From positions 1-43,399 of the IMG/VR virus record IMGVR_UViG_3300009168_000029: a stretch of 43,399 nt of DNA. One strand, 5' to 3'. This document shows, in pieces, positions 1-43,399 of this stretch (position 1 is the stretch's first letter; each line of letters begins with the position of its first letter). The translations under genes and the position numbers were made by a program. The stretch comes from a virus. Below the pieces are notes generated by a model. That model did no database searches. It was not told the DNA's origin and saw only the letters and a program-made list of their open reading frames with translations.

Positions 1-123
1 CCCTCATCACCCTCTGGAAGATCAGTGAAACATATGGCTGAGGAGAAGCGCATCCGCATCCCGCTCTGGGTCAAGCTTGAAGCCGCGCTGATCGCGCTCG
101 GCCTCGACCCCGACGCCGTCGAC
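1..123. repeat. Terminal direct repeat, left copy
   Basis: Bases 1-123 are identical to 43277-43399. The gene in this stretch is interrupted at both window ends and is whole when the ends are joined. This shows the molecule was assembled as a circle of 43,276 unique bases. The repeat is more likely an assembly overlap of a circularly permuted or circular genome than a biological terminal repeat, because it cuts through a coding gene. Confidence 0.95.
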
Positions 124-387
124 TGGCACCACGAGCCACCGCTGAAGATGCGCCCATGGACCGGCGAGGACTACGACCCGCCACAGTTGGACCCGCGCCA
201 CATCGTGCCGATGCCAAGGGTCAACCACCGGCAGCGCACTGCCACGGCCGACATCCCGGCGATCGCCAAGACCCGCCGGGTCACCAAGGCCGAACTGGAG
301 TTCCGTGAGCGTCTTCTCGCCCGCATGAACGGCGAGCCTCGCACACCCGGCAAATGGCCCTCACGCCCATTCAGGAGCAAGTTATGA
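34..387 (+). CDS. HNH-like small phage protein
   Basis: A 117-residue protein whose 5' end is repeated at 43310, so it crosses the circle join. It has the pattern D-W-H-H near residue 30 followed by DPRHIVPMPRVNH near residues 55-67, and it ends in a basic PSRPF tail. That arrangement resembles degenerate HNH (beta-beta-alpha-metal) proteins common in phages of Alphaproteobacteria, so a nuclease or DNA-binding role is plausible but not proven. I chose ATG 34, which overlaps the previous stop by 8 bases; an in-frame GTG at 25 is the alternative. It leads into the recombination genes with a 4-base ATGA overlap, which suggests co-translation with the ERF gene. Confidence 0.75.
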   Translation: MAEEKRIRIPLWVKLEAALIALGLDPDAVDWHHEPPLKMRPWTGEDYDPPQLDPRHIVPMPRVNHRQRTATADIPAIAKTRRVTKAELEFRERLLARMNGEPRTPGKWPSRPFRSKL

Positions 388-1091
388 TCGACTACAACAC
401 GCCCGAGAACCACGCTGCATTTTGCGCCGCCATGGCAACGGCGCAGGGCCAGATATCCAACATCACCAAGGGTGCGGTGAACCCGCACTTCAGGTCTAAC
501 TACAGCGACCTGGCCTCGATCCGCGCCGGCATCCACGAGGTGCTTGCCAAGAACGGGCTCTTCGTGATGCACAAGCTCGTCACCGTCGAGCGCGGCCTCG
601 AGGTCCGCACCACGGTCGGCCATGCCGGCGGCTATCGCGAGCCCGAGAACGTGTTCTTCATCCCGGTGGCCCGCATGGACGCGCAAAGCCTCGGATCGGC
701 CTCGACCTATGGGCAGAGATACGTCACCATGGGCCTGTTTGGCCTCGCCGGCGAGGATGACGACGGCAATGCCGCTACAGCGGCCGCAAATGGCCGCCAG
801 GCGGCTCCGGCGCCGACCGGGCCCATCTCCCCCGACCAGGTCGAGATCCTCCGTAGCACCATCGTGGAGGTCGCCGCAGACCTGCCGCGGTTCCTGAAGG
901 TCTTCGGCATCACCCGCGTCGAGGAAATGCCGGCGGCCCGCTACGAGGAGGCGAGGAAGATGCTCGACCTCAAGCGGCAGCAATTCGACAAGATCAAGGG
1001 CACGCAGGGCATGCCCGACGAGGGCACCCCATCCAAATACGCCGATCGTATTTACCGGGAAAAAGACCTCGATGACGAGGGCACCCAGTAA
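384..1091 (+). CDS. erf: ERF-family single-strand annealing protein
   Basis: Predicted recombinase of 235 residues that anneals complementary single-stranded DNA during phage recombination, working with the exonuclease encoded next. Features typical of the ERF superfamily are visible: N-terminal F-C-A-A-M-A-x-A-Q, then NPHFRSNYSDLASI, then the conserved SLGSASTYGQRYVTMGLFGL core ending in an acidic GEDDDGN patch. The C-terminal part is a helical, charged region of less certain role. I chose ATG 384 over the upstream ATG 354 because it makes a 4-base overlap with the previous stop and has AGGAG seven bases upstream. The stop overlaps the next start by one base (TAATG). Confidence 0.92.
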   Translation: MIDYNTPENHAAFCAAMATAQGQISNITKGAVNPHFRSNYSDLASIRAGIHEVLAKNGLFVMHKLVTVERGLEVRTTVGHAGGYREPENVFFIPVARMDAQSLGSASTYGQRYVTMGLFGLAGEDDDGNAATAAANGRQAAPAPTGPISPDQVEILRSTIVEVAADLPRFLKVFGITRVEEMPAARYEEARKMLDLKRQQFDKIKGTQGMPDEGTPSKYADRIYREKDLDDEGTQ

Positions 1092-1705
1092 TGGAACAGG
1101 GGAGCGCCGAATGGCATGCGGCCAGGCTGGGCAAGGCCACAGCCTCCCGGGTCGCCGACATCATCGCCAGGACGAAGTCGGGCTGGTCTACGTCGAGGGA
1201 GAATTATCTCGCCGAGCTCGTGGTCGAGCGCCTGACTGGCGTCGCCTATGAGGGCTACAGTAACGCCGCAATGGCGTGGGGTACCCAGATGGAGCCAGAG
1301 GCGCGGGCGCAATACGCCTTCGTCGCCGACGTTGACGTGGAGGAGGTAGCCTTTGTGCCTCACCCGCGCATCACTATGGCGGGGGCATCACCCGATGGGC
1401 TAATCGGGGCCGAGGGACTAGTCGAGATCAAGTGCCCACAGAGCGCGACCCACATAGCGACGCTCCTCGGCGAGCCGATCGCCGGGAAGTACGTCACCCA
1501 AATGATGTGGCAGATGGCATGTACCGGCCGAGCGTGGTGCGACTGGGTCAGCTGGGATCCCCGTCTCCCGGACTACGCTCGCATCCACATCAAGCGCATC
1601 CACCGTGACGACAAGGTGATCGCCGACCTCGAAAAGGCGGTGGAGGTCTTCCTCGCCGAGGTCGATGACCGGACAGAACAGATCAGGGCTTTGGGCCATG
1701 GCTAG
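1091..1705 (+). CDS. YqaJ/lambda-Exo-type exonuclease
   Basis: A 204-residue nuclease of the YqaJ viral recombinase family, expected to resect double-stranded DNA ends and load the annealing protein. The family landmarks are all present. GSAEWHAAR-G-ATAS is at the N terminus. A G-x-x-M-E-P-E-A helix lies near residue 64. The metal-binding motif SPDGLIG has D102, and EIKCPQ has E112 and K114. It directly follows the ERF gene, the usual exonuclease/annealase pairing, and shares an 8-base overlap with the NinB-like gene. Length is normal for the family and nothing looks damaged. Confidence 0.93.
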   Translation: MEQGSAEWHAARLGKATASRVADIIARTKSGWSTSRENYLAELVVERLTGVAYEGYSNAAMAWGTQMEPEARAQYAFVADVDVEEVAFVPHPRITMAGASPDGLIGAEGLVEIKCPQSATHIATLLGEPIAGKYVTQMMWQMACTGRAWCDWVSWDPRLPDYARIHIKRIHRDDKVIADLEKAVEVFLAEVDDRTEQIRALGHG

Positions 1706-2195
1706 AAACCTGCTCGTCCTCAACAATGATGCCGCCCGCGACAAGGCAAAGACATGGGTCGATACTTCTCCCCATGGCACCTACGTCGAATTTCGCGAGG
1801 GCAAGCGGAGCCTTCCGCAGAACGATATGATGTGGGCGTTGTTGACCGACGTGTCGAAGCAGATGCTGCACATGGGCCGGCGCTACCCGACCCATGTCTG
1901 GAAAATTCTGTTCATGGCCGCCATGGGCCAAGAGGTAAAATTCATCCCGGCTCTCGACGGCAACAGCGTGATCCCGCTAGGCTACCGCTCGTCGGAGCTC
2001 GACAAGGCCGAGATGAGCGAACTGATCGAGTTTATCATCTCCTGGGGGACCGAGCACGGCGTTATATTCCACGATCACGATCACGCACCCGCGGCGAGTA
2101 CGGGCCGCGGCAGTCCCCTCCCCCGTCATCCGCCGCAAACCGGCGGGGGAGGGGCAACCCTTGCGAAGAGGGCGCCATCCGAGGACCAACCATGA
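1698..2195 (+). CDS. NinB/Orf-like recombination protein
   Basis: A 165-residue protein related to lambda NinB (Orf), a mediator of phage recombination that binds single-stranded DNA. Supporting sequence: REGKRSLPQNDMMWALLTDV near residues 34-53, then WKILFMAAMGQEVKFIPALD and NSVIPLGYRSSELDKAEMSE, ending in a helix with WGTEHGV. These match the family's SxxQN...LW and S-S-L-x-x-x-E-M-S signatures. The C-terminal 30 residues are Pro/Gly-rich low complexity, probably disordered. ATG 1698 is chosen because it overlaps the exonuclease stop by 8 bases; an upstream in-frame ATG at 1665 would overlap much more. Confidence 0.88.
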   Translation: MARNLLVLNNDAARDKAKTWVDTSPHGTYVEFREGKRSLPQNDMMWALLTDVSKQMLHMGRRYPTHVWKILFMAAMGQEVKFIPALDGNSVIPLGYRSSELDKAEMSELIEFIISWGTEHGVIFHDHDHAPAASTGRGSPLPRHPPQTGGGGATLAKRAPSEDQP

Positions 2196-2416
2196 GCGCA
2201 TTCGACCCGAGCATTGGTTTTGCGGCATCGCACGACGGTGGTCCACCCGAAGTATGGTCTTGCCGCCGCACCCGGCGTGAAGCCATCGACCGCATCCACG
2301 AAGGGGCGATGGGTGTGGACGACTACCGCCGGCTTGACCGCGCCGGTCGATGGAAGCTGGCGAAGAAGAACGGCTGGCGCGTCGTCAAAGTAAAACTGGT
2401 CGAGGTCTCCCCATGA
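2192..2416 (+). CDS. Small basic protein of unknown function
   Basis: A 74-residue protein I do not recognise. The start ATG overlaps the NinB stop by 4 bases (ATGA) and its own stop overlaps the next start the same way, so it is surely part of the early operon. The C-terminal half is rich in Arg, Lys and Trp (RRLDRAGRWKLAKKNGWRVV), which suggests nucleic-acid contact, but no known domain is visible. Confidence 0.7.
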   Translation: MSAFDPSIGFAASHDGGPPEVWSCRRTRREAIDRIHEGAMGVDDYRRLDRAGRWKLAKKNGWRVVKVKLVEVSP

Positions 2417-2715
2417 GCACATCCCCGGCCGACCTCGCGAGAGAGGAGGCTCGCAGCATCTGCGAATGGATGTGGGTGGAGCACGGCATTGCGGCGGACG
2501 GCTTGCACGACAGGGTCACCGCCCTGGCACTCGCCATGTGGGAGCGGGGAAGAGACGACGCGGCGAACGCGGTCCAGCGCATGTGGCAGGACACTCCGAA
2601 TGTGCGCACAGACAGCGCGTTGACCAGCTTTCAGCAGAACGGTATCGGCCAAGGGTGCAGCGCCGCGATCAAGACCATCCGCGCTCTCGCGGCAACGGAG
2701 AAGAACGATGGGTGA
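2413..2715 (+). CDS. Hypothetical protein with SPADLAREEA module
   Basis: A 100-residue early protein of unknown function, coupled to its neighbours by a 4-base overlap upstream and 8 bases downstream. The N terminus SPADLAREEA and the segment ALALAMWERGRDDA recur almost unchanged in the next gene, with matching DNA. The two genes therefore share an N-terminal module made by tandem duplication. The C-terminal part is different and ends in a helix with AIKTIRAL. No catalytic motif is seen. Confidence 0.75.
   Translation: MSTSPADLAREEARSICEWMWVEHGIAADGLHDRVTALALAMWERGRDDAANAVQRMWQDTPNVRTDSALTSFQQNGIGQGCSAAIKTIRALAATEKNDG
2417..2566. repeat. Duplicated early-gene 5' module, copy 1
   Basis: The DNA encoding SPADLAREEA (about 2420-2450) and ALALAMWERGR (about 2524-2563) recurs nearly base for base at 2724-2754 and 2856-2894 in the next gene. 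The interval between the two blocks is not conserved in sequence. Confidence 0.75.
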
Positions 2716-3238
2716 GCGGACCACGTCCCCGGCTGACCTCGCGAGAGAGGAGGCAGACCGAGTGATGGACACGGTCGTATATCCCGTGCCACGACTTTAT
2801 GATTGGCGGTCTTTCAATGGCGACCTTGCTCGCCGTGACGCCATCGCGGCCCTCGCACTCGCCATGTGGGAGAGGGGTCGCGACGAAGCGGAGGGCCTGT
2901 TGAACGACGGGGAGGAAATTCGCGGCGATGAAGCCGACCTGGTTGTCGAGGATATAGTTGGTCGGTTTGTAACGCGATGGAAAGGCGGCACGCTCGGCGG
3001 CGTTCCATCAATGAAAGCGGAACTGCGGAAAGCCCTCCGCTCTGCCAATGCCCGCCTGGCGGAGGTGACGCGGGAAGAGGCAGAGCAACGTAAAAATGCG
3101 TGGCAATTGCTCGATGAGGCGACCCGTCTCCGCACAGCCGCCGAGAGCGCGAGGGACTTCCTCGTCGATGACCAGTGCCAAGTCACAGCGGCGATTGACG
3201 CCCTCACCGCCGCACTGACAGAGAAGGTGGACAAATGA
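2708..3238 (+). CDS. Hypothetical protein, mosaic of two duplicated modules
   Basis: A 176-residue protein of unknown function that looks assembled from neighbouring parts. Its first 60 residues repeat the SPADLAREEA...ALALAMWERGRDEA module of the gene before it. Its C terminus, RLRTAAESARD...AAIDALTAALT, repeats the C terminus of the gene after it, with a 33-base identical DNA block. The middle is acidic then strongly helical (residues about 95-150, likely coiled coil). It has an 8-base overlap upstream and a 4-base ATGA overlap downstream. Confidence 0.78.
   Translation: MGERTTSPADLAREEADRVMDTVVYPVPRLYDWRSFNGDLARRDAIAALALAMWERGRDEAEGLLNDGEEIRGDEADLVVEDIVGRFVTRWKGGTLGGVPSMKAELRKALRSANARLAEVTREEAEQRKNAWQLLDEATRLRTAAESARDFLVDDQCQVTAAIDALTAALTEKVDK
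3125..3157. repeat. 33-bp direct repeat, copy 1
   Basis: Identical to 3340-3372. It encodes RLRTAAESARD in the same reading frame in two adjacent genes, evidence of recent duplication or gene conversion. Confidence 0.9.
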
Positions 3239-3450
3239 TAGACGAGAGGCCGCGTCACATCTCTTTTCTGTTCGAACGTTTGCAGCCAGACGGCGGCGAC
3301 ACGTTCGCGTTCTTCGATGATTTGCTCCTCAAGTACGACCGTCTCCGCACAGCCGCCGAGAGCGCGAGGGACGATCTGCGCGACGGCTTCCCTACCCGCG
3401 CGGAAGTAATCCTCACCGCCGCCCTGACAGCAACTCCTGACAAGGCATAA
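3235..3450 (+). CDS. Hypothetical protein, short relative of the preceding gene
   Basis: A 71-residue protein whose C-terminal half (RLRTAAESARDDL...LTAALT) is a second copy of the C-terminal module of the preceding 176-residue protein. The N-terminal 35 residues are unrelated to it. The start ATG overlaps the previous stop by 4 bases. Function unknown; the pattern suggests exchangeable end modules in this group of early genes. Confidence 0.72.
   Translation: MIDERPRHISFLFERLQPDGGDTFAFFDDLLLKYDRLRTAAESARDDLRDGFPTRAEVILTAALTATPDKA
3340..3372. repeat. 33-bp direct repeat, copy 2
   Basis: Second copy of the block at 3125-3157, with no mismatches. Confidence 0.9.
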
Positions 3451-3453
3451 GAC

Positions 3454-3630
3454 ATGTCGGAGCCATTAACCCGCCCTGAGCTCGTGCAGATCGTGCTGGA
3501 GCTCGCCGTCCGCCTGGCAGAGGCGACCGACCTCGAGGACGAGCAGGCCATCATGGAGGATATCCTCGTCTACGCCGCCTGCTACGGGATGCTCACACGA
3601 CAGAAGCGTCCTGAACCGTGGCGTCCTTGA
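3454..3630 (+). CDS. Small hypothetical protein, last gene of the rightward operon
   Basis: A 58-residue open frame starting MSEPLTRPELV, with an acidic helical middle and a basic RQKRPEPWRP end. It begins 3 bases after the previous stop. Its coding character, with Leu/Glu/Ala-rich amphipathic sequence and G/C at third positions, fits the operon. The last 38 bases overlap the 3' end of the opposing endolysin gene, so this is the convergent end of the two units. Function unknown. Confidence 0.6.
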   Translation: MSEPLTRPELVQIVLELAVRLAEATDLEDEQAIMEDILVYAACYGMLTRQKRPEPWRP

Positions 3631-4177
3631 TCGCTTGCAAAAAGATGTGGTGATAGCCGGCGATCAGTTCGTCATCGTCGTTGCCGTTGATGATCTGCCG
3701 GGCGTTGATCGGGTCGTCGGTGTCATCGTTGAAGTAGTCGCCCAGCTTCTTGCCGGTGAACCAGCCCTCGGCCATCCCGCGGAACAGGATCCGCGTCGCG
3801 ATCAGGCTGTCGCGGGCCATCTCGGGATACTCGACAAGATCCCGCTCGTCGACCAGCGATAGAGCCGTCGAGGCATATCTGTAATTTTCCAGCCAAGTCA
3901 GCATGACGAAGCCGCGGCCGATGTAGGGCCAGTAGTCTTTGCTCTGGAGGTACTCGTCGGATCCGTACTCGGTGATCGGCCACATCCGCATGGCCGTTTC
4001 GTGGTAGGTGGTCGAGAGCATATACGCGAGCCACCGCTCGTCGGTCATCGGCGTGCCGCCAGCGCCAAATTCCCAAACCGCCAAAATGACGTTCATCCCG
4101 TCGACCTGGACCTGCTGCAAGGCTCCGCCGAAGAGCGGTCCCCGAACAGCGTCAAAGAAGATGTCTCTGTCGATCAC
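3593..4177 (-). CDS. Endolysin, glycoside hydrolase family 19-like
   Basis: A 194-residue lysozyme/chitinase-fold enzyme expected to cleave peptidoglycan glycan strands for host lysis. The family-19 signatures are seen as TTYHETAMRMWPITE, with E60 as the likely catalytic acid, and YIGRGFVMLTWLENY at 85-99, matching the GRGxxQLTWxxNY motif of phage GH19 lysins. There is no signal peptide or separate cell-wall binding domain, so it depends on a holin. The start is a GTG at 4177 with AGAGGA about ten bases upstream. It is the last gene of the leftward unit, behind two small membrane proteins, and overlaps the convergent early operon tail to tail. Confidence 0.88.
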   Translation of the reverse strand: MIDRDIFFDAVRGPLFGGALQQVQVDGMNVILAVWEFGAGGTPMTDERWLAYMLSTTYHETAMRMWPITEYGSDEYLQSKDYWPYIGRGFVMLTWLENYRYASTALSLVDERDLVEYPEMARDSLIATRILFRGMAEGWFTGKKLGDYFNDDTDDPINARQIINGNDDDELIAGYHHIFLQAIKDATVQDASVV

Positions 4178-4202
4178 GATACGCTATCCTCTGCATGCTG
4201 GT

Positions 4203-4277
4203 GGCATGGCCTGGCGCTGCGTGGCTGGGCGAGGTTAGGTGGGGCAGGGCTAGGCAAGGCAAGGCAAGGCAAGGCAA
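4203..4277 (+). repeat. Pentanucleotide-register array, inverted copy
   Basis: Fifteen consecutive 5-base units starting with (G/T)G(C/T), ending in five perfect GGCAA units. Read on the other strand this is the same pattern as the arrays at 35.86-36.61 and 37.27-37.42 kb. It fills the gap between the endolysin start and a terminator and contains no gene. Confidence 0.85.
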
Positions 4278-4281
4278 GGGA

Positions 4282-4306
4282 GGGGTCGCTTCGGCGGCCC
4301 CTTTTT
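4282..4306 (+). terminator. Intrinsic terminator of the rightward unit
   Basis: An 8-bp perfect stem (one G-T wobble) with the very stable UUCG tetraloop, followed by TTTTT. The orientation serves rightward transcripts, which would read past 3630 and through the antisense of the endolysin gene, then through the pentamer array, before stopping here. Confidence 0.88.
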
Positions 4307-4508
4307 ATGGGAGGCTCACGCCAATGCCTGGAAGGATCGCCCGCAGCAGCCAGAGCAGCGCCAACAACAGGAAAACTATCCAGATGATCTGCTGGATCTT
4401 CGCCGGTATAGGCTTACCGACCACGCTGTCGAACACGTAGATGACCAGCCAGACGACACCAGCTGCAACAGCGATGTAAATCAACGCGATGATGACGGCT
4501 TCGATCAT
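4305..4508 (-). CDS. Small two-helix membrane protein, holin candidate
   Basis: A 67-residue protein with two hydrophobic segments, residues about 3-24 (ALIYIAVAAGVVWLVIYVF) and about 38-58 (IIWIVFLLLALLWLL), separated by a short polar loop with KPIPAKIQQ. It lies just upstream of the endolysin in the leftward operon, so it could take part in lysis. The sequence also resembles widespread small membrane proteins of unknown function. ATG 4508 is chosen because it makes an ATGA overlap with the preceding stop and has AAGGAT upstream. Its stop lies inside the opposite-strand terminator. Confidence 0.75.
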   Translation of the reverse strand: MIEAVIIALIYIAVAAGVVWLVIYVFDSVVGKPIPAKIQQIIWIVFLLLALLWLLRAILPGIGVSLP

Positions 4509-4705
4509 GGCTTTGTATCCTTCATTCCCATGTAGGTAGCGAGGCATCCGACCAGCGCCCCGCCCAGTGCCACCACCACCTGCGATCCGATCTCGCCCAT
4601 GGTCAGGCCGAACAGGATTGCCAGCGGCAGAACGACAAACAGGCCAACCGCAGCGCTGGCGGCAATGACCAGGGCGGCGACGCCACGGAAGTCAAAGTCC
4701 TTCAC
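4505..4705 (-). CDS. Holin-like small membrane protein
   Basis: A 66-residue protein with two predicted transmembrane helices (about 9-33 and 41-60), a charged N terminus MKDFDFRG and a C-terminal KDTKP tail. Size, topology and position next to the endolysin suit a class II holin, but no specific holin family signature is visible. The start is GTG at 4705, a GTGA 4-base overlap with the preceding gene. Confidence 0.72.
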   Translation of the reverse strand: MKDFDFRGVAALVIAASAAVGLFVVLPLAILFGLTMGEIGSQVVVALGGALVGCLATYMGMKDTKP

Positions 4706-4965
4706 AGACGGGTCGCCAGGAGCTTGAGGATGGCTTTAAGGGTGGCTCGGATCTCGGGCAGGGTGCCGGCATTGTCGTCGCACCAGGCGTCGATCTCAGG
4801 CCCCGTGGAGCCGTGCAGGAGGGCGAACAGGGCGACGACCTCGGGCGAGGCCTCGATCGCCTCGGTGCGCGGGGTCGAGGCGACCGGCAGAGCACGAAGC
4901 TTGTCTCGCCAGGCCTCCGGCGTCGTCCGCCGCAAGAGCAGGTTGGCGAAGACGGAATTGGTCAT
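4702..4965 (-). CDS. Hypothetical protein at head of lysis block
   Basis: An 87-residue protein, soluble and helical, with no recognised domain. It sits between the tail fibre and the holin-like genes. It shares one base with the fibre stop (TGATG) and 4 bases with the next start, so all are translated together. It could be a fibre chaperone or a lysis accessory; the sequence does not decide. Confidence 0.7.
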   Translation of the reverse strand: MTNSVFANLLLRRTTPEAWRDKLRALPVASTPRTEAIEASPEVVALFALLHGSTGPEIDAWCDDNAGTLPEIRATLKAILKLLATRL

Positions 4966-5975
4966 CAGACCATCGTCCCCATGAAGAATGTGCGTGTGGT
5001 GGCGCCGAACATCTTCATCGATCCGCTCGGCGCCGAGGATATAGAAAAACGCACGTCATAGACGTTGCTGCCGTCACACTGATCGACGATCACGAGCGTG
5101 CTGCTAGTGGCGCCAGACGCCGCTGTTTCCTGTAATATCGAAAGGCTTTTGAAGGAGACGCCATCCTTGTAAATGTGTAGAAAGGCACCCCCGGCAGGAA
5201 TGGCCGCCGCTACCGTCGCGGTTATCATCGCGGTGCCGGCCGGAGGCGTCCATTTTGAAGTCGAGGTGCTGTAGTGTGCCCCGACGTTGAATTGCGCCGT
5301 GCCAAACGTGACCGGGTCGATCGTCCCGCCACCTGTAGCGTTCTGGTCGACGTTGTTCTTATGGGCGCTGAAAGACGACCGGGTCGAGGTGTTGTCTACG
5401 GCATACCCGGCCGCATAGTACATCCGGGTGCTGTCCATCACCACCTTGGTGCCAAGCGAAGAGCCCCCGCTTGTCAGCCAGAAATTGATCTTGCCGTCTT
5501 CCGTGCCGTCGAAGACATCACTCGCGGAGGCAATAATCGCGGCGTAAGCCGTCTTGACGTTGCCGCTATTCTTAGCATTAAAATAAAGGCCTCCGATGAG
5601 GTCGCTGTTGGCGGGCGAACTCGAATTGCGGTACAAATCGAGGACCGGCCCGCTATTGGCGTCAGGGTTGGTCGACAGCAGCTGCAGCGGGGTCGTCCCC
5701 GTCGTCGACATGACGTTGGTGCCGGTCCACGTGTTGGAGCCGGTCCAGGTGTTGGTGCCGCCGGGCAGCGGAAACCCGGTCACGTTGGTGATCGTGTAGC
5801 CGCCCATATTGAGGTTGCCGGTCATGGGCGCCACGCCCGAGCGGAGCAGCACCTGAGACAGGGACGCCGCAATATCGGTGATTGGCACGTTGTGATCGGC
5901 AGCGTCGATCACCGTGCCATCCGTCACAAGCGAATTGGCTGGCAGGGAATAGTTGCCGCTTCCATCGTAGGCCAT
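4965..5975 (-). CDS. Tail fibre protein with C1q-like C-terminal domain
   Basis: A 336-residue predicted receptor-binding fibre. The N terminus (MAYDGSGNYSLP...GTVIDAADHN...I..SLSQVL) is the usual virion-attachment segment of phage fibres. Then come short collagen-like/TWTG repeats (TNTWTGSNTWTGTN) and a Ser/Thr/Asn-rich shaft. The last 130 residues form a jelly-roll-like module (FNVGAHYSTSTSKWTPPAGTA, later YKDGV, then CDGSNVYDVRFSI), typical of C1q/TNF-like heads that trimerise and bind ligands. AGGAAA precedes the ATG. It probably attaches to the tail next to the beta-helix tailspike encoded at 22.4-24.5 kb. Confidence 0.82.
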   Translation of the reverse strand: MAYDGSGNYSLPANSLVTDGTVIDAADHNVPITDIAASLSQVLLRSGVAPMTGNLNMGGYTITNVTGFPLPGGTNTWTGSNTWTGTNVMSTTGTTPLQLLSTNPDANSGPVLDLYRNSSSPANSDLIGGLYFNAKNSGNVKTAYAAIIASASDVFDGTEDGKINFWLTSGGSSLGTKVVMDSTRMYYAAGYAVDNTSTRSSFSAHKNNVDQNATGGGTIDPVTFGTAQFNVGAHYSTSTSKWTPPAGTAMITATVAAAIPAGGAFLHIYKDGVSFKSLSILQETAASGATSSTLVIVDQCDGSNVYDVRFSISSAPSGSMKMFGATTRTFFMGTMV

Positions 5976-5984
5976 GGTGTTTTC

Positions 5985-7685
5985 CTATCGGGGAATGAGG
6001 GCGTCCATGACGGACTGGATGCGGGGGTCGATGGGCGAGGACGGGTAGCCCGCGCCTTGGTCCGACAGGGCACCCGTGACCTGGGCGATGCTCGACCCTG
6101 GCGGTAGCATCGAGGCGTTGGGCTCGCGGGCGATCATCCGGTTGGTCAGGTATCTCTGGACACCCGAAGACATGCGGACAGCCTGCGGGAGGCGCTCGAA
6201 CCCCCACTGCAGTGGTGCGGCAAACCCCGCGTCCCACCAACTCTTGTTGGGCATTGGAGCGCCGCCCGTGAACGGTAGCGGCGACATCAGACCAGAAGCA
6301 GCCGTGGACACATCCGGCAGGTCACCCTGACCACCCTGCCCGGTGACCATGTTGCGCTTGCCGTAAATATTATAGAGGCCCATCTGCAGGGCCGCAGGCG
6401 TGACTATCCCGAGGTTTGCCTCTCTTGATCGCGTTGACACCGCCTCCGCGAGAACCAGAAGGTTGCGGTATCGCCCTCGAAAATCCTGCCAGACGCCGGC
6501 ATCCTCGGGGCGGACGCTGCGGTCCATCGCCTCATCAAGCGTCTCCTGTAAATCTCGCAGCACCATCCGCAACTGCGGGTCTTCGGTGCCACGAGCCATC
6601 CGGGACAGGCGCGAGCGGTAGGCCTGGTACTTCTCACCCGACATGACGGGACCGGCACCGGGTGCGGTGTAGAGGTCTTCGATCTCATTGCGGAAACGGT
6701 TTATGAACGGGGCGCGAGACGCCTCCGGCACCAGGTCGTTGTAGTCGTCGACACCGGCCGCAAGCCGGTTATAAGCCTGCTCGTCGAAGTTCAGGTTGTT
6801 ACGTGACGCCACGTCCCGGACAACCCGACCTTCCCGCTGGAAGGCCTCGTGCAAGACCGGGCGACTTGCCACTCTCCCAGGTACGCCGGCCTGACGCATT
6901 GTCTCTGCGGTGAGGTCTTCAAGCTGCTCCATGCCACGCCCCTCGGCCGCGGCGCTCATGCGAGCCCTCTCCTTGGTCATGGTACGTGGCGATGCACTGA
7001 CCTGCCCCTCGGTCAGGTGCCTGATGCCCCTACTCCGCAGGAGGGCGGCGTGGGCAGCGTTGATCTCATTAATATTGCGGGGACTGACGGCTCGCCCGAA
7101 CGCGGTCGGCGACATGGCCCCCGCAATGCCGCCGAAGACTTCCGCCGGCCCTTCAAAGGCTGTATCTTCCGCCAGTTGGCGTCCGCCCTCGCTGCCGAGG
7201 CCGCTCAGGCCGCCGGTCAGGAAGCCCCACGGGCCGCCGACGATGCCGCCGGCAGCACCCTGCAGCCCCTTCGCGAGAAACTTGCCTTCAGACGTCTGCG
7301 GCTCGACAGGGGGCGGGGCTCCGGCCTCCGCCTGGCGTTTTTCGTAGTCGGCAATGTAGTCGCCGCTGGTCGGCAGGTAGTCCTTGATCGGGTTGCGCTC
7401 GTGGATTTGCTCGGGCGTGGTCGTGCCGCCGGCGAAGGTGCGGTCGAGGTAGCCACCCAGCTGCATGCCGCTCTCAAGGATCGACCCCGGTATGCCCTGG
7501 ATGCCGATCAGGCCGCGCTCCAGTGCGGTATTAGCGACGCCGGGGGCCTCCTGACCGAATGTGACCTTGGGTTCGGCCGCCCGTGCGGCGGCGGCTTCGT
7601 CAGCCTCCTTTTGCTCCTGCAGGCGCACCTTGGCGCGGGCGATGGCGAGCGCCCTGTCCCGCTGTAGCTGGAGGTCGTCCGCCAT
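5985..7685 (-). CDS. Internal virion / ejection protein
   Basis: A 566-residue protein starting with a charged helix (QLQRDRALAIARAKVRLQEQ), followed by Gly-rich, Ala-rich stretches and long amphipathic helices. There is no enzyme motif. Proteins of this type follow the tail genes in many podophages of Alphaproteobacteria and are ejected with the DNA; that role is inferred from composition and position. ATG 7685 is chosen (not the longer frame to 7754) because it overlaps the upstream stop by one base as TGATG. Confidence 0.7.
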   Translation of the reverse strand: MADDLQLQRDRALAIARAKVRLQEQKEADEAAAARAAEPKVTFGQEAPGVANTALERGLIGIQGIPGSILESGMQLGGYLDRTFAGGTTTPEQIHERNPIKDYLPTSGDYIADYEKRQAEAGAPPPVEPQTSEGKFLAKGLQGAAGGIVGGPWGFLTGGLSGLGSEGGRQLAEDTAFEGPAEVFGGIAGAMSPTAFGRAVSPRNINEINAAHAALLRSRGIRHLTEGQVSASPRTMTKERARMSAAAEGRGMEQLEDLTAETMRQAGVPGRVASRPVLHEAFQREGRVVRDVASRNNLNFDEQAYNRLAAGVDDYNDLVPEASRAPFINRFRNEIEDLYTAPGAGPVMSGEKYQAYRSRLSRMARGTEDPQLRMVLRDLQETLDEAMDRSVRPEDAGVWQDFRGRYRNLLVLAEAVSTRSREANLGIVTPAALQMGLYNIYGKRNMVTGQGGQGDLPDVSTAASGLMSPLPFTGGAPMPNKSWWDAGFAAPLQWGFERLPQAVRMSSGVQRYLTNRMIAREPNASMLPPGSSIAQVTGALSDQGAGYPSSPIDPRIQSVMDALIPR

Positions 7686-10600
7686 CAGTTGCCCCCCTCG
7701 TAGAGCGCCTTGTCGTCGTCCGACATTACCGCCCACTCGGCCGCCGTCGGCCATTCTCCTGCGTAACCTTCCGGTTTAGGCGGCAGCGGATCGTCTGCCG
7801 GCTTATCAAAAGCACCAACCTTGTTGAGCATGAATTCCATTTGGGGCGTCAAAATTGAGCGCCGGTTCAGTTCCTGCAATTTCGTGCGGGCTTCCTTGAT
7901 GGAGATAACTTCGTTCTCGGCCTGGGTGATGATGTTCGACCGCTCGATGTCAATTTGGGCCTTCGCCATGATGGCTTGGCCGATCAACTTGTTCGCGACG
8001 GGGTCTTTGGATAGGCCCGGCAGTCCCCGCAGCACGCCGGCATATTCGATGTCCGACTGCGAGCCGGTGCCTGCTACATGGAAGGTCGGTGCCATCTGAG
8101 AAATGAGTGAAGCGGCAAGATCGCCGGCCGTCGAGAAGCCTGGGAACCACTCCAGCAACCGACCTGTAAGCGGGCCGTCTGGGGCCGCGTTCAGGGCTTC
8201 CATCAGCACCTCTAGGCTTTGTGACCGCGACGCAGCGCGGTCGCCAGCCTCCTTGATCTTCGACCAGCGCTCGCCCTCGCTTTCCGAGAGCTTCTTGCGG
8301 AGCGCAGCATCGGCACCGGGCTCGCCCCCAACCGTTTGCGATACGCTGATCGTCCCTGCTTTTGTCCAAGTGAGACGGTCGACTGGAAGCGGCGGCAATT
8401 CGGCTTCCGGTACACCCGATGCTTTAGCCGCGTCTCTGGCCTGAAGCGCCTCTCTAACGTAGTCATTATATTTTGGATCGGACGGCTCGGTGCCGGGGAC
8501 GACCGACGGCTTGCCGTCCGTTACCATCCAGTTGCCCGCCCCGAGCGGCAAGCGCATCGCCTTGGCTTCGTCCGTCGTCAGGAGCTTGGTGCCCGGAGGT
8601 GCGCTCCACAGCGCCTGGCCGGTAACCGGGTGATAGGCCGTGTTGTTGATGATCTTCGGCTCGATCTTCGGCCCCTCGGTGACGTTGCCCTTGGCATCGA
8701 TGCGGGCGTTGATGGTCGGGTCGATGCCCTGATCGCGCTTCTCGGCGTCGGTCATGGCGCGGGTCGGCGTCTGTGCCTGGCGGAGGTTCTCGATCGCCGC
8801 CTGCAGTTCCACCCGGTACTTCGGGTCGGCCTGCTGCAGTTCCTGGTCGAGCATGGTCTTGGCGATCGCCAACTGACCGTCGTTGCTCCACGGGTTCTGG
8901 ATGACGGCGATGGCCTTTTGCGCTGTGTCCGAAAGGCCACCGCCCGCACCCGGAGCGCCGGGCGTCCCGGCAGGGCCACCAGCACCCGCCATTGCAGTCG
9001 CCACCGGGTTGGCAGCGCCGCCGGCAGGGGCGCGAGGCCCGCCTCCGAACAGCCGACCGATGATGCCGCGCCCACCACCACCCGCGAGGGTGTCGGTGCC
9101 GGCGCCGCCCGTGAGGGCAGCCGCGACCGGGGATACGCCCGGCGACAGGGCTTCGTGACCGGCGCTCGCCACTGGATCCATCAGGCCGCTGGTCTGCGGC
9201 AGGGGATCGACGCCAAGGGCTTGAGCCACAGGGGCTACCCCAGCACCGGCCGGAGCCACCGGAGCGACTGGCGGGGCTGCTACGGGGTCTGCAGGCCGCA
9301 CTGGCGGGGTGGGGATGGCGGGATAGTCGGTGCCGGGGATGCCCCCCTCGTATGGTGTCGCGCCTCCGGCTGGGACGAAGGCAGGGGCTGCCGGGATGAT
9401 GGGTTGGAAGTCATCCTTGGCGGCGGGATCGAAACTGAGCGCCTCGATGGTGTCTCGAACCGCTGGAACCGGCGTCAGTGTGTCACCGCCAATGCCTCCC
9501 CTCAGAGCCTCGGTGACGGCAGGCTGTCCGCCGCCACCCGCGAGGGCAAAGACACTTCCGCCAGATCCGTCGAGCGGTCGCCCAATGCCGCTGGCGCTCG
9601 GCGGGGAAGCCCCGCTGGGACGGCCACGGGCTCCGGCCACCTCCATGTGCCACGGCTCGTTAGACAGCGGGAAGCTGAACCCAAACTTGCCCGCATTCTG
9701 GTGCGCCCATTCCCGCGCCCGCTTGGAGGCAAACTTCCAGTCGATGGCGTTGCCAAAACCGTGCTGCGACCGGCCGGGAGGGGCCACCCACTTGCGGGCC
9801 GCCGAGGCGGAACCGTACTTCTTGAGAGCGCCTTGCCAGAGCCGTTCCTGTGTCTCCGGCGAGCGGAAGCCCGACATCACCCGAAGCTCGTTCTGGATGT
9901 CGGCCGGGGCCGAGGAGATCATCGCCCCGAGGCCGCTCGACATCTCGGGCTGGAGCCCGCTGAAGCTGTCGCCCCGCGCCGCCGCCCCACCCGTGGCAAA
10001 CGGCGAGAAGTCGAAGGCACTAGTCGCCCCTACGGGACCGGGGTCACCTACGGCTCCGGCTACCCCGATCTCTCCACTTTCGTCGCGGGCAGGTACTATG
10101 TTTTCCTCATCCCATCCGGTCCACTTATTCTTCCGCTTTGGGCGAAGCGTAGCTTCCCGCACCAGCGGCGTGTCGCTGCCGGCCAGGGCCGACGTGACAG
10201 CCGCAGTCCCGCCGCCGCGGTTAATGCCCTCCCATTCGCCGATGCCTGCGGGGCCGCGCCCGTACCACGGCTTCCAGCCGCTCTTGGCGGCGTTCTTCAG
10301 GGCGTAGTCGATCTGCGCCTGCCAGGTCGAAGGGTCGGTCAGGTCGCCCTCAAAGCCCGCCCCGAGGCCCTTGGTATGAAGCTGGAACGGCCCGTAGGAT
10401 GTCTCCCGGACGCCGTCCTTGACGACATTGCTCTGCCATGTGCCGGGCTGTAGGCCTTCGTGCTTGGCGAGGTTGACCGCGACGTCTGGATCTACGCCAT
10501 ACTTCGGCGCCGAGGCGCGGATGTAGGCTTCCTGCGTCGCCACATCCGGGATACCGGCAACCGACATATCGGTGCCACCCGCCGGCACTACACCGGGAAG

Positions 10601-10885
10601 GGCCGCAGTCTCACCGGCAACCGGCGTCCCGCCGCCACCGAGACCACCGAGGAGGTTGCCGAAGAGCCCCGCAGCCCCAGCCTGTCCCGCCGCCTCCTGG
10701 CGGGCGAAGTTGCGCTCCATCAGGGCACCTGCGATCGACGAGCCCAACGACGACAGGCCACCGCCGATCGTCGTCGGAACCGCACCGCCGCCCAGCATCG
10801 CCTGCGCCACCGCACGGCGCCGCTTGAGCGTTTCCGGGCTTTCACCGAGCTCCGGCCGGAAGGAAAACAGTCCGCCGCTCGACAT
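7685..10885 (-). CDS. Large ejection protein with transglycosylase and VanY-type peptidase domains
   Basis: A 1066-residue virion protein with two wall-cutting domains. Residues about 115-215 look like a lysozyme/transglycosylase fold: LAKHEG puts E143 as the likely catalytic acid, followed by SYGPFQLH. Residues about 315-418 match a peptidase family M15 (VanY) domain: SQHGFGNAID gives zinc ligands H375 and D382, and EPWHMEV gives E410 and H413. A Pro/Ala/Gly-rich linker follows, then a long helical region to the end. Such proteins open the peptidoglycan during DNA entry. The start overlaps the previous stop by one base. Confidence 0.82.
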   Translation of the reverse strand: MSSGGLFSFRPELGESPETLKRRRAVAQAMLGGGAVPTTIGGGLSSLGSSIAGALMERNFARQEAAGQAGAAGLFGNLLGGLGGGGTPVAGETAALPGVVPAGGTDMSVAGIPDVATQEAYIRASAPKYGVDPDVAVNLAKHEGLQPGTWQSNVVKDGVRETSYGPFQLHTKGLGAGFEGDLTDPSTWQAQIDYALKNAAKSGWKPWYGRGPAGIGEWEGINRGGGTAAVTSALAGSDTPLVREATLRPKRKNKWTGWDEENIVPARDESGEIGVAGAVGDPGPVGATSAFDFSPFATGGAAARGDSFSGLQPEMSSGLGAMISSAPADIQNELRVMSGFRSPETQERLWQGALKKYGSASAARKWVAPPGRSQHGFGNAIDWKFASKRAREWAHQNAGKFGFSFPLSNEPWHMEVAGARGRPSGASPPSASGIGRPLDGSGGSVFALAGGGGQPAVTEALRGGIGGDTLTPVPAVRDTIEALSFDPAAKDDFQPIIPAAPAFVPAGGATPYEGGIPGTDYPAIPTPPVRPADPVAAPPVAPVAPAGAGVAPVAQALGVDPLPQTSGLMDPVASAGHEALSPGVSPVAAALTGGAGTDTLAGGGGRGIIGRLFGGGPRAPAGGAANPVATAMAGAGGPAGTPGAPGAGGGLSDTAQKAIAVIQNPWSNDGQLAIAKTMLDQELQQADPKYRVELQAAIENLRQAQTPTRAMTDAEKRDQGIDPTINARIDAKGNVTEGPKIEPKIINNTAYHPVTGQALWSAPPGTKLLTTDEAKAMRLPLGAGNWMVTDGKPSVVPGTEPSDPKYNDYVREALQARDAAKASGVPEAELPPLPVDRLTWTKAGTISVSQTVGGEPGADAALRKKLSESEGERWSKIKEAGDRAASRSQSLEVLMEALNAAPDGPLTGRLLEWFPGFSTAGDLAASLISQMAPTFHVAGTGSQSDIEYAGVLRGLPGLSKDPVANKLIGQAIMAKAQIDIERSNIITQAENEVISIKEARTKLQELNRRSILTPQMEFMLNKVGAFDKPADDPLPPKPEGYAGEWPTAAEWAVMSDDDKALYEGGN

Positions 10886-12594
10886 CAGTATGCTCCCATT
10901 CCGCCGACGGGAACCCGGAGGTCGGGGAACCGGCGTTTCAGTTCCATGATAGTTGCTGCCTGCTCAGGCGTGAGCCCGCCTGCTGCGGCCGGAGGAGGTG
11001 CGCTGACCGGCTCGGTCATGGGCATCGCCGCCGGCATGCCGCCGCCAGGAGGCATCATGCCGGGGCCTGCGCCGCCCGCCAGGGCGTTGGCGACCGCCGC
11101 CTGACCACCACCCGGCATCGGACCCATCGGGATCGCCTCGGGGCCGGGGGAGGCCATCCCCGGCACCACCAGTTGCTGGCCGGGAACAATAAAATCCGGG
11201 TTCTGAATGTCGGGGTTGGCCTCGATGATCGCCTGCGGGTCGACGCCGAGCCGCTCGCCGATGTCCCAGATGCTGTCCCCCTTTTCGACCGTGTAGGTGC
11301 CGGTGCCGTCGCCGACCGCCTGGTCGTAATTGACCCCCTTGATGCCGGTCGCTGGATCTTGCACCACCGCAGACGGGTCGACCTTCTCGACGTCCTGCGC
11401 CATGACGCCGGTTTGCATGTTGCCGTCGCCGATCGAGAACTCGTAGATGGGCAGGCCGTCCTGCGTCTTGCCGACCTGCTGGATGTTGTCCTTGATGCGC
11501 TCGTCGGAGGCGATCGCCGCCCCGCCGAGCTTGCCAATAAGGTCCAATCCGCCGCCCATCATGCCGCTCTTATTCGCCTGCTCCTGCGCCCAGGCTTTGA
11601 ACTGCTGGTCCCAGTTGGTGTTGATCGCGCCGGGGTAGTCGAAGTACGGGCTGCCCTGCGGCTGGGAGCCGGTGAACTGCGGCATGTTGGGCTTGCCGCC
11701 GGTCAGGGCGAACTGCAGTTCCTGCATCATACGGTTTCGGTTCTGGAACTCCTCACCCGCGTACTGGCCCCGCTCCGCCAATTGACGAGCCCGCTCAGAT
11801 TGGCTCTGACCGAATTGCTGGGCCTGTTCACCCATGCCGAGGGTTCTTGCCCCCGCCAGTTGACCGAAGCGCTGCTGGTTGCCCTGCAAGCGGCTCTGCC
11901 ATTCGGCCTGCTGCTGGTTGGCCGCCTGTCCCCAGCCCATAAGGGCCAGTTGGTTATAGGCGTCGTTCTTGGCTTCGTCCTGCTGGGTCATGGCGGCTGC
12001 ATAAGCCGGCGTACCGCGCCGGATGCCCTTTTCCAGCAGTTGGGCCTCCTGTGTCGCCGCCTCGCGGGCAAACCGCGGGTCGAGCCGTCGACTGCCGAGT
12101 TGGTTGATCCGCTCTTCTACGGCTTTGTTGCTCAGGTCGAGCGGGTTGCCGCTCCACGCTTCACCGCTGAGATCCTTGCCTGGCTGGTAGATGTTGCCGC
12201 CGATCTCGCCGAGGCTCCTGGTGTAGTCGAAGGGAGTGAGCCCGAAATTGCCCATCCCGCCGAGCATCTGGTTGCCCTGCTGGAGCAGGCCGATCTGGTT
12301 GGCGTTTGACAGGTCGTACTTCTGCTGCTCCTCGGGCGACAGCGTGATCCGCTGCTCCATCCTCCGCGTCTTGTACTTCTCGCCGGTGTAGGGGTCGGTG
12401 TAGGTGACCTTGCGGACGTTTCCCTTGGCGTTTCGATCCGCATACCAGCCCGTATCTCCATAGGGCGACGAGGTAGCAAAGCCCTCCACCTTGCGATTGG
12501 CGTCAGCCATGCCCCAATTGCCGCCGACGCCCGTGCTGATCAACTGGTCGAGGTCCGGCGTGTCAGGTGCCGACTTGCTTCCACCCATGCCCAT
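10885..12594 (-). CDS. Virion protein with internal S74-like chaperone motif and LysM
   Basis: A 569-residue structural protein. The N-terminal half is Gln/Ala-rich and helical, probably an ejection or internal protein. Residues about 361-412 resemble the intramolecular chaperone of tailspikes (peptidase S74): ASDERIKDNIQ with S363 at the expected self-cleavage site, then PIYEFSI and TGVMAQDVEK. Residues about 434-478 are a LysM module (YTVEKGDSIWDIGERLGVD...PGQQLVVP), which binds peptidoglycan. A Pro/Gly/Met-rich tail closes the protein. S74 domains usually end a protein, so an internal one before LysM is odd. Confidence 0.8.
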   Translation of the reverse strand: MGMGGSKSAPDTPDLDQLISTGVGGNWGMADANRKVEGFATSSPYGDTGWYADRNAKGNVRKVTYTDPYTGEKYKTRRMEQRITLSPEEQQKYDLSNANQIGLLQQGNQMLGGMGNFGLTPFDYTRSLGEIGGNIYQPGKDLSGEAWSGNPLDLSNKAVEERINQLGSRRLDPRFAREAATQEAQLLEKGIRRGTPAYAAAMTQQDEAKNDAYNQLALMGWGQAANQQQAEWQSRLQGNQQRFGQLAGARTLGMGEQAQQFGQSQSERARQLAERGQYAGEEFQNRNRMMQELQFALTGGKPNMPQFTGSQPQGSPYFDYPGAINTNWDQQFKAWAQEQANKSGMMGGGLDLIGKLGGAAIASDERIKDNIQQVGKTQDGLPIYEFSIGDGNMQTGVMAQDVEKVDPSAVVQDPATGIKGVNYDQAVGDGTGTYTVEKGDSIWDIGERLGVDPQAIIEANPDIQNPDFIVPGQQLVVPGMASPGPEAIPMGPMPGGGQAAVANALAGGAGPGMMPPGGGMPAAMPMTEPVSAPPPAAAGGLTPEQAATIMELKRRFPDLRVPVGGMGAY

Positions 12595-12599
12595 GGCAT

Positions 12600-12995
12600 C
12601 TATTCCTTGTAAAAGCCGTTTGTCTTCCAGGCGTCGTCGGTCAGGATGTTGAGGATCTCGTCCTCATTCCGTCCGCGCAGCCGCGGCAGGCGGTGCTCGG
12701 TGAACCCAAACCGCCGCAGGATCTTCAGCATCCGCTCGTTCCGCTCGCTCACCCGCAGGACGACTGCCTGGCAGCCCAGCCCCAAAAACGGCATCGCAAA
12801 CATGTGATAGAGCACCTGCCGGGTGAGCCACCGTGGCGTCGTCGAGGCCGCCGACATCTGGAGCACCCCGCAGCGCCGGCTCCAGTCGTGATAGGCGACG
12901 ACCGCGATCAGGTCGTTGGTCCGGTCGAAGATGCCGAGGGTCGAGAACGGCCCGTTCAGTGGGTAGCCCAATCGGCCCTCGAGCCATCCGCACAT
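12600..12995 (-). CDS. GNAT-like acetyltransferase
   Basis: A 131-residue protein (147 if translation starts at a CTG at 13043) with the look of a GCN5-related N-acetyltransferase: FSTLGIFDRTNDLIAVVAYHDW as core strands, then helix RQVLYHMFAMPF, and RVSERNERMLKILRRFGF as the conserved C-terminal strand-helix. Similar acetyltransferases occur between tail genes in related podophages; the substrate is unknown. With ATG 12995 there is a 44-base gap to the upstream gene. With the CTG there is a CTGA 4-base overlap and an SD-like GGAG eight bases upstream. Confidence 0.75.
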   Translation of the reverse strand: MCGWLEGRLGYPLNGPFSTLGIFDRTNDLIAVVAYHDWSRRCGVLQMSAASTTPRWLTRQVLYHMFAMPFLGLGCQAVVLRVSERNERMLKILRRFGFTEHRLPRLRGRNEDEILNILTDDAWKTNGFYKE

Positions 12996-13039
12996 CCTGG
13001 CGTTGGCCTCTGGGTTGCTCGAATTGCCCCAGACCAGGT

Positions 13040-15142
13040 TCAGGTGACGATCTCCGCGACGGTGTAGGTCAAGTCGATCCTGACGAGCTCGGTATCGAGC
13101 GGCTGCACCGCACCGCTGGTCAGACGCAGGGCAGGAGACAGCGACCGGCCGGGACCACCATCGACCGACACCCAGTCCTGTACGGTGTATAGCGGCGGTT
13201 CATCGCCGCCGCCCCAGACATCGCCGGTCCCGCCATTGCCGACCGTCCCCCACAAGGCGCCGCCACCCCATATGGCGCCGCCTGCGACCGCCGGCGCCGC
13301 CGGCACCGCCCACAGATTGAGAGGCCGGATATCATAGTCGAAGAACGTCTTGATCGATGCGTTGACCCGGACCGGGGACCGCAGCACGGCGCTCGCCATC
13401 TGGGCGATCTTCTCGGACCCCGGCGCACCCGCGTCCTCGAACAGAGGCACGATCGTTGCCGTGTAGGGCAGACCCTGGTCCGCGCCGGTGATCCCCACCT
13501 CGACCACCTTGCCCGCCGTCGAGCCGAAGAACAGCCGGTCCCCAAAGACCGCCAGGCACCTGGCGTTGAGGCCGGTGAAGACGGTCCACGCCCCGGTTCG
13601 CAGGTTGGCGACGAGCCACTTGGTTTTTGTCGCTTCGATGGTCGGCAGCATCACCACCGTCATCGAGCCGGTTGGCCACGTCTTGCACCTCCATTCGGAG
13701 GCCGAACGCAGGCCGACCTCCCGCTTCCAGAGATCCTCGATCGCGTAGGACAGGGAGGACGGGGCGAGGGCGGCCACGTCGCGCTGGACGGCAACCGACA
13801 GCGGCACCAGGCCAAGGTCGGTGGCAATGATGACGTCGCCGCCGGCACGAATGTGCGCCTTTTTCCCCATCGGCATTCCGCTGCGATAGACGCCCACCTG
13901 CCCCCACTGGTCAGGGTCGGACGGGTCGATGCCGACATAGACGGCGATTTCGCCTTCGTTACCGATCGAGTTGCTTTCATTGCCGGTGACGAAGATGCAG
14001 CGACTATCCAGACCGTCAGCGCTCTCGATCGACCACGAGGAGCCGAACAGCAGGCTGCCTCCGAGGGCGAACACCCCGCCCATCGGCAGAACGGTCGCCT
14101 GCCCGCCGATACTGTCCACCGCGAGATACCAAGCGTTGAGAGTGTTTTTCTCGATGAAGTAAAGCCGGTTTTTGTAGACCCAGACGTAGGACCAGATGTT
14201 GGTGTTAACGCCCGTCGGCAGGCCGGTGATGCCCGCCAGGCGAAGCGTCGACGTTCCGTTAACCAGGGCGGAGCCGCCGCCGGTCAGTGCCTCGTTGTCC
14301 TGGAAGGTGCCGACCAGACTGTCAACGATCAGCGTCCCGGCCGCGGTCGTGCCGGAGATGTTGCGGACAATTGCTGTCGCGCCACTGGTGCCTCCCGTGA
14401 TCGTCACGCCAATGACAAACGGCACGGTTCCGGTATCGTAGGGCAGGGTGTGGAGGTTCGAATACAGTTTCCGGGTACCGTTGGCGACTGCGGCACCGCC
14501 GGTCGGATCAGTCAGTGGCTCATTGTCCTGGAATGTGCCGGTGACGTTGGAAATGGTCAGCGTCCCGACCGCAGTGGTGCCGGTTTTGGCGGTGATCGTC
14601 CCCTTGGAGGTGCTGGTGGTCCCGGTGACGATCTGGCCGACCGTGAAAGCCCCGGTGCCACCATCGTAGGCCAGCGTGTAGCTATTGCTCGCCCTCAACG
14701 GATACCAGAATTGGCCGTCATAGACCCTCATCGCGTCGGAGCCATTGACCCCGACCAGGAATGTCCCGCCGGTGGTGGCGAACTGTGTCACCACCCAGTC
14801 GCCCGACGTCAACCCCGTCACCACCGCTGTCAGTGCGATCGGGTTGGTGATGTTGTAGATCGTGGTCGCCGTCGCCGCGAAAAACTCTTCCTGGTTACCG
14901 CTGAGGTAGGTCCACATCTCCTCGACGTTGGCCGAGCCGCCGCCGACGGTCGTATAGAGGCCCGAGCCGCGGCGGATGGTGGCCCCTGTGGCGGTCGGGA
15001 AAAAATTCTCGAGCACCATGGCCGCAGGCACACCGCGGGGCGTGGCAAGGCCCTTGTTGGCGACGAGGCCGCCGACCGGAGCCGGCCACGAGGCGAGGTC
15101 CGAGGTGCGGGGACCGGGCTTTGGTCGAGGGCGGAGATACAT
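13040..15142 (-). CDS. Tail protein, beta-propeller-like (gp10/gp12-type)
   Basis: A 700-residue structural protein, the likely tail hub or nozzle of a short tail. The N terminus (GLATPRGVPAAMVLENFFPTATGATIRRG) is typical of phage proteins that follow the gp4-like adaptor, and repeated YVWVYKNRLYFIEK and VFGDRLFFGS blades suggest a beta-propeller. Inserted at residues about 158-224 and 234-298 are two related 65-residue segments, each ending in TFQDNE(P/A)LT...NGT. These look like a duplicated decoration domain. The stop overlaps a possible CTG start of the next gene, and the start overlaps the previous stop as TGATG. Confidence 0.78.
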   Translation of the reverse strand: MYLRPRPKPGPRTSDLASWPAPVGGLVANKGLATPRGVPAAMVLENFFPTATGATIRRGSGLYTTVGGGSANVEEMWTYLSGNQEEFFAATATTIYNITNPIALTAVVTGLTSGDWVVTQFATTGGTFLVGVNGSDAMRVYDGQFWYPLRASNSYTLAYDGGTGAFTVGQIVTGTTSTSKGTITAKTGTTAVGTLTISNVTGTFQDNEPLTDPTGGAAVANGTRKLYSNLHTLPYDTGTVPFVIGVTITGGTSGATAIVRNISGTTAAGTLIVDSLVGTFQDNEALTGGGSALVNGTSTLRLAGITGLPTGVNTNIWSYVWVYKNRLYFIEKNTLNAWYLAVDSIGGQATVLPMGGVFALGGSLLFGSSWSIESADGLDSRCIFVTGNESNSIGNEGEIAVYVGIDPSDPDQWGQVGVYRSGMPMGKKAHIRAGGDVIIATDLGLVPLSVAVQRDVAALAPSSLSYAIEDLWKREVGLRSASEWRCKTWPTGSMTVVMLPTIEATKTKWLVANLRTGAWTVFTGLNARCLAVFGDRLFFGSTAGKVVEVGITGADQGLPYTATIVPLFEDAGAPGSEKIAQMASAVLRSPVRVNASIKTFFDYDIRPLNLWAVPAAPAVAGGAIWGGGALWGTVGNGGTGDVWGGGDEPPLYTVQDWVSVDGGPGRSLSPALRLTSGAVQPLDTELVRIDLTYTVAEIVT

Positions 15143-15801
15143 CAGGGTTTCACTATCGTAAAATTACCGGGCGCGAGCCCCACAAACGATTTGCCGCCAA
15201 ATTCCTCGTCGTTGACCACAACGTGGCCGTAGCCCTGCTCAACAAGAGCCTGTCGGGCCTTCTCTGCGCTACCTTTGTCCGTAATGAACCTCTCAAGCGC
15301 GTCCAGCGACTTGAACGACTTGCCCTTGCCGCCAACATCCACCGGCAAAGAGTGCTTGAACCCCATTTTCCCGGTTATGTCTTTCTGGCTAGCCCACGGT
15401 CCCAATCCGGCAAGGTTGGTTGCCCACGGATCGTCGCCCGTCTGGTTCAGCCTCGTAGTATTTCCAAGCCGTCCCCAATCGTATCTTTCGAATGGGGCGT
15501 CTGTAACGTGATAAGCGCGAATACTTGGCACCCGCTGCCCTGCTGCTTGGTTCTGGAAGTCGATGTCCGGCATGATCTGCTGCACCGGCAAGGCAGGCTC
15601 ACCGCCTACTACGCTCCCTGTCTCGGGGCTGTTTATACCACCAAGTCCGAGGATTTCATCCTCCGGCCCGCCCGCCACCTGCGTGAAGCCCATCCCGAAG
15701 GATGGCTGCTGCATCCCCATGCCGCCCGCCATCAGCGGCGGCGGAACCGCCGGCATCACCGGCTGCGGCACCAGTGCGGACAGGACATCCCGCAGCGCCA
15801 T
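15142..15801 (-). CDS. Virion-associated protein with ADP-ribosyltransferase-like C-terminal domain
   Basis: A 219-residue protein with two parts. Residues 1-90 (MALRDVLSALVP...FGMGFTQVAGGPEDE...GGINSPETGSV...QQIMP) are nearly the same as the N terminus of the 527-residue protein at 16722-18305. Residues about 94-219 begin RAYHVTDAPFERYDWGRLG and end QGYGHVVVNDEEFGG...FTIVK. This fits the start (YHG-type strand) and end (GYDGIVV...EFG) of polyvalent-protein ADP-ribosyltransferase domains. The first part is then probably a virion-targeting leader and the second a toxin-like effector delivered to the host. The ART assignment is by pattern only. ATG 15801 is two bases after the previous stop. 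Confidence 0.6.
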   Translation of the reverse strand: MALRDVLSALVPQPVMPAVPPPLMAGGMGMQQPSFGMGFTQVAGGPEDEILGLGGINSPETGSVVGGEPALPVQQIMPDIDFQNQAAGQRVPSIRAYHVTDAPFERYDWGRLGNTTRLNQTGDDPWATNLAGLGPWASQKDITGKMGFKHSLPVDVGGKGKSFKSLDALERFITDKGSAEKARQALVEQGYGHVVVNDEEFGGKSFVGLAPGNFTIVKP

Positions 15802-15803
15802 GG

Positions 15804-16505
15804 CTACGGCCCCAGAGCCCACGGGTAGGCGACGGAGACGTTGCCCGGCATTCGCATCGGCCCGGTGGCGAATATCCTCGAGCCCTTGTCGCGCCCGCTT
15901 ATTTCGTTAAACGCCTTGGTAAAATTAGCCTCGTCCTCGCCGTGGTCGAGACGCTTGTTCTGCCTCCACCTCCAGATGATACCGAGCCGTAGCAGCTTGC
16001 CGACGAGGAGAAAAACGTCAGTATCCGCCGTGAAAGCATTCTTCGGAACATCAAACTCATCAGCCGCGAAATTGCCGGAGATGTACGGAAACTCGGCCAC
16101 GGCCCCGTCCGGGATGACCGGGTAGAACTGAAACATGCCGCCGTAGAGCGTCCAGCCTCCCGGCATACCGATCCCGCCGCCGACGCCCGACGATCGCATG
16201 GCGAGAAACTCGTTGACGTCGGTGATCCGCCCGTAACCCATGCCGCTGGCGTTGATCACGTCGGCGTGAAGCGGCATCCGGCGATAGTCAGTGGGGGCAG
16301 GGTAAACGTCGGTCACCCCGTCGCCGACAAAACTGGCGATGCGACCGAGGGTCTGCCAGTCGTGGCTGTCGGCGATGTCCCGCCCGACCTCGGTGGCGAG
16401 GTCGACGATCTCCATTTCGAAGGTCTCAGTCGACGAGGCGAAGGTCGTGGGCTTGCGGCCGACCAGCCGTATGGCTGCCGACTGGCATTCGGTGAGCAGC
16501 GTCAT
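15804..16505 (-). CDS. Head-tail adaptor, gp4/gp11-like
   Basis: A 233-residue predicted adaptor joining portal to tail, like P22 gp4 or T7 gp11. The family pattern is visible: an N-terminal helical bundle with IVDLATEVGRDIADSHDWQT, then the strand pair SFVGDGVTDVYPAPTDYRRM, then WTLYGGMFQFYPVIPDG and a closing helical part with LLVGKLLRLGIIWRWRQNK. GAGGAAG precedes the ATG. It sits two genes ahead of the propeller-like tail protein, as expected for this function. Confidence 0.82.
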   Translation of the reverse strand: MTLLTECQSAAIRLVGRKPTTFASSTETFEMEIVDLATEVGRDIADSHDWQTLGRIASFVGDGVTDVYPAPTDYRRMPLHADVINASGMGYGRITDVNEFLAMRSSGVGGGIGMPGGWTLYGGMFQFYPVIPDGAVAEFPYISGNFAADEFDVPKNAFTADTDVFLLVGKLLRLGIIWRWRQNKRLDHGEDEANFTKAFNEISGRDKGSRIFATGPMRMPGNVSVAYPWALGP

Positions 16506-16533
16506 TTGTTCTTCCTCGTCGTCATGCTATAAT
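16506..16533 (+). promoter_or_regulatory. Promoter for an isolated plus-strand gene
   Basis: A perfect TATAAT at 16528-16533, with a weak -35 (TTGTTC at 16506-16511, spacer 16). The predicted start of transcription falls on or next to the ATG at 16540, so the message would be leaderless. Confidence 0.6.
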
Positions 16534-16539
16534 CTCGCC

Positions 16540-16725
16540 ATGACCGAACCTAAGACAATCCCGACCGCCAGTCTCTGGGACGAAGACGGCCGCTGGCAGG
16601 GCGATGAGCCCATGGACCTCGCGACGATGGAGCGCCTGGCGCTGATCCTGATCGAGCGCGACCTCGACAACCAGCGTCTGCGGGGTCAACTCGACGACTG
16701 GGAACCCAGCGTGCCGTCCTCTTAG
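16540..16725 (+). CDS. Small acidic protein on the strand opposite the late operon
   Basis: A 61-residue protein (MTEPKTIPTASLWDEDG...) with a long amphipathic helix MDLATMERLALILIERDLDNQRLR. It occupies a gap between two leftward structural genes that otherwise holds no gene on the minus strand. It has its own consensus -10 just upstream, and shares only 4 bases with the end of the next leftward gene. There is no SD, consistent with leaderless translation. Function unknown; it looks like a moron-type insertion or a late regulator. Confidence 0.65.
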   Translation: MTEPKTIPTASLWDEDGRWQGDEPMDLATMERLALILIERDLDNQRLRGQLDDWEPSVPSS

Positions 16726-18305
16726 AACCTACCGCCTGTCCTGTACTTCGGCTGTGCTGCCTCGGCCTCGCTGGAGCCGCCTCCGGCGAGCAGGATGCCA
16801 ATCGGCACCGCTATACCGGCCATGTTGTAGAGCGGCATCTTGGAGAGGACGATGCCCTGCCTCACCACCTCTTCCGGCGCCATCCCGGTGATCCGGGCCG
16901 TGCGCTCGACCGCCTCGTTGACGATCTCTATCATCGGCTTGGCGCGTTTGCCCTTGCCGCTGGAACCGCCGCCCTCGGTCTTCTTGTAGCCCGACCAGGC
17001 GACCTCCTGCAGTTGACGCGGGTCGATCCCCAGTTCGGCGGCTACCCGCTGCACGAGCTCTTCGTGGGGCCGGTACGCCGTTCCCTTGAAGTCCTGCTTG
17101 GGGTGCTGGAGGATGTAGGACATCTGCTCGTCGAGGGTAACGGCGTTCTTGTCGCCGAGGAAGTTGCCCGAGAAATTGTAGCGCTTGGGGTTGTCAGGGG
17201 TCAGGCCCTGCGCCGCGATCTTGTCGGCCATCTCCATGTTGCCGCCGACGTAGCGGCCGCCAATCGGGGTAGACAGTTGATGCGAGGCCTCCGGCGACGC
17301 CGGGAGGCCCTGCGCCTGCTGGAAGTTGGCGAACATCGCATTGCGGAGGTTGTCGGTCGGACTGGAGCCTCCCGTGGTGGCCGCCATCTGGTCGGCAAAT
17401 TTCTTCTGGAACTGGACGCGGCCCTCTTTGGGACCGTACTCGCGGATGAACTCCTTTTCGAGCTGACCCATCATGTACCAGTTGACGGCACCGGGGTCAT
17501 CCTTGCCGAGATTGTAGTAATGGACCAACCGCTGCGCCAACTCGGGGTTGGAGGTCCGCGCCGCCATCTCGGCGACCGTCTTCGCCGCCTTGGGCGGGGT
17601 CGCGGTGCCGCGCACCGGGTACTTGGTCGGGTCTACATCGTAGCGCTTGGCGGGGTCAAAATACGGCTTGTAGTTTCCGGCCTCGATCTCCTTCTGGATC
17701 TTGGTCGAGACGTTGGTCAGCGCAGTTTCCTCGGCGGTCTTCGCCTTGCCGTAGTAATGCATGGTCGTGTCGAGGGGCTTCGTCCGCCAGTCGGGCACCA
17801 CCTCGGGGCTGACCTTCTTGCCGCCCTGCTTGAAATTTACGGTTGGCGGTCCCGGCACCGGATAGCGGGCGGCGAGTTGCGGCATGAGGCCCATCGGGGC
17901 CGAATTGCTGCCGATCACCGCCAGTGGGTTGATCGCCCTGGCCGGAGGAGCCGGGGCTGGCCTGACAAAGCCAGACGCCCTCGGGTTGCCGGGAACAAAG
18001 ACCTCGGTCGGAGGAGGTCGCACGGCCTTCGCCGACCTCCTCCCGGCTCCCTGGTTCTGCAGGTCGAGGGCTGGCATGATTTGCCGTACCGGCAAGACGG
18101 GCTCGCCGACCAGGACGCTGCCCGTGTCGGGGCTGTTGATGCCGCCGAGGCCGGTCAACTCGTCCTCCGGCCCGCCGGCCACCTGGGTGAAGCCCATGCC
18201 AAAGGTCGGCTCCGGCTGAAAGCCGAAGCCACTGAACGGAGCCGGGACAGCCGGCATCACCTGCTGCCGTGGCACCAGTGCGGCAAGGACATCCCGCAGC
18301 GCCAT
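16722..18305 (-). CDS. Virion-associated protein sharing the leader of the ART-like protein
   Basis: A 527-residue protein whose first 90 residues match those of the 219-residue ART-like protein (MALRDVLAALVP, FGMGFTQVAGGPEDEL, GGINSPDTGSV, RQIMP). A Pro-rich linker follows. Residues about 235-490 form a helical domain with NPELAQRLVHYYNLG, TTGGSSPTDNLRNAMFA, RYNFSGNFLGD and ELGIDPRQLQEVAW. This resembles domains of phage polyvalent proteins of unknown activity. A hydrophobic segment MAGIAVPIGILLAGG lies near the C terminus. The shared leader suggests both proteins are packed in the virion. The gene starts one base after the previous stop. Confidence 0.68.
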   Translation of the reverse strand: MALRDVLAALVPRQQVMPAVPAPFSGFGFQPEPTFGMGFTQVAGGPEDELTGLGGINSPDTGSVLVGEPVLPVRQIMPALDLQNQGAGRRSAKAVRPPPTEVFVPGNPRASGFVRPAPAPPARAINPLAVIGSNSAPMGLMPQLAARYPVPGPPTVNFKQGGKKVSPEVVPDWRTKPLDTTMHYYGKAKTAEETALTNVSTKIQKEIEAGNYKPYFDPAKRYDVDPTKYPVRGTATPPKAAKTVAEMAARTSNPELAQRLVHYYNLGKDDPGAVNWYMMGQLEKEFIREYGPKEGRVQFQKKFADQMAATTGGSSPTDNLRNAMFANFQQAQGLPASPEASHQLSTPIGGRYVGGNMEMADKIAAQGLTPDNPKRYNFSGNFLGDKNAVTLDEQMSYILQHPKQDFKGTAYRPHEELVQRVAAELGIDPRQLQEVAWSGYKKTEGGGSSGKGKRAKPMIEIVNEAVERTARITGMAPEEVVRQGIVLSKMPLYNMAGIAVPIGILLAGGGSSEAEAAQPKYRTGGRF

Positions 18306-18306
18306 G

Positions 18307-19017
18307 TCAGGCCGCCTGGGCTGCCTGGGTGGTCTGATCGAGATCGACCGCCATCCGCAGCAAGGTCGACCGGCCCGGATTGCCCCGTATCTCCCCGCCC
18401 CGCTCCTTAATAAATTCCCTCAACCGCTCCTCTGTCATCTCGACGAACTTTACGCGCGGGTCGGCGCCCTGTGCCGCCATGTCGGCGACGCTCTGCTTGA
18501 GGCGGACATTTTCCGCGGCGAGGGTTGTTACCTCGGCCATGCCGCTGGCACGGTTGAGATACTTCTCGGCCTTCTGCTGCTGCTCCAGCCCGTTGGGGCC
18601 GAGGTTCTTGAGCGGCTGCCCGGACATCGCCGCCAGTTGCTCGACGGTGTAGACGCCGAGCGCCCTGAGCGTTGCCTGCTCCGCCGGGTTGAGAAACGTG
18701 GTTTCCGAGAGCGGCGTACCCTCGACCACTTGCGGCTGAGAGGCCCTGTAGCGGTTGACCTGGGCCTGGAAGCGCATTTCGTAGGTGAGGATCTGGTCGC
18801 CGTGCTTCTTCCATTCCTGCCACACCGGATGGTCGCTGGTGCTCTCGCGGTCGGCGGGCCGCCGGATGGTGACCATGTCATAGGTCTTGAATATCGGCCG
18901 CCCTTCGCGGACCGAGGCGGCCTCGTCCTTATCCGTCTTCGACCAGACGACGACGTTGAGGGTCTTGTCCCTCTGGCGCTGCTCTTCCCAATCGAACTCG
19001 CGATCATACGCGGGCAT
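18307..19017 (-). CDS. Structural/hypothetical protein with coiled coil
   Basis: A 236-residue protein of unknown function between the coat-proximal genes and the leader-carrying virion proteins. The N terminus is charged with several Trp (EFDWEEQ, VVWSK). Residues about 110-150 form a helical domain (FLNPAEQATLRALGVYTVEQLAAM), similar to helix-hairpin-type folds, followed by a coiled coil (EQQQKAEKYLNRA...ENVRLKQSV). Strong SD GGAGA. A terminator lies just upstream, so it may depend on read-through. Confidence 0.7.
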   Translation of the reverse strand: MPAYDREFDWEEQRQRDKTLNVVVWSKTDKDEAASVREGRPIFKTYDMVTIRRPADRESTSDHPVWQEWKKHGDQILTYEMRFQAQVNRYRASQPQVVEGTPLSETTFLNPAEQATLRALGVYTVEQLAAMSGQPLKNLGPNGLEQQQKAEKYLNRASGMAEVTTLAAENVRLKQSVADMAAQGADPRVKFVEMTEERLREFIKERGGEIRGNPGRSTLLRMAVDLDQTTQAAQAA

Positions 19018-19030
19018 TATTTATCTCCAT

Positions 19031-19061
19031 AAAAGAAAAGCCCCCGGTGGTGCCGAGGGCT
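19031..19061 (-). terminator. Intrinsic terminator between head genes
   Basis: On the minus strand a 9-bp stem (AGCCCTCGG / CCGGGGGCT, one wobble, 5-base loop) is followed by TTTCTTTT. It lies 26 bases after the end of the 186-residue gene, and probably sets the ratio of coat-region to downstream transcripts. Confidence 0.8.
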
Positions 19062-19087
19062 TGAGGTGGGAGGTTGCTTGGGAGGGG

Positions 19088-19648
19088 TCAGTCGACGCTG
19101 ACGTCGTTGTCGGTGGCGAGCTGGACGAGGGCCGCCTTGCTGGCACTGGACGGATAGTCTACGCCGGCCTTGTCGAGCGCCGCCCTGAGCTCGGTGGCGG
19201 TATACTCGTTGAGGTCGACGGTCTCGCCCTCGGCGCCGGCCTCATCCTTGCCCTTGCCCCCGCCGGCCTTGGCCTTGCTCATCCTGGTCTCGAGGCCGAA
19301 GCGGTCGGCGTAGCTGATCGGGTCGCCGAGGTCGTCCTTCTTCCATTCGGCGTCGGCCGGGCCGGCATACATCACCTCGCCGGTGCCGCGGACCTTGATC
19401 TCGAGCATCTCGACCGGCTCGTCCTCGACGTCGGGGTCGGCGGCCTTTTCCTTGATCCTCGCCCGTTCCTTGTTTTCCCGGCGCTTTTCCTCGGCCCTCT
19501 CGTCGATGTAGATCCGCGTCTCGAAAACGTTATCCTGCTCGGCAGCCGGGTGCCGGGTCCGCTCGGCCTTGGCCACGAGGGTGCCCTCGATGGCTTCGGT
19601 GTCCTGGGTGTCGGCGGGACCTGGTGACGTATTGGGGTTAGCGGCCAT
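19088..19648 (-). CDS. Acidic head-region protein with C-terminal HeH/LEM-like motif
   Basis: A 186-residue highly charged protein: a disordered N terminus, a Lys/Glu/Arg helix (DERAEEKRRENKERARIKEK), then a short ordered middle. The C-terminal 35 residues (NEYTATELRAALDKAGVDYP...KAALVQLA) match a helix-extension-helix (HeH/SAP-like) DNA-binding fold. HeH domains are common at the C terminus of small phage head genes. Strong AGGAGG SD. A terminator-type hairpin lies upstream and an intrinsic terminator downstream, so it is a separately controlled unit. Confidence 0.72.
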   Translation of the reverse strand: MAANPNTSPGPADTQDTEAIEGTLVAKAERTRHPAAEQDNVFETRIYIDERAEEKRRENKERARIKEKAADPDVEDEPVEMLEIKVRGTGEVMYAGPADAEWKKDDLGDPISYADRFGLETRMSKAKAGGGKGKDEAGAEGETVDLNEYTATELRAALDKAGVDYPSSASKAALVQLATDNDVSVD

Positions 19649-19681
19649 GAATGACCTCCTGTGGGGATGAAAGGGGAGATG

Positions 19682-19704
19682 AAAGGGGCGGCCCGAGCCG
19701 CCCC
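19682..19704 (-). terminator. Hairpin terminator after the decoration-like gene
   Basis: A perfect 8-bp GC stem (GGGGCGGC / GCCGCCCC, loop TCGG) followed by TTTCATC on the minus strand. The U-run is short, so termination is probably partial. Confidence 0.65.
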
Positions 19705-19712
19705 CCCGTTGG

Positions 19713-20018
19713 CTAGGCCAGGGTCTTCTGCAGCCAGGCGCGATCGCCGATGGCGTGGGCCGCAGTCCTCGTGGTCCAGGCGCCGGCGCCGGTGGCGAAG
19801 GTCATCGCCGGCGGCGTGCCGGTCTCCGTCAGGATGACGACGGTGCCGGCCGAGGCCACCGCGGCGCTGGCAATGGCCTGGATGTAGGCGTGCCCGTCAG
19901 AGGCCTGGATCACCGACCCCAGCTGCGGCGAGCCCTTGCCGAGGTTGGCGTCCCAGTAGCCATAGGGCTCGCTGAGGGTGTCGAGGAACCCGAGGCTGGG
20001 GGTTATCGAGAATGCCAT
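19713..20018 (-). CDS. Small head protein, possible decoration protein
   Basis: A 101-residue beta-rich protein encoded directly after the coat gene, with Gly/Ala/Thr-rich strands (GSVIQASDGHAYIQAIASAA, AGTVVILTETGTPP). Size, composition and position suit a capsid decoration or head-stabilising protein; I do not recognise a specific family. It has a strong AAAGGAG SD. Confidence 0.68.
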   Translation of the reverse strand: MAFSITPSLGFLDTLSEPYGYWDANLGKGSPQLGSVIQASDGHAYIQAIASAAVASAGTVVILTETGTPPAMTFATGAGAWTTRTAAHAIGDRAWLQKTLA

Positions 20019-20057
20019 TGTAGTCTCCTTTCGAGGTTAGGGTTCGTGAATGGGTGT

Positions 20058-21071
20058 CTACGGGGCGCTGTCGTAGAAACGGGCGTGGAACAATGGATTG
20101 ACCATCGTGAGTTCGCCCATCCAGCCCACGAATTGCGCGATGGCATCTTGATTTATGGGCATCTGGCCGTCGCCTTTGAACAACGGATCGAAGTTCCGCC
20201 CCGGGTTGTAACGCATTCTCAGGCTGTCGGTTTCGAGGAGGAAGGTGGTGTTGGCGGGCATCAGCGAGCCCTTGCCGCCGCCGAAGACGATCTCGGCCCG
20301 GCGCCCGACGCCGATGTATTCGAGGCTGGTGAAGCCGAGCTTGCCCATGCTGGTGGTGTCGTTGATCCTCTGGATCGCCACCGTGGCGGCATCGTAGGCG
20401 GCGTAATGCTCCGGCGACATCAGGAGGAGGTCGGGCGCCCTGGTGCCGCGGGTAAGCTGTCCGAAGATGCGGTTGAGCATCGGCCGGATGGTCGTGCTGT
20501 TGACCTGGGTACCGATGTCGGTGGCGAACGAATTGGCGTCGTAGGAGCCCGTCCGCCAGATGGTGTTGAGGTTGCGGTCGATGCCGCCATAGACGTTGGT
20601 CGGGGTGATCGGCACGGCCAGGTTAAGCCCGCCCAGTTCCTTGCCGCCGAAGCCCGTGCCATCCGAGAAGAGCGAGGCCTCCATGCCCTCGCGGAGGCCG
20701 ATCTCGGCGGCCTGGATGTAGGTCCGCATGACGTCGCGGATCTGGTTCGACCCGGCGTTGTTGAGGATCTCCTCCCGGGTCAGGGAGATGGGCACGACGC
20801 ACATTTTCGGCGTGAAATAGGCGTCGCTGAGCAGTTCTTTCGGCGGGTTGGCGAGGAAGTCGTAGCCGCTGTACCACTGGATGCTGGGAAGGTCGAGGAG
20901 CAGGCTCTGCCTGATCTTTGGCCCGCTGTAGGTCTCCCAGAGGCCCTTGCGCTGCAGGACATTGAACAGCGGGATGGCCTTGGAAACGATGTCCTGCCAT
21001 TCCGGGGCTCGGTCCTCGAGCGCCATCGACAGGATTTGTCCATAGTTTGGGTTGGCGGGGTTAATTGCCAT
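20058..21071 (-). CDS. Major capsid (coat) protein
   Basis: A 337-residue protein placed right after the scaffold gene, and the best coat candidate by position and composition. Sequence landmarks are an N-terminal helix ending PEWQDIVSKAIPLFNVLQ, a strand with SIQWYSGYDFLANPP, the long spine-type helix REEILNNAGSNQIRDVMRTY followed by EIGLREGMEASLF, and a C-terminal domain with TRAPDLLLMSPEHYAAYD and a TTFLLETDSL strand. These fit the HK97-fold coat proteins of alphaproteobacterial podophages. AGGA precedes the ATG by a normal distance. Confidence 0.85.
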   Translation of the reverse strand: MAINPANPNYGQILSMALEDRAPEWQDIVSKAIPLFNVLQRKGLWETYSGPKIRQSLLLDLPSIQWYSGYDFLANPPKELLSDAYFTPKMCVVPISLTREEILNNAGSNQIRDVMRTYIQAAEIGLREGMEASLFSDGTGFGGKELGGLNLAVPITPTNVYGGIDRNLNTIWRTGSYDANSFATDIGTQVNSTTIRPMLNRIFGQLTRGTRAPDLLLMSPEHYAAYDAATVAIQRINDTTSMGKLGFTSLEYIGVGRRAEIVFGGGKGSLMPANTTFLLETDSLRMRYNPGRNFDPLFKGDGQMPINQDAIAQFVGWMGELTMVNPLFHARFYDSAP

Positions 21072-21089
21072 TTGAGGTGTTCCTGATGG

Positions 21090-22304
21090 TTAGAGCCCTG
21101 CCTTCAAGAAGGCGCGGTCGAGGCTCTCGTCGATGGAGGAATGCTTGCCCTTTTTTGCCGGCAGCGACGGGTCTGAGCCGTTGGCCGGCGAGCCAGCGAT
21201 GGATCTGGTGCCCGCGCCATTGGCGGGGCGTGGCTCCGGTGTGATCGAAGCCTGTCTTCCGGTCGCCGGGTTGAGCCGGTCGGCCAATTCGTAAGCTTTT
21301 GCCAGGCGCTGCTCCGGTGGCCCCGGCGGCACCATGCCGGGGAGCTTCAGGAGGTTCTGGATGCTGTGCTCGATGTCGGGAGCCGACAGCTCGTCGAAGC
21401 GCGGCTGCCCCTTGGCGAAGGACGTGACCTTCTGCTCGATCGCCTGGGTCTGGGCCTGCTGCTGGACACTGGCGACGCCCTGTAGCTGCTGCTTGAGGCC
21501 GGCGATCTCCTGGTGGAGGGCAGTGAAGGCCTGACTGTGTTCCGCCTCGCGCTGGTCGGGCGTCGGCGCCGGCTGGTTGAGGATGGCCGCTGCCAGCTGG
21601 CGCGGCTCGACCCCGGCCCGCTTTAGGACGCGCTGGATGCCCTCCCATTTTTCGGCGGGATCGTCGGAGGCCAGTTGCCGCTCGATGGTGACGTAGTTGG
21701 CGAGCGCCTTGGGCAACGTCGTCCCGGTCTGCTTGGCGAGCTCGTCGAATTGGCGGACCTCGTGGTAGCTCTCGGCCGCCTCACGGTATTTGCTGTAACC
21801 GTTCTCGAGTTCCTTGATGGCGCGGTGTGCCTCGGCCTGGACCTCGGGCGGAGCCTTTGCCCATGCCTGCTTGGCTTCGGGCGAGAAGCGGGCCGGCGGC
21901 TCGGCGTGCGGGGCGTTCTGGGCGGGCTCAGGGGCCTCGCCGTCGCTTTCGGCGGCCCTGGGGGCAAAGCGCCCGCGCTCGCCGCGTTCGCGCTCTGGCG
22001 GGGCCTCTGCGGGCTTCCTTGCTGGGGCCTCGTCCTTGGCCTCGGTCTTTGGCTTCGGCTCCGGCTTCGCCCTGGGTTCGGGCTTGGCCTCCTTCTCGGC
22101 CTTGGCGAATGCCTTGTCGAGGCTGTCATCGATCGAGCGCTGCTTCTCGGCAGAAGGCGGCTGGCCGCGTGTGGTCTCGCCGCCATCGGTCGGGATGTTG
22201 TGGCCACTGCTCGGGTTGGGAATGTACGGGGCGTTGGTGTCGATGACCACGCCTCCTTCGGCAGGCGCGGAGGCGCCGGCGCCGGGGGCACCAACTTCTG
22301 ACAT
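21090..22304 (-). CDS. Scaffolding protein
   Basis: A 404-residue protein immediately upstream of the coat gene, with scaffold-like composition: disordered Pro/Glu/Lys/Ala-rich N-terminal 150 residues, then helices (AWAKAPPEVQAEAHRAIKEL, FDELAKQTG...ALANY) and a coiled coil with HQEIAGLKQQLQGV and VQQQAQTQAIEQK. The motif SIDDSLDKAFAKAE at 57-70 recurs at the very C terminus as SIDESLDRAFLKA (390-402), and a variant ends the 81-residue protein at 24447-24692. Scaffolds usually bind coat through a C-terminal helix, so this motif is a good coat-binding candidate. Confidence 0.82.
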   Translation of the reverse strand: MSEVGAPGAGASAPAEGGVVIDTNAPYIPNPSSGHNIPTDGGETTRGQPPSAEKQRSIDDSLDKAFAKAEKEAKPEPRAKPEPKPKTEAKDEAPARKPAEAPPERERGERGRFAPRAAESDGEAPEPAQNAPHAEPPARFSPEAKQAWAKAPPEVQAEAHRAIKELENGYSKYREAAESYHEVRQFDELAKQTGTTLPKALANYVTIERQLASDDPAEKWEGIQRVLKRAGVEPRQLAAAILNQPAPTPDQREAEHSQAFTALHQEIAGLKQQLQGVASVQQQAQTQAIEQKVTSFAKGQPRFDELSAPDIEHSIQNLLKLPGMVPPGPPEQRLAKAYELADRLNPATGRQASITPEPRPANGAGTRSIAGSPANGSDPSLPAKKGKHSSIDESLDRAFLKAGL

Positions 22305-22365
22305 TACTGAGATCCTTGTCTGAGAAGGGGTAGTTCAGGCCGAGGTCAGAACACCGTCAAACGGG

Positions 22366-24450
22366 TCAGGTGACCGCCGCCCTGCTCAATTCGACCCAGC
22401 CTGGCGTAGAACTGTCGTACATCAGCACCATCCGATAAAGCACCGAGGCGAGCGCAAAGTCCGCGCCAGCCGCTAGACGGATATTGCCGAGGTTGTGCTT
22501 GATCGTTGGGTCACGGCTGGAGGAGAGGCTGCGCAGGACCAGGATCTGGCCGTCCGAGCCGCCGTTGATTGTGGTCAGGTCGTCCGTGGCGGCCGCTGCC
22601 TCCGTATCCAGAGCGACATACCCCACCTCCTCGGTTATCGTGATAACGCCGGAGACGATCGTCAGTGTCGGCGCACGAGTGGTGACGACGCTCTGATACC
22701 GCGTCCGCAACAGGTTTGTATTTTCGACACCGAACAGGTCGGCACCGCCGGTGTTTGATATCGAGATATTGTTGCCGATGACGCAGGCGTCCGAGAAATC
22801 GGCTCGAATACCCCTAAGCGTATTTCCGGTAGCGACGTTGTCGCTTATTATTATGTGCTGGCAACGCTCGGACGAGCTGGTCCCGGAGAGCCTGATCCCG
22901 TTCCCGCCGCAGTCGGCAACCGTGTTGCCATTAACGGTCCCATGGATCGTTCGCGAGAGCAAAATACCGTCGTCGCCACAGCCGCGGACGGTATTGCCTT
23001 GGATATTAGCCCGATAGACAAGCGCGGTCGCTGTTTCCCCTTGAATGTATATGCCCTGCAACCGGGCGCCAAGCACCGTATTATTCAGTATGTTGACGCC
23101 GACCATGCCATCGGGGTCAATGTCATATATGTGTGACAGGATCCCCATACTCCTGCTACCGGTTATGGTATTGCCAATGATGCTCGTCATCTGGCCGCGG
23201 TTTAGGATGGTTCCTCCGCCACTGTTGGTAATATCGTTAGTGCCTGTAATTACATTCTCGTTAAACTCCCACAGGAGACAATCCTCGTGGCAGTCCAGAC
23301 TGCTAGGTTCTCCGTTGGAGCCGCCTTCGACATGATTGTCCAAGACGCGGCACGCTATTGATGGACGGCTGCCGCCCCCCGCTACGCCGTGACGACAGCC
23401 GGAGATAAACGTATTCTTGATCGTTATCTCGCGTGTGGCGGTTCCCGGCGCGAGACCGTATCCGCTGACCGAGGTGACCGGGCCGCCACCGGCAAACGGG
23501 CTGGTGGCGTTGAGGTAACGGCCGCCGTCCGCACCGCCGAGATACGAGTAGGTCCATCGCAGCCCGGCATCCTCGCAGCCGTCCGCTTCGCACTTGTTCC
23601 ACCAACAGTTCTCGGTGTAGTCAGCCCTGAACCCGATATGGGCTTTGCCAACCCCTCCCATGCGGACCTTGAGGTCGTTGACCTGAACGCCTCGCACCGG
23701 GGCCAACCTCCAAAGCTCTCCCCCGATCGTGTGGTTGTAGTTCAGGAACAGGCCGTCCGATAAAATCAGCTGTGTGCCGCTGGCTACGGACTTGACGCGA
23801 TGGATCTCGGCGCGTGTTTCATCCGCGTTCGTGTTTATCGGGTATGGCTGACCGGACAGGACGAGCACAAGACCGCCGGCCGACACACCCGCCGTCGTAG
23901 AAGCGTTCACAACCACGGCCCCGGCGACCAGGCTGCTCGACAGCGTTCCGGTCAATGCTATCGATCCGCGGATGGCTAACCCGTGAACCTGTTCCGGCAC
24001 GGTGGCTGCGGCAATGGCGGACCCGTCGAGGGTCGCGCCATTACCGTAGATGATCTGGTCGTCGGTGTTGATCGTAAGCCCGCCGTTGAAGGCGTAGGTG
24101 ACGCCCGGCTCGAACCAGACCGGCAAGCCGGTGTCGAGCGCCGCCTGAATGGCAGTGGTGTTTGCCGCCGCGGATGCCGCCGCGGACGCGCCAAAATCCT
24201 TCACGCTGATCACCGGCTCATCAGCGTCGTTGCCGAACAGTTTCGACAGGTAGTCGGCGAGCGGGTAGGGGACGCCGAGCGAGCACAGGCTCGTGGCAAT
24301 CCTCTCGACCTGGTCGGGCGGCAGCGACAGCGGGACCACAGCCGCCGGAGGCGGTGGCGGTGGCGGAGGCACGACAGACAGAGCCGCAGGCCGCGGAAAC
24401 GGCATCACTGCCGTCCGCAGGCCTTGCGTTCGTTCTGTGAAGCGGCTCAT
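22366..24450 (-). CDS. Tailspike with right-handed beta-helix
   Basis: A 694-residue predicted tailspike that recognises and probably cleaves a host surface polysaccharide. After a Pro-rich N-terminal region (eight prolines in a row) and a short helical segment, residues from about 80 follow the pectate-lyase-3 pattern (VISVKDFGA...NTTAIQAALDTG...WFEPGVTYAF). A long run of parallel beta-helix coils comes next (NNTVLGARLQGIYI, GNTVRGCGDDGILL, GNTVADCGGNGIRL, DNVATGNTLRGIRA). The last 100 residues are a beta-rich cap. Catalytic residues cannot be named from sequence alone. It overlaps the next gene by 4 bases. Confidence 0.85.
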   Translation of the reverse strand: MSRFTERTQGLRTAVMPFPRPAALSVVPPPPPPPPAAVVPLSLPPDQVERIATSLCSLGVPYPLADYLSKLFGNDADEPVISVKDFGASAAASAAANTTAIQAALDTGLPVWFEPGVTYAFNGGLTINTDDQIIYGNGATLDGSAIAAATVPEQVHGLAIRGSIALTGTLSSSLVAGAVVVNASTTAGVSAGGLVLVLSGQPYPINTNADETRAEIHRVKSVASGTQLILSDGLFLNYNHTIGGELWRLAPVRGVQVNDLKVRMGGVGKAHIGFRADYTENCWWNKCEADGCEDAGLRWTYSYLGGADGGRYLNATSPFAGGGPVTSVSGYGLAPGTATREITIKNTFISGCRHGVAGGGSRPSIACRVLDNHVEGGSNGEPSSLDCHEDCLLWEFNENVITGTNDITNSGGGTILNRGQMTSIIGNTITGSRSMGILSHIYDIDPDGMVGVNILNNTVLGARLQGIYIQGETATALVYRANIQGNTVRGCGDDGILLSRTIHGTVNGNTVADCGGNGIRLSGTSSSERCQHIIISDNVATGNTLRGIRADFSDACVIGNNISISNTGGADLFGVENTNLLRTRYQSVVTTRAPTLTIVSGVITITEEVGYVALDTEAAAATDDLTTINGGSDGQILVLRSLSSSRDPTIKHNLGNIRLAAGADFALASVLYRMVLMYDSSTPGWVELSRAAVT

Positions 24451-24692
24451 CGTTCGCCTCGGCTGTGGCGAGCAAAGGCCCGGTCGATGCTGTCGTTGAT
24501 CGCCTTGGGGTCAGGCTTGGGCGGCTCGGGCTGCCGGAAGCGGGCCGGGTCGTTGCCGACCTCGACGAACTCGCGGCCTTGCGGATTGCCGGAGGCGCGG
24601 TAAGACCGCCGCATGGCGCTCTTGCTCGTGTAGATTTGTCCGTCGGCCATCGAGCGGGTCGGCGGCATCTCGTCTTTAATGACGTTTGCCAT
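24447..24692 (-). CDS. Small protein ending in the scaffold-type motif
   Basis: An 81-residue protein with a basic middle (SKSAMRRSYRASGNPQGREF) and a Pro-rich linker. It ends in KAINDSIDRAFARH, which resembles the motif found twice in the scaffolding protein. ATG 24692 overlaps the upstream stop by one base (TGATG) and its own stop overlaps the tailspike start by 4 bases. If the motif binds coat protein, this could be a minor head or assembly protein; the function is otherwise unknown. Confidence 0.7.
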   Translation of the reverse strand: MANVIKDEMPPTRSMADGQIYTSKSAMRRSYRASGNPQGREFVEVGNDPARFRQPEPPKPDPKAINDSIDRAFARHSRGER

Positions 24693-25039
24693 CAGCGTTT
24701 TCCCGTCTTCCTGCCGGTCTTGGTGACCGACCGCGCCGGCGAAGCCCGCTCGGTCTGCGGTTCGCTCCAAGTCAGCTTGAGGCTGTTGTAGAGGTCGATC
24801 GCTTCCTGGTCGGGGTCGTCGGGCGGGCCGAAGTCCCACACCAGCGCGGGGTCTGGATCTCCCGGCACCACCCGGTCGGTCAGGTAGTCGACCACGTCGG
24901 CGTTAGCCTCGTCGTCGAGCACGTCATCCGGCAGCACATAGCTGCCGTCCATCAGCGGGGCCGGCTCGAGCGCGCTCTCGGGATGGGTCGGCGACAGGCC
25001 GAGGACGTATTCCGCCTCGGCACGGTTGAGGACGATCAT
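24692..25039 (-). CDS. Hypothetical acidic protein
   Basis: A 115-residue acidic protein, with PDDVLDDEANADVVDYLTD in the middle and a Ser/Lys/Arg-rich basic tail (RSVTKTGRKTGKR). No family is recognised. It is tightly coupled to both neighbours by 4-base and 1-base overlaps inside the receptor-binding block. Confidence 0.68.
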   Translation of the reverse strand: MIVLNRAEAEYVLGLSPTHPESALEPAPLMDGSYVLPDDVLDDEANADVVDYLTDRVVPGDPDPALVWDFGPPDDPDQEAIDLYNSLKLTWSEPQTERASPARSVTKTGRKTGKR

Positions 25040-26307
25040 GGCACTGCTCCAACCGCGGTGAGGTAGGTGTTGAGGGCGTTGTAGAGGTCGGTCTGCTCGG
25101 TCAGGTTCATTGACCCGGCCAACCCGACACAGGCCACCGTCCCTGCCCAGTAGGTCGCGGCTGATCTGAGCGCCTCCAGATTGGCACTGGTCACAGCAAT
25201 TGAGGAATTGGTGCCTGAGCTAAGCAGCGTCGCATTGCGATAAAATTGCTGCGTCGTGCCGGCTGTCCGGTTGATCGACCACAGTCCAGTGCCATCAGTG
25301 CTTGCCGGGACGTTGGTGGACGCTGACGTGGCGTTAACTCGGGCTTCGGACAAATCCGAAGCGGAACGCGGCAACAGTACTATCGACGAAGCGGAATTAC
25401 CGATTATCCCCCTAACCGATTGCCCGGCAGTTAATGACCAGGCAAACGCGCAGCACAGGTTCTGGGTGTAGTTAACCCCCATCGTTGCGGGATTGAAACT
25501 GGTGTCGATATAACTCGACGAGCCGTTGCCGGTGAACCCGCTATCTGCCGTAAAGGTCGGTGAATTGACCGCCACCCCAGTGGCGCCAGCCGGATTTTTC
25601 CAGTTGATCAGCGCGGCTTGACTATCCGCCGCTGCGTCCACTTCCAGCAGATCAATCTTGTCCCATACCCCGGCCGCCTTGAGCGCCACCACGGCAGCGT
25701 CGATCAGGTTCTTCCTTGCCGTAGTCGGCGGTGTGGTGAAGGCCGCAGCAATGGCCTCCGTCGCCGCGTCGTAACCAGCGGCGGCCGTCGTAAACGACCA
25801 CAGCGTCGTGCTGGCGTTCGCCGCCACCGGGTTGTTGGCGATGTCCTTGACGACGTTGGCGTCCCAGATGACGTAATACTCGATGCCGGCGGCGATGCTG
25901 GTGGTCAGCCGCATGGTCAATTGCGTGCTGAACTCGACGCTGACCTGGCCCGCCCCGGTGCCCGCCTCGGTCACCACGTCCCAGGCTTCGATCGTGGCGT
26001 TGTCGCTGGTCCGCTTGAGCGTGACGACGCCGGTGCCGAGCGTCACCAGGCTATCGAAGGTGACGATGAGCAGGGTGGCCGTGTTGACGCCCGTCGCGTT
26101 ATCCGTCGGCGAGAAGCCGACCGCCAGCGGTGGCGTAACATCAGGCCCGATGGCAAGGCCAACCACCGGCATCCCGCCGCTCGCCACGACGACCACGGGC
26201 ATGCCGTAGCCGTTGGTGGCGATATCGACCGGCGTGCCATAGCCGTTCGTCGCGATCGTGACCGGCGTACCGTAGCCGTTGGTGGCAATGACGACCGGCA
26301 ATCCCAT
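25036..26307 (-). CDS. Tail/fibre protein with Ig-like and lectin-like domains
   Basis: A 423-residue predicted surface or fibre protein. The N terminus has four copies of an 11-residue repeat, (V)xIATNGYGxPV, in its first 40 residues. Residues about 55-175 form a Big_5/SbsA-type Ig-like domain (PPLAVGFSPTDNATGV, LIVTFDSLV, GIEYYVIWD...VKDIANNPV). The C-terminal 190 residues look like a concanavalin-type jelly roll (FTADSGFTGNGSSSYIDTSF, LWSINRTAGTTQQFYRN). This architecture suits carbohydrate binding on the host surface. Confidence 0.72.
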   Translation of the reverse strand: MGLPVVIATNGYGTPVTIATNGYGTPVDIATNGYGMPVVVVASGGMPVVGLAIGPDVTPPLAVGFSPTDNATGVNTATLLIVTFDSLVTLGTGVVTLKRTSDNATIEAWDVVTEAGTGAGQVSVEFSTQLTMRLTTSIAAGIEYYVIWDANVVKDIANNPVAANASTTLWSFTTAAAGYDAATEAIAAAFTTPPTTARKNLIDAAVVALKAAGVWDKIDLLEVDAAADSQAALINWKNPAGATGVAVNSPTFTADSGFTGNGSSSYIDTSFNPATMGVNYTQNLCCAFAWSLTAGQSVRGIIGNSASSIVLLPRSASDLSEARVNATSASTNVPASTDGTGLWSINRTAGTTQQFYRNATLLSSGTNSSIAVTSANLEALRSAATYWAGTVACVGLAGSMNLTEQTDLYNALNTYLTAVGAVP

Positions 26308-26314
26308 CAGATCC

Positions 26315-27217
26315 TCACGCGGCTAGCAATAGTTCAAGGGCTTCATCGTCGTCGTCCAGTTCGGCCTGGCGGATCAGCTCGATCGCCTCCAGGCGGAGCG
26401 CTTCCAGTTCCGCATCCGCCTGCAGGATGCGGGCGCCGAGGGCCTCGATCTGATGGACCCGGTCCTGGATGCCCTCGAGCGCGTCGTCGATCGCCACGAC
26501 CTCGGCGACCGGCAGCGGCGTCTCGGCGTCCTCCGGCGGCTCCAGTTGCCCTTGGGCTCGTGCAATGGCACGGTCGATGGCCTCCGCCAGTTTCCGCAGG
26601 CTACGCTTGCGCTCTCTCTCGCGCTCTTCCTGCTCCTGGTCCCGCTGACGGTAATACTCGTCGTCGTAGTAGCCGTAGCCGGGGCCGCCGCCGCCGCCGA
26701 CCGGCACCTCGGGCTCGACCGGCCAGGTGCCCTCAACCAGGGCCGGTGTAGAGACGAAGGACGCCGAGACGACGTCGTTGGCGAGGAGCGCCTGCTCGAC
26801 GCTGGGTGCGATGACGACCAGCGCCGGAGTTGTGACGCTCGACGCCGAGATGACGTTCTCGGCGAGCAGTCCTCCCGTCTGATGCAGTGCAGGCTTGCCG
26901 ACCGTCGATAGCGACGTGACGTCGTCGGCGAAGATCTGGCCTGGACCGCCGACCACCGGCTTGGTCAGGAACGTGGCCGAGACGACGTTAGAGGCGTCGA
27001 GCCCGTGGACCTGATGGGCCGCCGGTTGGGTTACGCTACTGTTGCTCTTGACATCGTTGGCGAGGATGCCGCGCTGGATGCCCGCCGCCGGCTTGGTGAC
27101 ACTCGATGTCGAAATGACATCGTTGGCAAGGCACGCCACTTCGGTGACGGCAATGCCCGAAGAGAGCGCCTGGAGATGCCGGGAGCTGAAGTGCCGCGCC
27201 CGGAAGTGCAGGATCAT
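26315..27217 (-). CDS. Repeat-rich virion protein with C-terminal coiled coil
   Basis: A 300-residue protein with six copies of a 22-26-residue repeat in residues 29-162. The core is (L)ANDVxSxSSVxxPAL, for example CLANDVISTSSVTKPA, ILANDVKSNSSVTQPA and LLAENVISASSVTTPA. A Gly/Tyr-rich hinge (GGGGGPGYGYYDDEYY) leads into a highly charged coiled coil with EQEERERERKRSLRKLAEAI and a C-terminal helix. The same repeat occurs twice more in the protein encoded at 27876-29054. Probably a fibre or tail-adhesion protein; the function is unknown. Confidence 0.72.
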   Translation of the reverse strand: MILHFRARHFSSRHLQALSSGIAVTEVACLANDVISTSSVTKPAAGIQRGILANDVKSNSSVTQPAAHQVHGLDASNVVSATFLTKPVVGGPGQIFADDVTSLSTVGKPALHQTGGLLAENVISASSVTTPALVVIAPSVEQALLANDVVSASFVSTPALVEGTWPVEPEVPVGGGGGPGYGYYDDEYYRQRDQEQEERERERKRSLRKLAEAIDRAIARAQGQLEPPEDAETPLPVAEVVAIDDALEGIQDRVHQIEALGARILQADAELEALRLEAIELIRQAELDDDDEALELLLAA

Positions 27218-27876
27218 GTCACATCCGTCGTAACCGCTGTCCGGTTACCGCTGCTGTCGACCGTGCTGACGATGCGGTTTTTGCTGTCGCCGACGTTGCG
27301 GAAGGTCTCGGTCGCCGTGCCGGCCCCGGAAACCTTGCCGGCGAGCGCCGCCGTGTTCAATCGCAGCGCCCCGCGTGGGGTGACGCCGGTCTCGATCCCG
27401 TTAGCCAGATCCCATACTGCGGCACCGGTATTGGCGGCCGACAGCGGCGGCGGATTGCTGTACAGCGTGTCGAGATATTGGCCGAAGGTGCCAATGTTGG
27501 TGTGCGCTCCGGCGTCCTCGTCCCACACTGCGCTGGCAAGATTGGCGGAGGTCGCGAACATCGCATCGAAGACCGCCTCCTCGACCACCTGGAATTCGCG
27601 CCACACCGGCAGTGCCCCGCTTTCGCTGATTGCCAGGATCAGGATGCCGACCGTGTTGGTGTCGGTGGCGTCGAGCAGGCAGCGATACCAGCCGTTCTCC
27701 TCGTGCGCTGCCGCCGTCGTTTCAGCCTTTTGCGCCCAGTCCGCCCCATTCTTCGCCAGCCGCACGTCGGCCTGGCTGATGGTCAGGGCGACCTCCGCGG
27801 TAAATCCGTCGGTATTGTCGACGAAGGGTCCGACCTTGACTTCGACCGCCGTGCTTTGCCGCAGGATCGTCGCCAT
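27214..27876 (-). CDS. Predicted baseplate/fibre-type beta protein
   Basis: A 220-residue protein. Its first 100 residues (STAVEVKVGPFVDNTDGFTAE...VRLAKNG...HEENGWYRCLLDATDT...VWREFQVV) resemble the N-terminal beta-sandwich seen in several phage receptor-binding proteins. The rest is Ala/Thr/Gly-rich with AVWDEDAG- and AVWDLANG-type repeats and may form a short shaft. Coupled by overlaps on both sides. Confidence 0.7.
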   Translation of the reverse strand: MATILRQSTAVEVKVGPFVDNTDGFTAEVALTISQADVRLAKNGADWAQKAETTAAAHEENGWYRCLLDATDTNTVGILILAISESGALPVWREFQVVEEAVFDAMFATSANLASAVWDEDAGAHTNIGTFGQYLDTLYSNPPPLSAANTGAAVWDLANGIETGVTPRGALRLNTAALAGKVSGAGTATETFRNVGDSKNRIVSTVDSSGNRTAVTTDVT

Positions 27877-29054
27877 CAGGCCCGCCTCATCCGGTATTGA
27901 TGCATTCTGCCCGCCAGTTTAGGTGCGGCCGCTACCATGACGTTCGGCGTGCTGACACTCGACGGCGAGACGATGTCATTGGCGAGGAGGCCCTGGAGGA
28001 CAGGAGGCGTCCAGCCAAGGTCAACGCCAACATATTGCGTAGGGGACGCTACGCCGGCGTCAAAGGCCCCTGTGGTCCTGAACACCGCGCGGGCTTCATC
28101 GCTCAATGCCGCGTCAAGCGTCGTTGCCCCGGCATTAGGCCAAAGCTGTCCGTCCGAAGCGACGGTTGCCTTGGTGACGCAATAATAACTTCCCGACACC
28201 AAGGCGGTCGGAGGGATTGGCACCCAGTACCAAGTTCCGGCCGTCTTGCCGGTCGCATCGAACGCCGTCGATGTTATTAGCGACCCGTCCGTATTGCGGA
28301 GCGCTAGTTGCTGGGTGCCCGTGTAGCTGGCTTGCATCAACAGACCGACCCAGGTGACGGTCTGGTTGACAATCATGTGGGCGCGTAGCCCGACCTCGCC
28401 GGTAAGATCCTGTCTGCCAGAGCCGGGGGTGTAACCAGTAACTAGATGTGCGCCGGGAGCAGTAGACGTTGCCGTGAGGGCTAACGCGGGTTTGGTAACC
28501 GACGAGGCCGAGACGACGTCGTTGGCGAGGCAGGCCCGGTTGTTGTCGGGAACCGTAATCCGCGGCGTCTGGGTGTAGGTCGTAAACGCCGTGGTGCTGT
28601 TGTAAATGCGAAGGTCGAGCGTATCGCCGCCCGCGACGTTGGCCGACTTGATGATCAGGCCGAACTCGAACTCATTGTAGGTATTGGTCGCCATCGTCTT
28701 GGTGGCAGACCCGGTCTCGTCATAGACCCCGGTCGCTACCGTGCCAGTGCCGGCTCCCAAGCGGATATTGGCAGTGGCGATCACCGCCTCGTCGGCGTCA
28801 CTCGATGCATTGGCCGACTGAATGCCGCCAGTGCTCGAGGTGGTTATTGCGGCGTAGGCGCCTCCATTCTTGCTCAGTCTCAGGACGAACGGACCGCTCG
28901 CTGACGGCGTCGTGTTGTTGACGGAGAAGCGAACCCTGAAGTTGGTTTCGACAGCCGGGGAGAAGTTTACATCCTGCGCCGCTCCCCACGTCGGCGTTGC
29001 ATCGACGGCGCCCGCATCAGTGCGGATGCGGAATGTGCGCTGGGTAAGCGCCAT
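27876..29054 (-). CDS. Predicted structural protein with two beta domains and LANDV repeats
   Basis: A 392-residue beta-rich protein. Residues 1-170 form a sandwich-like domain (FRVRFSVNNTTPSASGPFVLRLSKNG...EFEFGLIIKSANVAGGDTLDLRIY). A single repeat, CLANDVVSASSVTKPAL, links it to a second domain at about 195-360 (VGLLMQASYTGTQQLALRN, TWYWVPIPPTALVSGSYYCV). A second copy, LLANDIVSPSSVSTPNV, precedes the basic C terminus. The repeats are homologous to the six in the 300-residue neighbour. Likely part of the adhesion apparatus. Confidence 0.72.
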   Translation of the reverse strand: MALTQRTFRIRTDAGAVDATPTWGAAQDVNFSPAVETNFRVRFSVNNTTPSASGPFVLRLSKNGGAYAAITTSSTGGIQSANASSDADEAVIATANIRLGAGTGTVATGVYDETGSATKTMATNTYNEFEFGLIIKSANVAGGDTLDLRIYNSTTAFTTYTQTPRITVPDNNRACLANDVVSASSVTKPALALTATSTAPGAHLVTGYTPGSGRQDLTGEVGLRAHMIVNQTVTWVGLLMQASYTGTQQLALRNTDGSLITSTAFDATGKTAGTWYWVPIPPTALVSGSYYCVTKATVASDGQLWPNAGATTLDAALSDEARAVFRTTGAFDAGVASPTQYVGVDLGWTPPVLQGLLANDIVSPSSVSTPNVMVAAAPKLAGRMHQYRMRRA

Positions 29055-29060
29055 CGCTCA

Positions 29061-29435
29061 TCACGTCGCGTCGGCGATTGTCACGTCGATGGCGTCGAGC
29101 GTGAACGTGTTGCCCGACGTCACCGCCTGGGTTGCCGTCAGCTGACCCGCGGCATAGAGCGTGCTCGACCCGTTCGACAGCGCCCAGTGACTGGCCGTCC
29201 CCGTCGCCGTCACCGACCCCGGCGCACCGCTGGTGATCGCCGGCACCGTGACCCGCCGACCGTTGACCGCGCCGTTGGCGGCTGCGCCCGTCGTCAGGCC
29301 GGTCTTATTGCCCAGCGTGACGCCGGCAATGCCGGCATAGTTCGCCGGCTCCGCCGAACAAATGTCGATCTTGGTGCCGCCGGCGGTGATCGTCGCCAGC
29401 CCGGCGTCAAAGACGCTGTCCGCAATAAGTGCCAT
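29061..29435 (-). CDS. Small beta-rich structural protein
   Basis: A 124-residue protein of strands rich in Gly, Thr and Ala (TITAGGTKIDICSAEPANY, VTVPAITSGAPGSVTATG). It is encoded directly after the portal gene and before the repeat-containing proteins. Similar small proteins accompany portal or fibre genes in related phages; I cannot name its function. Confidence 0.7.
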   Translation of the reverse strand: MALIADSVFDAGLATITAGGTKIDICSAEPANYAGIAGVTLGNKTGLTTGAAANGAVNGRRVTVPAITSGAPGSVTATGTASHWALSNGSSTLYAAGQLTATQAVTSGNTFTLDAIDVTIADAT

Positions 29436-29437
29436 GG

Positions 29438-32032
29438 CTATCCTCTATCCTGTCCGTTCATGACGCTCTCGACCCCGGCCACCCGGCCGTCAGGGCCGCG
29501 GATGATGCGCTTCGGAGCGGACAGCGCCTTGAGCAGCGCCGCCTGGCCGTCGCCCGAGGCCTTGCCCTGCTTTTCGGTGAAGGCGGTCTGGCGCTCGGCG
29601 AGGCCCTGCCGGTGCTCGGCCTCCTTCGCCTTGAGGCCGAAGTCCTGCTCGGCCCCCTGACGCTTGATCTGCTGGTCCTCGTGGCCCCAGGCCATCTTGG
29701 CCTCGGCTGCCTCGAGGTCTTTCTGCATCTTGACCATCTCGGCCTGGATCTTCCGCATCTCGGCCTGATGCTTCTGCATCTCCAACTGCATCTTCTGGCG
29801 GCTTTCGTCCTGCTTGATCTGGGCTTCAAGCAGCATCTTTTCGCGGTCCGCCTCTTGCTCGGCCTTCTGCTTCATCATGTCGGCCATCAGCTTGCGCTCT
29901 TCGGTTTGCTGCTTGGCCTTTAGCTCTTCGGCCTTCATCTGCATCTCGGCCATCATCTTGGCCGCCTCGGCCTTGGCCTTGATCTCCTCCGGGCTCGGTG
30001 GCTTCTCGCCCTGCGCCGACTGCTCGAGTTGCTCGACGAACTTGTCGATGCTGCTCTCCAGGCTGCGGCCGACCCGATACGGGGCGAGCCCGAACTTGAG
30101 CACCTCGCCGGCGAACTCGGCCGCCTCCGGTCGAGCCTCGACCAGCGCCGCCAACTGCTGCATCAGGGCCCCGAAGACCTGCAGGAACTCGGCCCGCCGC
30201 TGCTTCTCGGCGTCCTCGTCGGGCTGGATCGTGCTGTCGGTCTCGATGTCGAGCGCAAAAGGACTGAGCCGGCTGTCGTGGAGGAGATTGATGCAATCTT
30301 CGACCGTGGCCTGGGCCTGGAGATCCTGCACCTGCTTCATCGCGGCCTGGAGGGCCTGCTGGGCCTGTTCCTGCAGTTGCTGGAGCTCGGCCTCGATGTC
30401 GGGCCCTTCGCCCTCTGGCGGGCCTCCTGGAGGCGATGGAGAGACACCCGGAGGGCTCGACGATGAGCCGGGGGGCTGCGGTGGCGGCCCTCCGGGGCCT
30501 GCAGGCTCGGCACCTTCGGGTGGTGTTGGACCGGGGGCCGAGGCCTGTAACTGCTGCTGGACGGCCTGCATCTGCAGCATCTGCATTTGCTGCTGCAGTT
30601 GCTGGGCGCCCTCCCGCACCTGCATTTCTATCTGGCGGACCTGCTTTTGTATATCCGCGTCGGTCGGCAATTCCATCTGGCTCATCGCCAGCAGCGTCTC
30701 CGTCGAGAATTCCTCCGCCATGATTTCGGCGATGATCCGGGTCGCGTCCCGGGCGACCCTCACCAATTCGTGTTGCTTGTCGCGGATGCGGATCGAGCCG
30801 TACTGGCTCTTAAGTTGCTGCGCCCCGAGGGTTTCCGTCGCCTCAGTGCTGCCCCGCATGATGTCCGACAGGCCGACGATTTGATATACATCGTCAATGA
30901 TTTGCCTGCGCATCTCGATCAGGCCGGCGATGGTCGTGGCGACCATGTCGATCGGCATCCAGATGATCGGATCGCCAGAGCCGCCAAACGACGCAAAGTT
31001 GCTGACCGGCACCATGATCCGGCGATCGTCGTTGATGTTCAGCGCCGCCTCGACCGCGTCGCCGATCTCCCCGCCCGCAGGATAAAATCCCTTGACCTGT
31101 ACAGCGTCCGACAGCGCGTGGATGCGCGCCGTCAGCTTGTTGATCTCCTCCAGTTGATCCTTGTAGTAGACGTAGTCCGGCACCGGGACGAGTGTCCCCG
31201 GCTTGAGCGTGCCGTAAGCCGGCCGCGGGCATGGAAAAAAGCCCTCGATCTTCAGGTGCGGCGGCCCCTGGTCGAGCACGTCCTCGACGCCCTCGGTGAC
31301 CCACACGACCGTGTTCAGGCCGCGGTGCCAGATCTCCCAGATCGGAGCCTTTTCTTCCGGGCTGGTGCCCTCCTTCGGGCGCCCCATGTGTGTCCCTTCA
31401 TCGGCCACGACATAAGGCGCGGTGTCGGCCTTCTCGCCAAACCGCTCGCGGGCCTCCTTGCGGGTCATCCAGCCGCAGCGGGCGACCCAGTCGACCTCCG
31501 GCCAGGTCCGCGCCGGCGCATGCCGGAAGTCCCGCCTGTTCAAAAACTCGACGATCGCCCGCTCGCCGGTGGTCTGGGTGCTCTTGTCCGCCTTGACCTC
31601 GCCCTTGTCCTCATAGCGGACCCAGAGCACGCCGCGGCCGACGATCAGCATGTCATCGCGGCAAAGCCGCATCACCTGGTCGATGTCGGTCAGGCCGTAC
31701 GAGGTGACGAGCGCCCGCTCGAGCATCTCCGAGGCGGCGATCTTGACCGGGTCGCGATCCTTGAACTCGGGAACGACGACCGGAACCGGAGGCCGGGCGT
31801 AGACGCTCGGGGCGAGCACGTTGATATTCGCCCAGAACATCGCGAACTCACGCCCACGAACAGAACTCGACTGCCGGTCGAGGTCGGCGTAGTACTCGCC
31901 GATGTGATCGGCCCGATCCTGCCAGTCGCGGAATTTCTTCTCCGCGTCGGTGAGCAGGTTCAGCCACGGCTGTGACGACGAGGGTTCTGACCTCGGATCG
32001 TATTCCTGATCGAGGAGCTCGTCGTCAGCCAT
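29438..32032 (-). CDS. Portal protein
   Basis: An 864-residue portal, the dodecameric DNA channel of the head vertex. Residues 1-500 carry the P22-type portal core (WQDRADHIGEYYADLDRQ, MFWANINVLAPSVYARPPVP, DQVMRLCRDDMLIVGRGV, IDDVYQIVGLSDIMRGSTEA, ETLGAQQLKSQYGSIRIRDK). It is followed by a Gln-rich helix, a Pro/Gly/Ser linker (about 505-545), and more than 250 residues of Lys/Glu/Gln/Met coiled coil, probably a barrel extension inside the head. This size is usual for podophages of Rhizobiales-type hosts. A terminator lies just upstream of its ATG, and SD complementarity is weak. Confidence 0.92.
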   Translation of the reverse strand: MADDELLDQEYDPRSEPSSSQPWLNLLTDAEKKFRDWQDRADHIGEYYADLDRQSSSVRGREFAMFWANINVLAPSVYARPPVPVVVPEFKDRDPVKIAASEMLERALVTSYGLTDIDQVMRLCRDDMLIVGRGVLWVRYEDKGEVKADKSTQTTGERAIVEFLNRRDFRHAPARTWPEVDWVARCGWMTRKEARERFGEKADTAPYVVADEGTHMGRPKEGTSPEEKAPIWEIWHRGLNTVVWVTEGVEDVLDQGPPHLKIEGFFPCPRPAYGTLKPGTLVPVPDYVYYKDQLEEINKLTARIHALSDAVQVKGFYPAGGEIGDAVEAALNINDDRRIMVPVSNFASFGGSGDPIIWMPIDMVATTIAGLIEMRRQIIDDVYQIVGLSDIMRGSTEATETLGAQQLKSQYGSIRIRDKQHELVRVARDATRIIAEIMAEEFSTETLLAMSQMELPTDADIQKQVRQIEMQVREGAQQLQQQMQMLQMQAVQQQLQASAPGPTPPEGAEPAGPGGPPPQPPGSSSSPPGVSPSPPGGPPEGEGPDIEAELQQLQEQAQQALQAAMKQVQDLQAQATVEDCINLLHDSRLSPFALDIETDSTIQPDEDAEKQRRAEFLQVFGALMQQLAALVEARPEAAEFAGEVLKFGLAPYRVGRSLESSIDKFVEQLEQSAQGEKPPSPEEIKAKAEAAKMMAEMQMKAEELKAKQQTEERKLMADMMKQKAEQEADREKMLLEAQIKQDESRQKMQLEMQKHQAEMRKIQAEMVKMQKDLEAAEAKMAWGHEDQQIKRQGAEQDFGLKAKEAEHRQGLAERQTAFTEKQGKASGDGQAALLKALSAPKRIIRGPDGRVAGVESVMNGQDRG

Positions 32033-32044
32033 GGCCGTCCCATG

Positions 32045-32071
32045 AAAAAGCCCGGCGCTGGGGCACCGGGC
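32045..32071 (-). terminator. Terminator just ahead of the portal gene
   Basis: On the minus strand a 9-bp stem (GCCCGGTGC / GCGCCGGGC, loop CCCA, one wobble) is followed by TTTTTC, 12 bases before the portal ATG. It separates the terminase-side transcripts from the structural operon, or attenuates them. Confidence 0.85.
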
Positions 32072-32095
32072 GGGGGCAGTTTCAGCAATCAGGTG

Positions 32096-32230
32096 CTAGT
32101 CGTCGTTGCGGGGGTCAGGTGCGCCACCTTCGCGGCTACCGCCGCCCGGCCTGGGCGAGGGCGAGCCAGGCTTCGGTTGCCCGCTGCCGGGCTTGTTGCC
32201 GCCGGGATTGGGCTTGGGTGCAGTTGCCAT
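32096..32230 (-). CDS. Small Pro/Gly-rich protein
   Basis: A 44-residue open frame, MATAPKPNPGGNKPGSGQPK and onward, made almost only of Pro, Gly, Ser, Lys, Arg and Asp, so disordered. It starts one base after the preceding gene and has a strong AAGGAG SD placed in the end of that gene. The SD and tight packing are the main evidence that it is translated. It lies between the terminase region and the portal; function unknown. Confidence 0.6.
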   Translation of the reverse strand: MATAPKPNPGGNKPGSGQPKPGSPSPRPGGGSREGGAPDPRNDD

Positions 32231-32231
32231 G

Positions 32232-32522
32232 TCAGTCTCCTTTGGTCGCGCCGGTAACGACGCCAGCATTAACGCGCTCGGCGTCGCCCTGTTTCTGGGC
32301 TTCCGCCTTGACGTCGACCAGGCCCGCCTCGGGCAGCTGGTTGGGATAGCCCGGCCGGATCTGCTCGCCCGTCGCGGGCATCGCGGTGCTGACCTTGTGG
32401 CGGGGCGTGCCGCGGCGGTCGATGATCATGTTGACCCAGCGCAGAATGCCGGCCAGGGCCTCGGGGTCGCCCTGGAAGGCCGGTTCGAGCAGTCCGGTGT
32501 CGAGTGGCTTGGGATCGTCCAT
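32232..32522 (-). CDS. Hypothetical protein upstream of portal
   Basis: A 96-residue protein of unknown function (LLEPAFQGDPEALAGILRWV, then IDRRGTPRHKVSTAM). It is the first gene of a leftward group leading to the portal, and it faces the RHH regulator across 41 bases that hold two TGTTAAACA repeats. Its expression is therefore probably controlled by that regulator. A GGAAG sequence precedes the ATG. Confidence 0.7.
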   Translation of the reverse strand: MDDPKPLDTGLLEPAFQGDPEALAGILRWVNMIIDRRGTPRHKVSTAMPATGEQIRPGYPNQLPEAGLVDVKAEAQKQGDAERVNAGVVTGATKGD

Positions 32523-32535
32523 AACGTCTTCCGTT

Positions 32536-32557
32536 TGTTAAACAGCCGTGTTAAACA
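32536..32557. promoter_or_regulatory. Paired operator TGTTAAACA
   Basis: Two exact direct repeats of TGTTAAACA (32536-32544 and 32549-32557, spaced 13 bases) lie between divergent genes. A third exact copy is inside the RHH gene at 32731-32739, with a GGTTAAACG variant at 32715. Tandem short sites with this spacing are typical of ribbon-helix-helix repressor operators. Confidence 0.6.
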
Positions 32558-32563
32558 ACTTCG

Positions 32564-32818
32564 ATGAAGAAGCCCCCGTTAACGCTGACGCGCCGCCCCC
32601 TGTTCGAGAGCGACCCTCAAAAGGGGCGGACCTTGAAGCCCGTAAGGGCCAAGCCCAAGATGACCGTTGTGCAGGTCGAGCAGTTGCTTGCCGACCAGAT
32701 CATCGTCGGCTTCAGGTTAAACGCCGATCTTGTTAAACAGATCGACGCCTACGCCACGGTGTTCGGCATGTCCCGCTCGGCAGCCATCCGAAAAATCCTG
32801 CAGGAGCACCTGAAGTGA
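32564..32818 (+). CDS. Ribbon-helix-helix (CopG-like) regulator
   Basis: An 84-residue DNA-binding protein. Residues about 47-83 show the RHH pattern: strand IIVGFRLN, helix ADLVKQIDAYATVFG, turn, and helix SRSAAIRKILQEHL. The first 45 residues are basic and probably flexible. It is one of the few plus-strand genes within the leftward unit and is preceded by the paired TGTTAAACA sites, so autoregulation, plus control of the divergent 96-residue gene, is likely. It may set timing of portal-side expression. Confidence 0.82.
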   Translation: MKKPPLTLTRRPLFESDPQKGRTLKPVRAKPKMTVVQVEQLLADQIIVGFRLNADLVKQIDAYATVFGMSRSAAIRKILQEHLK

Positions 32819-33039
32819 AGACCGTCATCATCCGCAAACGCCGCAAAACTTACCCGAAACGCTTGGCGGCCGCATTGTTTCATCAGTACCGGGCCGAGGG
32901 CTTGTCGCCCGAGGATGCCGGTCGCCTCGCCTCCGTCAAAGCACGATCCGGCTCGGGTCTCTCACCGGCACGGGAGGAGCCCGAACGTAGCCCGGAGGCG
33001 GTTCCTCGAGGCGCTCCTTCGGTTTCGCGATCGGCCTGA
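32815..33039 (+). CDS. Small basic protein overlapping terminase 3' end
   Basis: A 74-residue frame starting at a GTG that overlaps the RHH stop (GTGA). Residues 1-42 (KTVIIRKRRKTYPKRLAAAL, then FHQYRAEGLSPEDAGRLAS) look like a real basic helical protein. The remaining 32 residues lie on the reverse of the terminase C-terminal coding region and are low complexity. Either the gene ends in an unusually long convergent overlap of 104 bases, or only its 5' part is a remnant. Confidence 0.45.
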   Translation: MKTVIIRKRRKTYPKRLAAALFHQYRAEGLSPEDAGRLASVKARSGSGLSPAREEPERSPEAVPRGAPSVSRSA

Positions 33040-34363
33040 CGCCACAATTCGTTGCAAATTCGCCGAACGCATCGGCCCCGTGGCTGTTCTCATCGTGGAG
33101 CGGCCCCATGTAGACGCCCAAGGCCTCGTTGATCTTCCGGCTGTAGCGGCGCAGACGTGACAGCCCAAGCATCACCCGCTTGCTCTGCAGGAACTCGCAG
33201 ACCGGGAGAAGCGCACGAGTGGCCGCGATGCGCTCCTCCGGGTTCTGCGCCACCCCGAGGGCCATCTGGGCCACCGGGATGCCGAGCGAATTGATGATCT
33301 CGACGCGGCTCTTGGCGCCGGATCCCCATTCCCTGACCCTGACGTCATGCGGCCAGAAATGCCGGCCGTAGCTGAACGGATCGTCCCTGCCGAGCTCGAC
33401 CATGGCCTCTGCGCGGGTCTGCAGATCCCGGCTGTATTCGGGCAGGGCGGCGGCAATAATCTCGTCGGCGCCCGCCCCGCTCGCCTCGTAATAGTCGATG
33501 ACGCGAACCCGGGGCGTCCTGTCCTCGAGGTGCCTGACCTGGCAGAACCAGATCGCGGTGTAGTCGTCGACCCCGATGTCCCAGGCTGTGTAGACCGGAA
33601 GCTGGGGTAAATGCGGGAAATACCCCAGCCTGCCGTCCTTCTCGGCCTCGGCTATTCGCCTGGCGTAGTAGGCGCCCTGGCTGATGACCTCGTAGCCGCC
33701 GCCCCAGACATGCTCGGCCATCTCGGGGTCGTCAGCGTAGTCCTGATCCTTTTCCTCCCGGAGAACAGCCGGAAACCAAGGGTTATCGTACCAGTTCACG
33801 GGAACGAGAATGGCGTTCTTGCGCTTCTCTCCGCTGCGGAAGAACTTGTCCACCGGGTCGCTATCGTGACGCGGGTTCCAACTGAACCACAGTTCCGAGC
33901 CCTCGTTGCGGATGGTCGGGCGGAGCAGGCGGAGCGATCGATCAGACAGGGTCTGCGCTTCCTCGACCCAGGCGACGTCGAAATCTTCCAACGACTTGAT
34001 GTTTTCCGCGTTGTAGGTCTGCATGCCCCTGAAGATGATGAGGGAACCGTTCCTGCCCCTGATCTCGGCCTCGAGAACCTCGAAGTGCTCGCCGAGCCCG
34101 AGGGTCTGGATCTTGGCGACGAGGAGCTCTCGAACGCTCTCGCGGAGGGTATGCTGGACCTCGCGGATGCAGACGGCTCTGGTCCGCTTGCCGAAGCAGA
34201 GCAGGACGAGCTGCTCGGCGAAGAAGTGCGACTTGGCCCCGCCTCGTCCACCGTAGGCCCCTTTGTATCGGGCTGGGGCGATGAGGTCGCCGAAGGCTAC
34301 GGGGATGTTAACCTTCAGGACGGATGAGGCGGAACTCGATTGCTGTGACCTTGCCATTGTCAT
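32936..34363 (-). CDS. terL: Terminase large subunit
   Basis: A 475-residue packaging ATPase/nuclease. Walker A is GGRGGAKS (38-45), Walker B is DVAWVEEA (about 129-136), and the coupling region SWNPRHDSDP follows (161-170). The C-terminal nuclease domain starts AWDIGVDD (D262), with the late acidic motif HDENSHGADAFGEF near 423-436. These fit the Terminase_3 group, used by headful-packaging and other phages. It overlaps the small subunit gene by 56 bases. The ATG at 34363 has no clear SD, so coupling to the small subunit gene, or a start a little downstream, is possible. Confidence 0.93.
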   Translation of the reverse strand: MTMARSQQSSSASSVLKVNIPVAFGDLIAPARYKGAYGGRGGAKSHFFAEQLVLLCFGKRTRAVCIREVQHTLRESVRELLVAKIQTLGLGEHFEVLEAEIRGRNGSLIIFRGMQTYNAENIKSLEDFDVAWVEEAQTLSDRSLRLLRPTIRNEGSELWFSWNPRHDSDPVDKFFRSGEKRKNAILVPVNWYDNPWFPAVLREEKDQDYADDPEMAEHVWGGGYEVISQGAYYARRIAEAEKDGRLGYFPHLPQLPVYTAWDIGVDDYTAIWFCQVRHLEDRTPRVRVIDYYEASGAGADEIIAAALPEYSRDLQTRAEAMVELGRDDPFSYGRHFWPHDVRVREWGSGAKSRVEIINSLGIPVAQMALGVAQNPEERIAATRALLPVCEFLQSKRVMLGLSRLRRYSRKINEALGVYMGPLHDENSHGADAFGEFATNCGVRPIAKPKERLEEPPPGYVRAPPVPVRDPSRIVL

Positions 34364-34598
34364 CGATCGGGCCTGTCACCTGCAGGGGGAGCACCTTGCC
34401 GAGAAGCGACATGAACGGGCCTGGGTTCTGAATGGCTTGCACTTCGAGATATGCGACCAGGCCACCCGCGCCACCCGCCCGTGTCGCAGCCTGAAGGATA
34501 GCGTCCTTGAGCAGCGCAGTGGTCTTGTTGGGTGTGCCCTTGGCGCGTCCGGTCTTTGACCTGTCGAGCTTGGGCCTGTTTTCGCCTGTTTCAGGCAT
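34308..34598 (-). CDS. terS: Probable terminase small subunit
   Basis: A 96-residue protein directly upstream of, and overlapping, the large subunit gene. The N-terminal GRAKGTPNKTTALLKDAI motif is the G-R-x-K-G-x-x-N-K signature of small terminase-like/DUF5681 proteins that begin with a DNA-binding helix. The rest (YLEVQAIQNPGPFMSLLGKV) is the helical oligomerisation part. It would recognise the packaging start site. Assignment rests on position plus this motif. Confidence 0.75.
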   Translation of the reverse strand: MPETGENRPKLDRSKTGRAKGTPNKTTALLKDAILQAATRAGGAGGLVAYLEVQAIQNPGPFMSLLGKVLPLQVTGPIDDNGKVTAIEFRLIRPEG

Positions 34599-34617
34599 TG
34601 ACGCACATATCTATCGC

Positions 34618-34647
34618 AAAATGCCCCGGGCCGGTGATACCCGGAGC
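34618..34647 (-). terminator. Hairpin ahead of the terminase genes
   Basis: On the minus strand an 8-bp stem (GCTCCGGG / CCCGGGGC, 9-base loop) is followed by ATTTTG. It lies in the 82-base gap upstream of the small terminase; a weak terminator or attenuator. Confidence 0.45.
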
Positions 34648-34680
34648 CGAGGCAGATGACCAGTGCTTAGTAAGTTGCCA

Positions 34681-34869
34681 TCAACTGGCTGCCTCGTCAA
34701 GTACCCCGAATGCCATCTCTGGGAAGGCGGCAACTAAGACCTTCAGGGCATCCCTCGCAACGTCATCCTGCTCGTCGGGGTGCAAGGCATCAAACGGCAC
34801 ATCGCCATCAGCGACTGACCAGAGCGCCCTTGCTGCCGCCTCGATGCGAGCGGGGTTAAGCGTGATCAT
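34681..34869 (-). CDS. Small hypothetical protein
   Basis: A 62-residue acidic helical protein (ITLNPARIEAAARALWSV, then DEQDDVARDALKVLVAAFPE). ATG 34869 forms an ATGA overlap with the stop of the XF1762-like gene. The pattern resembles short phage proteins often found beside terminase genes, with no known role. Confidence 0.65.
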   Translation of the reverse strand: MITLNPARIEAAARALWSVADGDVPFDALHPDEQDDVARDALKVLVAAFPEMAFGVLDEAAS

Positions 34870-35327
34870 CGCCCTATCCAGAGGCCTCCAGTTCGAACAG
34901 GAGCTTCGTCTGGAGCGGGTGCTTGTCGACCCGCGGGCGTGATGGCGTCGACCACGACCTGCCCCGACCACGATCGCCGAGACAGCGCCAAGCCGGCAGC
35001 TGTGAGCGACGTGCCCGGCTCGCTGGCGAGGATGTATGTTCCGATGCGCTTATAGCCGAGGGCAAAGGCCGCTCGAGCCGCCCGGCCGTAAAGGAACGAG
35101 CAGGCGTTGGGCGTGCCGTCGGTGCAGAGCCGGGTGACCTCGGCGGTCATGCCGTCATCCCTCATCCGGGCCACCGGACGCCCGACGATGACCACCCCGA
35201 CGATTGCATCTCCGGTCGATGCGCCGAGCGAAAACAAGTGGCCGACCACGGGACGATGATGCCGGTGGTGCGCCTCGACAAAGGCGTTGGCTTCCCCGAG
35301 TTCAATGCGGACGTGATCGAGCCTCAC
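34866..35327 (-). CDS. XF1762-family (acetyltransferase-like) protein with C-terminal frameshift
   Basis: The N-terminal 120 residues match the XF1762 family: ANAFVEAHHRHHRPVVGHLF, then VGVVIVGRPVARMRDDG, EVTRLCTDGTPNACSFLYG and GYKRIGTYILASEPGTSLTA. After AAG the frame given here runs into an unfamiliar tail. The family's expected ending (WRCLGD...SWSTPSRPRVDKHP and onward, stop at 34874) is present in the neighbouring frame, reached by removing one base near 34990. So there is a one-base insertion, a sequencing error, or a programmed shift. GTG 35327 is chosen because it makes a GTGA overlap with the previous stop and has GGAG upstream. Confidence 0.75.
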   Translation of the reverse strand: MRLDHVRIELGEANAFVEAHHRHHRPVVGHLFSLGASTGDAIVGVVIVGRPVARMRDDGMTAEVTRLCTDGTPNACSFLYGRAARAAFALGYKRIGTYILASEPGTSLTAAGLALSRRSWSGQVVVDAITPAGRQAPAPDEAPVRTGGLWIGR

Positions 35328-35854
35328 TGGGATATTCTCCAGTGTCTTGCCAATCTGTCCAGGCACCAGGCGAGGTTGGACAGGCCGACGGCGCCGATCG
35401 GGGCCTGCTCGTGCTCCATGGTCAGCCTGAAGGCGGCCAACAGGTCGACGCCAGTGCCGAGGGCGGCAACCGCGTCGTCGTACTGGTCCATTGCCCGATG
35501 GCGCTTTTCGAGCAGCCGTTGGCCCTCCTTGGTGTCGACCGGCGGATCTTCGCCGGCATGGGCGCTGCCGCCACCGGGAGCGAGCGGATAGGGCATGGGG
35601 CTACCGATCGCCACGAGGTAGGCCTCCCGGCAGGACCACCAGCGCTTGGCAGCCTGGTATTGCGTGGCGGTGATTTTGCCGGCCAAAAACAAGCGGCCAG
35701 CCTCGGAGCCCCATTCGGGGTCGGCCATCCTTGCCACCGCAGCATCGCGCAAGCGCTTGGCGCTGGTCGGCGATGGCACAGCATCCTCGGCCTCGGCCCG
35801 TGACGGGCGGCCTGAAGGCTCACGGGAGCGGATGCCTTTGGCCTTGCGAACCAA
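35324..35854 (-). CDS. Hypothetical protein preceding terminase
   Basis: A 176-residue protein of unknown function (RKAKGIRSREPSGRPSRAEA at the N terminus, then DPEWGSEAGRLFLAGKITAT, and a C-terminal helical part with LSNLAWCLDRLARHW). The TTG at 35854 is chosen as the start. AAGGGA lies about nine bases before it, the natural protein sequence begins there, and the in-frame extension to 35941 is simply translation of the pentamer array. The array therefore forms its 5' leader. It is coupled by a GTGA overlap to the next gene. Confidence 0.68.
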   Translation of the reverse strand: MVRKAKGIRSREPSGRPSRAEAEDAVPSPTSAKRLRDAAVARMADPEWGSEAGRLFLAGKITATQYQAAKRWWSCREAYLVAIGSPMPYPLAPGGGSAHAGEDPPVDTKEGQRLLEKRHRAMDQYDDAVAALGTGVDLLAAFRLTMEHEQAPIGAVGLSNLAWCLDRLARHWRISQ

Positions 35855-36613
35855 TCGAAAAGTTCCCTTGCTTTGCCTCGCCTCGCCGTACCGTACGCCG
35901 CCGCACAGGACCCCGCACCGCACCGCCGCACAAGACGCCACCGCACCATACGCCGCACAGCCTGGCGCTGCTCCGTAAACCGCTAAAGTATCCTCGCCTC
36001 GCCTCGCCTGACCTCACCGCGCATTGCCTCACCCGGCCGCGCCGCACCCGGCGTCGCCCCGCACCGCCGGACAGGACATAGCCGTGCCTAGCCTAGCATA
36101 AACCACTAAAGTATCCTCGCCTTGCCTTGCCTTGCCCCGCTATGCCACGCCTTGCCTTGCCCTGCCCTGCACTGCCCAGCCAGACCCGACCAGACATCGC
36201 ACCGCGCAATCATCAAAGTATCCTCGCCTTGCCTTGCATTGCAGCACATCGCCATACCTCGCGTGACATCGCCAAGCACAGCACCGCCACGCAGAGCATT
36301 GCCGACATCGCAATCCAATCAAGTATCCTTGCCTTGCACCACGCAGCCCGACCACGCCATGCCTTGCACCGCCTCGCAGAGCCCGACAGCACCTAGCCTC
36401 GCCCCGCCATGCTACAGCACCAAACACCAAAGTATCCCTTGCCTCGCCTCACCTCGCGCAGCATCGCCGAGCATCGCCACGCCCAGCTGCGCCACGCGCG
36501 ACCTGGCATCGCAGAGAACGCAACCAACTAAAATATCCTTGCCTTGCCGCACAACACAAAGCATCGCCTTGCCCTGCCGCACCGGACCCGGCAGCGCCTT
36601 ACACTGCAGAGCA
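35855..36613 (-). repeat. Seven-module pentanucleotide-register array (non-coding)
   Basis: This 759-base gap contains no convincing gene. On the plus strand RC (G/A then C) recurs every 5 bases with the following bases variable. I counted unbroken runs of 20 units (35875-35974), 21 (35996-36100), 17 (36124-36208), 16 (36226-36305), 17 (36331-36415), 15 (36441-36515) and 15 (36541-36615). Runs are separated by A/T-rich headers reading AAGGATACTTT or near variants on the minus strand, usually preceded there by AAGGC units. Runs differ in sequence but keep the register. The array starts at the stop codon of the upstream gene and ends at the SD of the next. Confidence 0.9.
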
Positions 36614-37219
36614 CTACGCCGCCTTGATGATCGCCGTATCCAGCACTTGCCAGTTTACAACCACAAATCGTCCAAACGGACCTTTACGCGCCGGTCTGTA
36701 ATCGCCCAGGCCAATTTTTCGGCCGGCGTCGTCGACCACCGACCGAACCAACCCCGGACTAAACATCGTGGTATCGACCTCGACCGTGAACGTCAGGCGC
36801 CACCTGTCGACCCGCGGCCGGTGGCACATGATCCGACCACCCGTCGAGGGGATCACCACCGATCGGCTGTCGACCTCCCAATGCTTAAGCGGCCGGTCCT
36901 CCTCGTCGTACAGGGCGCACACCAGTTCATCGACCACCAGGCCTGCCGGGATCAGCGAGCTCTTCATGGTCGTCAGCTTCGACTTGCCCGCCTTATGGAA
37001 GGTGCCCGCCGCGATGATGCACGAGAAAATGTTGGGGCCGGGAATGTACAGGAAACCGTCGGTGTCGGCGTAGCGCTTGGCTTCGGCCTGCTCTCGGGGC
37101 GTCCCCTTGTCGCCGCGGAAGGTGACTGCGGTGCCGCCGCTGACCTGAACCTCAGCCGCCTCGGTGAAGCGGTTCATCAGGAGAGGAGCCATACCTTGGA
37201 TGGTGATCTCGATTTTCAT
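36614..37219 (-). CDS. Orphan protein embedded between pentamer arrays
   Basis: A 201-residue protein of unknown function, with pentamer arrays directly upstream and directly downstream. The N terminus KIEITIQGMAPLLMNRF and the C-terminal pattern VRSVVDDAGRKIGLGDYRP, then GPFGRFVV, resemble a phage family with a strand-rich fold and a Gly-rich loop. The G-x-G-D-x-R-P...G-x-F-G-x-F run is somewhat like the glycine-rich loop of RAMP/Cas7-type RNA-binding proteins, a weak similarity I cannot test here. The start is an ATG with AAAGGAT upstream. It is the only gene in the leftward unit isolated by non-coding DNA on both sides. Confidence 0.75.
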   Translation of the reverse strand: MKIEITIQGMAPLLMNRFTEAAEVQVSGGTAVTFRGDKGTPREQAEAKRYADTDGFLYIPGPNIFSCIIAAGTFHKAGKSKLTTMKSSLIPAGLVVDELVCALYDEEDRPLKHWEVDSRSVVIPSTGGRIMCHRPRVDRWRLTFTVEVDTTMFSPGLVRSVVDDAGRKIGLGDYRPARKGPFGRFVVVNWQVLDTAIIKAA

Positions 37220-37272
37220 TTTAGCATATCCTTTGCCGGTCTGAGCGGCGGTGAAGTTCGTTTAGTTTCCTT

Positions 37273-37417
37273 GCCTTGCCTAGCCCTGCCATGCACTGCG
37301 CCGCAAAACCACGCGCCGCGGTGCCAAACACGGCCGTACCACGCACTGCTACACACTGCTACACGTTGCAACGCCACACTGGGCAAGGCTCCGCCCGACA
37401 TGGCAACGCCACGCACC
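37273..37417 (-). repeat. Pentanucleotide-register array, 29-unit run
   Basis: Twenty-nine consecutive 5-base units, each starting RC on the plus strand, fill the space between the stop of the 44-residue gene (37420) and a short A/T-rich leader of the 201-residue gene. The minus-strand end reads AAGGCAAGGAAACTAAACG, similar to the headers of the large array. Confidence 0.88.
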
Positions 37418-37419
37418 GT

Positions 37420-37554
37420 TCACCCAGCCTCCCACACTTCGACCTGCTTGGCCAATGCCAAGCTGATGCCGTCGAGCGGCTCGTAGCCGGCGCGGTCGTA
37501 TTCGCGGATGCGGAGCTTTTCGTCGACCGCCAATCGCCACTCTTCAGGCAGCAT
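37420..37554 (-). CDS. Small hypothetical protein
   Basis: A 44-residue protein (MLPEEWRLAVDEKLRIREYD...LALAKQVEVWEAG). ATG 37554 is chosen because GAGG lies six bases upstream and the overlap with the preceding stop is 11 bases; a longer start at 37605 would overlap 62 bases. Mixed charged/hydrophobic helices, no known domain. It is the last gene before the first pentamer array. Confidence 0.55.
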   Translation of the reverse strand: MLPEEWRLAVDEKLRIREYDRAGYEPLDGISLALAKQVEVWEAG

Positions 37555-38212
37555 CGCTCGCCTCGCCAATACCGTTTCCAGTGTCTCGTGTGGAATACGG
37601 GTCATCAGCCCACTCTGTCGGGAAATAGAAACCCAGTCCGTTCTCGTGCCTTGATCCAACAGGCTTTGGCAGATTGCCTGCCCCTCGTTCCTTCTTCCAT
37701 CGGCTAGCTAGAGGCCACCAACGCTCCTCAGCATCTCGCACCCACGTTACCGACCGCTTGGGGTTTTCCTTGTTTTGCGGAAATTCCGAAAAATCGCTTT
37801 TTCTTTCAGTGTTGGATAGTAAGTCAGTTCTTAGTAATGCATCCGTGTTTTCAGGATCAGGCTCTTCAGGATCAGGCTTTTCAGGAAATTCCTGATCTTC
37901 AGGAAATCCCTTTTCCTGCTTTTCAGGAATAGGGCGGTTTGGCTGGTCTTTCACGAGGTAGTTGATGGTCCCATCAGTGTGCTTCTCCCGGACGATGTAG
38001 CCCGCCAGAATGCACTCACGCACCATCGCGTAGGCCTTATCGCGCCCTACGCCGGATGCCTTCTGGAGGTCGCTGACGCGCACCGTCCAGTCATCTGGTT
38101 TGGTGAGAAGATACCACATCAGCCACCGCGCCTCGATCGATAGGCGCATATCGGTGGCAATCGCATTGGGAATTACCGTAAAGGCGCTATTGTGCTTACG
38201 GCGGATGATCAT
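37544..38212 (-). CDS. Replication-initiator-like protein with winged helix
   Basis: A 222-residue protein resembling phage replisome organisers (O-like). Residues 1-75 form a winged helix-turn-helix (FTVIPNAIATDMRLSIEARW, LTKPDDWTVRVSDLQKASGV, GRDKAYAMVRECILAGYIVR) as in proteins that bind the phage origin. A low-complexity Pro/Glu/Asp/Lys linker (about 95-125) follows, then a C-terminal segment with Trp-rich RDAEERWWPLASRWKK. The linker DNA, with repeated ttcaggatcag-type units, is notably more A/T-rich than its surroundings. No helicase or polymerase is encoded, so host machinery must be recruited. ATG 38212 is preferred over TTG 38215, with GGGAG upstream. Confidence 0.75.
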   Translation of the reverse strand: MIIRRKHNSAFTVIPNAIATDMRLSIEARWLMWYLLTKPDDWTVRVSDLQKASGVGRDKAYAMVRECILAGYIVREKHTDGTINYLVKDQPNRPIPEKQEKGFPEDQEFPEKPDPEEPDPENTDALLRTDLLSNTERKSDFSEFPQNKENPKRSVTWVRDAEERWWPLASRWKKERGAGNLPKPVGSRHENGLGFYFPTEWADDPYSTRDTGNGIGEASDAA

Positions 38213-38226
38213 CAATGAGGCTCCCT

Positions 38227-38346
38227 CTAGGAAAGGGAAAAAGAAGGTGCGCGGCTAGGCTTCCTAGCGCCAAGGGGAGCTACCCCTGTTCGCCGACGCA
38301 TCGACGATGATAACGCCGAGCCGGCTAATCCGGCAAGCACCATCAT
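38227..38346 (-). CDS. Possible 39-residue protein
   Basis: A short frame with ATG overlapping the GcrA stop as ATGA (MMVLAGLAGSALSSSMRRR...). It has a hydrophobic start and a basic, Ser-rich end. The overlap is the main support; two short inverted repeats (within 38251-38290) lie inside it, so the region could instead be structured RNA. Confidence 0.35.
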   Translation of the reverse strand: MMVLAGLAGSALSSSMRRRTGVAPLGARKPSRAPSFSLS

Positions 38347-38912
38347 CGCATTTCCTGGGGACGAGGCGTCCAGCCGGAAACGCTCTTCTGCCGGGCCGTC
38401 CCGACGTAGCCGACCTTGCAGTGAACAGCGCAGTAGGACCGCTCGGCCACCTGCGGCTCGCCGCAAAACAGATATTGCAGCCCCTTTGCCGGAGCGTTCA
38501 TCGGCCACCGGCACTGACCCCGCTCCAGGTCGAGCAATCGTACCGGACCCGAAACGATCACAGGGAGGGGGGCAGGACGGGCGATAACCACCGGGGGCAC
38601 CGGAGGAGCCTTTTTCGGTTTTTGCGCCCTGGTGACGCTCCTGGGGGGCTTGGCGGCACGTTTGCGCTCGACACCTCGGGCATGGCTGCCGACGCTACGG
38701 ACCTTCACCCGCTTGCCGCCCGACCACCCCGTGTTGACCCGCTTGTGACGCCAGTGTTCCCGGTGGCTCTTGCCGATGATGGAGTTCTTCGTGGCGCCAC
38801 CGCCGATCACCTCGGCGATCGCGGACGCCGACATCTCCTCGACCTCCCACAGGATGCGGCAGCGCTCGACAAGCTCCGGCGTCCAGTTGACCAGGTGGAC
38901 GTTCTTGCTCAC
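38343..38912 (-). CDS. gcrA: GcrA-family transcription regulator
   Basis: A 189-residue homologue of GcrA, the alphaproteobacterial cell-cycle regulator that works with sigma70 at promoters carrying methylated GANTC sites. The N-terminal domain has WTPELVERCRILWEVEEMSA, then SAIAEVIGGGATKNSIIGKS, the GcrA helix-turn-helix signature. A basic, Pro-rich linker follows, and the C-terminal sigma-binding part shows LLDLERGQCRWPMNAP, FCGEP and RSYCAVHCKVGY with the conserved Cys/His pattern. GTG 38912 makes a GTGA overlap with the previous gene and has GGAGG upstream. It probably redirects host transcription during infection. Confidence 0.9.
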   Translation of the reverse strand: MSKNVHLVNWTPELVERCRILWEVEEMSASAIAEVIGGGATKNSIIGKSHREHWRHKRVNTGWSGGKRVKVRSVGSHARGVERKRAAKPPRSVTRAQKPKKAPPVPPVVIARPAPLPVIVSGPVRLLDLERGQCRWPMNAPAKGLQYLFCGEPQVAERSYCAVHCKVGYVGTARQKSVSGWTPRPQEMR

Positions 38913-39142
38913 GGCTCCCTCCGGTATTTCTCCGGGGCGGGCTTGCGGCGCTCGTTCTCGAGCAGTTCCTCCATGAAGTCCGCCTCGGTCGGCGGGCGCC
39001 ATGGCGGGCCGACCGGGAGGTCGTCGAAGCTATCGGCCTGGCCGGCGACATAGCCCCGGTGCCAGGCGTACAGGTACAGGCCGATGCCGAGGATGGCGAT
39101 CGAGATCGAGGAAAACAGGATGGCGGCCCAGGCGGAGATCAC
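38909..39142 (-). CDS. Small single-pass membrane protein
   Basis: A 77-residue protein with one N-terminal transmembrane helix (AWAAILFSSISIAILGIGLY, residues about 4-26), a short YAWHRGY anchor and a charged cytoplasmic tail (ADFMEELLENERRKPAPEKY). GTG 39142 is chosen because it overlaps the previous stop as GTGA. Function unknown; it lies between an exported protein and GcrA. Confidence 0.68.
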   Translation of the reverse strand: MISAWAAILFSSISIAILGIGLYLYAWHRGYVAGQADSFDDLPVGPPWRPPTEADFMEELLENERRKPAPEKYRREP

Positions 39143-39666
39143 GGCACTACCACCCATTCGCCATTCTCGAGGGTCAACGGGCATTTCACGCGGTCGGGTG
39201 ACCCGCGACGGACCACCGTCCCGTCATCAGGATTGAAGGTGCGATATTGAGATCGGCACGCCTCCCGCCAGGCAGCATCACCGTCCGGCGTGGGATCGGC
39301 AGCGGCAGGCTCGGTACCCTGCCGGCCGACCGCCTCCATCGCAATCCTGTTCGCCCAGTTGACGGTCTGCGCCGGCGGCAGGTCAGGCAGCGGCAGCACG
39401 TCGTACTCGACGAGCCAGGTACAGGTGCGGCGGTGACCGTCAGCCCTGATCTCGACCAGGTTGGCGTCGGCGGTCTTGAGGTCGACATCGTCGTGGGCGA
39501 TGAAACCGAGATCATCGCCGATGAAAGTCAGGTCCAGCTGCGACCCGGTTCGGACCTCGACCTCGGCGATCGCCCTCGACCACAGGATGCAGTATTGAGG
39601 ATCGGCCGCCATGACCTCGGTCGAGAGCAGGACGGCCGGAACCAAAACCAGCCATGCGGGGATCAT
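39139..39666 (-). CDS. Exported protein of unknown function
   Basis: A 175-residue protein beginning with a clear signal peptide (MIPAWLVLVPAVLLSTEVMA, cleavage likely before ADPQYC). The mature part contains four cysteines, at CILW, CTWLV, CRSQY and CPLTL, suiting disulfides in the periplasm. No family is recognised; a superinfection-exclusion or envelope role is possible but inferred only from export. ATG 39666 forms an ATGA overlap and has AAGGGGG upstream. Confidence 0.72.
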   Translation of the reverse strand: MIPAWLVLVPAVLLSTEVMAADPQYCILWSRAIAEVEVRTGSQLDLTFIGDDLGFIAHDDVDLKTADANLVEIRADGHRRTCTWLVEYDVLPLPDLPPAQTVNWANRIAMEAVGRQGTEPAAADPTPDGDAAWREACRSQYRTFNPDDGTVVRRGSPDRVKCPLTLENGEWVVVP

Positions 39667-39881
39667 GCCGCCCCCTTCTTGCGCTTTTTCTTGCTGACCT
39701 TGATAATGTTGAAGGGACTGACAACAGCGCTTTTGCGCTTGCCTAGGTCCAGAACCCAATGCAAATTATCCTCACGGAAGGCCGCCCGACCTTGGCGTTC
39801 ATCTCCGCCTATCTGGACGGTGACGCGATCTCCTATCTCGATCATATCTAAAATCGTTTGTGCGACCGGACGAGATGTCAT
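39663..39881 (-). CDS. Small basic beta-barrel-like protein
   Basis: A 72-residue protein. The sequence EIGDRVTVQIGGDERQGRAA and WVLDLGKRKSAVVSPFNII suggests a small SH3/KOW-like barrel, ending in a very basic tail KVSKKKRKKG, so nucleic-acid binding is plausible. AGAGGGGG precedes the ATG. It is the first gene after a terminator, so it probably has its own promoter or relies on read-through. Confidence 0.65.
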   Translation of the reverse strand: MTSRPVAQTILDMIEIGDRVTVQIGGDERQGRAAFREDNLHWVLDLGKRKSAVVSPFNIIKVSKKKRKKGAA

Positions 39882-39895
39882 TCAGACCCCCTCTG

Positions 39896-39924
39896 AAAAG
39901 GGCGAGGGATTTCCTCCCCCGCCC
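39896..39924 (-). terminator. Intrinsic terminator after the ParB-like gene
   Basis: On the minus strand a 10-bp stem (GGGCGGGGGA / TCCCTCGCCC, 5-base loop, one wobble) is followed by TTTTC. It closes the regulator/ParB-like group of the leftward unit. Confidence 0.82.
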
Positions 39925-39937
39925 CGTCTAGACATAC

Positions 39938-39966
39938 CCGTAGACTGGGATGATACCAGCCTACGG
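39938..39966. other. Imperfect inverted repeat
   Basis: CCGTAGACTGG and CCAGCCTACGG form a 10-bp stem with one A-C mismatch and a 7-base loop, placed 1 base after the ParB-like stop and just before the terminator. It could be an operator or an RNA-stabilising hairpin. Confidence 0.55.
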
Positions 39967-39967
39967 A

Positions 39968-40852
39968 CTACTCGACCGGGTCAACATGACCCTTCTTGCT
40001 GTCGAACTTGATCGCCCGCGGCTTGTTGCCGGCGCGATAGAAGTTCCAAGCCGAAATGCAGCCGAAGTACAATGCAGCCGGCTTGGGCCGGTCGATCGTC
40101 TTCTCCTTCATCTCGGTCAGTGCCGTGTCGAGCTGGCTGGCAGGATGAGTGTCATCCCCAGCCACGCCCCCGCGAGCAACGTGATCCCAGAAGACCTTCG
40201 TCTCGCCGGAGTTGGCCTGCCAAGTCGCCCACATCGCCGCGATCACCGGCTTGTAAGCCAGTTCCTTGGTCTTGGAGGAAAAGATCGACCCGTCAAGCCA
40301 AGCGATGAAGTCATGCGTCGCTTTCTCGTGCAGGACTTCATAACAGTCGTCGCCAATCACCTTGGCCCCGCCGACGATGGCGGTGTCGTAAAAGATGATC
40401 GCCTCGGCCGCCAACTTGACGACCTTCATATCCAGCCCGGCCAAGTCGGGTTCCAACTTGGCGTAGGCGCCGGCCACATCGAGCGGGGTGCGACCCGTGA
40501 TGCGGTCGTCGAACTGCCGAAACAGGTTGACCAGTGCATACTCCGTCTCGACGTCATAGATGTCGCGATGGATCATGAGGCCTTCCGGCAGACTGCCGTT
40601 GAACTGGCTCAGCGCCTCCGAGGAGTGCTGTCCATTGCAACGGATCTCCTGACCCTCGAGTATGGCTGTCGCCCACGTGAAGGGTATCCCCTTCCCGGCC
40701 TCGATCTTCTCCTTGAGGATGGTGACGTGTCTCTTGTCGAGGCCACGCTCCACGGGTGACGCCGGCAGTGCCCGAAACTGATCGAGCACCTCTTTTGTCA
40801 GCGGGACGGTCTTACTGGACCTCAGGGTGAAGCCCACATTGTGATCGGACAT
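39968..40852 (-). CDS. ParB/sulfiredoxin-like domain protein
   Basis: A 294-residue protein. Residues about 30-85 (LPASPVERGLDKRHVTILKE, then FTWATAILEGQEIRCNGQHS) resemble the ParB/sulfiredoxin N-terminal fold with the N-G-Q-H motif near residue 73. The rest is helical and unfamiliar (FRQFDDRITGRTPLDVAGAY, AMWATWQANSGETKVFWDHV). Members of this fold bind nucleotides or cut DNA; here the precise role is unknown. Strong AAGGAG SD. It follows the HTH protein and a hairpin. Confidence 0.72.
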   Translation of the reverse strand: MSDHNVGFTLRSSKTVPLTKEVLDQFRALPASPVERGLDKRHVTILKEKIEAGKGIPFTWATAILEGQEIRCNGQHSSEALSQFNGSLPEGLMIHRDIYDVETEYALVNLFRQFDDRITGRTPLDVAGAYAKLEPDLAGLDMKVVKLAAEAIIFYDTAIVGGAKVIGDDCYEVLHEKATHDFIAWLDGSIFSSKTKELAYKPVIAAMWATWQANSGETKVFWDHVARGGVAGDDTHPASQLDTALTEMKEKTIDRPKPAALYFGCISAWNFYRAGNKPRAIKFDSKKGHVDPVE

Positions 40853-40883
40853 CTTTTTCTCCTTCGATTGTCCGGTTCAGTCT

Positions 40884-40910
40884 TGAGGCAGGGTTCAGAG
40901 CCCTGCCTCA
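40884..40910. other. Perfect 10-bp hairpin between two leftward genes
   Basis: TGAGGCAGGG and CCCTGCCTCA flank a 7-base loop. The stop codon of the HTH gene lies in the stem. No U-run follows, so it is more likely an mRNA processing/stability element or a protein site than a terminator. Confidence 0.7.
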
Positions 40911-41777
40911 CTCGTTCTCCCACTTCCCCATCAGGGTCTTCAGTTGGTGACCGAGGCGAGCAACGGCCGGCACGGAGATCGTGACGCCGTTCTTTTTGCC
41001 TTCCACCAGAAGCCCATCGAGAATGGGAGCGAGTTCCTCCAAGATGCGAGCGCGGCTTAACTGCCGGTCGGTCTTGAAAATGCGGTAGCGCTTGGAGCGC
41101 CCGTAGGGTTTTTCCTGAACCTCATAAGGATAGCCCTCCTTGAGGCGAACTTTCATTTCAAGCGCGTCGGCGAGTTCCTTCTCGTCGGTGTCGAGGTGGT
41201 TCGCCATGGCCTCGGCATCGTGCCATTTGCCGTCAGAGAATTTCTTGCCAACTGCCTCGCGTAGAGGACCAAAGTCGCGAGAGACGCGCTTCTTGGGTTC
41301 ACCAGACGCAGCCACGGCGGCTTCGTCCTGCTCGGCGGCAAGGATCAGTTCCCATGTCTTCTGGTAGCGTTTGCGATCGTTGCCGGAAAATTCCTTGGTC
41401 TGGTTCCAGAAGACAGTGCGGAAGCGCTTCAGAGTCAGCGGGGTCTTCAGGGCGCTAATATCTTGATTTATCTCCCGGGAGATAAATCGAATAAACCCAC
41501 CAAACATCATCAGGTGCGAGACTGCACTTTGAGCATACCCAACCTCGGTCGCGATTTGCTCCTGCGTCCAGCTACGGTCGCCGCTTTCGGCGAAAAGTTC
41601 GCTGATGGTTTGCTCGAAGCGGACGCCAGCGGTGTGCTTGGTGGTGCCGTAGGTCTTCCTGATCTCGTCCCAGCGGGTCTGAAACTCCTCGCGGGTCATC
41701 ACATTGGGGATGACCACCACCTCTGCTTCGGGTGTGTGCTCACTTGTCGGAAACCCGGATTGATCGTTTGCGGTCAC
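40908..41777 (-). CDS. ParB-type helix-turn-helix DNA-binding protein
   Basis: A 289-residue protein with a clear helix-turn-helix at about 70-95 (WTQEQIATEVGYAQSAVSHL), like the DNA-recognition helix of ParB/KorB proteins. Residues about 165-235 look like a second winged domain (DFGPLREAVGKKFSDGKWHD, HLDTDEKELADALEMKVRLK). It is the second gene of the leftward early unit, so a role in replication, partition or transcription control is likely. It overlaps the repressor stop by 4 bases. Confidence 0.72.
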   Translation of the reverse strand: MTANDQSGFPTSEHTPEAEVVVIPNVMTREEFQTRWDEIRKTYGTTKHTAGVRFEQTISELFAESGDRSWTQEQIATEVGYAQSAVSHLMMFGGFIRFISREINQDISALKTPLTLKRFRTVFWNQTKEFSGNDRKRYQKTWELILAAEQDEAAVAASGEPKKRVSRDFGPLREAVGKKFSDGKWHDAEAMANHLDTDEKELADALEMKVRLKEGYPYEVQEKPYGRSKRYRIFKTDRQLSRARILEELAPILDGLLVEGKKNGVTISVPAVARLGHQLKTLMGKWENE

Positions 41778-41989
41778 GATGCCGCCTCCTCGGTTTCAAA
41801 GCCGAACAGGCGCGGCGAAACCTTCTGGCCCCGGCGCTTTAGCTCCGCCTTGATCAGCAGATAGCGGTCGCTCGGGATATACCCGCGCGTCTTCCAGTTG
41901 CTGACGGCAGATGGATTGACGCGGGCGGCCTTGGCCGTCTCGCCAGTCCCGCCCAATGCCTCTACGGCCTGTTCAACGGTCTTGATCAT
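41774..41989 (-). CDS. Cro-like repressor
   Basis: A 71-residue helix-turn-helix protein (EALGGTGETAKAARVNPSAV, then SNWKTRGYIPSDRYLLIKAE), similar to Cro/YdaS-type repressors. It is divergent from the rightward early operon across a region with two matching operators. Its predicted -10 (TAGATT, 41996-42001) lies six bases before the ATG, so the message should be leaderless, as for lambda cI from its maintenance promoter. It probably represses both divergent promoters. Confidence 0.85.
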   Translation of the reverse strand: MIKTVEQAVEALGGTGETAKAARVNPSAVSNWKTRGYIPSDRYLLIKAELKRRGQKVSPRLFGFETEEAAS

Positions 41990-41995
41990 GACCCC

Positions 41996-42024
41996 AATCT
42001 AATTCACGTTTCGTGGTTTGGCAA
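41996..42024 (-). promoter_or_regulatory. Leftward early promoter
   Basis: TTGCCA (minus strand, 42024-42019), spacer of 17 bases, TAGATT (42001-41996). The spacer is almost entirely the operator ATTCAC-N4-CGTGGT. Confidence 0.7.
42002..42017. promoter_or_regulatory. Operator 1 of the switch
   Basis: ATTCACGTTTCGTGGT, an imperfect palindrome that matches operator 2 (42062-42077) in inverted orientation through the consensus ATTCAC-N4-CGTG(A/G)T. It sits between -35 and -10 of the leftward promoter. Confidence 0.7.
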
Positions 42025-42053
42025 TCTTTTTTTCATTAGCCGTGCATTTTCTC

Positions 42054-42082
42054 TTGACAGCATCACGGTCTGTGAATAGGTT
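42054..42082 (+). promoter_or_regulatory. Rightward early promoter
   Basis: Consensus TTGACA at 42054-42059, 17-base spacer, weak -10 TAGGTT at 42077-42082. Transcription would start near 42089, giving a short leader with GGAGAG before the ATG at 42108. Confidence 0.68.
42062..42077. promoter_or_regulatory. Operator 2 of the switch
   Basis: ATCACGGTCTGTGAAT lies in the spacer of the rightward promoter and is the inverted counterpart of operator 1. Confidence 0.7.
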
Positions 42083-42107
42083 GAGGACATCGAAACGGAG
42101 AGACGAC

Positions 42108-42317
42108 ATGACCGCCCCCCTCACCCTGCACGAAGCCCTCGCCACCCTGAACATCACATCCGCTCCCGCCGATGGCTCCGGTCGCGACCTGTACTGGAAT
42201 GACCTTCCGCTCGGGACATACAGTGCATTTCAGGCGTGGGTGCTCGTTCGCGCTCTCCAGCCCTCCGTCGAACTTCCCGAAACCGTCGCCCGCGACCTAA
42301 ACGAGATGGTGCTCTAA
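42108..42317 (+). CDS. First gene of the rightward operon, unknown
   Basis: A 69-residue protein starting MTAPLTLHEALATLNI; the next gene begins MTAPLTPHEILADLKA, so the two share a duplicated N-terminal start. There is no known domain. ATG 42108 is chosen because GGAGAG precedes it and it lies just after the promoter; the longer frame to 42018 runs through promoter and operator. Confidence 0.75.
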   Translation: MTAPLTLHEALATLNITSAPADGSGRDLYWNDLPLGTYSAFQAWVLVRALQPSVELPETVARDLNEMVL

Positions 42318-42610
42318 TGACCGCCCCCCTCACCCCCCACGAAATCCTCGCCGACCTCAAGGCGCTCGCCCGCATCGAGGCCGACTGGAACGCCGACGGC
42401 CGCCTCGACGGCTACGCCGAGGACGACATCAACAACAAGCGGGCCGACCTGATGGACAGCCTCCGCGAGGGTCTTGAGACATGGGAAGACGTTGAGGGGA
42501 CGTGGCACGCGGCAACCGGCGTGTTTGATCTTGAAACCCCGGTCGGCACCGGCAAGACCGAGATCGAGGCCATCGAGGATCTGCTCGAACGAATTGGAGA
42601 GGAGGTTTGA
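42317..42610 (+). CDS. Hypothetical acidic protein
   Basis: A 97-residue acidic protein with a shared MTAPLTxHE N terminus and a helical core (LADLKALARIEADW, DINNKRADLMDSLREGLETW). Its ending TEIEAIEDLLERI is also helical. One-base overlap with the previous gene (TAATG). No function can be assigned. Confidence 0.72.
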   Translation: MTAPLTPHEILADLKALARIEADWNADGRLDGYAEDDINNKRADLMDSLREGLETWEDVEGTWHAATGVFDLETPVGTGKTEIEAIEDLLERIGEEV

Positions 42611-42612
42611 CC

Positions 42613-42858
42613 ATGTACACCTACAAGCCCCGCACGGTCGCCGAGATCAGGACCGACCTCCGCAACATCACGGCCGAGATCGCACGGGCCCATGATGACG
42701 ACCTGCCCGACCTTCAGGACGACCGCGAAAGCCTCTTCGATGAACTGAACGAGGCCCTCGACGCCCGCCCCGCCGCCGACAAGTACGCCACTACCGGCCT
42801 TGACCTCATCCGGGTCATCAAGGCCTTCGGCGGCATCCCGTCAGACTGGGACAAGTGA
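42613..42858 (+). CDS. Hypothetical acidic helical protein
   Basis: An 81-residue protein (TVAEIRTDLRNITAEIARAH, then DLQDDRESLFDELNEALDAR) with long charged helices. ATG 42613 is chosen because a full AGGAGG lies seven bases upstream. An in-frame TTG at 42607 would overlap the previous stop. No domain is recognised. Confidence 0.72.
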   Translation: MYTYKPRTVAEIRTDLRNITAEIARAHDDDLPDLQDDRESLFDELNEALDARPAADKYATTGLDLIRVIKAFGGIPSDWDK

Positions 42859-43109
42859 TGACCATCGCAAGCTTCTGGCAATGGCTGATCCACCTCGACC
42901 TGACGCCGGTCCTGTGGATCGCCGGCATCTTGGCGGTATTGCTGACCCTCGCGTTCATCCTCGGATCGATTGGCTTGGCTGCCGACCGCGCCCGCCAGCG
43001 CATAAACCAGAAAAAGTGGGCCACTAGGTCCGCCAAGGAGTGGGAAAATTGGAGCCCCCCTTCAGTGAGTGAATTGTTGGCTGATGCAGAAAGAAGTGAT
43101 CATGACTGA
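42858..43109 (+). CDS. Single-pass membrane protein
   Basis: An 83-residue protein with a strong transmembrane segment (LWIAGILAVLLTLAFILGSI, residues about 19-42) followed by a basic stop-transfer region (ADRARQRINQKKW) and a charged tail. An early-expressed inner-membrane protein of unknown role; superinfection immunity is one option. ATG 42858 shares one base with the previous stop (TGATG). Confidence 0.72.
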   Translation: MTIASFWQWLIHLDLTPVLWIAGILAVLLTLAFILGSIGLAADRARQRINQKKWATRSAKEWENWSPPSVSELLADAERSDHD

Positions 43110-43317
43110 CGACCTCGCCCTCCGCCTCAAGGCCAGCCACAACGCCCAGACGGCGGCTCAAGAGATCCAGGCCGCCGCCGAGGAGATGCTCAAGCACGGC
43201 AACACCCTCTACAACGACCCCCACGACAGCGCCGCCTTTCGAATGGCGGCAAGGGCAAACATCCGCGCCACCGAGGCCCTCATCACCCTCTGGAAGATCA
43301 GTGAAACATATGGCTGA
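43102..43317 (+). CDS. Small helical protein
   Basis: A 71-residue, Ala/Gln/Glu-rich helical protein (ASHNAQTAAQEIQAAAEEML, then ANIRATEALITLWKISETYG). ATG 43102 overlaps the preceding stop by 8 bases and its own stop overlaps the HNH-like gene by 8 bases, so the operon continues unbroken across the circle join. Function unknown. Confidence 0.7.
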   Translation: MTDDLALRLKASHNAQTAAQEIQAAAEEMLKHGNTLYNDPHDSAAFRMAARANIRATEALITLWKISETYG

Positions 43318-43399
43318 GGAGAAGCGCATCCGCATCCCGCTCTGGGTCAAGCTTGAAGCCGCGCTGATCGCGCTCGGCCTCGACCCCGACGCCGTCGAC
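43277..43399. repeat. Terminal direct repeat, right copy
   Basis: Identical to bases 1-123. Confidence 0.95.
43310..43399 (+). CDS. HNH-like small phage protein, 5' part repeated at window end
   Basis: The first 30 codons of the gene listed at 34-387, present again because the window ends overlap. It is not a second gene; in the circular genome it is one copy. Confidence 0.9.
   Translation, partial: MAEEKRIRIPLWVKLEAALIALGLDPDAVD

Follow-up and report, generated by a model that had tools for sequence, protein, structure and literature searches.

A phage locus of five-base-register arrays around a RAMP gene, very probably a VIPR system with nine guide tracts

Introduction

The described system closest to the locus considered here is VIPR (Viral Interference Programmable Repeat), which was presented in a preprint of April-June 2026 (PMC13142463). 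In the preprint's account, the Vipr protein is an early-branching RAMP found mainly in phages and proviruses, and vrRNAs of about 100 nt, each built of 9-16 YNNGG repeats followed by a 3′ tail, flank vipr in phages (PMC13142463). Their units are of the form GGY/NN, where the fixed motif is given as GGY “or a related consensus” (PMC13142463). The vrRNAs are reported to guide the RAMP protein to double-stranded DNA: the NN bases alone pair, one target base is skipped between NN pairs, the skipped bases fall on wobble positions, and a PAM is described as unnecessary (PMC13142463). Targets are reported to be competing phages and prophages, and VIPR is thought to switch off rival phage genes (PMC13142463). 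The preprint distinguishes seven VIPR types, in which accessory vap genes are typical but not universal (PMC13142463).

The window analysed here is the whole 43,399-nucleotide stretch of the IMG/VR virus record IMGVR_UViG_3300009168_000029, in which a preliminary description had pointed to a non-coding array of variable sequence. The locus is very probably a VIPR system of the phage, with the arrays as vrRNA genes (probability about 0.92). It is a known, very recent kind of system; here the repeat is modestly relaxed and the set of guides is large.

The locus and its parts

The vipr gene sits inside the array cluster: eight tracts lie around it, seven of them tightly packed downstream and one upstream. 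The preliminary description had counted seven modules, and all seven lie where it put them; two more runs (37273-37417 and 4201-4275) had been missed, which makes nine in all. With the tracts named as the putative vrRNAs that they would be under the VIPR reading, the features are these:

37273..37417, minus strand: vrRNA1 repeat tract of 29 units that may be two overlapping guides, upstream of vipr
37247..37272, minus strand: vrRNA1 3′ flank (tail), AAGGAAACTAAACG...
36614..37219, minus strand: vipr, encoding the 201-aa Vipr protein with a predicted RAMP/Cas7-like fold, phrog_4652 (profile match, AlphaFold2, Foldseek)
36541..36615, minus strand: vrRNA2 repeat tract, 15 units (15-17 with the register continuing to 36625, into the vipr stop)
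36516..36540, minus strand: vrRNA2 tail and link to vrRNA3, AAGGATATTTTAG...
36441..36515, minus strand: vrRNA3 repeat tract, 15 units
36416..36440, minus strand: vrRNA3 tail and link to vrRNA4
36331..36415, minus strand: vrRNA4 repeat tract, 17 units
36306..36330, minus strand: vrRNA4 tail and link to vrRNA5
36226..36305, minus strand: vrRNA5 repeat tract, 16 units
36209..36225, minus strand: vrRNA5 tail and link to vrRNA6, GAGGATACTTTGATGATT
36119..36208, minus strand: vrRNA6 repeat tract, 18 units
36101..36118, minus strand: vrRNA6 tail and link to vrRNA7, GAGGATACTTTAGTGGTT
35996..36100, minus strand: vrRNA7 repeat tract, 21 units
35975..35995, minus strand: vrRNA7 tail and link to vrRNA8
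35870..35974, minus strand: vrRNA8 repeat tract, 21 units
35844..35869, minus strand: vrRNA8 tail, AAGGGAACTTTTCGATTGG, reaching into the start region of the gene that follows
4201..4275, plus strand: vrRNA9, an unlinked 15-unit tract adjoining the endolysin gene and separated from vipr by more than 30 kb of the record
4282..4306, plus strand: intrinsic-terminator-like hairpin (GGGGTCGCTTCGGCGGCCCC + T5) directly after vrRNA9, seen in the sequence

Two genes downstream of the vrRNA cluster lies a gene for a Mom-like DNA modification protein (34866-35366, minus strand; phrog_1384, E=7e-30).

The five-base register

The strict five-base register claimed for the array was borne out by the autocorrelation check that had been proposed along with it. 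Identity at lag 5 is 0.525, against 0.296 ± 0.017 (maximum 0.349) in 500 dinucleotide shuffles (z = 13.8), and the array has up to 21 RCNNN units in one unbroken run, against at most 9 in the same shuffles. The description was also right that the array is non-coding (the five-base period and the stops rule out a coding sequence) and that the minus strand is the functional one, carrying triplets with two-base spacers: the unit on that strand reads NN-K-G-Y, with G at position 4 and C or T at position 5 in 152/152 units each. An Rfam search of the array matched no known RNA family, and a tRNA search found none.

The bases outside the fixed pair had been said to vary freely. This holds for the hypervariable NN (entropies of 1.85 and 1.95 bits for N1 and N2) but not for the third minus-strand base, which is biased (G 55%, T 30%, C 9%, A 6% in the window tracts), and not for the run ends. 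In most window runs the final two or three minus-strand units are near-constant (RAGGC RAGGC), and a AGGATACTTT-like sequence common to the run ends follows directly after them on that strand, so the ends are not free. A AGGATACTTTRRTKG-like tail stands after six of the eight minus-strand tracts and appears to be the conserved 3′ tail that a VIPR array should have. The near-constant RAGGC at the 3′ ends of most tracts could be a fixed handle or could reflect polar repeat growth.

Such near-identical last units look like fresh slippage products, as would be expected if the array were a slippage-born microsatellite, diversified by drift and without function. Drift of this kind sits badly with a G and a Y that are invariant in every one of the 152 units though their neighbours vary, and with the recurrence, in about 90 phages and next to one protein family, of the same architecture built on different triplets. 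We regard a functionless microsatellite as extremely improbable.

The partner protein

The gene inside the cluster belongs to PHROG 4652, annotated as function unknown, and a Pfam search with its product gave no match. The profile of its family (81 array-adjacent homologues) matches PDB 36pp_D, “SUSP1 Vipr protein”, with E = 6.7e-40 and recovers the SUSP1 gene with E=9.8e-43, and Csm5 matches the same 81-member profile weakly. Compared pairwise, the window and SUSP1 Vipr proteins are weakly alike (33% over 60 residues). The AlphaFold2 model of window Vipr (pLDDT 92.4) has as its best 50 Foldseek matches Cas7-type RAMPs, for the most part Csm3 from type III CRISPR complexes (E about 1e-6 and TM about 0.5 against Csm3/Cas7), so that the protein encoded at 36614-37219 (minus strand) is, as modelled, a RAMP. 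Its G-loop reads GLGDYRP..GPFGRF. Profile, model, structural matches and loop agree on a minimal RAMP with RRM core and G-loop that is homologous to SUSP1 Vipr, as the definition of VIPR asks. An oligomerising RNA-binding protein had been named beforehand as the array's likely partner, rightly in that a RAMP (Cas7-fold) gene lies inside the array cluster.

The same scripts, run on the SUSP1 locus, find tracts of 11-14 units with the same pattern around SUSP1 vipr. The window locus and SUSP1 VIPR (PDB 36pp) are alike in being phage-borne, in their homologous small RAMP, in several non-coding tracts that flank vipr, in five-nucleotide units that combine a fixed (G)GY with a hypervariable NN, and in a tail after each tract. 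They also differ. The window tracts have 15-29 units, compared with the 9-16 that the preprint reports (PMC13142463); the first G is present in 55% of window units and 74% of SUSP1 units by the same count; the window has no vap1 homologue beside vipr; and its tracts comprise seven that are tightly packed and one unlinked tract on the other strand. The window motif is therefore not strict GGY but a related, relaxed consensus, in which GY is universal and the first G is often replaced by T.

The class 1 backbone RAMPs Csm3 and Cas7 share with window Vipr the RRM/RAMP fold and the G-loop, and they oligomerise on a guide RNA with a periodic register, as window Vipr by analogy may do. Unlike their CRISPR-Cas systems, the window system has no CRISPR repeats or spacers and a single small protein, and its guide would be broken every 5 nt by fixed bases. 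A CRISPR-Cas array proper (direct repeats, unique contiguous spacers, cas genes) was considered and rejected, the window array being 5-nt periodic with no repeat-spacer structure.

Similar arrays in other phages

Viral contigs were scanned with a pattern of 16 RCNNN units, and at least 120 stretches matched. Since every unit must carry RC, or GY when read from the opposite strand, to match the pattern, triplets with neither would be missed. The matching viral stretches carry similar five-base arrays that are not copies of the window, and their abundance in other phages refutes the alternative, raised in the preliminary description, of a one-off slippage artefact. At most loci a single fixed triplet (or pair) with two hypervariable bases is common to all the arrays, and from phage to phage the triplet changes.

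Partner proteins were sought by clustering and iterative profile searches of the ORFs in the array loci. Among the matches listed, the Vipr family occurs in the same stretch in 91 of about 116 array loci, and its genes mostly lie no more than about 60 bases from an array, many of them having arrays on either side. Neither a Vipr-family protein nor a run of at least 12 units was found in 51 control viral loci (482 kb) that had been fetched for another reason.

Two other families were considered as array-binding proteins, a winged-helix-like one (26 loci) and a ParB-like one (4 loci), and both were dropped because Vipr is far more consistent with the arrays. The winged-helix-like genes lie beside or between arrays and match the SUSP1 gene downstream of vipr (hhalign probability 97.4%, E = 1e-11), which is why the family is called vap1-like here; that the SUSP1 gene is the preprint's vap1 we infer from the gene's position. 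No vap1-like homologue adjoins the window vipr. The ParB-like gene, a possible accessory gene, lies between or beside arrays and vipr (L071, 3719-4411; also L056, L107 and L122). Very large guide sets were seen in L096 and L071, with 12 and 10 GGT-type tracts near one vipr. GTTNN / AACNN arrays occur in an AT-rich phage fragment (L063, 10420-10520 and 10825-11120), where the stretch examined holds no Vipr.

The regular presence of Vipr beside the arrays also bears on whether they could be tandem recognition sites, triplet plus NN, for a phage primase. Primases of T7 and T4 recognise GTC and GTT/GCT, respectively, and make primers of the form pppRCNNN, and the arrays offer both RCNNN units and these triplets. 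The reading was dropped because the protein found beside the arrays is Vipr; in addition, the sense-strand motifs (GGY, CGC, GAC, CAC, AGC) are mostly not known as primase sites. The probability of this reading is very small.

Motif variants and the Vipr tree

When arrays are oriented by vipr, the fixed motif is GGY at 59 loci, CGY at 5, GAC at 4, CAC at 1 and AGC at 1, and a further 21 loci have no dominant first base (all among the matches listed). Two of these 21 (L036 and L113) are near CGY, and the “relaxed” label of L038, L073, L091 and L122 is probably an artefact of arrays that run opposite to vipr.

The motif (GGY, CGC, GAC, CAC, AGC or relaxed GY) tends to follow the Vipr tree. All CGC, GAC and CAC motifs, with a few GGY, fall in a separate 14-row clade with support of 100. 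Members of this CGC/GAC/CAC-rich clade include L036, L044, L061/L135, L075, L103, L113, L115, L120, L123, L144 and L146, and many of its loci carry a vap1-like gene. Window Vipr falls in a 12-row clade (SH-aLRT 96) that also includes L106, L050, L084, L151, L152, L039/L072, L118, L128, L089 and L134. Across the scorable rows of this clade 11-82% of units have the first G, and the first-base entropy is 1.97 bits in L106, 1.88 in L050 and 1.56 in the window, compared with near 0 in most other systems. A few rows outside this clade (L070, L078 and L081 among them) also have a free first base.

In the tracts of L050 and L106, GY alone is fixed and three bases vary almost freely. A tentative reading, which we think somewhat less likely to be right than wrong, is that the window clade uses a variant of the GGY/NN code in which GY alone is obligatory, either because its Vipr may have lost the first-base contact or because the third base may add guide information.

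In bacterial genomes the closest relatives of window Vipr are a protein of Mesorhizobium sp. Root552 (78% identical) and one of a Phenylobacterium MAG (64%), and the portal protein has its closest named relative in Rhizobium phage RHph_I3_18. Together these suggest from sequence kinship that the host of the window phage is alphaproteobacterial. In Mesorhizobium sp. Root552 (L151), vipr (10001-10576) is flanked by short, seemingly decayed tracts with a few off-motif units. The tract after this vipr runs into a terminator-like hairpin, as vrRNA9 does in the window.

Pairing code and targets

In NN, counted over 2,945 GGY units, the first base is rich in G and the dinucleotide TA reaches 0.66 of its expected frequency. 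This codon-like signature agrees with the preprint's statement that the skipped bases lie on wobble positions (PMC13142463), and it could come in part from context-dependent mutation.

The signature is also relevant to the comparison that the preliminary description had drawn with TRAP-like ring proteins, in which the hypervariable bases served as spacers. TRAP targets are RNA triplets about two bases apart, and if a TRAP-like ring or another non-guide RNA-binding oligomer bound the array, with the variable bases as plain spacers, both this geometry and the GY fixed in every unit would be explained. The window triplets, however, are (K)GY rather than (G/U)AG, and the co-occurring protein is a RAMP homologous to SUSP1 Vipr and not TRAP. 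Triplets also differ between clades in step with the tendency noted above, run lengths range from 15 to 29 where a fixed number of 11 would be looked for, and a codon-like bias of NN pairs is unexpected for spacers. A non-guide oligomer is thus very improbable, and by homology to VIPR vrRNAs the hypervariable bases would be the guide itself (PMC13142463). The other option that had been offered, a filament on DNA, comes closer: binding to DNA is reported for the VIPR RNP, with RNAs as the guides (PMC13142463).

Within the VIPR reading, the relaxed X of XGY in the window clade might itself pair, which would give three guide bases per unit and a contiguous target. The high entropy of X in L106, L050 and the window speaks for this, as does the published skip rule, which leaves exactly one target base per unit (PMC13142463). 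Against it, stop codons are not rare when X is read in frame as the third codon base (12 NNX stops seen and 10.4 expected, a weak test without known targets), so that X as a wobble base finds no support there; X in the window is biased to G/T; and contiguous NNN decoding gave nothing convincing in 50,697 phage records. Pairing by X is improbable, and NN pairing with a skipped base is the reading kept here.

Searches for targets were negative throughout. A local scan of 111 sampled guides (all window guides included) with skips of 0-3 gave nothing beyond noise. The NNx patterns for v4, v5 and v6 and the L078 guide pattern had no match in viral contigs, and v4 had none at up to 3 mismatches in 398 genomes from the order to which the Mesorhizobium relative belongs. 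Eight-unit seeds of v3, v2 and v9 matched 17, 24 and 10 stretches of viral contigs, about the number expected by chance, and these matches could not be extended. The searched collections probably lack the true host and its rival phages.

Proposed working of the locus

Around the array, register, tails, Vipr gene and fold, array-Vipr association and clade that are observed here, a course of events can be proposed by analogy with published VIPR, from which we infer for the window phage that the arrays are transcribed, that an RNP forms, that the skip rule applies and that DNA is targeted and its transcription repressed. A minus-strand transcript would start upstream of vipr and run through the seven packed modules, yielding eight vrRNAs of roughly 100 nt with 15-21 units, closed at the 3′ end by a short tail of conserved sequence. 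Along each of these RNAs Vipr subunits would assemble, one to every 5-nt unit; the protein would read the fixed (K)GY bases and leave the two hypervariable ones exposed. Double-stranded DNA from a rival phage or prophage could then be recognised by successive NN pairs, which would base-pair with it and skip one target base between them, and this pairing would repress transcription at the target. The ninth, unlinked vrRNA gene would end in its own terminator.

Significance

VIPR is a newly reported form of RNA-guided DNA recognition and a proposed ancestor of CRISPR RAMPs (PMC13142463). The window supplies a very probable case with nine guide tracts in a phage of probably alphaproteobacterial hosts, and the survey adds about 90 further array-plus-vipr loci among the matches listed. 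The motif-diverse loci among them are a ready set in which to look for the Vipr residues that recognise the motif and to ask if the pairing code shifts along with it.
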